This document shows, one piece after another, positions 1 through 64,000 of a DNA stretch of 64,000 nucleotides. The position numbers and the translations under genes were made by a program. How positions within the stretch are numbered: the first letter of the stretch is position 1; each line of letters begins with the position of its first letter. This stretch comes from Novosphingobium sp. 9. Lineage in GTDB: Bacteria > Pseudomonadota > Alphaproteobacteria > Sphingomonadales > Sphingomonadaceae. Where the stretch lies: positions 2,480,501 to 2,544,500 of the forward strand of contig NZ_CP022707.1 in NCBI RefSeq assembly GCF_025340265.1, read 5' to 3'. The notes beneath the pieces are model-generated. The model saw nothing but the letters and a program-made list of their open reading frames with translations. It was not told where the DNA came from and searched no databases.

Positions 1-886
1 CGCTGTCCGCCTTGGAACGGCCGAAGTCGAAATGCGTGCAGCCTCGCGCGCGGGCATGGTTCATCAGCGCATAGTACATCCGGTCATTTGCCCGCAGCGC
101 GCGAGCGCCATGCGTGCCGCCGCCCCAGTACGGCATGACGGCGCCGCCATGGTACACGCTCAGCACGCCTGCCACCGGCGCGCCCTGATACCACACCGTC
201 AGGATATCGGCATCCTCGCCGAAGCCATCGAGCACGCTGTCTAGCAGCCTGCGCGGGAACACCGGCGTGCCGAGATTGCGGTAGCTCTCCGCAAAGACGC
301 GGTAGTGCGCCGCGCGATCCCGTTCCGATCTGCCGACTTCCACCGCCAGATCGTTGCCCAGCGCCTTGCGCACTTCGGCACGCTGCTTGCGCGGGATCGC
401 CTTGAGTTGCGCCTCGTCATCCGCTTCGAGCACGCGCGCGAAATTGCCGTGGGCACCGTGCTTGAAAGACCAGCCCTCGCCGCCCTCTTCCGGCAGACTT
501 CCACCGCGCAGTTCGATCGTGGGGCACTTGTAGCGTCCGGCCAGACGCTGCGCCTCGGCAAACATCAGCGCGGGATCGGCGAGCCCATCAATGGCGAGAA
601 GTCCCCCGCCGACCGCAAAGCCGCTGGAGGCGAGTACATTGCCGAAGATGGGCGAGCGGATGGCGTTGAGCGGCAATAGGGCGACAATCTCGCCCTGACG
701 CTCCTGCACCAGCGCATCGGCACGATTGCCGGTCGCCTGTGCCACCGAAACGAACCATGCGGGACGATGGAAGGGCGTGCTGTGCGGATGCGCCAGCACG
801 AAGCGGTCTATCCGCGCGCGCTCAGCCGCATCGCCAAGGTCGGCAAGGCGCACAACCGTTCCGCTGGATGGAAACGACGCGTTCAT
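1..886 (-). CDS. FemAB family XrtA/PEP-CTERM-associated protein (partial)
   Basis: Reading the minus strand from the ATG at 886 gives an open frame of 295 codons that runs off the window, so the C-terminus is missing. The protein begins MNASFPSSGTVVRLADLGD and contains a GNAT/FemAB-like core, including KAIPRKQRAEVRKALGNDL and a later VWYQGAPVAGVLSVYHGG segment. It resembles the FemAB-like proteins that accompany exosortase A loci (TIGR03019 type), which are expected to transfer an aminoacyl or acyl group onto a cell-envelope acceptor; the real substrate is unknown. Its ATG overlaps the stop of the upstream deacetylase (ATGA), so the two are translationally coupled and it belongs to the left-pointing exopolysaccharide operon. 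Family assignment is good; the reaction is inferred. Confidence 0.85.
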   Translation of the reverse strand, partial: MNASFPSSGTVVRLADLGDAAERARIDRFVLAHPHSTPFHRPAWFVSVAQATGNRADALVQERQGEIVALLPLNAIRSPIFGNVLASSGFAVGGGLLAIDGLADPALMFAEAQRLAGRYKCPTIELRGGSLPEEGGEGWSFKHGAHGNFARVLEADDEAQLKAIPRKQRAEVRKALGNDLAVEVGRSERDRAAHYRVFAESYRNLGTPVFPRRLLDSVLDGFGEDADILTVWYQGAPVAGVLSVYHGGAVMPYWGGGTHGARALRANDRMYYALMNHARARGCTHFDFGRSKADS

Positions 887-1773
887 GCCGCCTGCGCGAA
901 GACAGAGGCCCGCTGCCGTTCGCGTTCGGCAAGTTCGTCCATCCGCCCCCAGGCGAAGTCCTTCAGCAGACGGCGCAACTTGCCCGCCATCGCGTCGAGA
1001 TTGGTGTAATGGCGCAGCTTGGACCGCAGAGGCGCTTCGGCCACGCGCGGCTGGCCGGGATCGACTTCCCACGGGTGGAAATAGAACACCGCCGGGCGCA
1101 CGCCATCAGCGGCATTCCCCGCATTGACCTGCCGGATCGCCCAGCGCGAAAAACCATAGGGCAGCACGCGAAAGAAACCGCCGCCGCCTGCCGCCAGTCG
1201 CCGCTGCCCCAGCAACGCAGTGGTGACCGGGATCTCGACCAGATCGCTGCCCGTGATCGGCTGGAATGCAAAGCGCGGCGCCTCGCGCCAGCCATAGTGA
1301 TCGTGCACCACCGGCGCGACGCTGGAGCTATAGGCATAGCCCTGCTCGGCCAGAACCTCGAACGCCCAGGGCGTGCGTGCGTCGATGGAGAAGCTCGGCG
1401 CGCGATAGCCGCGCACCGCCATGCCGGAGCTATCCTCCAGCACCTTGCGCGCCCGCTCGATATCGCTTGCGAAAGCTTCGGCGCCAAGACGGAACACGCG
1501 GTCGTGCGACCAGCCGTGGCTGGCGATCTCGTGCCCCTGTTCGGCGATCCGCCGCATCATCTGCGGATGGCGCTGCGCCACCCAGCCCAGCGTGAAGAAC
1601 GTGCCCTTCACGCCCGCCTCGTCGAACAGCGCCAGCACCGCATCGCAATTGCGCTCGACACGATCTTCCAGCGACGGCCAGTTGTCCTTGTCGATCACCT
1701 TCTCGAAGGCGCCGACCTGAAACCAGTCCTCGACGTCGACCGAAAGCCCGTTCACCGGCCGGTTCGGCTGCAT
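883..1773 (-). CDS. XrtA-associated polysaccharide deacetylase (DUF3473 type)
   Basis: A 296-residue protein from the ATG at 1773, with a GAGGGAG ribosome site upstream; an in-frame extension to 1842 exists but has no family support. The NodB-type carbohydrate esterase fold is clear: SVDVEDWFQ near residue 10 carries the metal aspartate, TFFTLGWVAQRHPQMM and HEIASHGWSHD carry the metal histidines, and YRAPSFSI is the third motif. Family members remove N- or O-acetyl groups from polysaccharide, here presumably the polymer exported by the neighbouring genes. The C-terminal part with FYFHPWEVDPGQPR matches the extension typical of exosortase-associated deacetylases. It lies between the AAA ATPase and femAB genes in one operon. 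Confidence 0.9.
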   Translation of the reverse strand: MQPNRPVNGLSVDVEDWFQVGAFEKVIDKDNWPSLEDRVERNCDAVLALFDEAGVKGTFFTLGWVAQRHPQMMRRIAEQGHEIASHGWSHDRVFRLGAEAFASDIERARKVLEDSSGMAVRGYRAPSFSIDARTPWAFEVLAEQGYAYSSSVAPVVHDHYGWREAPRFAFQPITGSDLVEIPVTTALLGQRRLAAGGGGFFRVLPYGFSRWAIRQVNAGNAADGVRPAVFYFHPWEVDPGQPRVAEAPLRSKLRHYTNLDAMAGKLRRLLKDFAWGRMDELAERERQRASVFAQAA

Positions 1774-1802
1774 GGCTGCAAACTCCCTCGAAAGCCTAAC
1801 GG

Positions 1803-3029
1803 TCAGGCGGCGACCCGCTGGCCTTCGCTGCCTTCGAACCATTCGATCAGCATGGTGAGCATGTGGCGCATGGTGCGTTCCTGCTCGGCAAGGCGTGCTT
1901 CCAGCTTCTCGGTGTGTACCTTGGCTGCCGCCAACTGGGCTTCAAGCGCGGCCACGGCCTGCGCATTGCCTGCCGCTGCGTCGGCCTCGCGCTGCTGCGC
2001 GGCGGAGGCGAGATCGGCCACCGCGTGATGCAGTTCCTCGATCTGCGAATCGCGCTGCGCCAAGGCGTTCTCGATCAACGCAATCGCCGCAGCCTGATCG
2101 AGGCCCTGTATGACGGGCGCGGCCTGATACGGGGCGGGTGCAGCTTCCGGCATCGCGGCCAGAGGGGCCGCCAGCGGCGCGACTTGCTCTGCCACCGGCG
2201 TCACCAGCGAGCGGGTGCCATCGGCATCGAGTTCGGCCATGACCTGATCGAGCATCGTCGTCTCGATCCGGTTGCGACGCTCGACCGCACCCAGCAGCAA
2301 CAGGCGGTTGACCACCTGATTGATCCGGCGCGGGATGCCCCCGGTCGCCTCGTGCAGCGCGGGATAGATATCCGGGTCGATGTCCGGGTTGCCCTGCCAG
2401 CCGACGCGCGAAAGACGGTGTTCGATATAGCCGCGCACTTCGCCGGGCTGCATCGCGCCCAGATGATGCGTGGCGATCACGCGCTGGCGAAGCTGCTCCA
2501 GATGCGGGCTTTCCAGCAGGGTGTGGCGGAACTCGGGCTGGCCCAGCAGCAGCGTCTGCAGCAGCGGGTGTGAGCCGAGCTGGAAGTTCGAGAGCATGCG
2601 CAGCTCCTCGATCGCCGTGACCGAGAGGTTCTGCGCTTCGTCCACGATCAGCAGGCAGCGACGGCCCGCGCGGGCCTCTGCATGGAGGAAGGCCTCCACC
2701 GCGCCCAGCGCCGAAGCCTTGTCATGCCCTGCCACCCGCAGCCCGAAGGCCTGCGCGGCGACATGGACGATCTCTTCGCCGTCCAGTGCGCTGGTGACGA
2801 TGTGCCCCACCGTCAGCCGCGCCGGATCGATGGTGTCCATCAGATAGGCGACGAGCGTGGACTTGCCCGCGCCGACCTCGCCGGTGATGACCACGAAACC
2901 TTCGCCTTGCGCAAGACCGTAGCCGAGATAGGACAGCGCCTTGCGGTGCGTCTGGCTCTCGAAGAAGAAGGCAGGATCAGGCGTCAGCTGGAAGGGCCGG
3001 CCATTGAGCCTGTAGAAGTCATCGAACAT
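1803..3029 (-). CDS. XrtA/PEP-CTERM-associated AAA ATPase
   Basis: A 408-residue protein; the ATG at 3029 is preceded by GAGGAGG, which decides the start. The N-terminus MFDDFYRLNGRPFQLTPDP is that of the ExeA/GspA-like ATPases found in exosortase A loci (TIGR03015). Walker A is GEVGAGKST at residues 50-58 and Walker B is LLIVDE at 126-131. After the roughly 270-residue ATPase core there is a proline/alanine-rich linker and a C-terminal heptad-rich stretch (about 330-395) predicted to form a coiled coil. Such ATPases probably energise or regulate assembly of the export or sorting machinery at the inner membrane; no biochemical function is established. It lies between the beta-barrel gene and the deacetylase gene. 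Confidence 0.88.
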   Translation of the reverse strand: MFDDFYRLNGRPFQLTPDPAFFFESQTHRKALSYLGYGLAQGEGFVVITGEVGAGKSTLVAYLMDTIDPARLTVGHIVTSALDGEEIVHVAAQAFGLRVAGHDKASALGAVEAFLHAEARAGRRCLLIVDEAQNLSVTAIEELRMLSNFQLGSHPLLQTLLLGQPEFRHTLLESPHLEQLRQRVIATHHLGAMQPGEVRGYIEHRLSRVGWQGNPDIDPDIYPALHEATGGIPRRINQVVNRLLLLGAVERRNRIETTMLDQVMAELDADGTRSLVTPVAEQVAPLAAPLAAMPEAAPAPYQAAPVIQGLDQAAAIALIENALAQRDSQIEELHHAVADLASAAQQREADAAAGNAQAVAALEAQLAAAKVHTEKLEARLAEQERTMRHMLTMLIEWFEGSEGQRVAA

Positions 3030-3049
3030 ACGTCGTCCCTCCTCGGGCC

Positions 3050-4786
3050 TTAGAAACTGTAGCGCACGCCCACCAGGGCGGACGCGGACCAGATATCGTC
3101 GATGGAGGGATCCTTGCGGGTGATCCCGTCCAGTGAAAGCGCTGCCGTGGCGCGCAGGCGCTCGGTCAGCAGGCGGTAGTAGGCGGCGGTGATGCCGTAG
3201 CCGGTCGAGTCCGAATCGATCGCGTCCGTGCTCGTCAGCCAGTTGACATAGGCCGTGGCAGACCAGCCCGCATTCGTGCCGAGTTGGCCATTCACATAGG
3301 CGTTGATCCACGTATTCTCGTCGATCACGCCATCCGCCGACGCCAGAATCGTGCCCTGAGCAGCGATGTAGTTGCGGCGATCATACCCTGCCGCGAGCCC
3401 CGCGCCCAGCCTGCCGAAGCGCCAGCCGTAGCTTGCCATGATACCACGATCGCGGAACGTGGAAGAGCGCACCGATCCCAGCACCCCGGAAAGGCAGGTG
3501 CCGCCGTCGACCGAGGACACGCAGCCTTGCAATTCGCCCGTAACCGGATCGCGAATGACGGTGAAATCATCCGGCAGGCTGTCCAGCGTGCGATCAAGCT
3601 GGCCACCGAACCCGGCGACGTTGTCGTAGACCGAGATGTTCAGCGAACTGCGATCATTGGGCGCATAGGCGAACATCCCACCGAAGCTGGTGCTGCCATA
3701 GCGACGCCCGATATGCGCGCTGGCGGAGGTCCGCGGACTGGGCCGCCACATCACGCCGACATCCCAGGTCAGGCCGGTCACATCGTAGGACAGCACGCGC
3801 GGGCTGGACTTGTCGGTAACGTAGCGTCCGTGGCTGTCGATTTCGGGATTGCCGTTAGCGTCGTAGACGGCATCGCGGTTGCCCATCGTCACGTCTTCGT
3901 AGCCGAGCGAACCGGTCATCTGCACCGTGCGGCTGACCGGGACGGTCACGATGCCGCGCACCTGGATATCACGCACACGCTGGTCGAGGTTGGAGATGTT
4001 CTCCTGGTAGAACGTGCCGCCGACACCCAGCCCGACAGGCGCAATGGTGCCCGGTGCAAAGCCCGCCTCCAGATCGGCCATCTGCGTCCGGCTCTTGTCG
4101 AACACATCGACCAGAGGGCTGTCCGCGCTGGCGCGATAGGCATTGCTCTGCCCGACCTTGGTATAGCCGATGCGATAGTTGGCGGAGAGATCGAGATCGC
4201 CGATCCGCGAGGTATAGGAAGGCCCCGCATAGACCGAATAGATATCGGTATTGCCAAGGCTGTCGGCGATACCGCTGGAAATTGCGGTGCCGCCCGTCAC
4301 GCTCGCACGGGTGGCGAGACCGCCCGCCTCCAGCGTCAGTCCGCGGGCCAGCGTGGTGTATCCACGCACAAGGCCGCTCACCGCATCACCATCGGAGGCG
4401 TTCTTGCTCCAGCCGAAGTGGTGCTCGTACCGCACCGACGCCGCCAGACCGTTTCTGCGACCCGTGATGCTGGCATCGGCACCGACAGCGGCCTGCGTAT
4501 AGGTCAGCACGTCATCGACGGGTGCGAACTGTGCGTTCACGATCTGGTCGATCTCAATGTAGGGCGTGATCTGGACCTTGCGTCCCTTGTCATCCGCCGC
4601 ACGGGCCGCGCGCTTTTCGCTGCGTGTCGCGCCCACGTCCGCCGGCTCGCCACCCGGCCCGGACGATGTGCCGACCGAATCGTAGCCCATTGTCTGCGCA
4701 CCGGCAGCCTGCGGCAAAGCAAGCGCCGCCACGCCTGCCAGCGCGAGCATCTTCGCCGTATATGTCCCCCCGTTCGCGCGCATCAT
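3050..4786 (-). CDS. TIGR03016-like PEP-CTERM-associated outer membrane beta-barrel protein
   Basis: A 578-residue protein starting at the ATG at 4786, which overlaps the stop of the tyrosine kinase gene (ATGA); a second ATG follows directly. It has a signal peptide (hydrophobic KMLALAGVAALALPQAAGAQ) followed by a long run of alternating polar/hydrophobic strands and ends in ALVGVRYSF, with the terminal Phe typical of outer membrane barrels. It resembles the TIGR03016 proteins regularly present in XrtA loci, which are candidates for the polysaccharide exit channel. The frame stays open upstream to 5893, but that part is out of frame with, and overlaps, the kinase gene and is not coding. Confidence 0.85.
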   Translation of the reverse strand: MMRANGGTYTAKMLALAGVAALALPQAAGAQTMGYDSVGTSSGPGGEPADVGATRSEKRAARAADDKGRKVQITPYIEIDQIVNAQFAPVDDVLTYTQAAVGADASITGRRNGLAASVRYEHHFGWSKNASDGDAVSGLVRGYTTLARGLTLEAGGLATRASVTGGTAISSGIADSLGNTDIYSVYAGPSYTSRIGDLDLSANYRIGYTKVGQSNAYRASADSPLVDVFDKSRTQMADLEAGFAPGTIAPVGLGVGGTFYQENISNLDQRVRDIQVRGIVTVPVSRTVQMTGSLGYEDVTMGNRDAVYDANGNPEIDSHGRYVTDKSSPRVLSYDVTGLTWDVGVMWRPSPRTSASAHIGRRYGSTSFGGMFAYAPNDRSSLNISVYDNVAGFGGQLDRTLDSLPDDFTVIRDPVTGELQGCVSSVDGGTCLSGVLGSVRSSTFRDRGIMASYGWRFGRLGAGLAAGYDRRNYIAAQGTILASADGVIDENTWINAYVNGQLGTNAGWSATAYVNWLTSTDAIDSDSTGYGITAAYYRLLTERLRATAALSLDGITRKDPSIDDIWSASALVGVRYSF

Positions 4787-5805
4787 CCGGTGTACCCGTA
4801 ATAGGTGCCGAACTTGCGCCCGCTGGGGCTGAACTGCGCGGCGTTGAGCAGCAACTGGATGTTCGGGCAGGCCGACAGCAGCGAGATCGCGTCTTCCAAC
4901 GCGCCCTGCCCCGTGCTGTCGGCGCGCACGACGATCATCGTCTGGCCGACATACTTCGCCAGTTCCGGCGCGGTCGAGGCGGCGAGAACGGGCGAGGAAT
5001 CGAAGATCACGATGCGGTGCGGCGCATGCTCGGTCAGCCGGTCCAGCACGCGTGCCGTGCGCGAGGAGGAGATATATTCGCTGTCGTGGCTGCTGGCGTC
5101 GCCTGCGGGCAGCACCCAGAGCCCCGGAATATCGGTGCCCAGCACGAAGTCGGCAACGTCCGCATCCTCGTTCATCACCGCGTCCATCAGGCCGGGACCA
5201 CCGGGCAGACCCAGCGCCGAGAGGATCGAGGGCTTGGCGAAATCGGCATCGACCAGCAGCACTTCGCTCTCGGTTTCCGCGGCGATCGACAGCGCGAGGT
5301 TGAGCGAGCAGTAGGTCTTGCCCTCGCCCGGATGCGGCGAGCAGACCAGCACGCGCTGCGCCGCGCCGCCTGCCTTCTGGCGGCGCAGATCGGCGGCGTG
5401 GACAAGCAACTGGCGCTTGACGATGCGGAACTCCTCCAGAAGCGCAGTCACGGCGCCTTCCGGTACGATCAGCCCCTGTTCGCGAAGTTTCTCGCGGTCG
5501 ACCGGATGGCGCACTTCCGAGAAATGCGGCGGAGTATTGAAGGCAATTCCCGCATCCTCCGCGACCGGCGAAATCTCGCCTAGAGCGGGAGCGGGAGCGG
5601 GAGTGGCTTCGACCGGCGTCGCCTGAACGGGCTCCGCCACAGGTTCTGCGGGCACCTTGGCAACAGGCGCAGGCGGCACCGCGACCGGGCGCGTCAGATA
5701 GCTGTTGAGGTCGAAATGACCGGCCACCCGCTCGATCAGCGATTCGCCTTCGGCCTTGGGCCCTTCGTGGTCTTCGGACATCGGGATCCTGCTGTGCTCG
5801 TTCAT
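4783..5805 (-). CDS. XrtA-associated tyrosine autokinase (CpsD/BY-kinase)
   Basis: A 340-residue P-loop ATPase of the bacterial tyrosine kinase family. Walker A is SPHPGEGKT at residues 156-164, Walker A' is LLVDAD at 183-188, and IVIFDSSP follows as Walker B. The protein ends in YYGYTG, a short tyrosine cluster of the kind that is autophosphorylated. The first 110 residues are Pro/Ala/Val-rich and probably disordered. The start at 5805 lies just after the stop of the chain-length gene at 5814; a longer frame reaching 5865 would overlap that gene. It acts with the chain-length determinant next door to control exopolysaccharide length and export at the inner membrane. Confidence 0.88.
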   Translation of the reverse strand: MNEHSRIPMSEDHEGPKAEGESLIERVAGHFDLNSYLTRPVAVPPAPVAKVPAEPVAEPVQATPVEATPAPAPALGEISPVAEDAGIAFNTPPHFSEVRHPVDREKLREQGLIVPEGAVTALLEEFRIVKRQLLVHAADLRRQKAGGAAQRVLVCSPHPGEGKTYCSLNLALSIAAETESEVLLVDADFAKPSILSALGLPGGPGLMDAVMNEDADVADFVLGTDIPGLWVLPAGDASSHDSEYISSSRTARVLDRLTEHAPHRIVIFDSSPVLAASTAPELAKYVGQTMIVVRADSTGQGALEDAISLLSACPNIQLLLNAAQFSPSGRKFGTYYGYTG

Positions 5806-5813
5806 CGCTTCGC

Positions 5814-7337
5814 TCACGCCACCATGCCGCGCTGGATGAATTCCACCGCCAGCAGCACGAAGCACAGTCCGCCCAGTGCGACTGTCGCCCCATAGAAGTA
5901 CTTCAAACGACGGTTGCGCTGCAAACGTGCCGTTTCGGTGAGATTACGCGAGATCGCCCCCAGCACCGGCAGGCCCGTGGAACGCTCCAGCGCCGCCGTG
6001 GTCGAATAGACCGAACGCAGACGGCTGAGAATGAAGGCACCCGCGCAGCCACCGCCCAGCCCCGCGATCAGCACGCCGATAAGCAGGATCGGACGATTGG
6101 GCGCAACCGGCGTGCGCGGCGTCGTCGGCGGATCGACCACCTCGAACTTCACGGCTTCGCGCTCGGTCTTCACCTCACCGCGCAGACGCAGTTCCTCGCG
6201 ATCCTGCAGCAGCTTGTCGTACTGGTCGCGAAGGACGTCATAGTCACGGCTGATGCGCTGTGCCTCGGAGGCGAGTTCCGGGTCCTGGATCGACGAGGCC
6301 TGAAGCTGCGCCACTTCGGACTGCACACCGGCACGGCGCGAGATCAGCGCTTGCACGGTCGCCTCGCGGTCTGCGCGCATCGATTCGAGCGAGGCATAGG
6401 CCGGGTTGGGCACACCACCGCCGCCCGATGCCTTTTCGGCAGCCGCAGGCCCGCGCAGGGCCGCGATCTGGTTCTTCGCCGCGATCACGTCAGGGTGGCT
6501 GTCGGTCAGCCCGCGCGCCTTCATCGAGGACAGGTTCGCCTCCGCCTGCGCCAGCGCGCCGGACGCACTGCCCACGCTGCCGCCCGGAAGCGTGCGCGGC
6601 GTGCTGGCAAGCTGGCCGGTGATGGCCGCCAGCGCGCTCTGTGCAGCCGTCAGATCGGCGTCGATATCGCGCTGGTTCGAGCGGGCGTTTTCGAGGTTCT
6701 GCACGACGGCGGCGCCGCCTTGTACCATCTCGGGATGCGCGGCCTCGAACGCGGTACGCTTCGATTCCGCAGCTTCCAGTTCCTTTTCGCGCTGATCCAG
6801 CTGGCGGTTCACGAACTCCAGCGTCTCGACCATGTCACCGCGATTGCCCGCGAGGTTCTCTTCGCGGAAAATGTCGATCATCTTCTGCGCGATGTCCTGC
6901 GCCAGCTGCGCGTTCTCGGCATCCGAATACGAGCTGTAGCTGGCCGTCGCGGTGATCTGGAACAGGTTGTCCTGCTGCGCCACGACCGAGACGTTGTTGG
7001 CGAGCGTCAGCACCGCCGATTCCATCTGCTTGGGGCTGGTGATCGTATCGCCAAGGCGCGTTGCACGCACCACTTTCTCAAGGTTCTTGGCGCTGGTCAG
7101 CGTCTGGCGGATGCGGTCGATATCGCGCTTCTTGTCGGCAACACCGATGCCCACCTGCTCGGCCAGTGCGTCATCCAGCTGGATGAAAATCCGCGCCTGC
7201 GACTGATAGCTGTTGGGCACCATCGCCACGGCCAGCCAGCCGAGCAGACAGATCGCCCAGGCCAGCGCCAGCGCAATCCAGCGCCGCGTCCACACGCTGT
7301 GCAATGCGCTGAGGATCTGTTCCTGAAGAGCGTTCAT
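5814..7337 (-). CDS. XrtA-associated polysaccharide chain-length determinant (Wzz/GumC type)
   Basis: A 507-residue inner-membrane protein with one transmembrane segment near the N-terminus (about 19-40, after HSVWTRRW) and another near residues 415-440, plus a further hydrophobic stretch at the C-terminus (GATVALGGLCFVLLAVEFI). The region between is long, helical and Gln/Glu/Ala-rich, as in Wzz/GumC periplasmic domains, with the family's proline-rich stretch (VVDPPTTPRTPVAPNRP) before the second membrane pass. It works with the separate tyrosine kinase gene downstream, which lies 8 bases past its stop. It sits second in the left-pointing operon after the export lipoprotein. Confidence 0.9.
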   Translation of the reverse strand: MNALQEQILSALHSVWTRRWIALALAWAICLLGWLAVAMVPNSYQSQARIFIQLDDALAEQVGIGVADKKRDIDRIRQTLTSAKNLEKVVRATRLGDTITSPKQMESAVLTLANNVSVVAQQDNLFQITATASYSSYSDAENAQLAQDIAQKMIDIFREENLAGNRGDMVETLEFVNRQLDQREKELEAAESKRTAFEAAHPEMVQGGAAVVQNLENARSNQRDIDADLTAAQSALAAITGQLASTPRTLPGGSVGSASGALAQAEANLSSMKARGLTDSHPDVIAAKNQIAALRGPAAAEKASGGGGVPNPAYASLESMRADREATVQALISRRAGVQSEVAQLQASSIQDPELASEAQRISRDYDVLRDQYDKLLQDREELRLRGEVKTEREAVKFEVVDPPTTPRTPVAPNRPILLIGVLIAGLGGGCAGAFILSRLRSVYSTTAALERSTGLPVLGAISRNLTETARLQRNRRLKYFYGATVALGGLCFVLLAVEFIQRGMVA

Positions 7338-7362
7338 CGCCTACCCCTGACCCGCGCCCAGC

Positions 7363-8007
7363 TCAGAACATGCTCTCGGGGATGATGATCACATCGCCCG
7401 GCTGAAGCATGACGTTGGCCTTGCTGTCACCCTTCTTGAGCAGATCGCTGAGGCGCAGCGCATATTCCTTCTGCTTGCCGCTGGTCTTGTCGAACCGGAT
7501 CAGCCGCGCGCGATTGCCCGCTGCGTATTCCGACAGGCCGCCCACCGCGATCATCGCGTCGAGCACGGTCATGTTCGCGCGGTAGGGAATGGAGGCGGGC
7601 TTTTCGGTAGCCCCGACAACGCGAATCTGCTGGCTGAACGTGCCCGAGAAGCTGTCCACGATCACCGAGACCAGCGGATCCTCGATATATTGCGACAGTT
7701 GCAGACGGATATCCTCGGCCAGCATCGCCGGAGTCTTGCCGACGGCAGGCATGTCGCTGATCAGCGGCGTGGTGATGCGGCCGTCAGGGCGAACCTGCAC
7801 TTTCGCGCTCAATTCGGGGTTGCGCCAGACGAAAATCGTCAGGTTGTCGAGCGGCCCGATGCGGTATTCCTCGCCCGGCCCTTCCTGCATCGCCACGAAG
7901 GAGGCAGGCGGAAGCTGCGGCGCCTTGGCCGTCGTCGCACACCCGGTCAGCGCCGTGCTGGCAAGCGCGCTGGCGGCAAGGATGGAGGCAAAACGGTTGC
8001 GCGGCAT
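7363..8007 (-). CDS. XrtA-associated polysaccharide export lipoprotein (Poly_export/SLBB)
   Basis: A 214-residue protein from the ATG at 8007. The N-terminus is a lipoprotein signal ending in the lipobox LTGC (Cys about residue 23). YRIGPLDNLTIFVWRNPELS and VQVRPDGRITTPLI are the Wza-type polysaccharide export domain, and the SLBB domain follows (IRVVGATEKPASIPYRANMT is its start). The C-terminus VMLQPGDVIIIPESMF is diagnostic for the family. It is expected to form the outer-membrane or periplasmic part of the export channel. It is the first gene of the left-pointing exopolysaccharide operon, and the 160 bases upstream hold the likely promoter. Confidence 0.92.
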   Translation of the reverse strand: MPRNRFASILAASALASTALTGCATTAKAPQLPPASFVAMQEGPGEEYRIGPLDNLTIFVWRNPELSAKVQVRPDGRITTPLISDMPAVGKTPAMLAEDIRLQLSQYIEDPLVSVIVDSFSGTFSQQIRVVGATEKPASIPYRANMTVLDAMIAVGGLSEYAAGNRARLIRFDKTSGKQKEYALRLSDLLKKGDSKANVMLQPGDVIIIPESMF

Positions 8008-8075
8008 GCAGGACTTCCCTCAGCGTCATCGTTAATCACAAGCGTCAGAAAGCCGCCCATGCGATGACAAGTTCC

Positions 8076-8090
8076 CCCTGAATATCAGGG
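8076..8090. promoter_or_regulatory. Short inverted repeat upstream of the exopolysaccharide operon
   Basis: CCCTGA and TCAGGG flank an ATA centre, 69 bases upstream of the first gene of the left-pointing operon. It lies in a comparatively AT-rich 160-base gap that must hold that operon's promoter, so it could be an operator or a leader hairpin. I see no convincing sigma-54 site here, although some XrtA loci are sigma-54 controlled. Confidence 0.35.
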
Positions 8091-8133
8091 AAAAGGGTGA
8101 ACATTGCGTTAGTCTTGAAGCGAGATTCGAGCA

Positions 8134-8154
8134 GCAGTCCCGAAACGGGACTGC
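8134..8154 (-). terminator. Hairpin after the XrtA decarboxylase gene
   Basis: GCAGTCCCG and CGGGACTGC form a perfect 9-bp stem closed by an AAA loop. It begins 14 bases past the decarboxylase stop on the minus strand. There is no T tract after it, so it may slow or partly terminate transcription, or protect the mRNA end, rather than act as a full intrinsic terminator. Confidence 0.5.
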
Positions 8155-8167
8155 GATCAGACACGGA

Positions 8168-9393
8168 TCAGACCAGCATCTCCACGGCAGCGCCCTGCCC
8201 CAGGAAAGCGGCAGGGCTGGCGCTTGCCCCATAGGCGCCAGCGCAGAAAACCACCGCCAGATCATCCACATCCGCGCGCGGAAAACCGCCCTTGTCGGCC
8301 AGCTTGTCCAAGGGCGTACACAGGCATCCGACGATGCTCGCCTCTTCCTCGACCTCGGCGCCGAAGCGTGTCGCGATCGCGCTGGGATAATTGCGCCGCA
8401 CCACCGTTCCGAAGTTGCCCGAGGCAGCTAACTGGTGATGGAGCCCCCCATCAGTGATGAGGAAAACTTCGCCGTGGCTGACCTTGCGATCGATGATTCG
8501 CGTCAGATAGACCCCGCCTCGCCCACCAGATGGCGGCCCAGTTCGATGCAGAACTGGGTATCGCGAAGCACATCGGGCAGCGCCGCGAAGGCCTCACCCA
8601 ACCGCTCGCCAACCAGCACCGTGTCGAGCGGCGCGTCGCCGGGGAAATAGGGAATGCCGAAACCGCCACCCAGATTGCAGTGCGGCAGGTCGACGCCTGC
8701 TTCTTCGACCAGCGCAGCGGCGAGCTCGAGCGTCTGCAACTGCGTGGCGGCAATCGCCTCGGCATCGAGCGCCTGACTGCCTGCAAAGATGTGAAAGCCA
8801 CGCCACTCGGCGCCACTATCGACGATCAGGCGCGCGAGTGCGGGCACCCGCTCGGCATCGATGCCGAAGGGCTTGGCGCCGCCGCCCATCTTCATGCCCG
8901 AACCCTTGAGATCGAACGATGGATTGACCCGGATCGCCAGACGCGGCGCGATGCCCAGCCGCTCACCGATCATCAGCGCACGACGCGCCTCAGCCTCCGA
9001 TTCGAGGTTCAGCGTCACGCCGGCGGAAATTGCCGCCTCCAGTTCCTCGTCGCGCTTGCCGGGACCGGCGAAGCTGACGCGGCGCAGATCGATCCCCGCT
9101 CCCGTGACGATGGAAAGCTCTCCGCCCGAGGCGATGTCGAACCCGTCGACCAGCCCGTCCATCATCGCCAGCAAGGGCGTGAAAGGGTTGGCCTTCACCG
9201 CATAATGCAGTGCCAGCCGCTCCGGCATGGCGGCACGTAGCTGCGCGATCCGGCTGCGGACGAGATCGGCGGAATAGAGGAACAGCGGCGTGCGCCCGGC
9301 CTCCCGAACCCAGTCGGTTACCGGGCGCCCGGCGACAGCCAGTACCCCATCGATCGCCTCATATCCCGCAGGGATCGGCCCCAGCGCCTTCAT
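8168..9393 (-). CDS. PLP-dependent decarboxylase, exosortase A system-associated (frameshifted in this sequence)
   Basis: An alanine racemase-fold decarboxylase related to diaminopimelate/ornithine decarboxylases (TIGR03099 type). LHYAVKANPFTPLL near residue 62 carries the PLP lysine, FDIASGGEL and the glycine-rich NLGGGFGIPYFPGD contact the cofactor, and FCAGAYGASASPAAFLG closes the protein. As given, the frame breaks after HLVGEAG: the C4 run at 8512-8515 (+ strand) needs one more C, after which the frame continues VYLTRIIDRKV to the stop at 8168. The repaired protein is 408 residues, the normal family length. It probably makes a polyamine-like or amino-acid-derived precursor. Its start overlaps the stop of the acyl-CoA ligase gene (ATGA). 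Confidence 0.85.
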
Positions 9394-10922
9394 GCCGAAA
9401 TCTCCTGAAACAGACCGGTTCGGTCAATCTTGCCATTGGGGCCGATCGGCATCGCCGCGCGCCAGTGAAGTACCCTTGGCTGCATGAAATTGGGCAGATC
9501 ACGCGCAAGCCGTTTGGGCAGTTCAGCCTCGGCATGCTCCGTCGCAACGCCCGGAGCAGCCCGAACCACCAGATGCACCGCATGGCCGAGCCTCGCATCG
9601 GGGATGCCCAGCGCCACCGCTTCGGCGACCAGCCCGGTGGCGAGCGCCGCATCTTCCACCTCCTGCGGGCTGATGCGGTTGCCCGCACTCTTGATCATCG
9701 CATCGCGTCGCCCGACGAAATAGAGCAGACCGTCCGCATCGCGCCGCACCCGGTCGCCCGACCACACCGCCATCCCGCCATAGCGCGATGCCATCGGTGC
9801 CGGTTTGAAACGTTCGGCAGTGCGCTCCGCATCCTGCCAGTAACCATGCGCGACCAGCGGGCCGGAATGGACGAGCTCGCCTTCCACATTGTCCGCCGCG
9901 ACCTGCCCTGCATCGTCGATCACGAGGATCTCGGCATGGGGGATTTCCTTGCCCATCGACGTCGGGTGTGTGTCGATCAGGGCGGGATCGAGATAGGTCG
10001 AGCGGAACGCCTCGGTCAGCCCGTACATCGCGAAAAGTCGCGCCTGGGGAAACAGCGAGCGCATGCGCTTCACCAGATCGACCGTCAGCGCGCCGCCGGT
10101 GTTCGTGAGCCGCCGCAGCTTTGCCGCTATCGCCTCCGGCCAGTCCACCTCGCACAACTGCACCCAGAGCGGCGGCACCGCACCCAGCGAGGTGATGCCG
10201 TGGCGGTCCACCGCCTTCATCACATCGCGCGGCACCAGATAGTCGAGCGGCACCACGCAGGCGCCCGCATACCATGTGGAGAGCAACTGGTTCTGACCGT
10301 AATCGAACGAGAGCGGCATCACCCCCAGCACGCGATCCTGCGGCGTGACGCCAAGGTATCCCGCCACGCTTTCCGCGCCCAGCCACATGTTGGCATGGCT
10401 GAGCATCACGCCCTTGGGTCGCCCGGTCGATCCGCTGGTGTAGAGGATCGCGGCCAGATCGTCAGGGTTCGCACTGGACGACGGCAGGGCAAGGTCTGCC
10501 TCACCTGCCGCCTCCAGCGCCTCCTGCTCGGCCATCAGGCGGCAGACGGACGGCACATCGCCCGGCTCCAGCCCGGCAAGACGCGCGGGCGTACCGATCA
10601 GCAGCAATGCGCCCGAATCGGCAAGAATATGCGCCACTTGCGCGCGCTTGAGCAGCGGGTTGATGGGGACATGGACAAGCCCTGCCCGCGCGGCGGCGAG
10701 CGGCATCAGGCACGTCAGTTCGCCTTTCGCCGCCCATGTCGCCACTCTCGCGCCCTTTTCGGGCACCTCGCGCGCCAGCCACCCGGCCAGACGAGCGACA
10801 CGCGTTCTTAAGGCCTTGTAGGTTAGAGGCCCTTCGCGCAGCACGAGAGCTTCGGCGTCGTCCTCGCCGCGCAGGGCCAGATGGTCGAGCGGCAAGGCAG
10901 AGGCGGTTTCGGGCGCTGGCAT
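9390..10922 (-). CDS. Acyl-CoA ligase (AMP-forming), exosortase A system-associated
   Basis: A 510-residue adenylate-forming enzyme (ANL superfamily, TIGR03098 type). ILYTSGSTGRPKGVMLSH is the ATP-binding P-loop motif, AMYGLTEAFRSTYL the adenine-binding A5 motif, and WSGDRVRRDADGLLYFVGR the hinge region; GPNGKIDRTGLF near the C-terminus carries the catalytic lysine. It should activate a carboxylic acid as an acyl-adenylate and load it on CoA, or on the acyl carrier protein encoded at 12016. The start at 10922 gives the usual family length; the frame remains open to 11090 but would overlap the divergent gene. Only 39 bases separate it from that gene, so the two share a promoter region. Confidence 0.88.
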   Translation of the reverse strand: MPAPETASALPLDHLALRGEDDAEALVLREGPLTYKALRTRVARLAGWLAREVPEKGARVATWAAKGELTCLMPLAAARAGLVHVPINPLLKRAQVAHILADSGALLLIGTPARLAGLEPGDVPSVCRLMAEQEALEAAGEADLALPSSSANPDDLAAILYTSGSTGRPKGVMLSHANMWLGAESVAGYLGVTPQDRVLGVMPLSFDYGQNQLLSTWYAGACVVPLDYLVPRDVMKAVDRHGITSLGAVPPLWVQLCEVDWPEAIAAKLRRLTNTGGALTVDLVKRMRSLFPQARLFAMYGLTEAFRSTYLDPALIDTHPTSMGKEIPHAEILVIDDAGQVAADNVEGELVHSGPLVAHGYWQDAERTAERFKPAPMASRYGGMAVWSGDRVRRDADGLLYFVGRRDAMIKSAGNRISPQEVEDAALATGLVAEAVALGIPDARLGHAVHLVVRAAPGVATEHAEAELPKRLARDLPNFMQPRVLHWRAAMPIGPNGKIDRTGLFQEISA

Positions 10923-10961
10923 GGCTTGACGCGGGGCTCCGCAAGAGGTGGATAGGATCAC

Positions 10962-11981
10962 GTGACGGGCATCGAATACCATCGCGATCTTAAGGAAGTC
11001 CAATCGGATGCACAGCTTGGCGGCGTGCTCGATGCGGCGGCATGCGCGCCCTTCGACAGGATCGCATGGTTTGCAGGGCTCGAAGCGCATTGCGGCCTGC
11101 GCCCGCTACTGGTCGTGGCGCGCGATGAAGATGGCCTTGCCGCGCTGCCGCTGACCGATGCCCTGCCCCACCCGCAGGCGCTCGCCAACTGGTACACCTT
11201 CCGCTTTCGCCCGCTGCTGGCAGGCCCTTCGCCCGAACGCCTGCTGACGCGGATCGCCCGCGATCTGGCCCGAAAGGCCCATCGCGTCATCCTGTCCGGT
11301 ATCCCCGGAGAGGACGGCTCGGCCGCCCTCATCGCAACCGCGTTCCGTGAAGCAGGCTGGCACGTCCGCAGTGAGCCTTGCGACGTCAATCACGTGCTCG
11401 CCCTCGATGGCCGCGATTATGCCGCCTATCTTGCCGCCCGCCCCGGCCAGCTCCGCACCACGCTCAAGCGCAAGAGCGGCAAGGTCGAGACCCGCGTCCT
11501 CACCCATTTCGACGCCGTGCTATGGACCGCTTACGAAGACATCTACGCCGAAAGCTGGAAGCCTGCGGAAGGCTCGCCCGCCTTCCTGCGCGCGTTCGCC
11601 GAGGCCGAGGGCGCCGCAGGAAGGCTTCGCTTCGGCATCGCCTTCGTCGAGGGCGAACCCGTTGCCGCGCAGATGTGGACGGTGGAAGGCGGCACGGCCT
11701 TCATCCACAAGCTCGCCCATCGCGAAAGCGCCAAGGCGACGTCTCCCGGCTCGGTGCTGAGCGCCGCCCTGTTCCGCCATGTCATCGACGAAGATCGCGT
11801 CACCGACATCGACTTCGGCACCGGCGACAATCCCTACAAGCGCGACTGGATGGAGACGGTGCGCCCGCGCTATCGCCTCGACATGCTGCGCCCCGGCCAT
11901 CCCGCCAACTGGCCCGTCATGGCACGGCGTTTCGCGGGCGACGCCGCGCACAGCCTTGCCCGCGCCGCAAAGCGCAGGTAG
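10962..11981 (+). CDS. GNAT/FemAB-like acyltransferase (CelD/BcsL-type) of the XrtA locus
   Basis: A 339-residue protein starting at GTG. It has the FemAB-like double-GNAT architecture: an N-terminal lobe (about 1-140) and a C-terminal PF13480-like lobe with RPGQLRTTLKRK, FGIAFVEGEPVAAQMWTV and DIDFGTGDNPYKRDW. Relatives transfer acyl or aminoacyl groups in polysaccharide or envelope modification. Directly after it come an acyl carrier protein and two hydrolases on the same strand, which suggests it uses the carrier-bound acyl group made by the divergent ligase. This is a second FemAB-like gene in the locus, distinct from the one at the left edge. The donor and acceptor are not known. Confidence 0.78.
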   Translation: MTGIEYHRDLKEVQSDAQLGGVLDAAACAPFDRIAWFAGLEAHCGLRPLLVVARDEDGLAALPLTDALPHPQALANWYTFRFRPLLAGPSPERLLTRIARDLARKAHRVILSGIPGEDGSAALIATAFREAGWHVRSEPCDVNHVLALDGRDYAAYLAARPGQLRTTLKRKSGKVETRVLTHFDAVLWTAYEDIYAESWKPAEGSPAFLRAFAEAEGAAGRLRFGIAFVEGEPVAAQMWTVEGGTAFIHKLAHRESAKATSPGSVLSAALFRHVIDEDRVTDIDFGTGDNPYKRDWMETVRPRYRLDMLRPGHPANWPVMARRFAGDAAHSLARAAKRR

Positions 11982-12015
11982 AGCGCGTGCCCAATCCTTT
12001 GCGGGAAACTCTCCC

Positions 12016-12303
12016 ATGATAACAGATACCGAGAGGGCCATGACCGACGATACCGACCTGCGCCTGCGAGGCATCCTGACCGATGTTCTCGGGCTCAAGC
12101 AGGGCCAGGCCGACAGCTTCACCGACGACAGCGGACTGTTCGGCGAATTGCCGGAACTCGATTCCATGGCCGTGGCCGGGCTGCTGACCGAACTGGAAGA
12201 CCGCTTCGACATCATCATCGAGGATGACGAGATCGACGGCGAGATGCTCGAAACCTTCGGCGCGCTCAAGGCGTTCGTCGCCGACAAGCGACAAGCGGGA
12301 TAA
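12016..12303 (+). CDS. Acyl carrier protein of the XrtA locus
   Basis: A 95-residue (or 87-residue, if the second ATG at 12040 is used) acidic protein. LPELDSMAVAGLLTELEDRF holds the DSM motif whose serine takes the phosphopantetheine arm, and the rest is the expected four-helix ACP. The second ATG is preceded by GAGAGG but only three bases away, so the first is kept. It sits between the acyltransferase and the hydrolases and is a dedicated carrier, separate from the fatty acid synthase ACP, presumably loaded by the acyl-CoA ligase at 9390-10922. Confidence 0.85.
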   Translation: MITDTERAMTDDTDLRLRGILTDVLGLKQGQADSFTDDSGLFGELPELDSMAVAGLLTELEDRFDIIIEDDEIDGEMLETFGALKAFVADKRQAG

Positions 12304-12307
12304 CGGC

Positions 12308-12985
12308 ATGGTGACGCCGACGAGTTGGCCCTGTCCACTGCCCGCCGGCGGCACTTTCCATGAATACGCTCTCGCTTTCGATCGTGACCGCGCGCACCGC
12401 CTGCTGATCGCCCCCGCGCTGCTCGACGAAGGCAACAAGCTGCGCCGCTTCACGGTGGAACTGATGCGCCGCCTCGATCTGGAGGGCGTCGACAGCTTCC
12501 TGCCCGACTATCCCGGCAGCAACGAAAGCCTTCAGGCGCTTTCCATTCAGGACCCGACCGACTGGATCGACGCGATGCGCGCGGCGGCGGTTCACTTCGG
12601 CGCCACCCATGCGCTGGGCCTGCGCGGCGGCTGCCTGTTCACGCCCGATACGCTGCCATGCCTGCACTACGCACCGCTCAAGGCAGCCTCGATCCTGCGC
12701 CAGTTGCTGCGGGCACGAATGCTCGCTTCTCGCGAGAATGGCGCTGAGGAAACGCGCGAAGGTCTGGCGGCGCAAGCCGAGGCGAACGGGATTGTGCTGG
12801 CAGGCTATAGCCTTGGCGCTGACTTCTATCACCATTTCGAGCCGATGATCCCGTCCGAACAGGCCGAGATCATCACGCAGGAGGCGTTGGGCGGCCCCGG
12901 ACTCTGGCTTCGGGCGGAGCCGGGTGAGGATGCGTCGCAGTCGGCGGCTCTCGCGCGACTGATCACGGCGAGCCTCGCTCCATGA
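12308..12985 (+). CDS. Hydrolase 2, exosortase A system-associated
   Basis: A 225-residue alpha/beta-hydrolase-like protein starting at the ATG at 12308, four bases after the ACP stop. It resembles the TIGR03101 proteins restricted to exosortase A loci. Its N-terminus ANKLRRF-like segment (DEGNKLRRFTVELMRRL) and the motif GLRGGCLF around residue 107 replace the usual GxSxG elbow; the nucleophile could be the cysteine of that motif, which would be unusual for the fold. ALGGPGLWLRAEPGEDASQS lies near the end. The reaction is unknown; with the partner downstream it may release or edit acyl groups on the carrier. Its stop overlaps the next start (ATGA). Confidence 0.78.
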   Translation: MVTPTSWPCPLPAGGTFHEYALAFDRDRAHRLLIAPALLDEGNKLRRFTVELMRRLDLEGVDSFLPDYPGSNESLQALSIQDPTDWIDAMRAAAVHFGATHALGLRGGCLFTPDTLPCLHYAPLKAASILRQLLRARMLASRENGAEETREGLAAQAEANGIVLAGYSLGADFYHHFEPMIPSEQAEIITQEALGGPGLWLRAEPGEDASQSAALARLITASLAP

Positions 12986-13767
12986 TCCGCGCGCATTCCA
13001 GTTTCCTGTGCGAAGGCGACCGGCTCGTCTGCACGCTCGACGGCGATGCCCGCGCCACCCGTGGCCTGCTGATCGTCAGCGGCGGCAACGAGACCCGTGC
13101 CGGGGCCTGGAACGGGCAGGCGCTCATGGCCGAACGGATCGCCGGCGAGGGCTTTGCCGTGCTGCGCTTCGACCGTCGCGGCGTGGCTGACAGCGAAGGG
13201 GCTAACGGCGGATTTCGCGCCAGCGGACCTGACATCGCCGCCGCTCTCGCCGCTTTCCGCGAGCTGTGTCCCGGCCTGAACCGCGTGGTCGCACTGGGCA
13301 ACTGCGACGCGGCCAGCGCCCTGATGCTGACCGGTGGCGCAGGGTTTGACGCGCTCGTGCTGTCCAACCCGTGGACTTTCGAGGACGACGCGGCAGACGA
13401 CGTGCCCGCCGAACAGGTGCGCGCACATTATCGCAAGCGTCTTGCCGATCCTGCCGCCTTGCGGCGTCTGCTGACCAACAAGGTCTCGCTGATCCAGCTG
13501 TTCCGCAGCCTCAAAAGCGCCGTGCGCCCTGCCCCGCCACCGCCCGTTTCAGGTCTTCTGGAGACGATGCGTCAAGGGCTCGGCTCCTTCGAAGGTAAGG
13601 TGTTGTTCCCCGTTGCGGGGCGGGACCGCACCGGCGGGGCTTTCCTGTCGCGGTGGGACAAGGACGATCCGCGTATCCGCATCCACCCGGAGGCGACGCA
13701 CAGCTTCGTGGAACCCGGCGCGCTCGACTGGTACGGCGCGCAGGTTCTGGAAGCCCTGCGCGCCTGA
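12982..13767 (+). CDS. Hydrolase 1, exosortase A system-associated
   Basis: A 261-residue alpha/beta hydrolase (TIGR03100 type). The fold is visible in GLLIVSGGNETRAG, VLRFDRRGVADSEG and ALGNCDAASALML: the expected GxSxG elbow reads GNCDA, so the nucleophile is again probably cysteine (about residue 111). Asp/His candidates follow in FPVAGRDRTGGAFLS and PEATHSFVEPGALDWY. It is coupled to hydrolase 2 by a 4-base overlap and ends the plus-strand half of the XrtA module. The substrate is not known; the consistent cysteine in both hydrolases is worth noting because it favours thioester or acyl-transfer chemistry. Confidence 0.8.
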   Translation: MIRAHSSFLCEGDRLVCTLDGDARATRGLLIVSGGNETRAGAWNGQALMAERIAGEGFAVLRFDRRGVADSEGANGGFRASGPDIAAALAAFRELCPGLNRVVALGNCDAASALMLTGGAGFDALVLSNPWTFEDDAADDVPAEQVRAHYRKRLADPAALRRLLTNKVSLIQLFRSLKSAVRPAPPPPVSGLLETMRQGLGSFEGKVLFPVAGRDRTGGAFLSRWDKDDPRIRIHPEATHSFVEPGALDWYGAQVLEALRA

Positions 13768-13789
13768 TATTTTAGCGTTTCTGTCGGCC

Positions 13790-14761
13790 TCAGGCCTGTT
13801 CGGTCTCGGTGATCCCGGCGAAATCGCGTTCGGCAAGATAACGCTCGGCATCCAATGCCGCCATGCAGCCGCTTCCCGCCGCCGTGATCGCCTGACGATA
13901 GGTGTGGTCGGACACGTCGCCTGCCGCGTAGACGCCGGGAATATCGGTCTTCGGCGTACCGGGCTGGACCAGCAGGTAGCCGGTCTCGTCCATCGCCAGC
14001 TTGCCCTTGAACAGTTCCGTCGCGGGCGCATGGCCGATGGCGACGAAGGCACCGTCCGTGGCGATCTCACTCTTTTCGCCGGTCTCGGTATCGGTCAGCG
14101 CAACGGCGCGCAGTTCTCCGCGATCATCGCCGAGGAACTCGTCCACCTTCTTGTTCCACACCACCGTGATCTTGGGGTTGGCCAGCAGACGGTCCTGCAG
14201 GATCTTTTCCGCGCGCAGGCTGTCACGGCGGTGGATCAGCGTCACATCGTCCGAGTGGTTGGTGAGGTAAAGCGCTTCCTCGACCGCGGTGTTGCCGCCG
14301 CCGATCACCACGACCTTGCGACCGCGATAGAAGAAGCCGTCGCAGGTGGCGCAGGCCGAAACGCCTTTGCCCGAGAGCGCCTGCTCGCCGGGCACGCCCA
14401 GCCAGCGCGCCTGCGCACCGGTGGCAATGACCAGCGTATCGCCTTCGTAGGTGTCGCCACTGTCACCGGTCGCCACGAAGACAGGGCCGGAAAGATCGAC
14501 CGAGGTGATCGTGTCCCACATCATGCGCGTGCCGACATGCTCGGCCTGTGCCTGCATCTCCTGCATCAGCCACGGGCCCTGGATCACCTCACGGAAGCCG
14601 GGGTAGTTCTCGACGTCGGTGGTGATGGTCAGCTGGCCGCCGGGCTGGAGCCCCTGCACCACGATGGGCTCCATACCGGCGCGCGCGCCGTAGATCGCGG
14701 CGGAGAGGCCCGCCGGGCCGGAGCCAATGATAAGCATGCGGGTCTTGTGCGTGGTCGCCAC
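13790..14761 (-). CDS. trxB: Thioredoxin-disulfide reductase
   Basis: A 323-residue FAD/NADPH flavoprotein. GSGPAGLSAAIYGARAG near the N-terminus binds FAD, CATCDGFF about residue 139 is the redox-active CxxC, VVIGGGNTAVEEALYL binds NADPH, and GVYAAGDVSDHTYRQA is the C-terminal FAD motif. It reduces thioredoxin in the cytoplasm. The start is a GTG at 14761 with GGAGG eight bases upstream. It converges with the hydrolase 1 gene, with only 22 bases between the stops, and appears unrelated to the XrtA module. Confidence 0.95.
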   Translation of the reverse strand: MATTHKTRMLIIGSGPAGLSAAIYGARAGMEPIVVQGLQPGGQLTITTDVENYPGFREVIQGPWLMQEMQAQAEHVGTRMMWDTITSVDLSGPVFVATGDSGDTYEGDTLVIATGAQARWLGVPGEQALSGKGVSACATCDGFFYRGRKVVVIGGGNTAVEEALYLTNHSDDVTLIHRRDSLRAEKILQDRLLANPKITVVWNKKVDEFLGDDRGELRAVALTDTETGEKSEIATDGAFVAIGHAPATELFKGKLAMDETGYLLVQPGTPKTDIPGVYAAGDVSDHTYRQAITAAGSGCMAALDAERYLAERDFAGITETEQA

Positions 14762-14905
14762 CTTGATACCTCCGGGCGTGAAATCTCAGGCCCGCGAGAT
14801 AGGAGCAAGGAGGCGGAATTGCCAAGCATTCAGGCTGCGATGATTTGCTTCATCCCCAAAAACCCGCGCTATGGGCAATAGCCTCATCCGAGAGCCCGCA
14901 GCCGG

Positions 14906-15112
14906 TCAGCTCAGCAGGAACCAGGCAAGACCCGCCCAGCACAGGCCGCAGAAGCCGAGCGCGACGACCAGTCCGCGTGCATCGCGCTCGTCGTTGTCCT
15001 CTCGCGGAACCGCGGCAAACGCGGGATAGAGCGGGCCTGCCGAGTTGCGCAGCAGTTCTTCACTGCTGATGATCCGGCCCGATGACCTGTCGATGGCATC
15101 CCGTGCAATCAT
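14906..15112 (-). CDS. Small single-span membrane protein
   Basis: A 68-residue protein (MIARDAIDRSSGRIISSEEL...) with a polar, charged N-terminal 45 residues and one hydrophobic C-terminal segment (LVVALGFCGLCWAGLAWFLL). An in-frame ATG at 15127 would add five residues; AGGA lies close before the ATG at 15112. Codon usage is like the neighbours. It resembles no family I can name; a tail-anchored inner-membrane topology is the simplest reading. Confidence 0.55.
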   Translation of the reverse strand: MIARDAIDRSSGRIISSEELLRNSAGPLYPAFAAVPREDNDERDARGLVVALGFCGLCWAGLAWFLLS

Positions 15113-15659
15113 GATCCTGCATCCCATTCAAAAGTGCCACGAAAGCCCCGTTTTACGGGTGTCTTTCCACCAAAAGCGGCAGTTTCGCCGCGAACCCGAA
15201 CCGGATCTGCCGTCGCCCTTCTGGTGTTGCGAGCAGCATCCCCGGTGACATCGGTTTTACCACTCCGGAACGCGTTTCTCCATCGAATTTGCAATCGAAT
15301 ACATAGCGTTACAGCGCACGTTTCACGGGGTCGAATTACACAAATCACACAGCGCTGCGGGAAACTATTAACCAAAATCGCAGTGCAGCGCAGCATCGGT
15401 ACGAATGGCCTGCTTTCGCCGCAATTCAAAGGATTGTATCTTGCATGCGCAAGTTTGCATCTGCACAGCAGTCAGAAAATTGCCTCAAATGCGCCGCATC
15501 GCAAAATTCGTGCAGATGCAAAAGCCGCCGAAAAAATTTTGGTGCCGACCAGGCACCTGACCGTTGTTTTACAACGCGAATCAGCACGATTCGCACCCGC
15601 TGCAGGCTCAGGGATTCGCGTCACTTGCAGGAGAGAAAGCGACCATCTACCCTGCCCCA
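15113..15659. other. AT-richer 547-base intergenic region upstream of the molybdate genes
   Basis: No convincing gene is present; open frames here have poor codon usage. The stretch is markedly more AT-rich than the flanks and holds several inverted repeats: TTTGCATCTGCAC at 15454-15466 pairs perfectly with GTGCAGATGCAAA at 15510-15522 (43-base spacer); CTTGC and GCAAG flank ATGC at 15440-15453; and GGTGCC/GGCACC form a hairpin at 15541-15557. The promoter of the ModE-like gene must lie here. The spaced 13-bp repeat could be a regulator site or part of a structured transcript. Confidence 0.5.
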
Positions 15660-16076
15660 ATGCCAACAGACCCGCATCTCAAGATCAAGATCCAGCTCCT
15701 ATGCGGCGACGAGATCGCCATGGGGCCGGGCAAGGCGGATCTGCTCGACGCCATTCGCGCACAAGGCTCCATATCGGCTGCCGGTCGCGCCATGGACATG
15801 AGCTATCGCCGCGCCTGGCTGCTGGTCGACGCGATGAATCGCTGCTGGAGCGAGCCGCTGGTCCGCGCCTATCCGGGGCGCGCACGCGGCAGCGGTGCCG
15901 AGGTCACGCCGGCGGGGGAACGCGTGTTAAAAGCCTATCGCCAGATGCAGAAGACCGCGCAAGCCTCGTGCGCCTCGCGCGAGGGAACGGCCCTTGCCGG
16001 AGAACTGCGTGCGAGCCCGCTCGAAAAGGCCCCCAACCGCAGCGATGCAGCCAAGGAGGAGGCGTCGCATAGCTGA
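15660..16076 (+). CDS. ModE-like winged-helix regulator (DNA-binding domain only)
   Basis: A 138-residue protein with the ModE N-terminal winged helix: LLCGDEIAMGPGKADLLDAI, then GSISAAGRAMDMSYRRAWLLVDAMN (helix-turn-helix) and EVTPAGERVLKAYRQMQ. It lacks the C-terminal TOBE/Mop domains that bind molybdate in E. coli ModE, so it either senses nothing directly or responds through a partner. The ATG at 15660 is chosen because the family begins just before LKIKIQLL; upstream TTG codons are possible. It stands 121 bases before modA on the same strand and is the likely regulator of the uptake genes. Confidence 0.8.
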   Translation: MPTDPHLKIKIQLLCGDEIAMGPGKADLLDAIRAQGSISAAGRAMDMSYRRAWLLVDAMNRCWSEPLVRAYPGRARGSGAEVTPAGERVLKAYRQMQKTAQASCASREGTALAGELRASPLEKAPNRSDAAKEEASHS

Positions 16077-16197
16077 ACGACGCAGTTCATCCCGTGCAGC
16101 TTGCCATATCCCGAAAAATACCGGATGGCCGCAAGGTTACACCCAGTTGCACGCTTCTACCGTGGCCCTCCCAAACACTCCCACGCGAGGAAATCTC

Positions 16198-16995
16198 ATG
16201 CCCCAGCCCTTCCTGAAACGCCGCGAAACCCTTGGCGCGATGGCTCTTGCCTGCACGGCGCTCTGGATCGGCGGCACGTCAGCACTTGCCCGACCGGCTC
16301 AGACGGCGCCTGTCGTCCTTGCCGCTGCCAGCCTTCAGGAATCGATGAACGCCGCAGCCGATGCCTGGAGCGCCAAGGGCCATCCCCGTCCGCGCATATC
16401 CTTCGCAGGCTCATCCGCCCTCGCCCGGCAGGTCGAATCCGGCGCGCCTGCTGACCTGTTCGTCTCGGCTGACGAGAAGTGGATGAACGAACTCCAGTCC
16501 CGCAACCTGCTGGCGCCGGGCACGCGCTCCTCGTTCCTGCGCAACACGCTGGTCCTGATCGCGCCGACGAACAGCCGCATCCGCCTGACCATCCGCCCCG
16601 GCTTCCCGCTCGCGCAGACGCTCGGCAATGGCCGTCTCGCCGTGGCGGACACCAATGCCGTGCCCGCCGGGCTCTATGCCAAGGAAGCGCTCGGCAAGCT
16701 GGGCGTGTGGCCCTCGGTGCAGGGCAAGCTCGCCCCCGGCGACAGCGTGCGCGCCGCGCTGCGCATGGTCTCCAGCGGTGCCGCACCGCTGGGCATTGTC
16801 TACGCGACGGACGCCAAGGCCGATCCCGGGGTCAAGGTGATCGCCACCTTCCCCGCCGCCTCGCACACGCCGATCACCTATCCTGTCGCCCGCCTGAAAG
16901 CCTCGCAGAACCCCGAAGGCGAAGGCTTCCGCCGCTTCCTTCTGTCCGGGCAGGGCCGCGCGATCTTCGCCCGCTTCGGCTTCGGCACGCACTGA
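16198..16995 (+). CDS. modA: Molybdate ABC transporter, periplasmic binding protein
   Basis: A 265-residue secreted protein. The start at 16198 is preceded by GAGGAAATCTC. A basic/hydrophobic signal peptide (FLKRRETLG then ALACTALWIGG) is followed by the mature protein with VLAAASLQESMNAAADAW, SFAGSSALARQVESGAPADLFVSAD and DTNAVPAGLYAKEALGKLG, all diagnostic of ModA; the conserved serines in the first two motifs contact the oxyanion. It delivers molybdate (possibly also tungstate) to ModB in the inner membrane. It is nine bases from modB in a modA-modB-modC operon. Confidence 0.93.
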   Translation: MPQPFLKRRETLGAMALACTALWIGGTSALARPAQTAPVVLAAASLQESMNAAADAWSAKGHPRPRISFAGSSALARQVESGAPADLFVSADEKWMNELQSRNLLAPGTRSSFLRNTLVLIAPTNSRIRLTIRPGFPLAQTLGNGRLAVADTNAVPAGLYAKEALGKLGVWPSVQGKLAPGDSVRAALRMVSSGAAPLGIVYATDAKADPGVKVIATFPAASHTPITYPVARLKASQNPEGEGFRRFLLSGQGRAIFARFGFGTH

Positions 16996-17004
16996 GGCCC
17001 TAGC

Positions 17005-17733
17005 TTGGCCCTGCTCTCGCCCGAGGAATGGCAGGTCGTCGCCCTGTCGCTGAAAGTCAGCGGCGTGGCGATGGTCTGCGCCCTGCCGGTGGCGTTCGGC
17101 CTGGCCTGGCTGCTGGCCCGCACGCATTTTCCGGGGCGCATACTGGTCGACGCGCTGGTGCATCTGCCGCTGGTGCTGCCGCCGGTCGTCACCGGGTGGC
17201 TGCTGCTGCTGGTCTTCGCCCCCAATGCCCCGCTCGGCGGCTTTCTCCAGAATGCGCTCGGCATCACGCTGCTGTTCCGCTGGACGGGGGCAGCGCTGGC
17301 CGCCGCCGTCATGGCGCTGCCGCTGATGGTGCGCGCCATGCGCCTCTCGCTGGAGGCGGTCGACCGACGACTGGAAAGCGCCGCGCGCACGCTGGGCGCC
17401 GGGCGCTGGCGGACATTCTTCACGATCACCCTGCCGCTCGCCTCCCCCGGCGTGCTGGCGGGGCTGGTGCTGGGCTTCGCGCGCTCGGTGGGAGAGTTCG
17501 GCGCGACGATCACCTTCGCCTCGAACATTCCGGGCGAAACGCAGACGCTGCCGCTTGCCATCTACAGCGCCTTGCAGGTGCCGGGACAGGAGTGGCAGGT
17601 CGCGCGCCTTGCCATGCTGTCCGTGCTGCTCTCGGTCGGCGCGCTGGTGCTCTCCGAAGTGCTGGCACGACGCAACGGTTTAGGAAGCGCTGGGGGGGCA
17701 GGCCTTGCCGGGCGAGACCAGCATGGCCTTTGA
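17005..17733 (+). CDS. modB: Molybdate ABC transporter, permease
   Basis: A 242-residue inner-membrane protein starting at TTG. It begins LSPEEWQVVALSLKVSGVAM and has five or so hydrophobic segments. LESAARTLGAGRWRTFFTITLPLASPGVLAGLVLGFARSVGEFGA (about residues 125-170) contains the EAA loop that contacts the ATPase. The last ten codons overlap modC. A G7 run near 17692 sits in the C-terminal tail; the extreme C-terminus could therefore be affected if the run length is wrong, but the family core is complete. Confidence 0.92.
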   Translation: MALLSPEEWQVVALSLKVSGVAMVCALPVAFGLAWLLARTHFPGRILVDALVHLPLVLPPVVTGWLLLLVFAPNAPLGGFLQNALGITLLFRWTGAALAAAVMALPLMVRAMRLSLEAVDRRLESAARTLGAGRWRTFFTITLPLASPGVLAGLVLGFARSVGEFGATITFASNIPGETQTLPLAIYSALQVPGQEWQVARLAMLSVLLSVGALVLSEVLARRNGLGSAGGAGLAGRDQHGL

Positions 17734-18343
17734 TATCGCCCTCACCATCAGGCGCGGCAACCGGGTGCTCGACTACCGGATCGAGGCGGCAAGCGGCCTG
17801 ACCGCGCTGTTCGGCGCATCGGGCGCGGGCAAGACCAGCCTGCTCGACGCCGTCGCCGGGCTCGTGCGCCCCACCTCGGGTCACATCAGCGTCGCGGGCA
17901 CGCGCCTGTTCGATGCCGAGCGCAGGATCGACCTTCCCCCAGAGCAGCGCCGCTGCGGCTATGTCTTTCAGGACCTGCGGCTGTTCCCGCACAAGAGCGT
18001 GCGCGACAACCTGCTGTTCGGCTTCCACCGCCGCCCTGCCGACGAGCGCTGGATGACACTGGACGAGGCCTGCGCTTTCCTCGGCATCGCCCACCTGCTC
18101 GACCGCCGACCGCGCACGCTCTCGGGCGGAGAGGCCCAGCGCGTCGCCATCGGCAGAGCCTTGCTCTCGGCCCCCCGCTTCCTGCTGTTCGACGAGCCCC
18201 TCGCCTCGGTCGATGCCGAGCGCCGCGAAGACGTGATGCGCGTGATCGAACGCCTGCGCGACGATCTGAAGCTGCCGATCCTCTACGTCAGCCACGACCG
18301 CGCCGAAGTGGAAAGGCTGGCCGATCGCATCGTGGCGGTGTGA
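17723..18343 (+). CDS. modC: Molybdate ABC transporter, short ATPase subunit
   Basis: A 206-residue ABC ATPase. Walker A is GASGAGKTS, the Q-loop is in GYVFQDLRLFPHKSV, the signature is LSGGEAQR, Walker B is FLLFDEPL with SVDAERRE as D-loop, and YVSHDRAE carries the switch histidine. It ends at about 206 residues, so the C-terminal Mop/TOBE regulatory domain of E. coli ModC (over 350 residues) is absent. The frame is open upstream to a TTG at 17705, but the ATG at 17723 is preferred. It powers molybdate uptake with ModA and ModB. Confidence 0.9.
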   Translation: MAFDIALTIRRGNRVLDYRIEAASGLTALFGASGAGKTSLLDAVAGLVRPTSGHISVAGTRLFDAERRIDLPPEQRRCGYVFQDLRLFPHKSVRDNLLFGFHRRPADERWMTLDEACAFLGIAHLLDRRPRTLSGGEAQRVAIGRALLSAPRFLLFDEPLASVDAERREDVMRVIERLRDDLKLPILYVSHDRAEVERLADRIVAV

Positions 18344-18524
18344 GTGTGATGGAAACCGATGGGCTATGTCAGAAAGCGCCCAAATAGGTCGTTCCACAGC
18401 CATAGGCGCGCACTCCAAACCGGCCATCGCGGGAAACACCCGTTTGTCCTCACCCACTGCCATTCTTCCAAAAAGGATCGTTGAGTTGGAAAATGGCATT
18501 CGCACTATCGGAACCGTCACCTTC

Positions 18525-18537
18525 ACTATAGTAGCAT
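18525..18537. promoter_or_regulatory. Candidate operator ahead of the cupin regulator gene
   Basis: The palindrome ACTATAGT (18525-18532), extended to ATAGTAGCAT, lies just before the GTG start of the HTH-cupin gene at 18542. The same ATAGTAG core recurs downstream of that gene at 19128 and, as ATACTAG, at 19150. Placement on both sides of a regulator gene suggests autoregulation. Confidence 0.4.
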
Positions 18538-18541
18538 ATCT

Positions 18542-19105
18542 GTGAATGATCCTGACTTCGACAAGCGCCTCGGCGCCCGCGTCCGCACCGAGCGCAAAAG
18601 CCGAGGCTGGTCGCTCGATGCGCTGGCAGAACGCGCCTCCGTGTCGCGTGCAATGATCCATAAGGTCGAGAACGGCGACAGCAGCCCGACCGCCAACCTG
18701 CTCGGCAAGCTCTCCGGCGCGTTCGGCCTCAGCATCTCGACGCTCATGGCGCGCGCCGAGAGCGGGCAGGGGCGGCTGCTTCGTCAGTCCGACCAGTCGG
18801 TTTGGGTCGATCCGGAGACCGGCTACCGACGCCGGCATGTTTCACCCCGCTCCGATCTGCCGCTCGATCTCGTCGAGGTGACATTGCCGTCTGACGCGTC
18901 CGTGCCGATGCCCGCTTCCGCTTACGCCTTCCTGCGTCAACTCATCTGGGTGCTGGAAGGTGAACTCGTATTCGTGGAGGGCAATACACGGCATGTGCTC
19001 GCCGCCGGCGACTGCCTCGAACTCGGACAGCCGATCCATTGTGAGTTTATCAACGAAACGGGTGTCGACTGCCGCTACGTCATTACTGCGCTGAGGACGG
19101 CATGA
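18542..19105 (+). CDS. XRE-family HTH regulator with C-terminal cupin domain
   Basis: A 187-residue protein starting at GTG. Residues about 8-65 form an XRE helix-turn-helix (LGARVRTERKSRGWSLDAL, ASVSRAMIHKVENGDSSPT). The second half is a cupin barrel (LIWVLEGELVFVEGNTRHVLAAGDCLEL with HCEFINETG). Proteins of this layout sense a small ligand through the cupin and repress a neighbouring metabolic gene. The GNAT gene 63 bases downstream is the likely target, and repeated ATAGTAG motifs flank this gene. The ligand cannot be told from the sequence. Confidence 0.85.
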   Translation: MNDPDFDKRLGARVRTERKSRGWSLDALAERASVSRAMIHKVENGDSSPTANLLGKLSGAFGLSISTLMARAESGQGRLLRQSDQSVWVDPETGYRRRHVSPRSDLPLDLVEVTLPSDASVPMPASAYAFLRQLIWVLEGELVFVEGNTRHVLAAGDCLELGQPIHCEFINETGVDCRYVITALRTA

Positions 19106-19127
19106 GCGTTGCATTCGAATATCCACC

Positions 19128-19159
19128 ATAGTAGACGGAAATCGTCATGATACTAGACG
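19128..19159. promoter_or_regulatory. Tandem ATA(G/C)TAGACG repeats ahead of the GNAT gene
   Basis: ATAGTAGACG at 19128-19137 and ATACTAGACG at 19150-19159 are direct repeats 22 bases apart, about two helical turns, ending just before the GAGG ribosome site of the acetyltransferase gene. A related site precedes the HTH-cupin regulator. They look like a pair of binding sites for that regulator. Confidence 0.45.
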
Positions 19160-19168
19160 AGGCCCAGC

Positions 19169-19684
19169 ATGAAGATTCGCGATGCGGTCCCGGCCGATGC
19201 CGAGGCTATCACCGCCATTTATAACGATGCTGTCACCAACACGACGGCAATCTGGAACGACACGCTTATAGAACCCGCCAACCGGCGCGCATGGCTCGCC
19301 GATCGTGAAAAGCAAGGTTATCCCGTTCTTGTCGCGGTCGATGATGCCGAATCGGTTATGGGCTACGCCTCATTCGGCGACTGGCGGGCATGGGACGGCT
19401 ACCGCCACACCGTCGAGCATTCGGTCTACGTCCGCGCCGACCAGCGTGGCACCGGCATCGGCCGGCTGATGATGGCGACGCTAATCGAGCGTGCACGGGC
19501 GATCGGCAAGCATGTCATGGTGGCCGGCATCGAGGCGACGAACATTGGCTCAATCCGCCTGCATGAGAAGCTAGGGTTCGAGAATGCCGGCGTGCTGCGG
19601 CAGGTCGGAATGAAGTTCGGCGAATGGCTTGATCTCACCTTCCTGACGCTGACGCTGGATACCCGACCTAATCCAGACGCCTGA
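19169..19684 (+). CDS. GNAT N-acetyltransferase, phosphinothricin acetyltransferase type
   Basis: A 171-residue GNAT enzyme starting at the ATG at 19169, with GAGG six bases upstream. The start MKIRDAVPADAEAITAIYND, the ILWNDTL-like TTAIWNDTLIEPANRRAW segment, the acetyl-CoA loop QRGTGIGRLMM and the C-terminal GSIRLHEKLGFENAG are typical of the Pat/Bar/YwnH family, which acetylates phosphinothricin or methionine sulfone/sulfoximine. The natural substrate is likely an amino-acid analogue. It follows the HTH-cupin regulator and is probably controlled by it. Confidence 0.85.
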   Translation: MKIRDAVPADAEAITAIYNDAVTNTTAIWNDTLIEPANRRAWLADREKQGYPVLVAVDDAESVMGYASFGDWRAWDGYRHTVEHSVYVRADQRGTGIGRLMMATLIERARAIGKHVMVAGIEATNIGSIRLHEKLGFENAGVLRQVGMKFGEWLDLTFLTLTLDTRPNPDA

Positions 19685-19844
19685 GGGAGCGGATCGTCTT
19701 CGCGCTGATGACTGCCTCGGTCGGACCGAAGCGTTAAAGCCGTGAAAAATGCGGCAACATCTGGTCAGCGACCGACGCTGCGCTAGCGGCAGCTATTCCC
19801 GCATCGCGCTGCAAACCAGACAGTCGCCTACCGGCCATAGGTGC

Positions 19845-20258
19845 CTATCCCGCGCCCACCTGCGCGATCCAGTCGGCAAGGTTGTAGTGTACCGCCACGC
19901 GCGTGATCTGGCCGTCCTGCACGGTCAGGAAAGCGCCTGCGGGCAGTTCGTAGCGCTGGCCTTTCGCGGGCGGCAGATCGCCGTCGGTCGTGAGGTATTC
20001 GCCGTGGACCACGAACTCGGCGGCGAGGCGGTGTCCGGCCTCGTCGCTCATCAGCACGATGCCGGTCAGGCGCTCGCGATAGCAGGCGTCCATATGGGCC
20101 AGGAACGCGCGGAAGGCCTCCTTGCCCTGCTGGCGCCCGCCCTGGTTGATGTCGTGGACCACATCGTCGGAGAGGCAGGCGAGCATCCCCTCGCTGTCAC
20201 CGGCGTTGAACGCGGCATAGTAACGCTCGGCCAGTGCCAGCGAAGAGGATCGGGACAT
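19845..20258 (-). CDS. SnoaL/NTF2-like protein
   Basis: A 137-residue protein from the ATG at 20258. LAERYYAAFNAGDSEGMLACLSDDVVHDINQGG and the later GHRLAAEFVVHGEY and ITRVAVHYNLADWIAQ match the NTF2-like fold of ketosteroid isomerase-related proteins. The active site is not diagnostic, so a specific reaction cannot be assigned. It begins eight bases after the fghA stop and is probably the last gene of the adhC-fghA operon, suggesting an accessory role in aldehyde metabolism, though this is inference from position. Confidence 0.8.
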   Translation of the reverse strand: MSRSSSLALAERYYAAFNAGDSEGMLACLSDDVVHDINQGGRQQGKEAFRAFLAHMDACYRERLTGIVLMSDEAGHRLAAEFVVHGEYLTTDGDLPPAKGQRYELPAGAFLTVQDGQITRVAVHYNLADWIAQVGAG

Positions 20259-20266
20259 GGTGCGCC

Positions 20267-21100
20267 TCAGGCTTTCAGGCGCGCGGCATGCCATTCGACA
20301 TGCTCGGCCATGAAGGTGGAGATGAAATAGTACGAATGGTCGTAGCCGGGCTGCATGCGGATGGTCGCGCGCTGGCCCGCCTTCTCGCAAAGCCCGACCA
20401 GCAGCGGTGTCTTGAGCTGGTCGGCAAGGAACCCGTCGGCATCGCCCTGATCGACCAGCAGGTCGGGCAGGCGCGCACCGTCTTCGATCAGCGCGCAGGC
20501 ATCGTATTCGCGCCATGTGTCGCGATTAGGACCGAGGTAGCCGCCGAGCGCCTTTTCACCCCACGGGCAAGCCAGCGGCGAGACGATCGGCGCAAAGGCG
20601 CTGACCGAGCGGAAGCGTTCGGGGTTGCGCAGCGCGATGGTCAGCGCGCCATGGCCGCCCATCGAATGCCCGGTGATGCCCTGCCGCGCCATGTCGACCG
20701 GGAACTGCGCCGCGATCAGATCGGGCAGTTCCTGCTCGATATAGGAACGCATGCGGAAGTTGGTTTCCCAGGGCGCCTGCGTCGCATCGACATAGAAGCC
20801 CGCGCCCTTGCCGAAATCGTAGCCCTCGTCGTCGGGCACGTCATCGCCGCGCGGCGAAGTGTCCGGCGCGATGAAGACGATGCCGAGCCGGGCGCAGGCC
20901 TCGCGGTACTCGCCCTTCTCGGTGACATTGGCATGGGTGCAGGTGAGCCCGGAGAGATACCATAGCACCGGCAGGCGCTCCCCCTCGGCGTGGGGCGGCA
21001 CGAAGACGGAGAAGGTCATATCCGTCTTCGTCTGTGCGCTAGGGTGCCTGTAGACCCCCTGTAGCCCGCCGTAGACCCGGTTTAGGGAAACGACCTCCAT
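20267..21100 (-). CDS. fghA: S-formylglutathione hydrolase
   Basis: A 277-residue esterase D family protein. GITGHSMGGHGALTIALR contains the nucleophile serine, DQGDADGFL the acid, and GYDHSYYF the histidine of the triad. The N-terminus (RVYGGLQGVYRHPSAQTKTDMTFSVFVPP) is full length for the family. It hydrolyses S-formylglutathione to formate and glutathione, the step after AdhC. Its ATG overlaps the adhC stop (TGATG), so the two are coupled. Confidence 0.95.
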   Translation of the reverse strand: MEVVSLNRVYGGLQGVYRHPSAQTKTDMTFSVFVPPHAEGERLPVLWYLSGLTCTHANVTEKGEYREACARLGIVFIAPDTSPRGDDVPDDEGYDFGKGAGFYVDATQAPWETNFRMRSYIEQELPDLIAAQFPVDMARQGITGHSMGGHGALTIALRNPERFRSVSAFAPIVSPLACPWGEKALGGYLGPNRDTWREYDACALIEDGARLPDLLVDQGDADGFLADQLKTPLLVGLCEKAGQRATIRMQPGYDHSYYFISTFMAEHVEWHAARLKA

Positions 21101-22212
21101 CAGAAGACCACGACCGAGCGGATCGACTTGCCTTCGTGCATCAGATCGAAGGCGGTGTTGATCTCCTCCAGCCCCATGACGTGCGTAATCATCGGATCTA
21201 TCTCGATTTTTCTGGTCATGTACATGTCGACGATCTTGGGCACGTCGGTGCGGCCCTTGGCGCCGCCGAACGCCGTACCGCGCCAGTTGCGCCCGGTGAC
21301 GAGCTGGAAAGGACGCGTCTCGATGGTCTTGCCCGCCTCGGCCACACCGATGATGATCGAGGTGCCCCAGCCGCGATGGCAGGCCTCCAGCGCGGTGCGC
21401 ATGACCTCGGTATTCCCTGTCGCATCAAAGGTATAGTCGGCGCCGCCATCGGTCATCAGCACGATCTTCGCGACGATGTCCTCGCGGCTCATCCCGCTGG
21501 TGTTGAGGAAGTCGGTCATGCCGAAACGGCGGCCCCACTCCTCGCGGTCGGGGTTCAGATCGACACCGATGATCTTGCCAGCCCCGGCCAGACGCGCGCC
21601 CTGGATGACGTTCAGGCCGATCCCGCCGAGGCCGAAAACGACAACATTATCACCCACTTGCACCTTGGCCGTATTGATGACCGCGCCAACGCCCGTGGTC
21701 ACACCGCAGCCGATGTAGCACGAGGACTGGAACGGCGCGTCCTCGCGAATCTTGGCGACGGCGATCTCGGGCAGGACGGTGAAGTTCGAGAACGTCGAGC
21801 AGCCCATGTAGTGGTAGATCGGCTGCCCCTTATAGGAAAAGCGCGTCGTGCCGTCCGGCATCAGCCCCTTGCCCTGCGTCGCGCGGATCGCGGTGCACAG
21901 GTTGGTCTTGCCCGAAAGACACGACTTACACTGGCGGCATTCCGGGGTGTAGAGCGGGATCACGTGATCGCCCGGCACCACGGAAGTCACACCTGCGCCC
22001 ACCTCGCGCACGATCCCTGCGCCTTCGTGCCCGAGGACGGAGGGGAAGATGCCTTCGCTATCGAAACCGTCGAGCGTGTAGGCATCGGTGTGGCAAATGC
22101 CGGTCGCCATGATCTCGACCAGAACCTCGCCCGGCTTGGGGCCTTCCAGATCGAGTTCAACGATTTCGAGCGGTTTCTTGGCTTCGAATGCGACGGCGGC
22201 ACGAGTCTTCAT
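21100..22212 (-). CDS. adhC: S-(hydroxymethyl)glutathione dehydrogenase, class III alcohol dehydrogenase
   Basis: A 370-residue zinc enzyme from the ATG at 22212 ([23 protein letters not shown]). [12 protein letters not shown] has the catalytic zinc cysteine, GHEGAG the zinc histidine, and [15 protein letters not shown] holds the four structural-zinc cysteines. [15 protein letters not shown] and the Rossmann motif GLGGIG follow. It oxidises the glutathione-formaldehyde adduct (and reduces GSNO). It heads the adhC-fghA-NTF2 operon; a 24-bp palindrome lies 74 bases upstream of the start. Confidence 0.96.
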
Positions 22213-22539
22213 GGGGGTACGTCTCCAGATTTGGCGGCCCTCATAGCTCTCGCACATCACAGACCGAAGAACCAAGTCCAGAAAACATCATTGCATATAT
22301 GCAATAATGACGATTGATATCTTTCCATTCCGGCGCACTCCGCCGGAAGCCGTCCCCATCTTTGGGGTTGCCAGCACAGCAATGAGACGGCAAAGATATA
22401 GTACTCGCATGGACCCGGTGAAATTCCGGGTGGCTATCCCGGCCGCCGATCCGCCGGGCAACATCACACACATGCCTTTATTCGCGTGGCCCTGTTGTTC
22501 TTGCAGCCCTGCCGCGCTCATGTGCCTGATGGAATATTC
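22213..22539. promoter_or_regulatory. Divergent control region between adhC and the SulP gene
   Basis: This 327-base gap must carry the promoter of adhC (minus) and that of the SulP transporter (plus). It is AT-rich near its adhC end and contains the 24-bp palindrome annotated separately. A frame from 22307 could encode 78 residues, but its codon use is poor and it resembles nothing, so I regard the gap as non-coding. Confidence 0.6.
22286..22309. promoter_or_regulatory. 24-bp near-perfect palindrome upstream of adhC
   Basis: The core ATTGCATATATGCAAT is a perfect 16-bp palindrome; the flanking bases extend the symmetry to CAT...ATG with a single mismatch per side. It ends 74 bases upstream of the adhC ATG, where a dimeric repressor or activator could act on the formaldehyde detoxification operon. 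No regulator gene is adjacent. Confidence 0.55.
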
Positions 22540-24024
22540 ATGACCTCCTTTCTCATACCCTATCGTCAGGGATGGCGCAGCAATGTGCGCGCCGATGTCC
22601 TGTCCGGCCTCGTCGTCGGCCTTGCCCTTATCCCCGAAGCGATCGGCTTCTCGATCATCGCGGGCGTCGATCCCGCCGTTGGCCTTTGGGCCTCCGTCGC
22701 CATTGCCGTCGTCATCTCGTTTACTGGCGGTCGGCCCGCGATGGTCTCGGCGGCAACCGCCTCTGTCGCGGTACTTGTCGGCCCACTCGTCCGCGCGCAC
22801 GGCGTGGACTACCTGTTCGCCGCAACCATCCTGATGGGCCTGTTCCAGATCGTTGCTGGTGCCCTGCGCCTGAACCTGGCGATGCAGTTCGTCTCGCGCT
22901 CGGTCATCACCGGCTTCGTCAACGCGCTGGCGATCCTGATCTTCATGGCGCAAGTGCCACAACTCGTGCATGTGACATGGCATACTTATGCGATGATCGC
23001 GGGCGGCCTTGCGATCATCTACCTGCTACCCCGCCTCACCACCGCAATCCCCTCGCCGCTGGTCGCCATTCTCGTCCTGACAGCCCTGTCGATCGGCCTC
23101 CATCTTCCGGTCCGCACCGTCGGCCAGATGGGGCACCTGCCTGACGGGCTGCCGAGCTTTGGCCTGCCGCACGTCCCGCTGACGCTCGAAACCCTGCAGA
23201 TCATCGCTCCTTACTCGCTGGCGATGGCCGCCGTTGGGCTTCTGGAGACGCTCCTGACCGCACAAATCGTCGATGACATGACCGGCACCGATTCCGCAAA
23301 GCGGGTCGAATGCAAGGGCCAGGGCATCGCCAATATCGTGGCAGCGCTGTTCGGCGGCATGGGCGGCTGCGCAATGATCGGGCAATCGGTCATCAACGTC
23401 AGTTCCGGAGGACGCGGTCGGCTCTCCACGCTCGTGGCCGGTGTTTTCCTGTTCATCCTGCTCGCCGCACTCGGCCCATGGGTGGGCCAGGTCCCGATGC
23501 CCTCGCTGGTTGCGGTGATGATCATGGTCTCGATCGGCACGTTCTCATGGAACTCTATCCCGAACCTGCGCCGCCATCCGTGGCAAAGCTCGGTGGTGAT
23601 GCTGGCGACTGTCGCCGTCGTGGTGGCCACCAGCGATCTGTCGAAGGGTGTTATCGTGGGCGTGTTGCTCTCCGGCGTGTTCTTCGCGCAGAAAGTGCAG
23701 CGTCTCTTTTCCGTCGAGCGGACGCAAGATGGCGATACGGCCACCTACCGCATTTCAGGCGCGATCTTCTTCGCCTCGGTCCATCGCTTCATCGAGCAGA
23801 TGGATACCGGCAACGAAACGGCCTCCAAGGTTGTGATCGACATGAGCGAGGCGCATCTGTGGGACATCTCCTCCGTCGGCGCGCTTGACAAGATCGTGGG
23901 CACGCTCGCCGGGAACGGCGCCGAGGTCAGAGTCGTGGGGTACAATCACGCAAGCGCCGACATCGTCGACAAGTTCGCCCTCCACGACAAGACCGGCTTC
24001 GAACTGGGCGTGACACCCCACTGA
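22540..24024 (+). CDS. SulP family inorganic anion transporter with STAS domain
   Basis: A 494-residue membrane protein from the ATG at 22540. It begins [36 protein letters not shown], the SulP signature, followed by ten or more membrane segments (to about 390). The C-terminal 100 residues form a STAS domain ([35 protein letters not shown]). Family members move sulfate, bicarbonate or other anions; SYGTTS-like discrimination cannot be made here. No carbonic anhydrase or sulfate assimilation gene is adjacent, so the substrate stays open. Confidence 0.9.
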
Positions 24025-24053
24025 CGCCCAGCAGTTTCGCGAGGTCGACGACG

Positions 24054-24254
24054 TTATTTGACGACGTCGGCCTCGTGCCAGACCACAGCCTGCGCCGCTT
24101 TCATGCAGCTGTTCTCGGTATCCCACGAGATCGTCGGCGAACCGTAAAGCCGCCATCCCTGCTCCAGCGCTTCCGAAACACGTTCGCAGAACGCGCGATC
24201 GTCTTTTCCGGTAAGCAGTCGATAGACAGGTCGGTTTTCAGAGGTTTCGTACAA
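24054..24254 (-). CDS. DUF1737 domain protein
   Basis: A small protein with the DUF1737 pattern: YRLLTGKDDRAFCERVSEALEQGWRLYGSPTISWD, then QAVVWHEADV. Family members are about 60-70 residues long. The TTG at 24254 gives 66 residues and avoids the neighbour; the ATG at 24296 gives 80 residues but overlaps the PhyH gene by 22 bases, and its extra residues lack family support. Function is unknown. It lies last after phyH on the minus strand. Confidence 0.65.
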   Translation of the reverse strand: MYETSENRPVYRLLTGKDDRAFCERVSEALEQGWRLYGSPTISWDTENSCMKAAQAVVWHEADVVK

Positions 24255-24274
24255 GATCCTATATCCTCTCGCGA

Positions 24275-24970
24275 TTATCGCCCAAGTCCTAGCCATTCGA
24301 GCGGAGCTGGCAACTCCGTCGCGGAAAAATCCACCTGCAGAACCCGGCGGCGACGCCCCGCTTTCGTGACACGGCCAGATGCGTGCAGGATGGGCGTGCG
24401 ATACATCCAGGCATCTCCCCGCTCAGCCAGACAAGCCTGAACGCGGTGCTGCATCGCCACTGCCTCCGCCTCATGAGCAGCAACGCGCCCGCAGCCATGG
24501 CTACCGCATGCGATCAGCAAGGGGGCATTTTCGGCATCGACCGGATCGAGATGGATGCGCACTGTCATCATGGCTTCAATCACCGCGAAGGGCGGCTCGA
24601 CATGACAGATGCCCTGCTTGACAGACCATGGCCCGAAAGCAGGCACATCCTCACGGCGACGGACCGCGATCGTGCGATCCTGATGCCAACCAAGCGTCCA
24701 GTTCACCGCGTCGTTCTTGTCGAAGAGCACCGCCCGGACCGGCCTTGCGTGAATCCCCATATACGAACCGACGTGCGGCAGCACGCCGCTTCGCTCAACC
24801 ACCCATTGCGCCAGCTTGCTACACCCGGTGAGCCGCAGGCCCGCTTCTCCCTTCTGGTCAGTCGTCAGCAACGACTCCAGTTCGCCAATAGTATCCGCCG
24901 CCACACCGACAGCCAGACAAGCCCCGTCCCGCTCTAGATCGAGCGTGGACGGAGCGACATCCGAGATCAC
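24275..24970 (-). CDS. Phytanoyl-CoA dioxygenase family protein
   Basis: A 231-residue Fe(II)/2-oxoglutarate oxygenase-like protein starting at GTG, which overlaps the hslU stop (GTGA). [14 protein letters not shown] holds the HxD iron ligands, ILHASGRV the distal histidine and [11 protein letters not shown] the strand with the 2-oxoglutarate arginine. [14 protein letters not shown] is typical of PhyH proteins in proteobacteria. The substrate is not predictable. Its tight coupling to hslU probably reflects cotranscription rather than shared function. Confidence 0.8.
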
Positions 24971-26267
24971 AAGATATACTTGGACAGATCCGCGTTACTC
25001 GCGAGGCCTTCCAGCTTCTCGCGCACATAGACGGCATCGACGATAACGGTCTCGCCTACGCGATCCTCCGCCTCGAAGCTGAGTTCCTCCAGCAGCTTTT
25101 CCATCACTGTCTGAAGGCGACGAGCGCCAATGTTCTCGACGCTTTCGTTCACCTGCGCCGCTATCCGGGCAACTTCAGCGATCGCATCCTCGGTCACATC
25201 GACAGTCACCTGCTCGGTCGCCAGCAGCGCCTTGTACTGGGCGACAAGATTTGCGCGCGTCTCTGACAGAATTCGTACGAAATCCGCCTCGCTCAGAGCC
25301 TTCAACTCTACACGGATCGGCAGACGCCCCTGAAGCTCAGGCAGCATGTCACTCGGCTTGGAAACATGAAACGCACCACTGGCAATGAACAGCACGTGGT
25401 CCGTCTTCATCGGCCCATACTTAGTCGCAACGGTCGTGCCTTCGATCAGCGGCAGCAGATCGCGCTGCACACCTTCGCGACTAACCGATCCACCCCGCAC
25501 ATCGGACACCGCAATCTTGTCGATCTCATCGAGGAAGACGATACCGTTCGTCTCTGCATTCGCCAGAGCAGTGCGCGCCACATCATCCTGATCGAGCCGC
25601 TTCTCAGACTCCTCCTCGACCAGTTTATCCCATGCATCCGGCACCTTCATCTTGCGGCGCTTGAGTTTCTGGCCTCCGAACGCCTTGCCCATGACATCGG
25701 ACAGATTGATCATGCCGATGTTCCCCCCATTCCGGGAATCTCCATAGGCGCAGACGGAGAGTCTTCGACCTCAATCTCGACCTCCGTTTCGTTCATTGCG
25801 TTTTCGGTAATACGCTGATGGAAAGCGGCCCGTGTCGCCTCTGAGGCATTTTCACCAACCAGAGCATTTAGCAACCTATCCATTGCCGCTTTGCTGGCGG
25901 CCTCACGGACGGATTCACGACGACGTTCCTTTTCCAGCCGGATCGCTTCCTCCACGAGGTCGCGTGCAATCTGCTCGACGTCGCGACCTACATAGCCGAC
26001 TTCGGTGAACTTGGTCGCCTCGACTTTTACAAACGGAGCATCGGCCAGCTTTGCCAGGCGACGGCTGATCTCCGTCTTGCCGCAACCGGTCGGCCCGATC
26101 ATCAGGATATTCTTGGGGGTCACCTCGTCACGCAGATCGAGCGAGAGATGCTGCCTGCGCCAGCGATTGCGCAGCGCGACCGCGACAGCTTTCTTGGCCT
26201 CGGCCTGACCGACGATATGCTCGTCAAGCGCGCGCACGATCGCCTTTGGGGTGAGATTATCGTTCAT
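24967..26267 (-). CDS. hslU: ATP-dependent protease ATPase subunit HslU (frameshifted in this sequence)
   Basis: The Clp/HslU AAA+ unfoldase. Walker A is GPTGCGKTE around residue 57 and Walker B is [42 protein letters not shown] is the family N-terminus, [18 protein letters not shown] the sensor-2 region, and KYIL the C-terminal tail that inserts into HslV. As given, the frame stops after EIPGMGG: the C6 run at 25723-25728 (+ strand) needs one more C, restoring [18 protein letters not shown]. The repaired protein has 433 residues, as expected. The second half happens to start with ATG overlapping the false stop. It forms an operon with hslV. Confidence 0.93.
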
Positions 26268-26281
26268 GAAAAAGCGCTCGC

Positions 26282-26854
26282 TCAGATGGTCTCGACCGTC
26301 ACACGGTCGTTAGTGAAGACGCAGATATCAGCCGCGACGGCCATGGCCCGACGAGCGATCTTTTCCGCATCGTCCTCGTATTCGACAAGCGCTCGCCCTG
26401 CCGCCAGCGCGTAATTGCCGCCTGAACCGATCGCAACGATCTGCGCATCGCTGGCCCCTTCAGGCTCCAAAACATCGCCATTACCAGTCAGAACCAGCAG
26501 CGAGTCCGGATCAGCTACGATCATGAGGGCTTCGAGATTACGCAGATACTTGTCCGTGCGCCATTCCTTGGCGAGTTCCACCGCCGCGCGCACCAGTTGT
26601 CCGCGATGCTCTTCAAGCTTACGCTCAAGTCTTTCGAGAAGGGTGAAGGCATCAGCAGTCGCCCCTGCAAAGCCTGCGATAACTTTGCCTTCGGTGCCGA
26701 TGCGGCGAACCTTGCGCGCATTGGGCTTCATCACTGTGTTGCCCATGGAGACCTGTCCGTCTCCAGCGATCACTGTCTTGCCGTTCTTCCGGACCCCAAT
26801 GATCGTTGTACCGTGCCACTGGATCAGGCCGTGGCTCGCCCCGCTAGTATCCAT
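26282..26854 (-). CDS. hslV: ATP-dependent protease peptidase subunit HslV
   Basis: A 190-residue N-terminal nucleophile peptidase. [32 protein letters not shown] contains the threonine exposed after processing, and [13 protein letters not shown] and the C-terminal [17 protein letters not shown] are diagnostic. It assembles as a double hexamer capped by HslU, encoded 14 bases downstream. bamE is 68 bases upstream in the same direction. Confidence 0.97.
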
Positions 26855-26922
26855 GCCGCTGCATATATGCTGCGACGGACGACGTTCAAGCCGTCCGCAG
26901 CCAGCAAACGCAGCGAAGATAA

Positions 26923-27441
26923 TCAGCTACCGTTCGGACCAGTACCCGGACCACCGCTACCGCCGGTCGTATCCGTACCTTGCGAACCGCTCATGCCTGC
27001 CGCACCGACCTGACCGATATTGCCGAACAGGTCCTGCAGGAACGTGCGATGGCGGCCAAGTGTCGGGGTAACGCCGCCCTCTGGCTTGAGGCGTACGACA
27101 TCTTCCATACCCTTCCGATCGACTGCGGTCACGTTACCCTGCTGGTCGAAACGAACCCGAAGAATCGTTTCCTGGGTGGTGCGCGGGCGACCGAAGGGAG
27201 GGGTCGAGACGACCTGCGAGACATAGTACCAGTCCTTGGGGCCGAACTGGCTTTCGAAAGTGGGGCGACCCATCGTCTTTTCGACCGAAAGGCGATTGTC
27301 CACGCCCGGCTCGACCTGAGACACAAGCGTCTGATCAATGATGTAGCCGCGGTGATCGCGAATCGAGGAGCACCCGCCAGCGAGTGTCGCCAGCCCCAGA
27401 ACGAGACCCGTCGCCAGGACGTTCCGACCGAAAGTGTGCAT
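26923..27441 (-). CDS. bamE: Outer membrane protein assembly factor BamE-like lipoprotein
   Basis: A 172-residue lipoprotein starting at the ATG at 27441; ATLAGGC is the lipobox (Cys about residue 24). [31 protein letters not shown] is the SmpA/BamE core and [17 protein letters not shown] follows. The C-terminus has a Gly/Thr/Ser-rich tail (about the last 25 residues) that is an alphaproteobacterial extension. It should stabilise the BAM complex in outer membrane protein insertion. It is divergent from the ubiquinol-cytochrome c chaperone gene. Confidence 0.88.
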
Positions 27442-27613
27442 CCGTGTACTCCAAATCCCCGAGGCCCGGACATACTGGCCATTGCCAGCGCGGACCGCGT
27501 CCATATATCGCAGCAGAGCCTTAGGGCTCCACAGCGCCGCGCGCAATGGGGGTTGCGTCGCGGCGATTGAATTGCGCATGAATGATCTGCTTGTTGCCGG
27601 TACGGAGCCCACG

Positions 27614-28129
27614 ATGTCCCTGATCCAGCGCCTGTTTTCCCGCTCGACAAACAGCAGCGAAGCGATGCGCCCGCTCTGGCTGGAGATCATCGCGATCGCG
27701 CGAAATCCTGACTGGTATTCGCGATATGGCATTGCGGATAGCGTGGCAGGCCGTTTCGATGCACTCGTGCTCGTGCTTGCACTGGTCATGCTGCGGATGG
27801 AACGTGATCCTGTCCTCATCGTCCATTCCGTCCACCTGACCGAACTGTTTGTCGAAGACATTGATGGCCAGTTGCGCCAGTCAGGCGTCGGAGATCTGGT
27901 CGTCGGCAAGCGCATGGGCGAGCTGATGCGCGTACTTGGCGGACGCACAGGCGCACTGCGAAATGCGCTACCACTGGGAAGCCCTGCGCTGGTCCCGCTG
28001 CTTGGACGCAACGTGACGACATCGAGCGATGAAAACCTGATTGGGCTGGCAGATGCCATCATGCGACTGTGGACAACACTGGACCGTACTTCCGACGATG
28101 CCCTTATCTCGGCAAGGATTGAAATATGA
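27614..28129 (+). CDS. Ubiquinol-cytochrome c chaperone family protein
   Basis: A 171-residue protein starting at the ATG at 27614 (MSLIQRLFSRS). ALRPLW-like AMRPLWLEIIAIARNPDWYSRYGIADSVAGRF and the central FDALVLVLALVMLRMERD match the CBP3/UQCC domain of alphaproteobacteria, followed by QLRQSGVGDLVVGKRM. Homologues help assemble the cytochrome bc1 complex. An upstream in-frame ATG (27578) would add residues not seen in relatives. Its stop overlaps the YceD gene start (ATGA). Confidence 0.85.
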   Translation: MSLIQRLFSRSTNSSEAMRPLWLEIIAIARNPDWYSRYGIADSVAGRFDALVLVLALVMLRMERDPVLIVHSVHLTELFVEDIDGQLRQSGVGDLVVGKRMGELMRVLGGRTGALRNALPLGSPALVPLLGRNVTTSSDENLIGLADAIMRLWTTLDRTSDDALISARIEI

Positions 28130-28644
28130 CCGACGACACATCCTCCCCGGAATTTTCACGCTTTTTCGACATTCGTCAGGCCGAAGGGCAAATTGTCCGG
28201 ATCGAAGCCAACAACGACGAATGCGCTGGCCTTGCTGCACGTTTCGACCTCGTACAGGTCAATAATCTTGTCGCTGAGGTCTCGCTTACACGCGTGGAGC
28301 ACAAAGTCGAAGTTCGCGGAACGCTGATCGCGGATTTCGTGCAAGCCTGCGCGGTATCTGCCGAAGACCTTGATGTCCACGTGGCTGAACCCCTCGAATT
28401 TTGCTTCGTGCAAGAAGAGCGCACCTACAAGCCAGACGAGGAGATCGAACTCGAGGCACACGAACTGGATGAAATTCCTTACGATGGCTCACGTTTCGAC
28501 CTTGGCGAGGCGGTTGCACAGAGCCTTGCACTCGCGATCGATCCATTTCTTACGGGACCCGAAGCAGATGCTGCCCGTATCGCTGTCGGGCTGGGGACAC
28601 CGCAGGACCATGGGCCATTTGCAGCCCTAAAGAACTTAAAGTAA
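28126..28644 (+). CDS. YceD family protein (DUF177)
   Basis: A 172-residue acidic protein. The conserved core is EVRGTLIADFVQACAVSAEDLDVHVAEPLEFCFV followed by the ELEAHELDEIPYDGSRFDLGEAVAQSLALAIDPF stretch, both diagnostic for DUF177. In plants and bacteria the family is linked to 23S rRNA and ribosome maturation, and it is often followed by rpmF and plsX; here neither follows. It is translationally coupled to the bc1 chaperone gene. The first cysteine of the family CxR(C) motif is kept (QACAVS). Confidence 0.88.
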   Translation: MTDDTSSPEFSRFFDIRQAEGQIVRIEANNDECAGLAARFDLVQVNNLVAEVSLTRVEHKVEVRGTLIADFVQACAVSAEDLDVHVAEPLEFCFVQEERTYKPDEEIELEAHELDEIPYDGSRFDLGEAVAQSLALAIDPFLTGPEADAARIAVGLGTPQDHGPFAALKNLK

Positions 28645-28739
28645 CACCCGCGATGCAGCGTATTGCGGGCATATGAGTTTAGGCACACACTGACGTCAAG
28701 CATACCCCTGCCAATTGCGAGAAAACCGGAATACCCGTC

Positions 28740-29468
28740 ATGAGCGTGACGAAAGACGAACTTTCCGCCTATCTAAACGGTAGACTAGATGCCGGAGCAG
28801 CAGCACGCATCGAAGCGGAGGCCGCTAGCGATCCCGAGTTGGCCCGGCAACTTGCCGCACATAGAGATTCAGTGGCGGCATCAAGCGAAGCAGAGCACAC
28901 AGCACAAACGCGCCCAGCACAGGTTCTAGACTTTGCCGCCGCCCGTAACCGCCGAGTCAAACAGGCCAAAGCCGAAGAGAAGGCCCGGAAAAAACGGGCC
29001 AAGCAACCGGTGTTTACACGCCCAGGCCTTGCCATCGCGCTGATAGCCTGCCTCGGTGGAGGAACGATGCTGGGCATGAATATCTACGGACCGCCGGACA
29101 TCGCGTTGCATGACGGAGAATTGGTGGCCGGAACTCAATTGGCACAAGTGCTTGAAACGCAGCTATCGGGAACCATTCCCTCACGCGTAGACAGTACGCC
29201 ATACCACATTCTGGCCAGTTTTCGGCGAGCGGGTGGAACCTTCTGTCGGCTTTTTTCCAGCCCGCATCTCGCCGGGATTGCCTGCAAGAATGAAGCGGGG
29301 TGGATACTGCCCCAAACGATTTCAAGCGATCGCATATTGCCCAACGAGCTTACCGATACTTCGCCGGAAGGCGAAGCGTTGGCAGCGGCGGCCCAGCGCA
29401 TGTCACTGGGCGATGCGATGGATCAGCAGCAAGAGCAATCCGCACGAACGATGGGCTGGCGCTCCTGA
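28740..29468 (+). CDS. Anti-sigma factor-like membrane protein
   Basis: A 242-residue protein. The first 45 residues (LSAYLNGRLDAGAAARIEAEAASDPELARQLAAH) form the helix bundle seen in anti-sigma factors but lack the zinc-binding HxxxCxxC. A basic segment (ARKKRAKQPVF) precedes one transmembrane helix (about 100-118), and the rest is a periplasmic domain with an SFRRAGGTFCRLFSS motif. No sigma factor gene is adjacent, so either its partner is elsewhere or it acts otherwise. It is 95 bases after the YceD gene and likely has its own promoter. Confidence 0.72.
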   Translation: MSVTKDELSAYLNGRLDAGAAARIEAEAASDPELARQLAAHRDSVAASSEAEHTAQTRPAQVLDFAAARNRRVKQAKAEEKARKKRAKQPVFTRPGLAIALIACLGGGTMLGMNIYGPPDIALHDGELVAGTQLAQVLETQLSGTIPSRVDSTPYHILASFRRAGGTFCRLFSSPHLAGIACKNEAGWILPQTISSDRILPNELTDTSPEGEALAAAAQRMSLGDAMDQQQEQSARTMGWRS

Positions 29469-29482
29469 ACCAGCCCTAACCG

Positions 29483-31321
29483 TCAATTCAAGTCACGAAT
29501 ATCCATGTCGGCATAGCGCTGCTGGCGCCGGACTGCGATAGTTATCCTGCGCTCCTTGCCGGACTTTTCATCTGCGAACTGACGCTCGAAACGAACTCCA
29601 TCTGCGGTCGCATCCTCCCAGTCGGACATCAACATAACCGCACCTTCCGGACGCAGCCATGAGACCGAATAGGGTAACGAGACAAAGCCCTCCAGGCTAC
29701 CCGCTCGCCGGGCGGCAAGATCAAAAACCCACCCCTCAAGGCCCCTGTCACGGCCATGCCAATCGACCCAACCAATCGGATTATCCTGGCAGTAGGCGTT
29801 GTTATTACCTTCCTGAGTACGCCCGAACTCGTCTCCTGCTGTAAGCATAATCGTCCCCACAGACCCGAAAAGCGTTGCCAACAATGCCTTTAGATCTGCC
29901 TGACGAGCCTCAAGCACCTGCAAATCAGCGCTGACGCCTTCAACACCATTGTTCCAGCTATAGTTCTCGCGATGCCCGTCAAGGTTACTCTCACCATTCA
30001 ACTCGTTGTGACGAGAGGCATAAGCGACGCAATCTGCCAGCGTAAAACCATCATGTGCAGCAAGGAAATTAACCGAGCGGCAGGGTTTTCCAGGTGCACT
30101 GGGGCCGAATACATCTGACGAACCGGCAAGGCGCGTAGCCAGCACACCGATACCTTCGTCACCTCGCCAGAAACGGCGCACATCATCCCGAAATCTGTCG
30201 TTCCATTCGAGCCAGTGCGACGGGAAATTGCCTAGCTGATAGCCGCCCGGTCCGATGTCCCAGGGCTCGGCGATCATCACGCGGTCTGCCAAGATCACAT
30301 CGTTTGCTATGTCCGCAAAGATCGGTGCATTCACAGCAAAGCCAGGTCCACGCGCCAGAACGGGAGCAAGATCAAAGCGGAAACCATCGACACCGCATGC
30401 GGTCACAAAGTGACGTAAACTGTCGAGCGTCAATTGGCGAACAGACGGCCGAGCGAAATCCAGAGTGTTGCCGCAGCCTGTGTCGTTGAGAAGCATCCCG
30501 TCGGGTGCCGCCGCATAAGCGGCCGCATCCAGTCCTCGGAGGCAGATGGTCCCGCCGAACACATCGCTCTCCCCTGTGTGGTTAAACACCAGGTCAAGCA
30601 ACACGCCGATTCCAGCCTCATGCAGCGCGGCGACGGTTTCCCGCAGTTCCTGTACGCCGCCAGGACACAGCCCCGGATCCAAGGCCATTGGCGCGACAGG
30701 ATTGTACCCCCAGCCGTTGCGCAGGCCGAGCGGTGGCAAATGCCGCTCGTCGATCCACGCCACGATAGGCATCAATTCGACCGCAGTCACATGCAAGCGC
30801 TTGAGATGTTCGATCACTGGCGGGGTTGCAAGTGCCGCAACAGTACCCCGAATCGCTTCAGGAACTTCCGGGTGCTGGATCGTGAAGCCGCGGACGTTGA
30901 CCTCGTAGATCAGCCCGCCGACCGAGAAAATTGGCTTCTGTGCTGGCTGCTGGTCGACGGGTGCGCGAACGATCGCACGAGGTACAATATCCGCCGTCTC
31001 TTCACCGAACCACCCGAGACGGGCATTCTGTTCAAATCGACGATCGAGTTCCCGAGCATACGGGTCCACCAGAAGCTTCGCGGCATCGAACCACCGCCCT
31101 GCTTGGGGATTCCATTCCCCATCCGCGCGATAACCATAATGCTGGCCGTCAAGCCTGCCAGGCAGTTCAAGGCTCCAGTTATCGTCCGCCCGCACCATCG
31201 GGTAGCGCGTTTCCATGCCCTCCTTATCGAAGAGGCACAGCCATACCTGTTTCGCAAGTGGGGAACGCACGGCAAAGTGTGTTCGATCGCCCTCGATATG
31301 GCCCCCCAATCGCAACGTCAC
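29483..31321 (-). CDS. glgX: Glycogen debranching enzyme GlgX
   Basis: A 612-residue GH13 isoamylase-type enzyme starting at GTG. The CBM48-like N-terminus is followed by the (beta/alpha)8 barrel: GVLLDLVFNHTGES, GFRFDLAP with the nucleophile aspartate, MIAEPWDIGPGGYQLGNFP with the acid/base glutamate, and NFLAAHDGFTLADCV. It removes alpha-1,6 branches left by phosphorylase. The start overlaps the glgA stop. It is the last gene of the glgP-glgB-glgC-glgA-glgX operon. Confidence 0.95.
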   Translation of the reverse strand: MTLRLGGHIEGDRTHFAVRSPLAKQVWLCLFDKEGMETRYPMVRADDNWSLELPGRLDGQHYGYRADGEWNPQAGRWFDAAKLLVDPYARELDRRFEQNARLGWFGEETADIVPRAIVRAPVDQQPAQKPIFSVGGLIYEVNVRGFTIQHPEVPEAIRGTVAALATPPVIEHLKRLHVTAVELMPIVAWIDERHLPPLGLRNGWGYNPVAPMALDPGLCPGGVQELRETVAALHEAGIGVLLDLVFNHTGESDVFGGTICLRGLDAAAYAAAPDGMLLNDTGCGNTLDFARPSVRQLTLDSLRHFVTACGVDGFRFDLAPVLARGPGFAVNAPIFADIANDVILADRVMIAEPWDIGPGGYQLGNFPSHWLEWNDRFRDDVRRFWRGDEGIGVLATRLAGSSDVFGPSAPGKPCRSVNFLAAHDGFTLADCVAYASRHNELNGESNLDGHRENYSWNNGVEGVSADLQVLEARQADLKALLATLFGSVGTIMLTAGDEFGRTQEGNNNAYCQDNPIGWVDWHGRDRGLEGWVFDLAARRAGSLEGFVSLPYSVSWLRPEGAVMLMSDWEDATADGVRFERQFADEKSGKERRITIAVRRQQRYADMDIRDLN

Positions 31322-32802
31322 GCTACGCTCGCGACCAGCCGGCGATACAGATCAGCGTAAGCACTGCCGCTCGACGCCCAGGAAAAGTCCGCCTTCATGC
31401 CATTACGCTGCATCCGTCCCCACTGTTCTTCGTCGTTATAGAGTTCGCTGGCACGGGTAACAGCCGCTGCCAGCGCATAATAATTGACCCCATCGTGCTG
31501 GATGCCGGTCGCGACACCGGCAGCAAGCGCGGCAGGGTTAGCATCAATCACCGTATCGGCAAGACCGCCGGTACGTGCAACCACAGGAACGCAGCCATAA
31601 GCCAGGCCGTACAGTTGTGTCAGACCGCAAGGCTCGAAACGTGACGGCAAGAGTATCGCATCACCGCCGCCCTGCATGCGATGAGACAAAGCCTCATTAT
31701 ACCCTATCCGAATGCCGACCCGGCCGGGGTGACGCTCTGCCGCCTGCTGGAGAGCCATTTCGTAACCTGCATCGCCAGACCCCAGCACGGCAAGCCGCGC
31801 TCCCATGCCGACCAGATGGTCGATCACTTCAACCAGTACATCCATGCCTTTCTGCCAGGTAAGCCGGCTCACGACGATGAATATAGGGCCTCCCGCGCGC
31901 GCGCCCTCGCCCGCATCCAACCCAAACTCGATTTCCAACGCACGTTTGTTTTCCACTCGTTTTGCAAGCGAGCGAGCACTGAAAGCATGCTTGAGGTTAG
32001 GGTCGTGTTCTGGCCCCCATACGGCTGCATCGATCCCGTTGAGAATACCGCTGACGTCCCCCCGGCGCGCGCGAACCACCCCTTCCAGACCCATGCCGAA
32101 CTCGGGACTCTCTATCTCGCGTGCATACGTCGGGCTGACAGTGGTGATCGCATCAGCGGTAACGAGCCCAGCCTTCAGCAGGCTGATACCGCCATGATAT
32201 TCGATGCCGTCAATGGACCACGCAGTCTCCGGCAGTCCCAATCGTGGAAAGACCTCGGCACCGAACCAGCCCTGAAAGGCGATGTTGTGGATCGTGACGA
32301 TCGAAGGAATTCTCTGCCCATCGATGAACGGCGCCCAACGAAGGTATGCACACGCCATCGCCCCTTGCCAATCGTGCGCATGGACGAGATCGAACACCGC
32401 TGTTTTGCCACGCCGCTGGATCGCCCCACCCGCGATGTCTGCTGCGGCCCTCCCGAGCGCGGCAAAGCGCTGCCAGTTATCGCTCCAGTCATGCCCGGCC
32501 GAATCGGAATACGGTTTGCCTTCCCGTACATACAGACCCGGCGCGTCGAGAACCAATAGAGCGTGCCCGTCAACCTTTGCCGACAGGAGACGCGCCGGAG
32601 TTCCCAGCAAGGAGTCCCACACATGCACGGTCTTGCTGCGGCCGAGTGAGGCAAGGACGGCAGGATAACCGGGCATCAACGTCGTCACCTCAACGCCATG
32701 CGGCATCAAGGCCTGCGGCAAAGCCCCCACAACATCGGCCAACCCACCTGTCTTGACGATTGGAACTGCCTCGGAAGCGACCGAGAGAACCTTGAGCGGC
32801 AT
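31318..32802 (-). CDS. glgA: Glycogen synthase GlgA
   Basis: A 494-residue GT5 glycosyltransferase. VLSVASEAVPIVKTGGLADVVGALP is the ADP-glucose-binding N-terminal motif, and VPVVARTGGLADTV is the C-terminal GT-B repeat. The ATG at 32802 is favoured: AGGGA lies eight bases upstream, while a GTG at 32808 is too close to it. It adds glucose from ADP-glucose to the growing chain in the cytoplasm. It follows glgC by 29 bases. Confidence 0.96.
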   Translation of the reverse strand: MPLKVLSVASEAVPIVKTGGLADVVGALPQALMPHGVEVTTLMPGYPAVLASLGRSKTVHVWDSLLGTPARLLSAKVDGHALLVLDAPGLYVREGKPYSDSAGHDWSDNWQRFAALGRAAADIAGGAIQRRGKTAVFDLVHAHDWQGAMACAYLRWAPFIDGQRIPSIVTIHNIAFQGWFGAEVFPRLGLPETAWSIDGIEYHGGISLLKAGLVTADAITTVSPTYAREIESPEFGMGLEGVVRARRGDVSGILNGIDAAVWGPEHDPNLKHAFSARSLAKRVENKRALEIEFGLDAGEGARAGGPIFIVVSRLTWQKGMDVLVEVIDHLVGMGARLAVLGSGDAGYEMALQQAAERHPGRVGIRIGYNEALSHRMQGGGDAILLPSRFEPCGLTQLYGLAYGCVPVVARTGGLADTVIDANPAALAAGVATGIQHDGVNYYALAAAVTRASELYNDEEQWGRMQRNGMKADFSWASSGSAYADLYRRLVASVA

Positions 32803-32831
32803 CGACACATTCCCTTCAGCGTGCGCCGTCG

Positions 32832-34094
32832 TCAGGCTTCGAGGCGCGCGATCATCTGCTTGGTGATAAGGCAGACGCCGTTGTCGGTACGTCGGAAACG
32901 CCTTGCGTCAAGTTCGGGGTCTTCGCCCACAATCAGACCTTCGGGAATACGGACGCCAGAGTCGATAATAACTCTACTGAGCCGAGCATGGCGACCGATG
33001 TTACAGTACGGCAGAATCACTGCCTCACTTACTTCCGACCATGACCCCATCTTCACACCAGTAAACAGCAGCGATCGACGGGCCATTGCACCCGATACAA
33101 TGCAGTCCTGGCTGATGAGCGAGGAGATTGCCTGGCCACGCCGCCCGTCCTCGTCATGCACGAATTTGGCAGGTGCCGCCACGACCGTGTCCGTCCAAAT
33201 TGGCCAGTCGCGATCGTACATGTTGAGCTTGGGGACGGTATCAGTGAGATCGATGTTCGCCTCGAAATAAGCATCCACAGTACCGACGTCCCGCCAGTAT
33301 TCCTCAATCTCGTCCGAGGCACGGATGCAGGAATTGGTGAAGCGATGTGCTACCGCCTTCCCGTGCTTGACGATGTAAGGGATCACGTCACCGCCAAAGT
33401 CTCGCCTGCTGTCTGGATCTGCTGCATCTCGGCGCAACTGCTCGAACAGAAACTCGGTCTCGAACACATAGATACCCATGGACGCCAAAGCATGATCGGT
33501 ATCCCCCGGAATCGCGGGGGGATCGGCAGGCTTTTCGAGGAACGAGGTTATCACGTCGTTTTCGTCGACGTGCATCACCCCGAATGCCGTCGCATCCTCA
33601 CGCGGCACGACAAGGCACCCGACGGTTACATCCGCGCCCGAATTGACGTGCTGCTGCAGCATCAACTCATAATCCATCTTGTAGATGTGATCACCTGCAA
33701 GGATCACCATGTACTTGGGGGCATGTACAGCGATGATATCGATGTTCTGGTATACTGCATCGGCTGTCCCCTCATACCACAGCAATTCAGAGATACGCTG
33801 GCTGGCTGGAAGGATATCAAAGCTCTCGTTGCGTTCGGGGCGCATGAAGTTCCACGCGCGGTTCATATGCCGGATCAGGCTATGCGCCTTGTATTGCGTG
33901 GCGACGCCGATCCGGCGGATGCCGGAATTGATCGCATTCGAAAGCGCGAAATCGATGATGCGGCTGACCCCGCCAAAATAGACCGCCGGTTTTGCGCGGT
34001 TATCGGTCAACTCCTTGAGACGACTACCGCGCCCTCCGGCAAGGACATAGGCCATGGCATCGCGGGCAAGCGGCTGGCCAGTGGGAGTGCGCAT
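32832..34094 (-). CDS. glgC: Glucose-1-phosphate adenylyltransferase
   Basis: A 420-residue nucleotidyltransferase. [28 protein letters not shown] is the pyrophosphorylase motif, with the activator-site lysine in [18 protein letters not shown] and the left-handed beta-helix C-terminus ([15 protein letters not shown]) complete the family. It makes ADP-glucose, the rate-limiting step in glycogen synthesis, and homologues are allosterically controlled by glycolytic intermediates. The start has AGAGG just upstream. It lies between glgB and glgA. Confidence 0.97.
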
Positions 34095-34111
34095 CCTCTT
34101 TTTCTCTCCGG

Positions 34112-36274
34112 TTATCCCGCATATTCGAACATCAGCGTCGATAGCGGTGGCAAGGTTATTATCGCAAATCCGTCCTCGGCCTTCACCTGACCGAGATTGC
34201 CCTTCCCCGATCCACCGTAATACGGTGAGTCGGAGTTAAGTATTTCATTCCATTTGCCAGCAAACGGCAACGGGATACGATAGCCGGTGCGCGTCGCTGG
34301 CGTCATATTCGAGATCACCGCAATCGGCTTCGCCGCTGGCGCCTTGCGCAGCCAGGCAAAGACCGAGTTGTCGCTGTCATCGACGATCAGCCACTCGAAG
34401 CCCTCACCTTCACAATCCGCCCCGTGCAGCGCAGGCTTGCTACGGTAGACCCGGTTGAGATCGCGCACCAGATTGCGCACCCCTTCGTGGGCAGGCGCCG
34501 CACGCAGTTCCCAATCCAGTGCGCGATCTTCGCTCCATTCCCGGCGCTGCGCGAATTCCTGCCCCATGAACAGCAACTTCTTGCCGGGATACCCCCACAT
34601 CAGCGCATAGTAGGCCCGCAGGTTTGCGAACTTCTGCCAGTCATCCCCGCTCATCTTGGAGAGCAGCGAGCCTTTGCCGTGGACCACTTCATCATGGCTC
34701 AGGGCGAGAACATAGTTTTCCGAGAATGCATAGGTCAGCCCGAACGTGATGTCCTCGTGATGAAAGCGACGGTGCACCGCGTCACGCCCCATGTAGCGCA
34801 ACGTGTCATGCATGAAGCCCATGTTCCACTTGAATCCGAAGCCGAGGGCCGTTGGCCGCTTGCCTTCCTGCGCATCATACGCAGGCTGGGTAACGCCCGG
34901 CCACGCAGTCGATTCCTCGGCGATGGTCATGAAACCAGGATTCTGGGCGTAGAGTTCCTTGTTGACCGCGCGCAGGAAATCCACCGCCTCCCAATTCTCA
35001 CGACCACCCTGCTCGTTGGGTATCCACTCGCCGTCCTTTCGCGAATAATCGCGATAAAGCATCGAGGCGACCGCATCGACGCGCAGGCCATCCACATGAT
35101 AGCGCTCTGCCCAGAACAACGCATTGTTGACGAGAAAACTCGCCACTTCACGCCGTCCGAAATTGTAGATCAGTGTGTTCCAGTCAGGATGATAGCCCTG
35201 TTTGGGGTCTTCATGCTCGTAAAGCGCGGTGCCGTCGAACCGCACAAGGCCATGCTCATCGGTAGGGAAATGGGCAGGAACCCAGTCAAGAATTACGCCA
35301 ATCCCTGCACGATGGGCACCATCGACGAACCGAGCAAATCCGGCCGGTTCGCCAAAGCGCGAACTCGGTGCGAACAGGCCTGTCGTCTGATAGCCCCATG
35401 AAGGGTCGTAGGGATGCTCCGAGATCGGCAAGAACTCGATATGCGTAAACCCCATCTCGACGACGTAGGGTATCAACTGCTCGGCCAGTTCGTCCCAGGT
35501 CAGAAACCAGTTCCACCTGTCACGCTGCCATGATCCGGCATGAACCTCATAGATAGAAACGGGAGCACACCGTGGGTCCGTGGAGGCCCAGTGTGAGAGA
35601 TGCGCCTCATCTCCCCAGTCGAGCTCGGCAGGGCGCGCCGTAAGCGAGGCATTGGCGGGCCGAATTTCTGCGCGGAATGCGAACGGGTCCGCCTTGAGCG
35701 GCTGTACGACCCCGTCTTCGCTAACGATGTGATACTTGTACGCCCGGTAATCGGCGATATCGGGCAGGAAGATTTCCCAAACTCCAATATCCTTGCGCAA
35801 TCGCATGACGTGGCGACCAGGATTCCAGTCATTGAAATCACCAACCACACCGACAAGTCGGGCATTGGGCGCCCATACCGCGAAATGCACGCCATGTGCG
35901 CCTTCGTGCTCGATCAGGTGCGCGCCAAGCTTGTCGTACAACCGAAAGTGCGTGCCCTGCGCGATCAGTAGGTCGTCCATCGGTCCCAGAACCGGGCCGA
36001 AGGTATAGGGGTCCGTCACAAGCCATTCGTGCCCTTGCGCACTACAACGATAGCGGATCGGCTGCGGCTTGCACATCAGCCGCCCTTCAAATAGCCCTTT
36101 GCCATCAATGAGGCCCAGCGTGCCGATCCAGCGCCCGTCGAGCGAGAACGCCTCCGCCCTTTCGGCACCGGGCAGAATAGCCCGTGCAAACGTTCCCTCC
36201 GGCCCCTCATGCAATCCGAGCAAGGCAAAGGGATCCGCGTTCTGCCCGGCCAGCAACGCATCAAGAGCATTCAC
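34112..36274 (-). CDS. glgB: 1,4-alpha-glucan branching enzyme GlgB
   Basis: A 720-residue GH13 enzyme, the usual length. I use the GTG at 36274 ([22 protein letters not shown]); the frame runs back to 36400, but that part overlaps glgP. CBM48-like N-terminal domains are followed by the barrel: [28 protein letters not shown] with the nucleophile aspartate, [12 protein letters not shown] with the acid/base glutamate, and [13 protein letters not shown]. It introduces alpha-1,6 branches. Eight bases separate it from the corrected glgP stop. Confidence 0.95.
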
Positions 36275-36282
36275 AGGGGGCT

Positions 36283-38743
36283 TCAAAGGACCTTCCAGAT
36301 GTCTCTCGCGTATTCCGCGATGGTGCGGTCTGACGAGAACCATCCGACATTCGCAATGTTCCTGATCGCCGCAGAACGCCAGGCTGCACGATCGTCCCAC
36401 CAGGCATCAACGCGGCGCTGCGCAGCAGCATAAGCATCAAAGTCAGCGGCACACATGAACCAGTCATGGTCATAGATGCCCCCATCAGGCCCGCATAACG
36501 ACCGGGATCGTCATGGGAAAACACTCCGGATGAAATGGCGGCAAGCGCCTGTGCCAGTTCGCGCGAATTCTCTATCACTTCCCGCGGGTTATAGCCATCT
36601 GCGCGCTTGGCAGCGACTTCCTCTGCGGTAAGCCCGAAGATCACGATATTCTCGTCACCCACGTGATCCTTGATCTCGACATTGGCTCCGTCGAGCGTGC
36701 CGATGGTCAGCGCCCCGTTGAGCGCGAACTTCATGTTGCCGGTGCCCGAGGCTTCCATACCCGCCGTCGAAATCTGCTCCGAAAGGTCAGCCGCCGGAAT
36801 GATCCGTTCGGCAAGGCTGACGTTATAGTTCGGAACGAACACGACTTTCAGCAATCCGCCGACCGAGGGATCAGAGTTGATACGCCGTGCGATGTCGTTG
36901 GTCAGTTTGATGACCAGCTTGGCGTTATGATAGCTCGGTGCAGCCTTGCCAGCGAAGATCTTTACGCGCGGCACCCAGTCGCGCTCGGGGTGGCTGCGGA
37001 TCTGGTCGTAGAGCGCGACGGTCTCGATCAGGTTCAGCAGTTGCCGCTTGTATTCGTGAATGCGCTTGATCTGTACGTCGAACAACGCATCTGGATCGAG
37101 GCGGATGCCCATCGTCCGCTTGATGTGATCGGCCAGCGCCACCTTGTTGGCTCGCTTCACCTCAGCGACCCGCTCACCGAACTGAACGTCCCCGGCAAAG
37201 GCATTCAGGTCCGAGAGCTTCGAGGCATCGTCGAGAAAGCCATCACCGATCGCCTCGCGGATCACCTTCGTCAGCCCCGGATTGCACTGCTGCAACCAGC
37301 GGCGCGGAGTGACGCCGTTCGTCTTGTTGTTGATACGGTCCGGATACAGGGCATGGAGATCGGCGAAGACCGTCTCCTTCATCAGTTCGGTGTGCAGCGC
37401 TGCAACGCCGTTCACCGAATGCGCCCCAACGAAAGCCAGATTGGCCATGCGCACACGCCGTTCACCTGCCTCATCGATCAGCGAGATCGCAGCGATCCGG
37501 GCATCGTCACACCCCGCCTTGCGCGCCTCACGCAGGACACGGCTGTTGATCGCGTAAATGATCTGCATGTGACGCGGCAGCAATCGCTCAAACAGCGGCA
37601 ATGGCCAGGATTCGAGCGCTTCGGGCAGCAGCGTATGATTGGTGTAGGATACGGTGGCGCGGCAGATATCCCACGCCTCGTTGAACTCCAGCCCATGGGC
37701 ATCGACCAGCAGGCGCATCAGTTCGGCGACCGCCACGGAGGGGTGCGTGTCATTAAGCTGGATCGCCGCCTTTTCCGGCAGCGTGCGGATATCGCCTTCG
37801 TACTGGACGTGGCGACGCACGATATCCTGAACCGACGCAGCCGTGAAGAAATACTCCTGCCGCAGGCGAAGTTCCTGCCCTGCCGCGCTGGAGTCCGCCG
37901 GGTAGAGCACGCGCACGAGACTGTCGGCGCGCACCTGCTCGGCCAGCGCGCCAAAGTGATCGCCCGCGTTGAAGGCATCGAGGCGCAACGGATCAAGCGG
38001 CGCCGCAGTCCACAGCCGCAGCGTATTGACGCGCTTGCCACGCCAGCCGACGACCGGCGTATCGACCGCGCTGGCCTCGACCTCCTCTGCCGGATGCCAG
38101 ACCACGCCCTCGCCGTCGGAAACGACCTCACCCCGAAGCCGATCCGATAGGCGCTTTCGAGGCGATCGAACTCCCACGGGTTGCCGTGCGCGAGCCAGGT
38201 TTCGGGCAATTCCACCTGCCAGCCATCGTCGATGCGCTGGCGGAACATGCCATTCACATAACGAATGCCATAGCCGTAAGCCGGAATGTCGAGACTGGCG
38301 AGGCTCTCCATGAAGCAGGCGGCCAGACGTCCGAGGCCGCCGTTGCCCAGCGCTGCATCGGGCTCGATCTCTTCCAGCGCGGCAAGATCCAGACCATGAC
38401 TGCGCAGGGCCGTCTCCATGTCGCGCGTCATACCCATATTGGCCAGCGCATCGCGCAGAAGGCGCCCGATCAGGAACTCCATCGAGAGATAGTAGACCCG
38501 CTTGCCCCGTGCATCGTAGGTGCGCCGCGTCGATTCGAACCAGCGATCGATGATCGCGTCACGCACGGTCAGGATCGAGGCGGTATACCAATCATGCTGG
38601 CGTGCCGCGCGTTCGTCCTTGCCGACACGATGCCGCAAGACATCCACGATATGGGCATCGAACTCTTCGGGGGACACGGCCTTTGCCGCGGGTGCAGGCT
38701 CGGTTTCAGGCTTGCTTGCCAAGGTCCACTCCTGATCTGTCAC
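36283..38743 (-). CDS. glgP: Glycogen phosphorylase (two frameshifts in this sequence)
   Basis: The GT35 phosphorylase, first gene of the glycogen operon, starting at GTG. ALGNGGLGRLAACFMESLA, NKTNGVTPRRWLQQCNPGL and EASGTGNMKFALNGALTIG (with the PLP lysine in GNMKF) are diagnostic. Two breaks occur as given: the C4 run at 38131-38134 (+ strand), where one added C restores GFGGEVVSDGEG, and the C5 run at 36479-36483, where one added C restores GLMGGIYDHDWF and the C-terminus ending YARDIWKVL. With both repaired the protein has 820 residues and stops at 36283. It releases glucose-1-phosphate from glycogen. Confidence 0.93.
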
Positions 38744-38937
38744 GAAGCCGCGAGAGCCCTGCCGAGGGCCTTGAAAAGCCCTACGGAAACCGACGCTCCG
38801 GTCCTGTCCCCATGGCTATCACAGCGCTGCGTCGCGGCAAGCGGGATTGTGCATTGCCGCAAGAATTTCATTCACGCGCAGCAACCGTGTGATACCACCG
38901 GCTGACACCGTGACCGCCCCTCATGCGAAAGGCGAAT

Positions 38938-40593
38938 ATGGCCGATAACCATCCTGCCCCGCTCGACACCTCGTTCGCGATCGATACGCAGGCGCCTTGG
39001 TGGCGCGGTGCGGTCATCTATCAGATCTATCCGCGCAGTTTCCTCGACACCAATGACGATGGCGTGGGCGACCTTGCGGGCATCACGCAAGCGCTGGAGC
39101 ACGTTGCAAATCTGGGCGCGGATGCCATCTGGATTTCTCCGTTCTTCACCTCGCCGATGCGGGATTTCGGCTATGATGTCTCGGACTACTGCGACATCGA
39201 TCCGATCTTCGGGACGCTTGCGGATTTCGATGCCCTGATTGCTCGCGCCCATGACCTCGGGCTCAAGGTGATTGTCGATCAGGTCTATGCCCATACATCG
39301 GATCTGCACCCCTGGTTTGCGGAAAGTCGCAGCTCGCGCGCCAATCCCCGCGCCGAATGGTACGTCTGGGAAGATCCCAAGCCGGATGGCACGCCACCCT
39401 GCAACTGGCAGTCGGTGTTTGGCGGGCCTGCCTGGACCTGGGATGCGCGACGCCGCCAGTATTACATGCATACGTTCCTGAAGGAGCAGCCGCAGCTCAA
39501 CATGCACAATCCGGCAGTGCAAGACGCGGTACTGGAGGTCGCCCGCTTCTGGCTCGCGCGCGGGGTCGACGGGTTCCGGCTCGATGCGCTGAACCACGCG
39601 ATGCACGACCCCCAGTTGCGCGACAATCCGCCAGCACCTGACGATGGCCGCCCCCGAACGCGCTCGGCCGACTTTCAGCTCAAGACCTTCAGCCAGTCAC
39701 ACCCTGATATGGTCTATTTCGTGGAACGCCTGCGCCGCGTCTGCGACGAGTTCGGCGCCATTCATACGGTCGCAGAGATCGGCGGCGACGATCCGCAACG
39801 AGACCGTCGTCTCTACACCGCCGGATCGCACCGCCTGAACAGCGCTTACGGCTTCGATTTCCTGTACTTACCCGAACTGACAGCCGCTTACGTAGCCGAT
39901 GCCATTGCCCGCTGGCAGGACGTAAGCGATCCGACAACCGGCGCCGTGGGAGGCTGGCCGAGCTTTGCCTTCGAGAACCACGATGCCCCCCGCGCCATTT
40001 CGCGCTGGGCCACCGCCACAGACCGCCACGCCTTCGCCCGGCTGAAAATGGCGCTTCTGCTTGCCCTTCGAGGCAACGCCATCCTCTATCAGGGTGAGGA
40101 GCTTGCACTCGAACAGGACGAAATTCCTTTCGAACAGCTTCGCGATCCCGAGGCCATCGCCAACTGGCCGCTCACGCTTTCGCGCGACGGAGCCCGCACC
40201 CCGATGCCCTGGCGCGAAGAACCGCGCGGCGGCTTCACTACCGGCACGCCATGGCTTCCCCTTTCGACAGGGAACCTCGGGCGCGCGGTGGAGGTGCAGG
40301 AACGCGATCCCGGCTCGATGCTGCACTTCACCCGCGCGCTGCTGGCCTTGAGAAAAGCCACCCCGGCCTTGCGGCTCGGTCGGATCGAGCATTGCGTGGC
40401 AGAGGGCGACATTCTTCGTTTCGAACGTGCCTGGCACGAAAATGGCGTCGCACGCCGCGTGCTTTGCGTGTTCAACCTTGGCTCTGCCGAGCAGTCACCG
40501 GAACTGCCCGAGGGCGAAGTCCTGTTCGCCGTGAACGGCGCACATCGGCGCGCCCTCCCTCCCTACGGTGCGATCTACCTTGAGGTGAAGTAG
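38938..40593 (+). CDS. GH13 alpha-glucosidase
   Basis: A 551-residue alpha-glucosidase/oligo-1,6-glucosidase type enzyme. WWRGAVIYQIYPRSFLDTNDDGVGDLAGI is the family N-terminus; KVIVDQVYAHTS, GFRLDALNHAMHD with the nucleophile aspartate, HTVAEIGGDD with the acid/base glutamate and FENHDAPR with the transition-state residues are the four GH13 motifs. No signal peptide is seen, so it is probably cytoplasmic. The ATG at 38938 is preferred to 38923. It is divergent from glgP, with a 194-base shared control region, and may process maltodextrins from glycogen turnover. Confidence 0.9.
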   Translation: MADNHPAPLDTSFAIDTQAPWWRGAVIYQIYPRSFLDTNDDGVGDLAGITQALEHVANLGADAIWISPFFTSPMRDFGYDVSDYCDIDPIFGTLADFDALIARAHDLGLKVIVDQVYAHTSDLHPWFAESRSSRANPRAEWYVWEDPKPDGTPPCNWQSVFGGPAWTWDARRRQYYMHTFLKEQPQLNMHNPAVQDAVLEVARFWLARGVDGFRLDALNHAMHDPQLRDNPPAPDDGRPRTRSADFQLKTFSQSHPDMVYFVERLRRVCDEFGAIHTVAEIGGDDPQRDRRLYTAGSHRLNSAYGFDFLYLPELTAAYVADAIARWQDVSDPTTGAVGGWPSFAFENHDAPRAISRWATATDRHAFARLKMALLLALRGNAILYQGEELALEQDEIPFEQLRDPEAIANWPLTLSRDGARTPMPWREEPRGGFTTGTPWLPLSTGNLGRAVEVQERDPGSMLHFTRALLALRKATPALRLGRIEHCVAEGDILRFERAWHENGVARRVLCVFNLGSAEQSPELPEGEVLFAVNGAHRRALPPYGAIYLEVK

Positions 40594-40600
40594 CCGCTGC

Positions 40601-41761
40601 TCAAGCCCCGATCAGTTCGCGGCCGATCAGCATGCGACGGATTTCGTTCGTTCCTGCGCCAATGTCGAGCAGCTTGGCATCGCGCAGGTAACGTTCGACC
40701 GGCCAGTCCTTCGTGTACCCCGCGCCGCCAAGGGCCTGCACGGCCTCTCCGGCAACGCGAAAGGCATTCTCGCTTGCCAGCAGGATCGCGCCTGCCGCAT
40801 CGAAGCGGGTGGTCCGCCCGGCATCGCAAGCCCGCGCGACCGCATAGACATAGGCCCGCGCCGATTGCAGCGCGACGTACATGTCCGCAACTTTCGCCTG
40901 CATAAGCTGGAATGCACCGATCGCCTGCCCGAACTGCCGCCGCTCGCGCACATAGGGGATCACCGTGTCGAGGCAGGCCTGCATGATGCCGATCTGCAGG
41001 CCTGCCAGCACAACGCGTTCATAATCGAGCCCGCTCATCAGCACTTTCACCCCGCCATGGAGCGTGCCCATGATCTGCCCTTCCGGCACGAAACAGTCCT
41101 GAAACACAAGTTCGCAGGTGGGTGAGCCGCGCATCCCCAGCTTGTCGATCGTCTGTCCGACCGAAAACCCGGCCATTCCTTTCTCGATCAGGAACGCCGT
41201 AATCCCTCTTGAGCCCGCAGCCGGATCGGTCACGGCATAGACCACCAGCACATCGGCATAAGTCCCGTTGGTGATCCAGAACTTGCTGCCGTTGAGCCGG
41301 AAGCCCCCTGTGACGGCCTCTGCCCGCAGCTTCATGCCTACGACGTCCGAACCCGCTCCGACCTCCGACATGGCCAGACTGCCGAGATGCTCACCGGAAA
41401 TCAGTTTGGGCAAATACCTGGCTTTCTGATCGGCATTCGCCCAGCGGCGGATCTGGTTGACGCACAGATTTGAATGCGCCCCGTAGGACAGGCCCACCGA
41501 GGCCGACGCACGAGAGACTTCTTCTACCGCCACGACATGCTCAAGGTAGCCGAGCCCGACGCCACCCCATTCCTCTTCCACGGTAATACCGTGCAGGCCG
41601 AGATCGCCCATCGCGGGCCAGAGTTCTCGCGGAAAACGATCTTCCGCATCAATGGCAGCAGCAATCGGCGCGATGCGGTCGGCAGCGAAACGGGCGACGG
41701 TCTCACGGATCATCGTCGCCGCCTCGCCGAGCGCGAAGTCGAACTCGGGCGTAGCAGTCAT
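40601..41761 (-). CDS. Isovaleryl-CoA dehydrogenase
   Basis: A 386-residue acyl-CoA dehydrogenase from the ATG at 41761 with GAGAGG upstream. LGLHGITVEEEWGGVGLGYL, SLAMSEVGAGSDVVGMK and the catalytic-glutamate segment GLDYERVVLAG place it in the isovaleryl-CoA dehydrogenase branch; QALGGAGYTKDWPVERYLRDAKLLDIGAGT near the C-terminus binds FAD. It oxidises isovaleryl-CoA in leucine breakdown. No other leucine catabolism gene is beside it in this window. It converges with the alpha-glucosidase gene. Confidence 0.88.
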   Translation of the reverse strand: MTATPEFDFALGEAATMIRETVARFAADRIAPIAAAIDAEDRFPRELWPAMGDLGLHGITVEEEWGGVGLGYLEHVVAVEEVSRASASVGLSYGAHSNLCVNQIRRWANADQKARYLPKLISGEHLGSLAMSEVGAGSDVVGMKLRAEAVTGGFRLNGSKFWITNGTYADVLVVYAVTDPAAGSRGITAFLIEKGMAGFSVGQTIDKLGMRGSPTCELVFQDCFVPEGQIMGTLHGGVKVLMSGLDYERVVLAGLQIGIMQACLDTVIPYVRERRQFGQAIGAFQLMQAKVADMYVALQSARAYVYAVARACDAGRTTRFDAAGAILLASENAFRVAGEAVQALGGAGYTKDWPVERYLRDAKLLDIGAGTNEIRRMLIGRELIGA

Positions 41762-41837
41762 GTCTTTTATCCTCTCCGTTAGAGGCAATCTAACAAGATT
41801 GCCCACAGGCGCAAAGGATGCATTGGCGAGCGAACGA

Positions 41838-43433
41838 TTATTGCGAAGGCAAAGGGATCAATCCGGCATCACCCTGCTGCTGCGTCCATTCGATACGATA
41901 GAGGTCGAAGCGGCGATCCTTGAGGTTCTGCACAGCGCCCGACTGCCGCGCGGTCAACAGCGCGTCGAGGCTGAGATCGGCAATCGCGATCGTCTCGGTA
42001 TTCGGAGCGGTATCCGCCGCCACGCCATCGCGCGCGAACGGGAAATCCGAAGGCGTCAGGATCGCGCTTTCGGCATAGTGGACATCCATGTTCTCGACGT
42101 TCGGCAGATTGCCCACGACGCCCGACGTCACGACGTAGCACTGGTTTTCCACGGCCCTTGCCTGGCAGCAGTACCGTACCCGCAGATAGCCCCGACGCTC
42201 GTCCGTGCAGAACGGCACGAACAGCATCAGCGCCCCCTGATTGACAAGGTGACGGGCCAGTTCGGGGAATTCGCTGTCATAACAGATCATCACGCCGATC
42301 GGCCCGCAGTCGGTCGGGATCACGTTCGCACCGTAGCCGCCGCGCACGTTCCACCACTTGCGCTCGGACGGCGTGGGGTGAAGCTTCTGCGTTTCGTGGA
42401 CCGAACCGTCGCGCAGGAAGGTATAGGCGATGTTGCGGATCTCGGACTTGCCCTTGCCGGTCTTGACGCGGGTCGGGTGCGAGCCACCGATGATATTGAT
42501 GTTATAGCTCACCGCCATGCGCTGCATGAACTCTGTAAAGCGCTCGGTGTAATCGGCGATCTTCTCGATGGCTGCGGCGGGCTCCAGCTTGCTTTCCTCG
42601 ATCGAGAGCAGTTCGAGCGTGAACAACTCGGGGAAGACCACGAAGTCGCTTTCATAGTCCGCCGCTACGTCGATCCAGTATTCGACCTGCGCCTCGAACT
42701 GGTCGATCGTCTCGATCTTGCGCATCTGGAACTGTACGGTTGCGACGCGAACGCTGGAAGGCACCCGCTCCTTGAGGCCCGGAACGGCCTTGCCGGTGTC
42801 GCGCGGGGCGAGCGGATTGGCCCAATACATCAGCACGGCATTGCCACCACTGTCGCGGTCAGCCGGGATATAGTCGGGCAGGATACCGCGCGGTTCGTAT
42901 CCCTCGTTCATCTGAAAATTGATGACCTGATCGCGGACCTTCTTGTCCTTCACCGCCTGAAGATATTCGGCTGCTGTAGGATACTGGCGGCGGCGGCGGG
43001 CATAGCCCGGCATGCGCCCCGCGAAGGCGATGCCCTTCAATTCGAAGTACTGACAGACCTCGCGGCGCTTGCGATAGAGGCGCTGACCAATCCGCAGGCG
43101 GCGATAGTCCGGGTCCACGCAGACCTCGAAACCATAGAGCACATCGCCTTCGGGATCGGGAATCCGGCCATAGCCGCCGTTGGAGATTTCCTCCCAGGTG
43201 TGCGGCTTGAAAGCGAGATCGGCCGTGACGATCATCGTCGCGCAATGGCCCACGACCTTGCCTTCGTATTCGGCCACGAACTGGCCTTCGGGAAAGTTGA
43301 TGATCTGGCCACGCAATTCGGCGCGGGTGAAGGCGTCCGCCTTGCCATACACCTTCACCGACAGGCGCGCGATAGCGGCGACGTCAGAGACAGTGGCGGG
43401 GCGGATGATGAGCTTGGCTTTGGTCTGGTCCAT
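41838..43433 (-). CDS. GNAT-nitrilase fusion protein
   Basis: A 531-residue protein with two domains. Residues about 1-200 are a GNAT fold (IIRPATVSDVAAIARLSVKVYG; YGFEVCVDPDYRRLRIGQRLY with the acetyl-CoA loop). From about 225 there is a carbon-nitrogen hydrolase with the Glu-Lys-Cys triad in VVFPELFTLELL, TQKLHPTPSE and GVMICYDSEFPELAR. Such fusions are widespread in bacteria and are annotated as bifunctional; the reaction has not been assigned. It is followed by the isovaleryl-CoA dehydrogenase gene. Confidence 0.88.
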   Translation of the reverse strand: MDQTKAKLIIRPATVSDVAAIARLSVKVYGKADAFTRAELRGQIINFPEGQFVAEYEGKVVGHCATMIVTADLAFKPHTWEEISNGGYGRIPDPEGDVLYGFEVCVDPDYRRLRIGQRLYRKRREVCQYFELKGIAFAGRMPGYARRRRQYPTAAEYLQAVKDKKVRDQVINFQMNEGYEPRGILPDYIPADRDSGGNAVLMYWANPLAPRDTGKAVPGLKERVPSSVRVATVQFQMRKIETIDQFEAQVEYWIDVAADYESDFVVFPELFTLELLSIEESKLEPAAAIEKIADYTERFTEFMQRMAVSYNINIIGGSHPTRVKTGKGKSEIRNIAYTFLRDGSVHETQKLHPTPSERKWWNVRGGYGANVIPTDCGPIGVMICYDSEFPELARHLVNQGALMLFVPFCTDERRGYLRVRYCCQARAVENQCYVVTSGVVGNLPNVENMDVHYAESAILTPSDFPFARDGVAADTAPNTETIAIADLSLDALLTARQSGAVQNLKDRRFDLYRIEWTQQQGDAGLIPLPSQ

Positions 43434-43585
43434 GGGTTCCTGATACTCACGGGCAGCGCGCAGGTTCCCGGCGCCACGGGTTCACGTCATATCCGGCGGA
43501 TATAGGAAGCCCGCTGAAAATTTCTGCGAAAACCGGGATATTTCCGGCCTCTGCCTCCGTTGTCCTTGGTGAAAGGAGAAACACA

Positions 43586-43855
43586 GTGAGTGCAACCCTT
43601 TTCGCCCTGGCCCTGTTCGGATGCTCGGACGACGGCACAACGTGCCAGCGATTGAATATGGCGGCGGAGACTTACCAGAACCGCGAGGCCTGCGCGGCCA
43701 AAACCGATGCGGCGCTGGAGACAGAGGCTGCGCTGAAGGCCGACTATCCGACCGTCTATGCCCAGTGCCTCAGTGCCCAACAGCTTGCCGCCATCGGCAA
43801 AAACACCGTCGATCTCAACAAGATGAACGGCGTCCGCTTCGCGTCGGCCGATTGA
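43586..43855 (+). CDS. Small cysteine-containing protein, function unknown
   Basis: An 89-residue protein starting at GTG with AAGGAG seven bases upstream. A short hydrophobic stretch (TLFALALFGC) leads into four cysteines at about residues 13, 20, 36 and 61, separated by a helical, Ala-rich region (AAKTDAALETEAALKADYPTV). The first cysteine could be lipidated (LFGC is a weak lipobox), or the pairs could form disulfides after export. The strong ribosome site supports a real gene; I do not recognise the family. Confidence 0.7.
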   Translation: MSATLFALALFGCSDDGTTCQRLNMAAETYQNREACAAKTDAALETEAALKADYPTVYAQCLSAQQLAAIGKNTVDLNKMNGVRFASAD

Positions 43856-43861
43856 TCCCGC

Positions 43862-44350
43862 TCAGCCGCGACCGCGATATCCGGCGACGCCCTGATCGGG
43901 TGCCCACAAGCCTTCCGGCACCGGGCCGGACTGCCAGAACACGTCGATGGGGATGCCCCCGCGCGGATACCAGTATCCTCCGATGCGCAGCCACCTGGGC
44001 TTCATCTCGTCGAACAGGCGCTGCCCGATACCTACCGTCACATCCTCGTGAAAACCGCAGTGATTGCGGAATGAGCCAAGGAAGAGCTTGAGAGACTTCG
44101 ATTCCACGATGGTCTCACCAGGTGCGTAATCGAGCACCAGATGCGCGAAATCGGGTTGGCCGGTGACGGGGCACAGCGACGTAAATTCCGGCGCGGCGAA
44201 GCGCACCATGTAGAGCGATCCCACGCGCGGATTGGGCACATAATCGAGCACTGCCGCTTCGGGAGAGGCAGGAAGTGCGCTCTGCTGCCCGAGATGCAGC
44301 GGCATGCCGGAGGCGGGGTTCTGTGCGGTCTTGTCGGTTGTCTCGTCCAT
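43862..44350 (-). CDS. queF: NADPH-dependent 7-cyano-7-deazaguanine reductase
   Basis: A 162-residue protein of the short QueF type, start at the ATG at 44350; an in-frame ATG at 44362 and the frame to 44449 are less likely. [16 protein letters not shown] contains the thioimide-forming cysteine, [21 protein letters not shown] holds the nucleotide-binding residues, and [16 protein letters not shown] is the C-terminal motif. It reduces preQ0 to preQ1 in queuosine synthesis. No other queuosine gene is beside it. Its stop is six bases from the stop of the small cysteine protein gene. Confidence 0.95.
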
Positions 44351-44490
44351 GCCTAAGGCCATGCCTGCAATGGCGCGCGGCGGCAAGCGGTCAATCGCGG
44401 CTCCTTGCCATTCCGTCGTGTTCAAAAATGGCGGCAATGCGGGATTCACGGGCGGTTCAGGCTGGTATGGGTGGGGTTAAAAAGAGAGCA

Positions 44491-45842
44491 ATGAGGGGTG
44501 TGATGGTTTCGGGTCGCGACAGGTTTTTTGCGCAGGGTTGTGCTGTTTTTCTTTGCGGAACAGCGCTTTGCGTGGTGAGCGGACAGGCGGCACTCGCGCA
44601 GTCTTCCGATCCGCAGGTCTGGTCGCTGCAACCCTCGCCGCAGACCAGCGCGACGCCGCAGGCATCAGGCCCGGTGGACGCCCAAAATCCGGTTGTTCGC
44701 CCAAAGGTTGATCCCACTTCAACGGCAACGCCAGTGGTCGTTCCGAGCGCGGCTGCCACCCCCAAACCGACGGTCATTTCGCCGCCCAAGCCGGTTGCTA
44801 CATCGCGTCCAACCGAAACAGCGCCTCGGACGCCAAAACCGGCGCCCACGCCGCGTCCAACGGCGACTGCGGCGCCGGAAAGTGCCACAACATCAACACC
44901 TTCACCTTCGGTCACACCCACGCCGGAACCCGTTCCGAGCCCGATTTCTCAAGACGAGGCTAAACCGCCCCAAACGGGGTCTAACCCGACCCTAACGGGG
45001 TCTAACCCGGCCCAAGCGCCTTCTACCGCCTCCACACCGACCACTGGCAGCGCCACACCCTGGCTGTGGCCGCTCGTCGGCGCAGGCGCGGTGCTGGCGA
45101 TCGCCGGCGCACTGATCTGGCGTCGACGCAGCCGCGTCGAAGTGACCTACGACGAGCCCGCCGAGACCTTCGTGGAACCCGCGCCGTCGCCTGTTCCAAC
45201 ACCTCCTCTTGCCCCCATCGCACCTTCGCGCCCGGCGCCAGCTCCCGAGCCCGCCTCACCCCCTCGCCCGGTCGCAGCCCCCGCACCCGTACCTGTCGCC
45301 CCCCGCCGCCTGCCACCACGCCCATCGCGCAGGAGGGCGGCGCGCGCTTCGAGTTCGAGCCGCTCTCGCTGCGTCTCTCGCTCGTCTATGCCACGCTCTC
45401 GTTCCGGCTGGTGGTCAGCAATCCGACCGATGCGGACATGGCGCCCTCGCAACTGGTGGGCGATCTGATCTCCGCCCACGCCTCGCTGGGGCGCGAGCAG
45501 CAACTGGCACCCGTCCCCGCGCAGCTTTTCGCGATCCGGAGCGTGCCTGCCATCGCACCGGGAGAAACCGCCGAACTGCGCTGCGAAGTGCAGTTGCCGC
45601 TCAACCGCGTGATCCCGCTCGAACGCGGACAGGCGCGCTTCCTCGTGCCCCTGCTGCGCCTTGCCCACGTGGCGGCGGACGGCACCTGGCAGCGGCTGGT
45701 GCTGACCGTGGGCACCGAGAGCGAAAGCGGCGTTGCCCCGCTGCGGCTCGACACCGGATCGCAGACTTTCGGCCAGCTTGGCGCCAGAGTGGTGGAATCG
45801 AGCCGCCATATGCCCCTCGACCCGGTGCGCGCCACCGGGTAG
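44491..45842 (+). CDS. Pro/Thr/Ala-rich membrane protein (frameshifted in this sequence)
   Basis: A signal peptide (CAVFLCGTALCVVSGQAALAQ) is followed by about 150 residues rich in Pro, Thr, Ala and Ser, then a transmembrane helix (PLVGAGAVLAIAGALIW) with an arginine-rich stop, a second Pro-rich linker, and a C-terminal domain with SFRLVVSNPTDADMAPSQLVGDLISAH and APGETAELRCEVQLPLNRVIPL, which looks like an Ig-like beta-sandwich. As given, the frame breaks at the C6 run 45299-45304; one added C restores VAPPPPATTPIAQEGG, giving 450 residues. The function is unknown. The gene is 26 bases before metC. Confidence 0.78.
44974..45009 (+). repeat. Direct repeat ACGGGGTCTAACCCG in the Pro/Thr-rich linker
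   Basis: Two identical 15-base copies (44974-44988 and 44995-45009), 21 bases apart, encode the repeated peptide TGSNP. They lie inside the low-complexity part of the membrane protein gene. The period is a multiple of three, so copy-number change would leave the frame intact. Confidence 0.8.
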
Positions 45843-45868
45843 GCTCAATTCCGCGCGACACAGCGGAG

Positions 45869-47095
45869 ATGATCTTGAGCGATACGAAGAGTTTGGAAGG
45901 CGCCGGTCCGGCAACGAAAGTCGTCAACGCCGGGCGACGCAAGGAATGGACCGGCCCGGTGGTCAATCCCCCGGTCTGGCGTGCCAGCACGCACCTTTAC
46001 GAAAACACCGCAGCGCTCGCCGAAGGGCCGCGCCATAACGAGGATGGCCGTTTCTTCTATGGCCGCCGCGGCGCGCCGACGCAGTGGGCACTGGCCGAAG
46101 CGCTGACCGCGCTGGAACCGGGCGCCGCGGGCACCGTGCTCTACCCCTCGGGCGTTGCCGCCATCGCGGGCGTGATGCTGACGATCCTCAAGCCCGGTGA
46201 CGTCGTGCTCATCACCGACAACGCCTACGATCCCAGCCGCGCGATGGGCAAGGGCCTGCTGACCGACTTCGGCATCGAGCCGCGCTATTTCGATCCGCTC
46301 GATGTGGCAGGCTACGAAGCCCTGTTCTGCGAACGCACCCGCGCAGTGCTGCTCGAAGCGCCCGGCAGCCTCTCGATGGAGATGTGCGACCTGCCGCTGC
46401 TGGCGAAGATCGCGCGCGACAAGGGCGCGATCTCGGTACTCGACAACACCTGGGCCAGTTCGCTCGGCTTCCCCGCGCTCGAACGCGGGATCGACATCAC
46501 GCTGATGGCGCTGACCAAGCATGTCGGCGGCCATTCGGACCTGATGATGGGCAGCGCCAGCGCCGGAGCGGACCTTTACGCCAAGCTGCGCGCCCGTGCC
46601 CAGCAACTGGGCAACGTGGTCTCGCCCGACGATGCCGCCCTCGCCCTGCGCGGTCTGCGCACGCTCGATGTGCGGCTGCGGCAGGAAACCGCCAGCGCGC
46701 TGAAGATTGCCGAATGGCTCGCGCAGCGCCCCGAAGTGGCGCAAGTGCTCTGCCCGATGCTGCCCGGCGCCCCCGGACACGATGTGTGGAAGCGCGATTT
46801 CATCGGCGGCTGCGGCCTGTTCAGCTTCGTCTTCAAGGGCGGGACAATGGCGGACCGCAACCGCTTCATTGATGCGCTCGGCCTCTTCGGCATCGGCTAT
46901 TCGTGGGGCGGGTTCGAGAGCCTGGCCATTCCCATCGATCCGGCGGGCTATCGCAGCGTGATGACCTGGCCGCCGGTTGACGGCAGCGATCTGGCCGAGG
47001 CGCGCCACGGCGTGCGCCTCACCATCGGCCTTGAAGACCCGGCGGACCTGATCGCCGATATCGAACAGGCGCTCACCGCCTGGCAGCAGGCCTGA
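45869..47095 (+). CDS. metC: Cystathionine beta-lyase-like PLP enzyme
   Basis: A 408-residue Cys/Met metabolism PLP enzyme (fold type I). STHLYENTAALAEG, FFYGRRGAPTQWALAEAL, SGVAAIAGVMLTIL and ALTKHVGGHSDLMMGS (lysine binding PLP about residue 213) are typical; GLFGIGYSWGGFESLAIP and VRLTIGLEDPADLIADIEQAL close it. Cystathionine beta-lyase is the best match; the sequence alone does not exclude gamma-lyase activity. A TTG at 45875 has GGAG six bases upstream and may be the true start (406 residues). It follows the Pro-rich membrane protein. Confidence 0.9.
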   Translation: MILSDTKSLEGAGPATKVVNAGRRKEWTGPVVNPPVWRASTHLYENTAALAEGPRHNEDGRFFYGRRGAPTQWALAEALTALEPGAAGTVLYPSGVAAIAGVMLTILKPGDVVLITDNAYDPSRAMGKGLLTDFGIEPRYFDPLDVAGYEALFCERTRAVLLEAPGSLSMEMCDLPLLAKIARDKGAISVLDNTWASSLGFPALERGIDITLMALTKHVGGHSDLMMGSASAGADLYAKLRARAQQLGNVVSPDDAALALRGLRTLDVRLRQETASALKIAEWLAQRPEVAQVLCPMLPGAPGHDVWKRDFIGGCGLFSFVFKGGTMADRNRFIDALGLFGIGYSWGGFESLAIPIDPAGYRSVMTWPPVDGSDLAEARHGVRLTIGLEDPADLIADIEQALTAWQQA

Positions 47096-47097
47096 TC

Positions 47098-48168
47098 GTG
47101 GCGGGGGTAACGGTACTTCCCATGGCCGTTACCTCCCCTGCGGCGGTGCCCGCCGCCGCCGCGACCGGCGCGCCAATCTCCCAAGCCGCAGGCCCCTCGG
47201 TCAGCGGTGCCGAAGGCCTGCGCGATGCCGTCTCGGCCAAGAGCCATGCCATCGGCGGCGTGGTCGATACGCTCGATTCGCTCGCCGTGCAGGTCGGCCA
47301 CAGCCGCGTCTCGGTGTGGGATCTGGCGGTCGTGATCTTCGTCGTGGTCATGGTGATCGTGGTGGCATGGAGCGCCAGCCGCGTTTCGCAGCGCCTGATC
47401 GAACGCGCGACCCGCTTCGATGCCAGCCAGCGCCTGCTCGCGCACAAGCTGGTCAGCCTGCTGATCTGGAGCATCGCCATCCTTGTCGGCGTCGATGCGG
47501 CAGGGATCGATCTGACCGCCTTCGCGGTGTTCTCCGGCGCGTTCGGCCTTGCCATCGGTTTCGGCCTGCAAAAGACTTTCGGCAATCTGATCGCCGGGAT
47601 CATCCTGCTGATGGACAAGTCCATCAAGCCGGGCGACGTCATCGGCATCACCGATCAGGGCGGCAAGCTGACCTTCGGGCAGATCCGCCGTATCGGCATC
47701 CGCGCCGTCTCGCTCACCACGCGCGACCAGAAGGAATACCTGATCCCCAACGAAAACCTGATGATCAATCAGGTGGAGAACTGGTCCTATTCCAGCCGCA
47801 ACGTGCGCATCCAGATCCCCGTCGTCGTCTCCTACACCACCGATATCCAGCAGGCCGAAGACCTGATGCTGGAGGCGGCGCGATCGGTGAAGCGCGTGCT
47901 CGTCACCCCGCCCCCCACGGTGTGGCTCGACAGTTTCGTGGACAACGGCGTCAGCTTCGTCATCAACTGCTGGATCACCGATCCCGAGGAAGGCGTGGGC
48001 AATGTCCGCTCGGACGCGCTCAAGACGCTGTGGCGGCTGTTCCGTGAGAACGGCATCGAACTGCCCCTGCCCCAGCGCGACATCAACTTGCGCGATACCG
48101 CAATCGTGCGGGAGGCGCTGGCGCGGCTGGGTAAAGGCGTGGGCGACACAGGAGAGGATGCATCATGA
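47098..48168 (+). CDS. Small-conductance mechanosensitive channel (MscS family)
   Basis: A 356-residue protein starting at GTG two bases after the metC stop. After a hydrophilic N-terminus come three membrane segments; the last, TAFAVFSGAFGLAIGFGLQKTFGNLIAGIILLMD, is the pore-lining helix of MscS, and KSIKPGDVIGI starts the beta domain. NENLMINQVENWSYSS is another MscS signature. It releases solutes under hypo-osmotic shock. The C-terminus overlaps the VOC gene start. Confidence 0.92.
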   Translation: MAGVTVLPMAVTSPAAVPAAAATGAPISQAAGPSVSGAEGLRDAVSAKSHAIGGVVDTLDSLAVQVGHSRVSVWDLAVVIFVVVMVIVVAWSASRVSQRLIERATRFDASQRLLAHKLVSLLIWSIAILVGVDAAGIDLTAFAVFSGAFGLAIGFGLQKTFGNLIAGIILLMDKSIKPGDVIGITDQGGKLTFGQIRRIGIRAVSLTTRDQKEYLIPNENLMINQVENWSYSSRNVRIQIPVVVSYTTDIQQAEDLMLEAARSVKRVLVTPPPTVWLDSFVDNGVSFVINCWITDPEEGVGNVRSDALKTLWRLFRENGIELPLPQRDINLRDTAIVREALARLGKGVGDTGEDAS

Positions 48169-48545
48169 GTGTAACCGGCATCGGTGTGACTGGCATCGGC
48201 GGACTGTTCTTCCGCGCCCGCGATCCCGAGGCGCTGGCGGCGTGGTATCACCAGTATCTCGGCATCGGCCCCAATACCGAAGGCGACGGCTACGAGCCCT
48301 GGGCGCAGCAAGCCGGGCCGACGGTGTTCATGCCCTTCCCCGCCGATACCGATTACTGGCCTGCCGAGCGGCAGTGGATGCTCAACCTGCGGGTCGCCGA
48401 TCTCGACGCGCTGATCGCGAAATTACAGGCGGACGGGATTGCCGTGGCGACCAACCCGGAATGGGATTCGCCCGAGATGGGCCGCTTTGCGCGCATCCAT
48501 GACCCGGAAGGCCATGCGCTGGAGCTGTGGCAGCCGCCAGAATAA
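48165..48545 (+). CDS. VOC family (glyoxalase-like) protein
   Basis: A 126-residue vicinal-oxygen-chelate protein. GIGGLFFRARDPEALAAWYHQYLGIGP and the second half (NLRVADLDALIAKLQADGIAV; RFARIHDPEGHALELWQPPE) form the paired beta-alpha-beta-beta-beta units, with metal-ligand candidates in HDPEGHALELW. The substrate is unknown; many relatives are annotated as glyoxalases or dioxygenases. It is translationally coupled to the mscS gene. Confidence 0.85.
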   Translation: MSVTGIGVTGIGGLFFRARDPEALAAWYHQYLGIGPNTEGDGYEPWAQQAGPTVFMPFPADTDYWPAERQWMLNLRVADLDALIAKLQADGIAVATNPEWDSPEMGRFARIHDPEGHALELWQPPE

Positions 48546-48551
48546 GGGCGC

Positions 48552-49450
48552 TCAGTTGGTCTGGCGGTGCAGCTCGCGCTCCGGCTCCAGCCGGTTGCGG
48601 CCCTTGGCGCGGGCGCTGAACAGCGCCATCTCGGCGCGCTCCAGCGTGCTGTCGAGGCTCTGGGCAATACGCACGACGCCGCCGCTGGCGGTCAGGCGCA
48701 GGCCATCGTTGCCCAGCACCTCGTGCCGCTCCGAAAGCGTCGAGACCACGCGGGCGCAGATCGCACGCGCGGCTTCGGGCGTGGTGCGCGGAAGCAGCAC
48801 GGCGAAACGCTCAGAGCCGATGCGCGAGATCACGTCTTCCTCGCGCAGGGTCTCGCGCAGGAGATCGGCGAACGTGCAGAGCACATCGTCCCCCGCGCCT
48901 GCCCGTAGCGCATGTTGATCGCCTTGAAGAAATCGATCCCGAACAGCGCAACGCAGCCCTCGATCCCGCGCGTGAGCATGTGCTCCAGCATCGAGACGAA
49001 GGCCCGGCGGTTGCTGAGCCCGGTCAGCGCATCGCTGTAGGTGGCGGCGAACAGCTGGTCGCGCAGCGCGCGGCGCTCGTCCACCGAGCGCAGGATCGCC
49101 AGTGCGCCCCAGGCCTTGCCGTCGTTGCGGTGGAGCGCGCGGCAGCGGATCTCGAACCAGCTTTCGCGCGCATCGGTGGTGACGGCGGGAAATTCGACCC
49201 AGCCGCTCTCGCGCCCGGCAATCGCCTCGGCCAGTGCGGTAGCCACGCGGGCAAGGTGCGAGGGTTCGACGAGATCCGGCAACGTCTCGATCCCGTTCGC
49301 GGCGCCCGACTGGCCGACCAGCCGCGCCAGCGCCGGCGAACTCTCGACGATATGGCCGCTCGCATCGATCTTGAGGATGATGTCCGGCCCGCCCTCGGCC
49401 AGCATGCCGTAGAGCGCCGAAGTCTCCTGATCGGTGATGGTTATCGGCAT
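48552..49450 (-). CDS. PAS-GGDEF protein with degenerate active site (frameshifted in this sequence)
   Basis: Residues 1-130 form a PAS domain and the rest a GGDEF domain (DALTGLSNRRAF at about 140-151). The active site is degenerate: the signature reads GSERF (212-216) and the first motif GIDFFKAINMRYG lacks the usual NDxxGH. The inhibitory I-site RxxD (REED, 203-206) is kept exactly five residues before GSERF, so it may bind cyclic-di-GMP instead of making it. As given, the frame breaks at the C5 run 48890-48894; one added C restores GQARGDDVLC and gives 299 residues. The ATG at 49450 is chosen; a TTG at 49468 is possible. Confidence 0.83.
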
Positions 49451-49580
49451 GGGCGGTTTTTCCGTCAAAGTCTCAAAACGTTAGATAACGGCGTAAAATA
49501 CGTGTTAATCGGGTTATTTAACGCACTGGAAACAATAGCTTATAATACCACTTCGTGGCACCTTGCGAAAGTCAGGCACT

Positions 49581-50237
49581 TTACAGGTCGATCATCACGC
49601 GCACCCGCTCGGGCGAAATGCCCAGTGCGAGCGCGATATCTTCACGGGCTTTCGCCACCGCCTCGCCCACGCCCGAACCGATCCCGGAGATCGAGCGGCG
49701 GGGTCGAAGATCCGCCGTTGTCACGCCAAGCGCCGCGGCCAGTCCTTCGAGTCTTTCGGCCACCGGCTTCGCCCGCCCCTGCTCCCAGGCCCAGACGGTC
49801 GGCTTGCTGACGCCCAGCGCGGCAGCCAGTTGCGCCTGCGTCAATCCGCGCGCCTTACGCAAGCGATAAAGGCGCTCGGCAAAACCGCCTTCCGTCTGCG
49901 AACCTGCCGGCAAGCCGACACTCTCGGCCCGCGCGCGCAGGCGAACCGCACTCAGGACATGGGGCGGCAAGCTTTGGGCGAACGCGCAGCCGAACAGATC
50001 ATCCACCGACCAGACGACATGCGCACCGACGGAGCCTGCCTCCGGCAGATCCACATCGATCGTCTCGCCCGGCGCGAGTATCGTGTCCGTCTGCAGCAGA
50101 GCCCCGGTTTCGGAAATGTTGAGCACACGCACCAGCGCGCCCGTACTCCCCGCTGCGCCCGTGGTTTCGAGCAGCAACCGACGGCGTGGCGCGCGGGCCG
50201 CTCCGGGTGTCTCCTCAAAATGGGCATCGATGGCCAC
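49581..50237 (-). CDS. PilZ-HTH fusion regulator
   Basis: A 218-residue protein. Residues about 15-98 resemble a PilZ domain: RAPRRR (15-20) stands for the RxxxR motif and NISETG (40-45) for D/NxSxxG, with HVVWSVDDLFGCAF following. Residues 120-177 are an XRE helix-turn-helix (RLRKARGLTQAQLAAALGVSKPTVWAWEQGRAKP). A cyclic-di-GMP-binding domain joined to a DNA-binding domain suggests a transcription factor that responds to the second messenger. It lies between the degenerate GGDEF gene and the GGDEF-EAL gene. Binding of cyclic-di-GMP is inferred from motifs only. Confidence 0.78.
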   Translation of the reverse strand: MAIDAHFEETPGAARAPRRRLLLETTGAAGSTGALVRVLNISETGALLQTDTILAPGETIDVDLPEAGSVGAHVVWSVDDLFGCAFAQSLPPHVLSAVRLRARAESVGLPAGSQTEGGFAERLYRLRKARGLTQAQLAAALGVSKPTVWAWEQGRAKPVAERLEGLAAALGVTTADLRPRRSISGIGSGVGEAVAKAREDIALALGISPERVRVMIDL

Positions 50238-50286
50238 GTCTGCGCTCCAGGTTCGCTGAACAGAGACCCTGGCAGACCGACCTTAA

Positions 50287-50314
50287 GATTCGGTTAGGTG
50301 CCGACTAACGAATC
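50287..50314. promoter_or_regulatory. Hairpin in the divergent region of the cyclic-di-GMP cluster
   Basis: GATTC(G)GTTAG pairs with CTAACGAATC around a short loop, with one bulged G. It lies 49 bases upstream of the PilZ-HTH start in a 202-base AT-rich gap. It could be an operator for the PilZ-HTH protein or a leader structure of either divergent gene. Confidence 0.4.
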
Positions 50315-50351
50315 GCGAATCGGATTTCGCAATTTTCCACGCCACACAAAC

Positions 50352-50376
50352 TACGGAAATTACGTGATTTTCCGTA
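50352..50376. promoter_or_regulatory. Inverted repeat upstream of the MHYT-GGDEF-EAL gene
   Basis: TACGGAAA and TTTCCGTA (8 bp each) flank a 9-base AT-rich spacer, 63 bases before the GTG start of the MHYT protein. Its size and symmetry fit a dimeric regulator site; the adjacent PilZ-HTH protein is the obvious candidate. Confidence 0.42.
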
Positions 50377-50439
50377 TCATTTACCCGGTGTTTACGAACA
50401 TACCCCTAGGAAATCCGTACAAGTATAACGGGACGCACC

Positions 50440-53256
50440 GTGTTCGACATTCTGACCTGCATTCGTGACGAGCACGATGTGCGACTCGTCGCCCTCGCTG
50501 CTGCGATCTGCTTCCTCTCCTCGCTGGCAGCCGTGCTGCTGCTGCGCCAGGCCCGCCTTGGCGCCAAGGACGAGCGCCTGCGCTGGCGCTATCTTGCGGG
50601 GATAGGCGGCGGCTTCGGCGTCTGGGCAACCCACTTCGTGGCGATGCTCGGATACACGCCGGGCGTAGTGATCGGCTACGACACCCTGCTGACCGTCATC
50701 TCGCTGGCCCTGCCGATCGTCACCACCTGCTTCGGTTTCTCGATCGCGCTCGACCATCGTTCACGCGCCGGGCTGCTGATCGGCAGCCTTGCCACGGGCG
50801 CGGGCTTTGCCGCCATGCATTACACCGGCATGGAAGCGATGACGCTTCCCGCCACGCTGCACTGGGAACCGGGCCACGTCGTTGCTTCGGTCGTGCTGGC
50901 GATCGTGCCCACCCCTTTCGCGATGTACTGGGCGCTGCACGGCTGCCGCCTGACCTCGATCCTTTCGGCAACCCTCAGCCTGACGCTTGCCGTCGTGCTG
51001 CTGCACTTCACGAGCATGGCCGGGCTGCACCTGACGCCGAACCGCCTCGATCCCTACGGCCTGATCATCGCGCCGCACATCATGGCTTCGGTCATCACCG
51101 CCATCTCGCTGAGCCTGCTGGCGCTGCTGATCACAGCCCTGATCATCCATCGCCGCACCCGCGAGGCCATCCATGCCAGCGAGCGTCAGTTCTCGTTTCT
51201 GGTACGCGGTATTTCCGATTGCGCGATCTACATGCTCGATACCGAGGCCCATGTCGCCAACTGGAACGCCGGTGCGCAGCGACTGAAAGGCTATAGCGCC
51301 ATCGAGGCTATCGGCATGCCGCTGGCCGCTTTCTACACGCCGGAGGATCGCGAAAGCGGATTGCCGGAGCGCGCGATCGCCACGGCTCTGGCCGAAGGCA
51401 AGTTCACGGCAGAGGGCTGGCGCATGCGCCGCGACGGCACCCGGTTCTGGGCTCACGTCACTATCGAGCCGTTTCGCAATCATGACGGTGTGCATATCGG
51501 CTTTGCCAAGATCACCCGCGACATGACCCGCTTCAAGGAACACAACGACCGGCTCGAAAACACCTCGCGCCAGCTCGACACCGCGCTTGCCCACATGCAC
51601 CAGGGGCTGTGCCTGTTCGATGCGGACGAACGCATCGTACTGCGCAATCGTCGTTTCCTTGAAATGTACAATCTGCCTGCGGATGCCTGCCCGCCCGGCA
51701 CCTCGCTGGACGAGGCCATTCTGGAAGCGCTGACCGCGCGCCTCGGCGATCGCCCCAGCGCGGAGCGACTGGCCCTTTCCAACGATGCCATCCACCGCGC
51801 CGTCAACACGCCGGATTATCCAGCAGAAGTGTTCGAGTACGGCGCCCTGTCCGTCTCCATCGTCAGCCGCCGCATGGACGACGGCGGATGGGTGACGACC
51901 TTCGACGACGTGACCGCACAGCGCCAGTCCGAAGCGCGTATCGAGCATATGGCGCTGCATGACGGCCTGACCGGCCTGCCCAACCGCACCCGTTTCGAAC
52001 TGTGGCTGGACGAGCATCTTCCCGAGGCGGAGCGCGCTGGCCGCAAGCTGGCCCTCGTCATGCTCGACCTCGACCGGTTCAAGGAAATCAACGACACCTG
52101 GGGGCACTCCTGGGGCGATGTCGTGCTCGTCGAATTCGCGCGTCGCCTCGGTCTGGACCTTCAGGAAGACGAGATCGTCGCGCGTCTGGGCGGCGACGAG
52201 TTCGCGCTGGCCAAGGAATATTCCAATCAGGCGGACCTCGCCGAATTCCTGCGTCGGGTGACAGGTGCCCTGTCGCAGCCGATCGTCCATGAGGAACAGG
52301 AACTGCCGATCGGCGGCAGCGTCGGCGTAGCGGTATTCCCGCAGGATGGCGGCGACCGAGAGGCGCTGCTGAACAATGCCGATCTGGCCATGTATCGCGC
52401 CAAGTCGCAGCTGATCGAGCAGCTGTGCTATTACGAGCCGAGCATGGACGAAAGCGCGCGCGAGCGTCGCCAGATCGCCAACGACCTGCGCCACGCGGTC
52501 GACCGGCGCGAACTCGCGCTGCTCTACCAGCCGCAGCACAACCTGCGCACGGGCGCGCTGTCAGGCTACGAAGCCCTGCTGCGCTGGCATCATCCCTCGC
52601 GCGGGATGGTATCGCCGATGGACTTCATTCCCATCGCCGAGGAAACCGGGCTGATCATCCCCATCGGCGAATGGGTCATGCGACAGGCCTGCCGCGAAGC
52701 CTGCCTGTGGCCCACCGAGGAACGCGTGGCGGTGAACCTTTCCCCCGTCCAGCTGGTGCAGCCCGGCCTTGTCGACGTGGTGACGCGCATTCTTCGGGAA
52801 ACCGGGCTCCCGGCTCATCGGCTGGAGCTGGAGATCACCGAGACCGCGATCATCTCGGACAAGGCGCGCGCGCTGGCGAACCTGCGCCAGATCAAGGAAC
52901 TGGGCGTTGCCATCGCGATGGACGATTTCGGCACCGGCTATTCCTCGCTCGATACCCTGCACGCCTTCCCGTTCGACAAGATCAAGATCGACAAGTCGTT
53001 CCTGATCGAATCGGACACGAACAATCAGGCGCTGGCGATCATTCGCGCGGTGCTGGCGCTGGGCCAGTCGCTCAACATCCCGGTTCTGGCCGAAGGTGTA
53101 GAGACGGGCGTGCAGTACGAGTTGCTGATCGCCGAAGGCTGCGAGGAAGCGCAGGGCTATTACCTTGGCCGTCCCGCCGCGCCGCCCAGCCTCGTCGCGG
53201 CGAACGACATCTTTCGCAAGGCGCAGGCCGATGCGCGGACAGCCGTGAACGACTGA
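50440..53256 (+). CDS. MHYT-PAS-GGDEF-EAL cyclic-di-GMP enzyme
   Basis: A 938-residue protein starting at GTG. Residues 1-240 hold seven hydrophobic segments with three MHYT-type motifs (WATHFVAM at 62, AMHYTGM at 125, LHFTSM at 188), a putative metal or diatomic-gas sensor. A PAS domain (about 245-365) and a PAS-like region (375-495) follow, then GGDEF (intact LGGDEF at 583-588) and EAL (YEALLRW at 710, with DDFGTGYSS and AEGVET conserved). The I-site RxxD is absent (LQED), so feedback inhibition should be weak. Both a cyclase and a phosphodiesterase site appear complete; net activity cannot be told. Confidence 0.92.
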   Translation: MFDILTCIRDEHDVRLVALAAAICFLSSLAAVLLLRQARLGAKDERLRWRYLAGIGGGFGVWATHFVAMLGYTPGVVIGYDTLLTVISLALPIVTTCFGFSIALDHRSRAGLLIGSLATGAGFAAMHYTGMEAMTLPATLHWEPGHVVASVVLAIVPTPFAMYWALHGCRLTSILSATLSLTLAVVLLHFTSMAGLHLTPNRLDPYGLIIAPHIMASVITAISLSLLALLITALIIHRRTREAIHASERQFSFLVRGISDCAIYMLDTEAHVANWNAGAQRLKGYSAIEAIGMPLAAFYTPEDRESGLPERAIATALAEGKFTAEGWRMRRDGTRFWAHVTIEPFRNHDGVHIGFAKITRDMTRFKEHNDRLENTSRQLDTALAHMHQGLCLFDADERIVLRNRRFLEMYNLPADACPPGTSLDEAILEALTARLGDRPSAERLALSNDAIHRAVNTPDYPAEVFEYGALSVSIVSRRMDDGGWVTTFDDVTAQRQSEARIEHMALHDGLTGLPNRTRFELWLDEHLPEAERAGRKLALVMLDLDRFKEINDTWGHSWGDVVLVEFARRLGLDLQEDEIVARLGGDEFALAKEYSNQADLAEFLRRVTGALSQPIVHEEQELPIGGSVGVAVFPQDGGDREALLNNADLAMYRAKSQLIEQLCYYEPSMDESARERRQIANDLRHAVDRRELALLYQPQHNLRTGALSGYEALLRWHHPSRGMVSPMDFIPIAEETGLIIPIGEWVMRQACREACLWPTEERVAVNLSPVQLVQPGLVDVVTRILRETGLPAHRLELEITETAIISDKARALANLRQIKELGVAIAMDDFGTGYSSLDTLHAFPFDKIKIDKSFLIESDTNNQALAIIRAVLALGQSLNIPVLAEGVETGVQYELLIAEGCEEAQGYYLGRPAAPPSLVAANDIFRKAQADARTAVND

Positions 53257-53278
53257 TCCCGCGCGCGAGGGACTTGCT

Positions 53279-54172
53279 TCAGAGCAGCAGGTCGTCCTGC
53301 GGCAGGAGCGCGGGCGGCAGGTCCGTATGGCCCAGCATCGCGAGCATCTCGCGCTCCACCGTGCGGGCCATGGCATCGAGCGGGAGATCGTTGGTCTCGG
53401 TGCCGAACGGGTCTTCCATCTCGTCGCCCAGCGAATCGAGGCCGAAGAAGGCATAGCTCACCAGCAGCACCGGCAGCGGCGTCCACCAGCCCAGCGCGGA
53501 AACCAGCGCGAAGGGCAGCAGCAGGCAGAAGCCGTAGGCCGTGCGGTGCAGCAGCAGCGTGAAGGCATAAGGCAGCGGCGTCGCCTTGATCCGCTCGCAG
53601 GCGCCCTGCACCCCCGACAGCGCCGCAAGCTGCGTTTCCAGCACCGAATAGTGCATCGGCTCGATCGCGCCTTCGCGCATCAGCCGGGCCGCTGCGATGC
53701 CCACGCTGCGCAGCGCTGCGTCCGTGGGATTGGGTGTGCCCGGCGCGAGGTCTGGCACGAACGGGGCGATGGCCTGCTCCTCGTCCAGCCCGCGCAGCTT
53801 GGCGGCAAGGCCCTTGGTGAAGCCGATCACGCCCAGCGCCAGCACTTCGCGCTGCGCCGGGTCGATCGTCGCGATCTGGCGGGCGAAGGCGCGCGAGGAG
53901 ATGATCAGCTGCCCCCATTGCTTGCGCCCTTCCCACCAGCGGTCGTAGCAGGCGTTGTTGCGGAAGCTCATGAAAATCGACAGCGCCAGCCCGATCACCG
54001 CGAACGGCGCTGCCGCCAGATGCGCGCCCGATGCCATGCCGTGGTCCATCAGCGCGACCGCGATCACCGAGACCATCATCATGAACGCCAGCCGCTTCCA
54101 GATGCGCGGCACCACCGATCCGCGCAGGTGAAAGAGAATGTCGACAAGGCCAGGCTGCGGGCGGACGATCAT
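53279..54172 (-). CDS. Bestrophin family ion channel protein
   Basis: A 297-residue membrane protein. MIVRPQPGLVDILFHLRGSVVPRIWKR is the family start, SIFMSFRNNACYDRWWEGRKQWG is the conserved bestrophin/YneE motif, and FFGLDSLGDEMEDPFGTETNDLPLD carries the acidic cluster. The ATG at 54172 has GGAG seven bases upstream; the frame stays open to 54232. Bacterial members form pentameric channels, cation-selective in the one well-studied case. It converges with the MHYT gene and is divergent from cobA. Confidence 0.85.
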   Translation of the reverse strand: MIVRPQPGLVDILFHLRGSVVPRIWKRLAFMMMVSVIAVALMDHGMASGAHLAAAPFAVIGLALSIFMSFRNNACYDRWWEGRKQWGQLIISSRAFARQIATIDPAQREVLALGVIGFTKGLAAKLRGLDEEQAIAPFVPDLAPGTPNPTDAALRSVGIAAARLMREGAIEPMHYSVLETQLAALSGVQGACERIKATPLPYAFTLLLHRTAYGFCLLLPFALVSALGWWTPLPVLLVSYAFFGLDSLGDEMEDPFGTETNDLPLDAMARTVEREMLAMLGHTDLPPALLPQDDLLL

Positions 54173-54318
54173 CTGGAGGCTCCGGTATGGAACCCTCGCC
54201 ATGACGCGGTGCAAAAAGGGCGCAGTCCGCATCGAAAGCGACGGTCTAAAGCTGTGCTACCCGCCCCATTAGCCTTTGTGGCTGGAAAGGCCAGACGTTC
54301 GGGCGCATCTCGCCTGTC

Positions 54319-55104
54319 ATGACCATGACACCTGCAACCCCCAAAGGCCGAGTCCATCTCGTCGGCGCCGGTCCGGGCGATCCCGACCTGCTGACGCTGC
54401 GCGCCGCGCGGCTGCTGGAAGGCGCCTCGCTGGTGGTGCACGATGGCCTCGTCGACACCGCGATCCTTGCCATGGTGAACCCGGCGGCAGAGCGGATCTC
54501 GGTCGCCAAGGCGCGCTCGCGCCACACGATGCAGCAGGAGGACATCAACGCCCTGCTCGTGCGCGAAGCCCTTGCGGGCCGCGACGTGGTACGCCTCAAG
54601 GGCGGCGATCCCTTCGTATTCGGACGCGGCGGCGAAGAGGCCGAGGCCTGCCGCGCCGCCGGTATCGAGGTTGAGGTCGTCCCCGGCATCTCCTCCGCGC
54701 TGGGCGCTTCGGCTGCCGCGCAAATTCCGCTGACCCACCGCGATCACGCCTCGATCGTCTCGTTCGTGGCGGGCCAGTGCAAGGGCCTGACCGAGCAGGA
54801 CTGGTCCGGCCTTGCCGGCAAGGGCCGCACGCTCGTGATCTTCATGGGCCTCGCCACCGCCGCGCAGATCAGCGAGAAGCTGATGGCCGACGGTCTTGCC
54901 CCCGATGTGCCCGTCGCCGTGATCGAGAACGCCACCCGCGCGCAGATGCGCGTGCTGCGCAGTCCGCTCGCAGGCCTTGAGGCCCTCGTTTCCTCGCACC
55001 GGGTGAAGAGCCCGGCGCTCATCGTCATCGGCGATGTTGCCCGCGCGCGCGGCGACCTTGCCGATCATACCATTCGCGCTCTGGCGCTGGAGGCAGGCAA
55101 GTGA
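54319..55104 (+). CDS. cobA: Uroporphyrinogen-III C-methyltransferase
   Basis: A 261-residue SAM-dependent methyltransferase. GRVHLVGAGPGDPDLLTLRAARLL, LVVHDGLVD and VVRLKGGDPFVFGRGGEEAEA are diagnostic, and PLTHRDHAS and the ATRAQMRVLRSPL region follow. It makes precorrin-2 for siroheme. No CysG-like oxidase/ferrochelatase domain is fused; that step must be done elsewhere. It starts the sulfite reduction operon; its stop overlaps the DUF2849 start. Confidence 0.93.
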   Translation: MTMTPATPKGRVHLVGAGPGDPDLLTLRAARLLEGASLVVHDGLVDTAILAMVNPAAERISVAKARSRHTMQQEDINALLVREALAGRDVVRLKGGDPFVFGRGGEEAEACRAAGIEVEVVPGISSALGASAAAQIPLTHRDHASIVSFVAGQCKGLTEQDWSGLAGKGRTLVIFMGLATAAQISEKLMADGLAPDVPVAVIENATRAQMRVLRSPLAGLEALVSSHRVKSPALIVIGDVARARGDLADHTIRALALEAGK

Positions 55105-55396
55105 AGATCGTGACCGGCAACGACCTGAAGAGCGGCGCCGTCATCTGGTGGACCGGCGTGGGCTGGTCGCTCGACGTGAACGACAGCGCCGATGCGGGCG
55201 AACATGGCGCCGCGATCGTCGCGCGCGAGGAAGCCGCCCGCAACGTCGTCGGCGCCTACGAAATCGATGGCGAGAAGACCGCAGAAGGCGTGCGTCCCGC
55301 GCATATCAAGGACCGCATCCGCGCGCTTGGCCCCACGGTCCGCACCGACCTGACGCTCAAGCCTGCCGACCCCCAAGCCGTGAACTGGGTGATCTG

Positions 55397-55397
<1 letters not shown>
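55101..55397 (+). CDS. DUF2849 protein of the sulfite reductase operon
   Basis: A 98-residue protein starting at GTG: KIVTGNDLKSGAVIWWTGVGWSLDVNDS, then RNVVGAYEIDGEKTAEGVRPAHIKDRIRALGPTVR. It has no known enzymatic motif. In alphaproteobacteria the family sits almost always between the SUMT gene and the hemoprotein subunit, so it is probably an accessory or electron-transfer factor for sulfite reduction. It overlaps cobA upstream and its stop shares one base with the next start. Confidence 0.85.
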
Positions 55398-57023
<1,626 letters not shown>

Positions 57024-57031
<8 letters not shown>

Positions 57032-57455
57032 CGTGCAGTTCCGCTTCCGTGACGACGAGGCCGTCAACGACCCCGCCGTGACGGTCGACGCCTTCACCGA
57101 ACAGACCAACGCCAGCGCCGTGCGCGTGGAGCCGGGCGACGATGCCCGCGACCTGCTGCCGCATCTGGACCGCCTCGCACTGGTCGAAGTCAGCTTCCCC
57201 AGCTGGACCGACGGGCGCGGCTATTCCTCGGCCCGTATCCTGCGCGAAGCGGGCTATCGGGGCGAGCTGCGCGCGGTCGGCGATCTGGTGATCGACATGC
57301 TCAGCCATCTGCGCCGCTGCGGCGTGGATGCCTTCGCGCCCGACAAGCCGCTCAACCCCACCGACGCCGATAACGCGTTCACCCGCTGGGAGAACGTCTA
57401 TCAGGCGACCAACGTCGACGGACGTCAGGCCATCTGGGCGAAACGCCACGCCTGA
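57024..57455 (+). CDS. DUF934 protein of the sulfite reductase operon
   Basis: A 143-residue protein. LALVEVSFPSWTDGRGYSSARILREAGYRGELRAVGDLVIDMLSHLRRCGVDAF is the DUF934 core, with a conserved single cysteine (RRCGVDAF). The family co-occurs with the hemoprotein and CysH genes; its role is not defined. It overlaps the sulfite reductase gene by eight bases and precedes cysH by 61 bases. Confidence 0.87.
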
Positions 57456-57516
57456 CACGCCCCGTATGAAGGCCGACACCGAACATCGGTGAGGCCGCAC
57501 AAAGGACTTTCCGCCC

Positions 57517-58428
57517 ATGGCCCAACCTCAGCTTGCACAGGACTCGCTCGCACCCGACGCTCAAGGATCCGGGTGGGAAACGAGCCGGGAAAACCCCGGT
57601 CGCGACCGTCTGCGCGCCGTTGACCGGCTCGACACCTCGCCCCGTTTCACGGCGGCGGATGCCGAGGCGCTGAACGCGCGCTTTGCCGGTGTCGATACGC
57701 TGGAGATGCTGCGCACGGTGCTGGCGGAAGGTCTTGTCGGGCGGGTCACGGCGGTCTCCAGCTTCGGCGCGGACAGCGCGGTGCTGCTGCATCTGGTCGC
57801 CAGCGTCGATCCTTCGGTACCGGTGCTGTTCCTCGAAACGGGCAAGCACTTCCCCGAGACGCTGGCCTATCGCGATACGCTGGCGGCACAGCTTGGCCTC
57901 ACCCAGCTCGTCAACCTGACGCCTGACGAGGCGGAACTGGCGGCGAAGGACGAGAACGGCCTGCGCTGGTCGTGGGACCCGGACGGCTGCTGCGAAATCC
58001 GCAAGGTGAAGCCGCTGGCGAAAGCGCTGGCGAACTACGATGCCTCGTTCTCGGGCCGCAAGTCGTTCCAGGCCAAGACCCGCGCCAACCTGCCGCGTTT
58101 CGAGATCGATACGACCGATGCCGCCGGGCGCCTCAAGATCAATCCGCTGATCGACTGGAGCGCCGAGCGCCTCGCCGCCTATATCGCCGAGCATGACCTG
58201 CCCCCGCATCCGCTGGTGGCGCAGGGCTATCCCTCGATCGGCTGCATGCCCTGCACCAGCAAGGTCGCGCCGGGCGAAGACCCGCGCTCGGGGCGCTGGA
58301 AGGGCTGGGACAAGACCGAATGCGGCATTCACGTCGCCGGGGAGACCAGCGACGCCGCCAGCCCCGTACCGGGCACCGGTGACGGCAAGAGCACCGATCT
58401 GCCGCCGGGCTACGATCCGGTCTTCTGA
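57517..58428 (+). CDS. cysH: Adenylyl/phosphoadenylyl-sulfate reductase
   Basis: A 303-residue protein. VSSFGADSAVLLHLVASVD is the nucleotide-binding loop. DGCCEIRK and GCMPCTSK provide two cysteine pairs for a [4Fe-4S] cluster, so this is the APS-type enzyme (plant/Pseudomonas form), and the ECGIH motif at the C-terminus carries the catalytic cysteine. It reduces APS (or PAPS) to sulfite. It is the last gene of the cobA-DUF2849-CysI-DUF934-cysH operon. Confidence 0.93.
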   Translation: MAQPQLAQDSLAPDAQGSGWETSRENPGRDRLRAVDRLDTSPRFTAADAEALNARFAGVDTLEMLRTVLAEGLVGRVTAVSSFGADSAVLLHLVASVDPSVPVLFLETGKHFPETLAYRDTLAAQLGLTQLVNLTPDEAELAAKDENGLRWSWDPDGCCEIRKVKPLAKALANYDASFSGRKSFQAKTRANLPRFEIDTTDAAGRLKINPLIDWSAERLAAYIAEHDLPPHPLVAQGYPSIGCMPCTSKVAPGEDPRSGRWKGWDKTECGIHVAGETSDAASPVPGTGDGKSTDLPPGYDPVF

Positions 58429-58458
58429 TACCGGGCGGCGCGGCTTTATCAGGTTCTC

Positions 58459-58495
58459 ACAAGGCGCAGCGTGACGGGATCGTGCTGCGCCTTGT
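58459..58495 (+). terminator. Strong stem-loop after cysH
   Basis: ACAAGGCGCAGC (58459-58470) pairs perfectly over 12 bp with GCTGCGCCTTGT (58484-58495), with a 13-base loop, 31 bases after the cysH stop. No long T tract follows. It probably ends or attenuates the sulfite operon before the MFS gene. Confidence 0.6.
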
Positions 58496-58623
58496 AACCT
58501 TCGCAGCTTGCATCGCATTGCAGATGCCGCATCGCAACATGCATTAAACGCACGCAAGAGCGTCTTAGAACGCACGCCATCGTCCGTTACAATGCCGGGT
58601 ACACCCCAACAATCGAGTTTGTC

Positions 58624-59834
58624 ATGAGCGTTTCCCGCGCGCCGCAGGACCATGCGGTTCATCCCCTGCTTGTCACCCTGGCCCTGGCCATGGGCGCCTT
58701 CGCGATCGGCACCACCGAATTCGCGGCGATGAGCCTCGTCCCCTTCTTCGCCTCCGACCTGCACCTGTCGGAAGCCGAAGCCGGCCATGCCATCAGCATG
58801 TATGCGCTGGGCGTCGTCGTCGGAGCCCCGACCATCGCCGTGCTTGCCGCCAAGCTGCCGCGCCGCCAGTTGCTGGTCGGCCTGATGGCGCTGTTCGCGG
58901 TCGGCAACGGCCTGTCGGCACTGGCGGGCAACTACCACGTGCTGCTGCTGTGCCGCTTCATCAGCGGATTGCCGCATGGCGCCTACTTCGGCCTTGCCGC
59001 GCTCGTCGCCGCCTCGCTGGTGCCGCCCAACAAGCGCGCGCAGTCGGTCGCCAACGTCATGACCGGGCTCACCGTCGCAACGATCATCGGCGTGCCGATG
59101 GCGAACTGGCTGGGGCAGGCGCTCGGCTGGCGCTGGGGCTTCGGCGTGGTCGCGGTGCTCGCGGTGATCTCGATGACGCTCGTCGCCATGTTCGCCCGCG
59201 TGCGCCCGCCGATCCGGAAGCCAGCCCCTTGCGCGAGCTTGGCGCGCTGCGCCGTCCGCAGGTGGTGCTGACGCTGCTGACCGAGGCGGTCGGCTTCGGC
59301 GGTCTCTTCGCCGTCTACACCTATGTCGCCTCGACCATCATCGACGTGACCAAGGCGGGCGATGCCGCCGTGCCGCTGGTCCTCGCCGTGTTCGGCGTGG
59401 GCATGACGGCGGGCAACTTCGCCTGGGCCTGGCTGGCCGACCGCGCGCTCAACAAGGCGGCGATCCTCTCGTTCCTGTGGCTGGCCGGATCGCTGGCGCT
59501 GTTCCCGCTGGCTGCGCACAACATCTGGGCGCTGAGCGGCGCGATCCTGCTGATCGGCTTCGGCGGCGGCCTTGGCACCGTGATGCAGACGCGCCTGATG
59601 GACGTGGCGGGAGACGCGCAGGCGCTGGCCGCCGCTGCGCACCACAGCGCCTTCAACACCGCCAATGCACTGGGTCCGTGGCTGGGGGGCCTGGCGATCA
59701 CCGCGGGCTATGGCCTGACCTCGACCGGCTGGATTGGCGTGGCGCTATCGCTGGCGGGTCTTGCGCTTTTCCTGTTGACGCTCAACCTCCACGGCCGCGA
59801 ACAGGCCCGCTTCGAAGCTGCTCCGGCAGAGTAA
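58624..59834 (+). CDS. MFS transporter, AraJ-like (frameshifted in this sequence)
   Basis: A 12-span major facilitator. LVTLALAMGAFAIGTTEFAAM and AGHAISMYALGVVVGAPTIA are the AraJ/YdhP-type (DHA1) N-terminal motifs, and the second half continues LREL... then VLTLLTEAVGFGGLFAVYTYVAS. As given, the frame breaks at 59209-59210 (CC); one added C restores RVRPPDPEASPLREL, giving 403 residues. Such carriers export sugars or drugs; the substrate is not known. It starts at the ATG at 58624 and is followed by a strong terminator. Confidence 0.88.
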
Positions 59835-59862
59835 GCGGCTCTGTCCTAAACAAAACGGGGCC

Positions 59863-59913
59863 GACACGAAAAAAGGGCGGAGCGCCACAAGCGCTCCGCC
59901 CTTTTTTCGTGTC
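59863..59913. terminator. Bidirectional intrinsic terminator
   Basis: A perfect 23-bp inverted repeat (59863-59885 with 59891-59913, five-base loop) whose core is GGGCGGAGCGC, flanked by A6 on one side and T6 on the other. The A/T tracts make it work in both directions. It lies between the convergent MFS (plus) and paoC (minus) genes and should stop transcription of both. Confidence 0.93.
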
Positions 59914-59927
59914 CTGCGCGCAAGGCG

Positions 59928-62123
59928 TCACACCGGCTGCGGCAACTTATCCAGCAACTTGTCCAGCGTCACCGGGTATTCGCGCACGCGCACCCCGGTG
60001 GCATTGTAGACCGCATTGGCGAGCGCCGCCGCCACGCCGCACAGGCCCAGTTCGCCCACGCCCTTGGCCTTCATCGGCGAGACCTTGTCGTCCGGGGTGT
60101 CGAGGAAGATCACCTCCTGATGCGGAATGTCGAGGTGTACCGGCACTTCGTATCCGGCCAGATCGTGGTTCACGAAGTGGCCGAAGCGGGTATCGACGGC
60201 GAGTTCCTCCATCAGCGCACCGCCCACCCCCATCGTCATCGCCCCGATCATCTGACTGCGCGCGGTCTTGGGGTTGAGGATACGGCCCGCATCGCAGACC
60301 GCCAGCATCCGCCGCACGCGGATCTCGCCGGTCCAGGCATCGACCGAGACTTCGACGAAGTGCGCGCCGAACGTCGCCTGCACATAGTCCTTGGCGATCT
60401 GGCCCCACTGCATGGTGTCCTCGGCCACCATCGCGCCGGCATCGGACAGCGCGAAACTGCGGTTGCCCGCCGTGACCTGCCCCTTGGCGAAAGTCGCCTC
60501 GGCAGGATCGAGGCCCAGTTTCGCACAGACCTGCCCGCGCAGCTTCACGCAGGCCGCGTAGAGACCGGAGGTGGAGCTGTTCGCCCCCCACTGCCCGCCC
60601 GAGCCTGCCGACACCGGGAAGCTGGAATCACCCAGCGTCACGGTGACAGCGCTCATCGGCAGCCCCAGCATCTCGGCAGCCGTCTGCGCGAGGATCGTGT
60701 AGCTGCCGGTGCCGATGTCGGTCATGTCGGTTTCGACCGTGGCATGGCCCTTGCCGTCCAGCTTCACCCGCGCCGCAGAGGTCATGTTGATATTGCCGCG
60801 ATAGGCCGCAGCCACGCCCATGCCGATCAGCAGGTCGCCCTCGCGCCGGGTGCCCGCCTTGCTGCGCCTGTCCCAGCCGAAGCGCTCCGCCCCCTGCTGG
60901 AGGCAGGCCACCAGATGGCGCTGGCTGAACGCTTTCGACGGATTTTCCGGCGCGACCTGCGTATCGTTGTGGATGCGCAGCTTGACCGGACACATGCCGA
61001 GCCCTTCCGCCAGTTCGTCCATCGCCACTTCGAGCGCCATCAACCCGGTCGCCTCGCCCGGCGCGCGCATCGCGTTGCCTTCGGGCCAGTCGACCACCGC
61101 CTGCCGCGTCTTCGTCAGACGGTTGGCGCCCGCATAAAGGAACTGCGTCTGGTTGGTGGAGCTGTCATCGCTGCCGTCGACCATATTGGCATAGACGTTC
61201 TCGTGCGCGATGGCGGTGATCGTACCGTCATGCTCCGCGCCGAGGCGCAGGCGCTGGATCGTCGCCGGGCGATGCGTGGTATTGTTGAACATCAGCGGAC
61301 GCTGGAGCACGACCTTGACCGGGCACTTCGCCGCCCTTGCGCCCAGCGCAGCCATGACCATGTCGGTCCGCAGGAACAGCTTTCCGCCGAACCCGCCGCC
61401 GATATAGGGTGACATGATCCGCACATTCTCGGGCGCGATCTTCAGCGTTTCGGCCACAGATTTCCGCCCCCAGGCGATCATCTGGTTGGACGTCCACGCG
61501 GTCAGCCTCTCTCCCTCCCACCAGGCGATGGAGGCGTGCGGTTCCATCATCGCATGGGCCTCGGGCGGCGTGGCATACGTCTGATCGACCTTGACCGGCG
61601 CCGCGGCGAAGGCGGCATCGAAGTCTCCGAAACTGGAGCCCGCCTGTTCGGCGCCCTGCCCCGGCGGCAGCGCCGGATCGCGGCTGGCGACCGCCAGATC
61701 GAACCGCCCTGCCTCGGGCGCATAGTCCGGGCGCAGCAGCGCCGCAGCCGCCGTCGCCTCCTCGAACGTGCGGGCAACCACCAGCGCGATCGCCTGATGG
61801 TAGTGAACGATCTCCGGCCCGCCCAGCAAGGGCGCGGTGTTCATCCCGGACTGGCCGAGCGGCCCGGCATTCGCTGCCGTCACCACGACCAGCACGCCGG
61901 GCGCGCGCTCGGCAGCGCTGGTATCGAGGGACTTGAGCCGTCCCCTGGCGATGCCCGCGCCCAGAATCACGCCATAGGCGGGATTGGCCGGGATCTCGCG
62001 ATGCTCATAGGCATAAGGCGCGCGGCCGGTGGTCTTGAGCGGACCGTCGATACGATCATGCGCCTTGCCCACCACTTCCATGCGATCGATGGGATTTGCG
62101 CCTGCGGGCGTTTCGAACTTCAT
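59928..62123 (-). CDS. paoC: Aldehyde oxidoreductase, molybdenum cofactor-binding subunit
   Basis: A 731-residue xanthine dehydrogenase family subunit, the length of E. coli PaoC, with the ATG at 62123. [17 protein letters not shown] and [15 protein letters not shown] contact the cofactor, [20 protein letters not shown] follows, and [12 protein letters not shown] near the C-terminus contains the catalytic glutamate. With PaoA and PaoB it forms a periplasmic molybdenum/Fe-S/FAD enzyme oxidising aromatic and other aldehydes. The frame remains open to 62675, but that is inside paoB. Molybdate for the cofactor may come through the modABC genes of this window. Confidence 0.92.
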
Positions 62124-63085
62124 GCGCTCTTCTCCGCCAGTCTGGCTTCGGCCATGACCGAGCCGATCGTGCGCTCGGCCAGCGTCACCTTGAAGGCATT
62201 GTCTGCTCTCGCTTTCGCGCCTGCCATCAGCACATCGGAAACGGCCTTCGCGCCGTTTCGAAGTTGTGCGTCCGCCTCGCTTCGGCGCCACGGTTTGGGC
62301 GCAACGCCGCCAAGGGCGATACACCCGGTGCCGTCCTCGTGCAGCACCGCCGCGACCGAGACCAGCGCGAAAGCATAGGACGAACGATCCCGCACCTTGC
62401 GATAGAAGTGCGCCCCTCCCGGTGCCTTGGGCAGCGTGACCGCGGTGATCAGTTCGCCCTTCTCCAGCGCCGTTTCGATGTGCGGCGTATCGCCTGGCAG
62501 GCGGTGAAAATCGGCGATGGGGATCGTCCGTGCCGAGCCGTCGGCCTTGACCGTTTCCACCACCGCATCGAGCGCGCGCATGGCCACGGCCATGTCGCTG
62601 GGGTGCGTGGCGATGCAGGCATCGGAGGTGCCGATCACGCCAAGCTGGCGCGAATAGCCGCCGATCGCCCCGCATCCCGAGCCCGGCCTGCGCTTGTTGC
62701 AGGGCATGTTGGGATCGTAGAAATAGGGGCAGCGCGTGCGCTGGAGCAGGTTGCCCGCCGTCGTCGCCTTGTTGCGCAACTGTCCCGAGGCGCCTGCCAC
62801 CAGCGCGCGGGTCAGCACGCCATAATCGCGCCGCACCGTCTCATGCGCGGCAAGATCGGTGTTGCGCACCAGCGCGCCGATCCGCAGGCCGCCATCCTTC
62901 GTGGGCTCGATGCTGTCGAAACCCAGCCCGTTCACGTCGATGAGATGCGAGGGCGCCTCGATCTCCAGTTTCATCAGATCGAGAAGGTTGGTTCCCCCGG
63001 CGATGAACTTCGCACCGGGGGTAGCAGCGGCCTTGGCAGCAGCGTCTTTCGCCGAATGCGCGCGCTCGTAGGTGAACGGCTTCAT
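62120..63085 (-). CDS. paoB: Aldehyde oxidoreductase, FAD-binding subunit
   Basis: A 321-residue FAD-binding domain protein: [20 protein letters not shown] binds FAD, and [20 protein letters not shown] with GSGCGAIGG is the cysteine-rich insertion that carries an additional [4Fe-4S] cluster in PaoB but not in ordinary xanthine dehydrogenases. That insertion supports the PaoB assignment. It couples by ATGA overlap with both paoA and paoC. Confidence 0.92.
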
Positions 63086-63741
63086 GCCTGCGCCTCCCCG
63101 GCGGCTTCAAGCCCGGCGACTTCCAGCATGGCTTCGGAAATGTTGGAGTAGGCCCCGCAGCGGCAGATGTTGCCGCTCATCCGCTCGCGCATTTCCAGCG
63201 CGGTCAGCGGCGATGCCTTCGCCACATCCACCGTGACATGGCTGGGCACGCCTGCCTCGATTTCCCTGAGCACCGACACCGCCGAGCAGATCTGGCCCGG
63301 CGTGCAATAGCCGCACTGGAAACCGTCATGCTTCACGAAAGCCGCTTGCATCGGGTGGAGGTTGTCCGGCGAGCCGAGCCCCTCGATGGTCGTGACGTGA
63401 TCGCCTTCATGCATCACCGCCAGCGTCAGGCAGGAATTGATCCGCCGTCCGTTGACGATCACCGTGCAGGCCCCGCACTGGCCGTGATCGCAGCCCTTCT
63501 TGGTGCCGGTCAGGTGAAGATGTTCGCGCAAGGCATCGAGCAACGTGGTGCGCGGATCGAGCGAGAGCGTCTGCTTGCGCTCGTTCACCGTCAGCGACAC
63601 GTCCATGCGCGGCGTTTCATCGACAGGTGCGGGGCTTGCCGCCGCGACGGGGCCGATCGTGCCGGCAACGGCAGCGCCGGCGGCAGTGGTCTTGAGCATA
63701 GTGCGCCTCGATAGGGCCGGCGGTTGCCAGTCGTGGGTCAT
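63082..63741 (-). CDS. paoA: Aldehyde oxidoreductase, [2Fe-2S] subunit with Tat signal
   Basis: A 219-residue iron-sulfur subunit. The N-terminus has a twin-arginine signal ([20 protein letters not shown]), which would carry the folded enzyme to the periplasm. [20 protein letters not shown] is the plant-type [2Fe-2S] motif and [13 protein letters not shown] with [11 protein letters not shown] holds the second cluster. The start at 63741 has GAGAG a few bases upstream; other in-frame ATGs lie at 63756 and further back. First gene of paoABC. Confidence 0.92.
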
Positions 63742-63927
63742 GGTTGCTCTCGTCATGGTTGAAGCCGGTGGTCCGGCCTTTATGGGAGCAGTGTACCCGG
63801 CGACAACGCAGGCCACGTCCCGTTCGTTCCGCCATTTATGAAGCGAACGACCTTGCGAGCGCAAGCATTTCCGGTCCGGGAGGGCGATTTCGCTCCATCC
63901 CGGACCCTATCGTTATTTTAGCTATAT
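63742..63927. promoter_or_regulatory. Region upstream of paoABC
   Basis: This 186-base gap precedes paoA and follows the end of the next gene on the same strand. It should carry the paoABC promoter. An open frame extends paoA through it to 63864, but it has no family support. No clear operator is visible. Confidence 0.4.
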
Positions 63928-64000
63928 TCAGCCGAGCATCATTAGACTGGCGTTCCCGCCTGCTGCCGTCGTGTTGATCGAGGTCGATACTTCCTCGACA
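63928..64000 (-). CDS. putA: C-terminus of a probable PutA (proline dehydrogenase/aldehyde dehydrogenase), partial
   Basis: Only the last 24 codons are in the window. They read EEVSTSINTTAAGGNAS followed by LMMLG and a TGA stop at 63928-63930. The NTTAAGGNASLM pattern matches the extreme C-terminus of PutA, the bifunctional proline catabolic enzyme. So short a fragment leaves real doubt. Confidence 0.45.
   Translation of the reverse strand, partial: VEEVSTSINTTAAGGNASLMMLG

Follow-up and report, generated by a model that had tools for sequence, protein, structure and literature searches.

Here we report a locus of Novosphingobium sp. 9 that combines domains linked to cyclic di-GMP (c-di-GMP) with a predicted DNA-binding domain. 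The window (the whole stretch of DNA that was analysed, 64,000 nucleotides) contains a PilZ-XRE fusion gene (49581-50237, minus strand), a PAS-GGDEF gene behind it that is divided into two open reading frames (ORFs; 48830-49468 and 48552-48884, both minus strand), and a divergent gene for an MHYT-PAS-PAS-GGDEF-EAL protein (50440-53256, plus strand). The best 80 of 246 relatives and the best 120 of 485 proteins were examined. Excluded before counting were L197 and L202 (not parsed), L181 (no start found), the gaps of L036-L039 (no gap) and the upstream stretch of L103, which sat inside its own gene, so that 79 rather than 80 upstream stretches of relatives count.

The PilZ-XRE gene was delineated with Pfam, family alignments and AlphaFold2 and encodes 218 amino acids from a GTG start. 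As proposed in the initial annotation, a PilZ domain (PF07238; E 1.3e-8, 35.5 bits against a cut-off of 22.5) and an HTH_3 domain (4.2e-15, likewise exceeding the Pfam cut-off) lie in a single frame, with PilZ at about residues 1-105, the HTH at residues 119-177 and a conserved C-terminal tail that ends in VRVMIDL in the family alignments. The PilZ domain of the window carries RxxxR at residues 15-19 (RAPRR) and NISETG at residues 40-45. Both RxxxR and NxSxxG are present in 76 of the 80 aligned PilZ-XRE proteins, including that of the window, and the Asn, Ser and Gly of NxSxxG are invariant across all 80; the position of the Arg motif is shifted by one residue between clades. The AlphaFold2 model of the whole protein had a pLDDT of 86 and a pTM of 0.52, and that of the PilZ part alone a pLDDT of 87.5 and a pTM of 0.78. 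Foldseek matches were weak; the structural matches of the PilZ model included MrkH structures. A sequence search of the PDB with the PilZ part alone yielded no PilZ chain up to E 5, and none was among the 50 matches listed for the whole model (Foldseek, VIA-align 2), which lay over the HTH part or were HppE, MPnS or HEPD enzymes. Judged by its sequence, the gene joins a PilZ domain that shows the expected c-di-GMP-binding residues to an XRE/Cro-type HTH. This fusion is genuine and undamaged, and it is widespread. Conservation and motifs lend good support to the suggestion that this one protein may act as a c-di-GMP transcription factor; a literature search found no paper on a fusion of this type.

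The family occurs in bacteria of soil and water. The named relatives studied belong to the Sphingomonadales, except for two MAGs named only at the phylum or class level. In the search beyond the order, 5 of 385 genomes of the class matched profile A1 at 1e-12 (at most 7 candidates scored per genome), full-length only in the genome of the window itself and in G205; the remaining three of the five matches span a single domain, and a spread beyond the order was rejected. Among plasmid records, three weak relatives turned up in Novosphingobium and Croceicoccus, with 27-38% identity. A link to flagella was also discarded, since flagellin occurs in 54/61 genomes without tracking PilZ-XRE; G008 has PilZ-XRE and no flagellin.

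The MHYT protein (938 amino acids) has both catalytic motifs, GGDEF at residue 584 and EALLRW at residue 711, in agreement with its first description as a dual GGDEF-EAL protein. The divergent gap of 202 bp (50238-50439) contains the two inverted repeats described for it, a palindrome CGAATCGCGA/TCGCGAATCG (50309-50322; 90% complementary) and TACGGAAA-N9-TTTCCGTA (50352-50376). Among 81 upstream stretches, both occur in the window only, and a search of the 300 bp that precede PilZ-XRE in relatives (80 stretches taken, 79 counted) yielded neither. An operator in this gap was rejected on these grounds; the region is without a conserved palindrome, and the conserved candidate operator lies between PilZ-XRE and PAS-GGDEF. 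The initial annotation had envisaged a circuit of three genes, in which PilZ-XRE and the GGDEF protein read a messenger whose synthesis or breakdown is due to the MHYT enzyme, and PilZ-XRE acts on 50238-50439. The divergent position of the MHYT gene, its intact GGDEF and EAL motifs and its presence beside PilZ-XRE in 9 relatives would fit such a circuit, but the gene is not there in 71/80 (best 80 of 246) and the search before PilZ-XRE in relatives did not yield the repeats of the window, which makes this explanation most improbable. By gene order, the MHYT-GGDEF-EAL protein is an occasional neighbour outside the conserved unit.

The PAS-GGDEF gene, in contrast, follows PilZ-XRE on the same strand in 72/80 loci (best 80 of 246 relatives), or in 72/76 if loci cut off by a contig end are set aside. 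This pairing exceeds chance and, as far as gene order tells, PAS-GGDEF is the constant partner. The copy in the window is not intact. Its first half (48830-49468; likely ATG at 49450) comprises PAS_4 and GGDEF positions 2-55 (Pfam), the start of a degenerate GGDEF domain (GIDFFKAINMRYGQA), and its second half (48552-48884) continues in another frame with GGDEF positions 59-161 (Pfam), where GGDEF is replaced by GSERF and an I-site, REED, stands ahead of it. Five consecutive G (48890-48894, minus strand) lie at or near the frame break, which is either an assembly error or a true mutation; the break had previously been overlooked. The gene was found in 74 of the 80 relatives (best 80 of 246), and in all 74 a single ORF of 298-519 amino acids spans >80% of both window halves. 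The catalytic motif [GSA]G[DE]EF occurs in none of these 74 proteins, whereas the I-site RxxD is kept in 45 and lost in 29. The degenerate GGDEF domain with an I-site in the initial annotation can thus be retained at the level of motifs but not as an intact gene of the window, and its receptor-like nature applies only to those family members in which the I-site persists, where the partner may be a c-di-GMP receptor. By its motifs, the partner is no cyclase. Degenerate GGDEF proteins that serve as I-site receptors include PopA, PelD and SgmT; the partner resembles them in its missing catalytic motif (74/74) and in RxxD (45/74), and differs in consisting of PAS-GGDEF only, in the loss of the I-site in 29/74 and in its steady PilZ-XRE neighbour. 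This class of receptors is cited in PMC4151990.

Conceivably, PilZ-XRE is no longer a c-di-GMP sensor, its PilZ domain serving dimerization or protein contact while PAS-GGDEF is the real sensor and controls PilZ-XRE. We consider this decidedly unlikely: the weak Foldseek matches, the one-residue shift of the Arg motif between clades and the I-site of 45/74 partners agree with it, but the Asn, Ser and Gly of NxSxxG are invariant, and partners without the I-site still accompany PilZ-XRE.

The gap between PilZ-XRE and PAS-GGDEF contains a GTTANNTAAC palindrome (49513-49522) that together with a third half-site, TAAC, forms a candidate PilZ-XRE operator (49504-49522, minus strand), the sole GTTANNTAACNNNNNTAAC copy in its own genome. 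A second GTTANNTAAC palindrome (49480-49489) is centred 33 bp from the first. Over all loci, GTTANNTAAC has 31 copies in 18 kb of PilZ-XRE/PAS-GGDEF gaps versus a single copy elsewhere in these loci (about 1.02 Mb), and the exact palindrome was found in 2/92 A+T-rich control windows, which overlap. It is absent near PAS-GGDEF cousins in five genomes without PilZ-XRE, and an autoregulatory palindrome before PilZ-XRE was rejected, with a count of 0/81 there. The strict triple half-site was present in 3 of 14 PilZ-XRE genomes searched; two further GTTANNTAACNNNNNTAAC matches in G031 (L215, L218) look like chance. An RNA structure in the gap was set aside because the palindrome arms are invariant and the loop has two bases; Rfam gave only sub-threshold matches for 48400-50700. 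XRE regulators commonly have many targets, and it is a somewhat doubtful but serious alternative that PilZ-XRE controls distant genes by c-di-GMP while another regulator binds the palindrome, the pairing reflecting joint use only. The missing palindrome before PilZ-XRE and the strict triple half-site in 3 of 14 genomes favour such an arrangement, but outside the gap behind PilZ-XRE, to which it is linked, the palindrome has a single copy, and it is not found near the cousins in genomes that lack the regulator. A palindrome conserved in this position is taken as a candidate operator of PilZ-XRE.

A conserved box, CTAA-N7-TTAA (50283-50297, minus strand), located some 60 bp ahead of the start of PilZ-XRE, looks like a CtrA site. 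The 11-bp direct-repeat spacing of the box fits the CtrA site TTAA-N7-TTAAC (PMC7200025, PMC6180460). CTAA-N7-TTAA occurs in 48/81 upstream stretches and TTAA-N7-TTAA in 1/81; these word counts are the independent test, since scores of the box matrix, trained on the same stretches, are circular. A ctrA-like gene is present in 28/28 genomes searched, and similar sites lie at ctrA and other genes. Alternatively, the box may be an autoregulatory site of PilZ-XRE or the site of another factor, which we regard as unlikely. The half-site TAAC is common to box and palindrome, the first half is CTAA versus the published TTAA, and the second half in the window is TTAAGG, not TTAACC. The fuller form YTAA-N7-TTAAC has one copy in the genome of the window, elsewhere than at this locus, versus 13 copies of the reversed control, and in two genomes from other families that were readable (L179, L180) the search before ctrA gave no site of this kind. 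Against this alternative stand, besides the spacing, the genomes of the same genus that lack PilZ-XRE: TTAACC sites precede ctrA in 12/12, and TAAC-N6-TTAAC(C) precedes a 316-aa gene in all 10 of the 12 that were readable, two with a mismatch. Counted over whole genomes, TAAC-N6-TTAAC falls below its reversed control in 8/8 (44 versus 107 in total).

The fusion, its motifs, the gene pairing, both DNA elements and the loss of the catalytic motif are features of the sequence itself, and we propose, with a probability of about one half, that they represent a conserved two-gene c-di-GMP module of the Sphingomonadales, with a CtrA-linked, c-di-GMP-gated PilZ-XRE regulator that acts chiefly on its own pseudo-cyclase partner. 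PilZ-XRE would be expressed from a promoter with the CtrA-like site, and c-di-GMP on the PilZ domain would alter DNA binding by the XRE domain. Its main site would be the GTTANNTAAC palindrome, often with the third half-site, in the gap before PAS-GGDEF, so that PilZ-XRE would set the level of the partner. The partner would be a pseudo-cyclase under PAS control; where its I-site remains, it probably continues to bind c-di-GMP and may feed back on the c-di-GMP pool or on PilZ-XRE. Here we infer ligand binding, the assignment of proteins to DNA elements, the sign of regulation and the role of the partner.

MrkH of Klebsiella is a PilZ protein that itself acts on transcription, as a c-di-GMP-dependent activator (PMC3161979, PMC5055493), and the same is proposed for PilZ-XRE, but in MrkH the PilZ domain is named as the DNA-binding part (PMC5055493), whereas PilZ-XRE has a separate, complete XRE HTH after PilZ. 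BldD of Streptomyces is a transcription factor with an XRE-type HTH that is under the control of c-di-GMP, which mediates its dimerization; BldD binds the messenger through a C-terminal domain that has no motif known beforehand (PMC4151990), whereas PilZ-XRE has a known one. XrpA of Cereibacter is an XRE regulator tied to the CtrA network that represses ctrA; the wiring is the reverse of that proposed for PilZ-XRE, and PilZ occurs 0 times in the main text of PMC11999139. Transcription factors that sense c-di-GMP have mostly been found by experiment because recognisable binding motifs are missing (PMC4151990); MrkH is an exception. Tentatively, PilZ-XRE may be the first known case of a transcription factor whose classical repressor-type HTH is gated by a canonical PilZ domain, a private switch (level set by CtrA, activity by c-di-GMP) with a dedicated pseudo-cyclase target that reads the same messenger, in an order-wide feedback module. 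If PilZ does gate the HTH, such c-di-GMP regulators would be predictable from sequence. The widespread PilZ-XRE family and its specific candidate operator allow a direct test of how messenger level is converted into transcription, and PilZ-XRE would, if the proposal is true, link c-di-GMP with the CtrA network in the Sphingomonadales.

The gene under study (PilZ-XRE; 49581-50237, minus strand) encodes a protein of 218 aa in which a PilZ domain and an XRE/Cro-type helix-turn-helix (HTH) both exceed the Pfam cut-offs, which bears out the fusion of PilZ to a DNA-binding domain proposed in the initial annotation. The host genome has 4.39 Mb, its best-named relatives are Novosphingobium, and besides PilZ-XRE itself it yielded a single match, a weak PilZ hit. 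A protein search in which the 7,997 candidates with the most words in common with the query were scored returned 485 relatives. Among the best 120 of these, identity to the window protein was 45-55% (the window's own entry excepted), and 113 carried the PilZ Pfam mark plus an HTH. Among 385 genomes of the class, only two had full-length matches, the own genome and another member of its family. Scanning named genomes gave 246 stretches encoding relatives, the best 80 of which formed the locus set; they represent Novosphingobium, Erythrobacter, Porphyrobacter, Altererythrobacter, Tsuneonella, Pelagerythrobacter, Croceicoccus, Caenibius, Sphingopyxis and other Sphingomonadales, and include two metagenome-assembled genomes named only as Proteobacteria and Alphaproteobacteria. 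The C-terminal tail (49581-49640, minus strand), which ends in VRIMIEL, is strongly conserved across the family and is possibly a dimer element; in one genome (G010), a 141-aa frame matches residues 119-218. Full-text searching, with most subscription journals outside its coverage, retrieved no article on proteins that fuse PilZ to an XRE or HTH domain, which leaves absence unproven; XRE has no occurrence in a review of c-di-GMP effectors from 2025 (PMC12564702).

What is conserved as a unit is PilZ-XRE together with the PAS-GGDEF gene behind it. PAS-GGDEF follows in the same orientation at 72 of the 80 loci, lies on the opposite strand in two (L078, L089), and was not found in six of the 80 examined (L060, L064, L065, L090, L095, L099), four of which reach a contig end within about 300 bp. 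The divergent gene ahead of PilZ-XRE encodes an MHYT-PAS-PAS-GGDEF-EAL protein of 938 aa with both catalytic motifs, in agreement with its earlier description as a dual GGDEF-EAL enzyme. Of the three-gene cluster first suggested, the pairing stands, whereas the MHYT gene adjoins PilZ-XRE in only 9/80 loci (L036-L039, L041, L048, L050, L052, L103). Directly ahead of PilZ-XRE in 21 other loci is a relative of the window ORF 54319-55104, which we take to be the siroheme gene of a sulfate-assimilation cluster. Between PilZ-XRE and the gene ahead, six loci (L031, L040, L042, L043, L053, L054) share a conserved block near CCAGAATGGCTTTG...ATTAGG..AGCTTTA, which may belong to the latter gene.

Judged from its residues, the PAS-GGDEF partner is a pseudo-cyclase. 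The motif [GSA]G[DE]EF occurs in none of its 74 relatives, the most frequent replacement being GSERF (30 of 74). The metal Asp is retained in 20/74 and the next, guanine-contact Asp in 0/74, with Asn in 53; these roles are presumed to be as in PleD. The I-site RxxD is present in 45 relatives, most of them from the Novosphingobium side, while the other 29 have lost it, so that the picture of a degenerate GGDEF keeping only the I-site holds throughout for the catalytic motif but only in part for the I-site. In genomes that lack a full-length PilZ-XRE, five more distant PAS-GGDEF proteins show motifs of the GGE type, which read GGEEF in L223 and L224.

In the window, the PAS-GGDEF frame breaks at five consecutive G (48890-48894) or close to them, the first part being ORF 48830-49468 and the remainder, in another frame, ORF 48552-48884 (both minus strand). 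The gene was found in 74 of the 80 loci, and in all 74 a single ORF spans more than 80% of both halves. A second gene (44275-45842, plus strand) is seemingly also split in two frames, ORFs 44275-45468 and 45066-45842; relatives of its C-terminal part in nearby loci are 43-50% identical. This second case suggests small indel errors in the assembly, which are thus a fair explanation of the PAS-GGDEF break, a true mutation being the alternative.

The gap between the two genes contains a palindrome, GTTANNTAAC. It is present in 32 of the 69 gaps compared, which come from 68 relatives plus the window, versus 0.32 in shuffles. The 68 loci (1.04 Mb) hold 32 copies, 31 of them within the gaps (18,198 bases); loci L036-L039 have no such gap. 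Exact copies occurred in 2/92 A+T-rich control windows, and with up to one mismatch the counts were 58/69 gaps versus 5/92 controls. The palindrome was absent from the 4-kb stretches taken for the five distant PAS-GGDEF genes. A third half-site often follows it; the strict extended form, GTTANNTAACNNNNNTAAC, had five copies in 26 genomes versus four for the reversed control, three of the five being at the PilZ-XRE locus (G000, G007, G031), with one copy in the own genome (49504-49522). Since the arms of GTTANNTAAC, a candidate operator, are without variation, a protein site is favoured over an RNA hairpin. On the minus strand, a promoter-like sequence (49569-49542; 9/12 to consensus) would place both palindromes of the window (49480-49489 and 49513-49522) just downstream of a transcription start, a position that would be repressor-like if this consensus-only match holds; another match lies on the plus strand. 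Many Novosphingobium gaps (e.g. L040, L042, L054) have a second conserved piece, TGGTAAA...AATAACA, shortly ahead of the palindrome. In L101, L110 and other Erythrobacter-side gaps, a unit like TAGTC...TTACTT...CTAAC was seen by eye twice, inverted and some 60 bp apart, flanking a smaller GAAAAC...GTTTTC repeat.

About 58 bp ahead of the PilZ-XRE start lies a box, TGCTAACCNAATCTTAACC, which is read as a predicted CtrA site. Its form, CTAA-N7-TTAA, is shared by 48 of 81 upstream stretches, namely the window and 47 of the 80 relatives, versus 0.1 in shuffles. A matrix trained on the box sites exceeds 12 bits within 110 bp in 71/80 relatives and in the window; 10 of its 83 matches in 2.39 Mb (both strands, L031-L110) fall elsewhere. 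YTAA-N7-TTAA has nine matches at eight places in the own genome versus 65 for the reversed control. CtrA sites are given as TTAA-N7-TTAAC in published work (PMC7200025, PMC6180460). Against the CtrA reading, however, stand the first half CTAA, the second half TTAAGG in the window, and the single YTAA-N7-TTAAC of the own genome, which is at a place other than the box.

TTAACC-ending sites lie 103-117 bp ahead of ctrA in 13/13 same-genus genomes with PilZ-XRE and 108-133 bp ahead in 12/12 without it; none was found ahead of ctrA in two genomes from other families that could be read. For one genome, sites of this kind were noted before ctrA (NCBIfam CtrA, over cut-off) as well as before a popZ-like gene (over the cut-off of Pfam DUF2497, under that of NCBIfam PopZ). 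A 316-aa gene is also preceded by such a site, in genomes with or without PilZ-XRE. Its product (316-320 aa; L130:530-1477, minus strand; L134:1540-2499, plus strand; orthologs in L132, L137, L141, L152, L155) is present in 16/16 same-genus genomes searched, with a CtrA-like box just before the start. It has no Pfam match and, for the L130 copy, no NCBIfam match, and is possibly a new member of the CtrA regulon. In the own genome (L158; C1:831211), a CTAA-N7-TTAA site precedes a single-domain PilZ gene (L158:1642-2013) by about 100 bp, on the strand opposite to that gene.

In the likeliest scheme, for which we infer the sign of regulation, the ligand binding and the site assignment, the expression level of PilZ-XRE would be set partly by CtrA, and c-di-GMP on the PilZ domain would alter how the XRE domain binds DNA. 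PilZ-XRE would act chiefly on the PAS-GGDEF partner, itself a possible binder of c-di-GMP wherever the I-site is retained.
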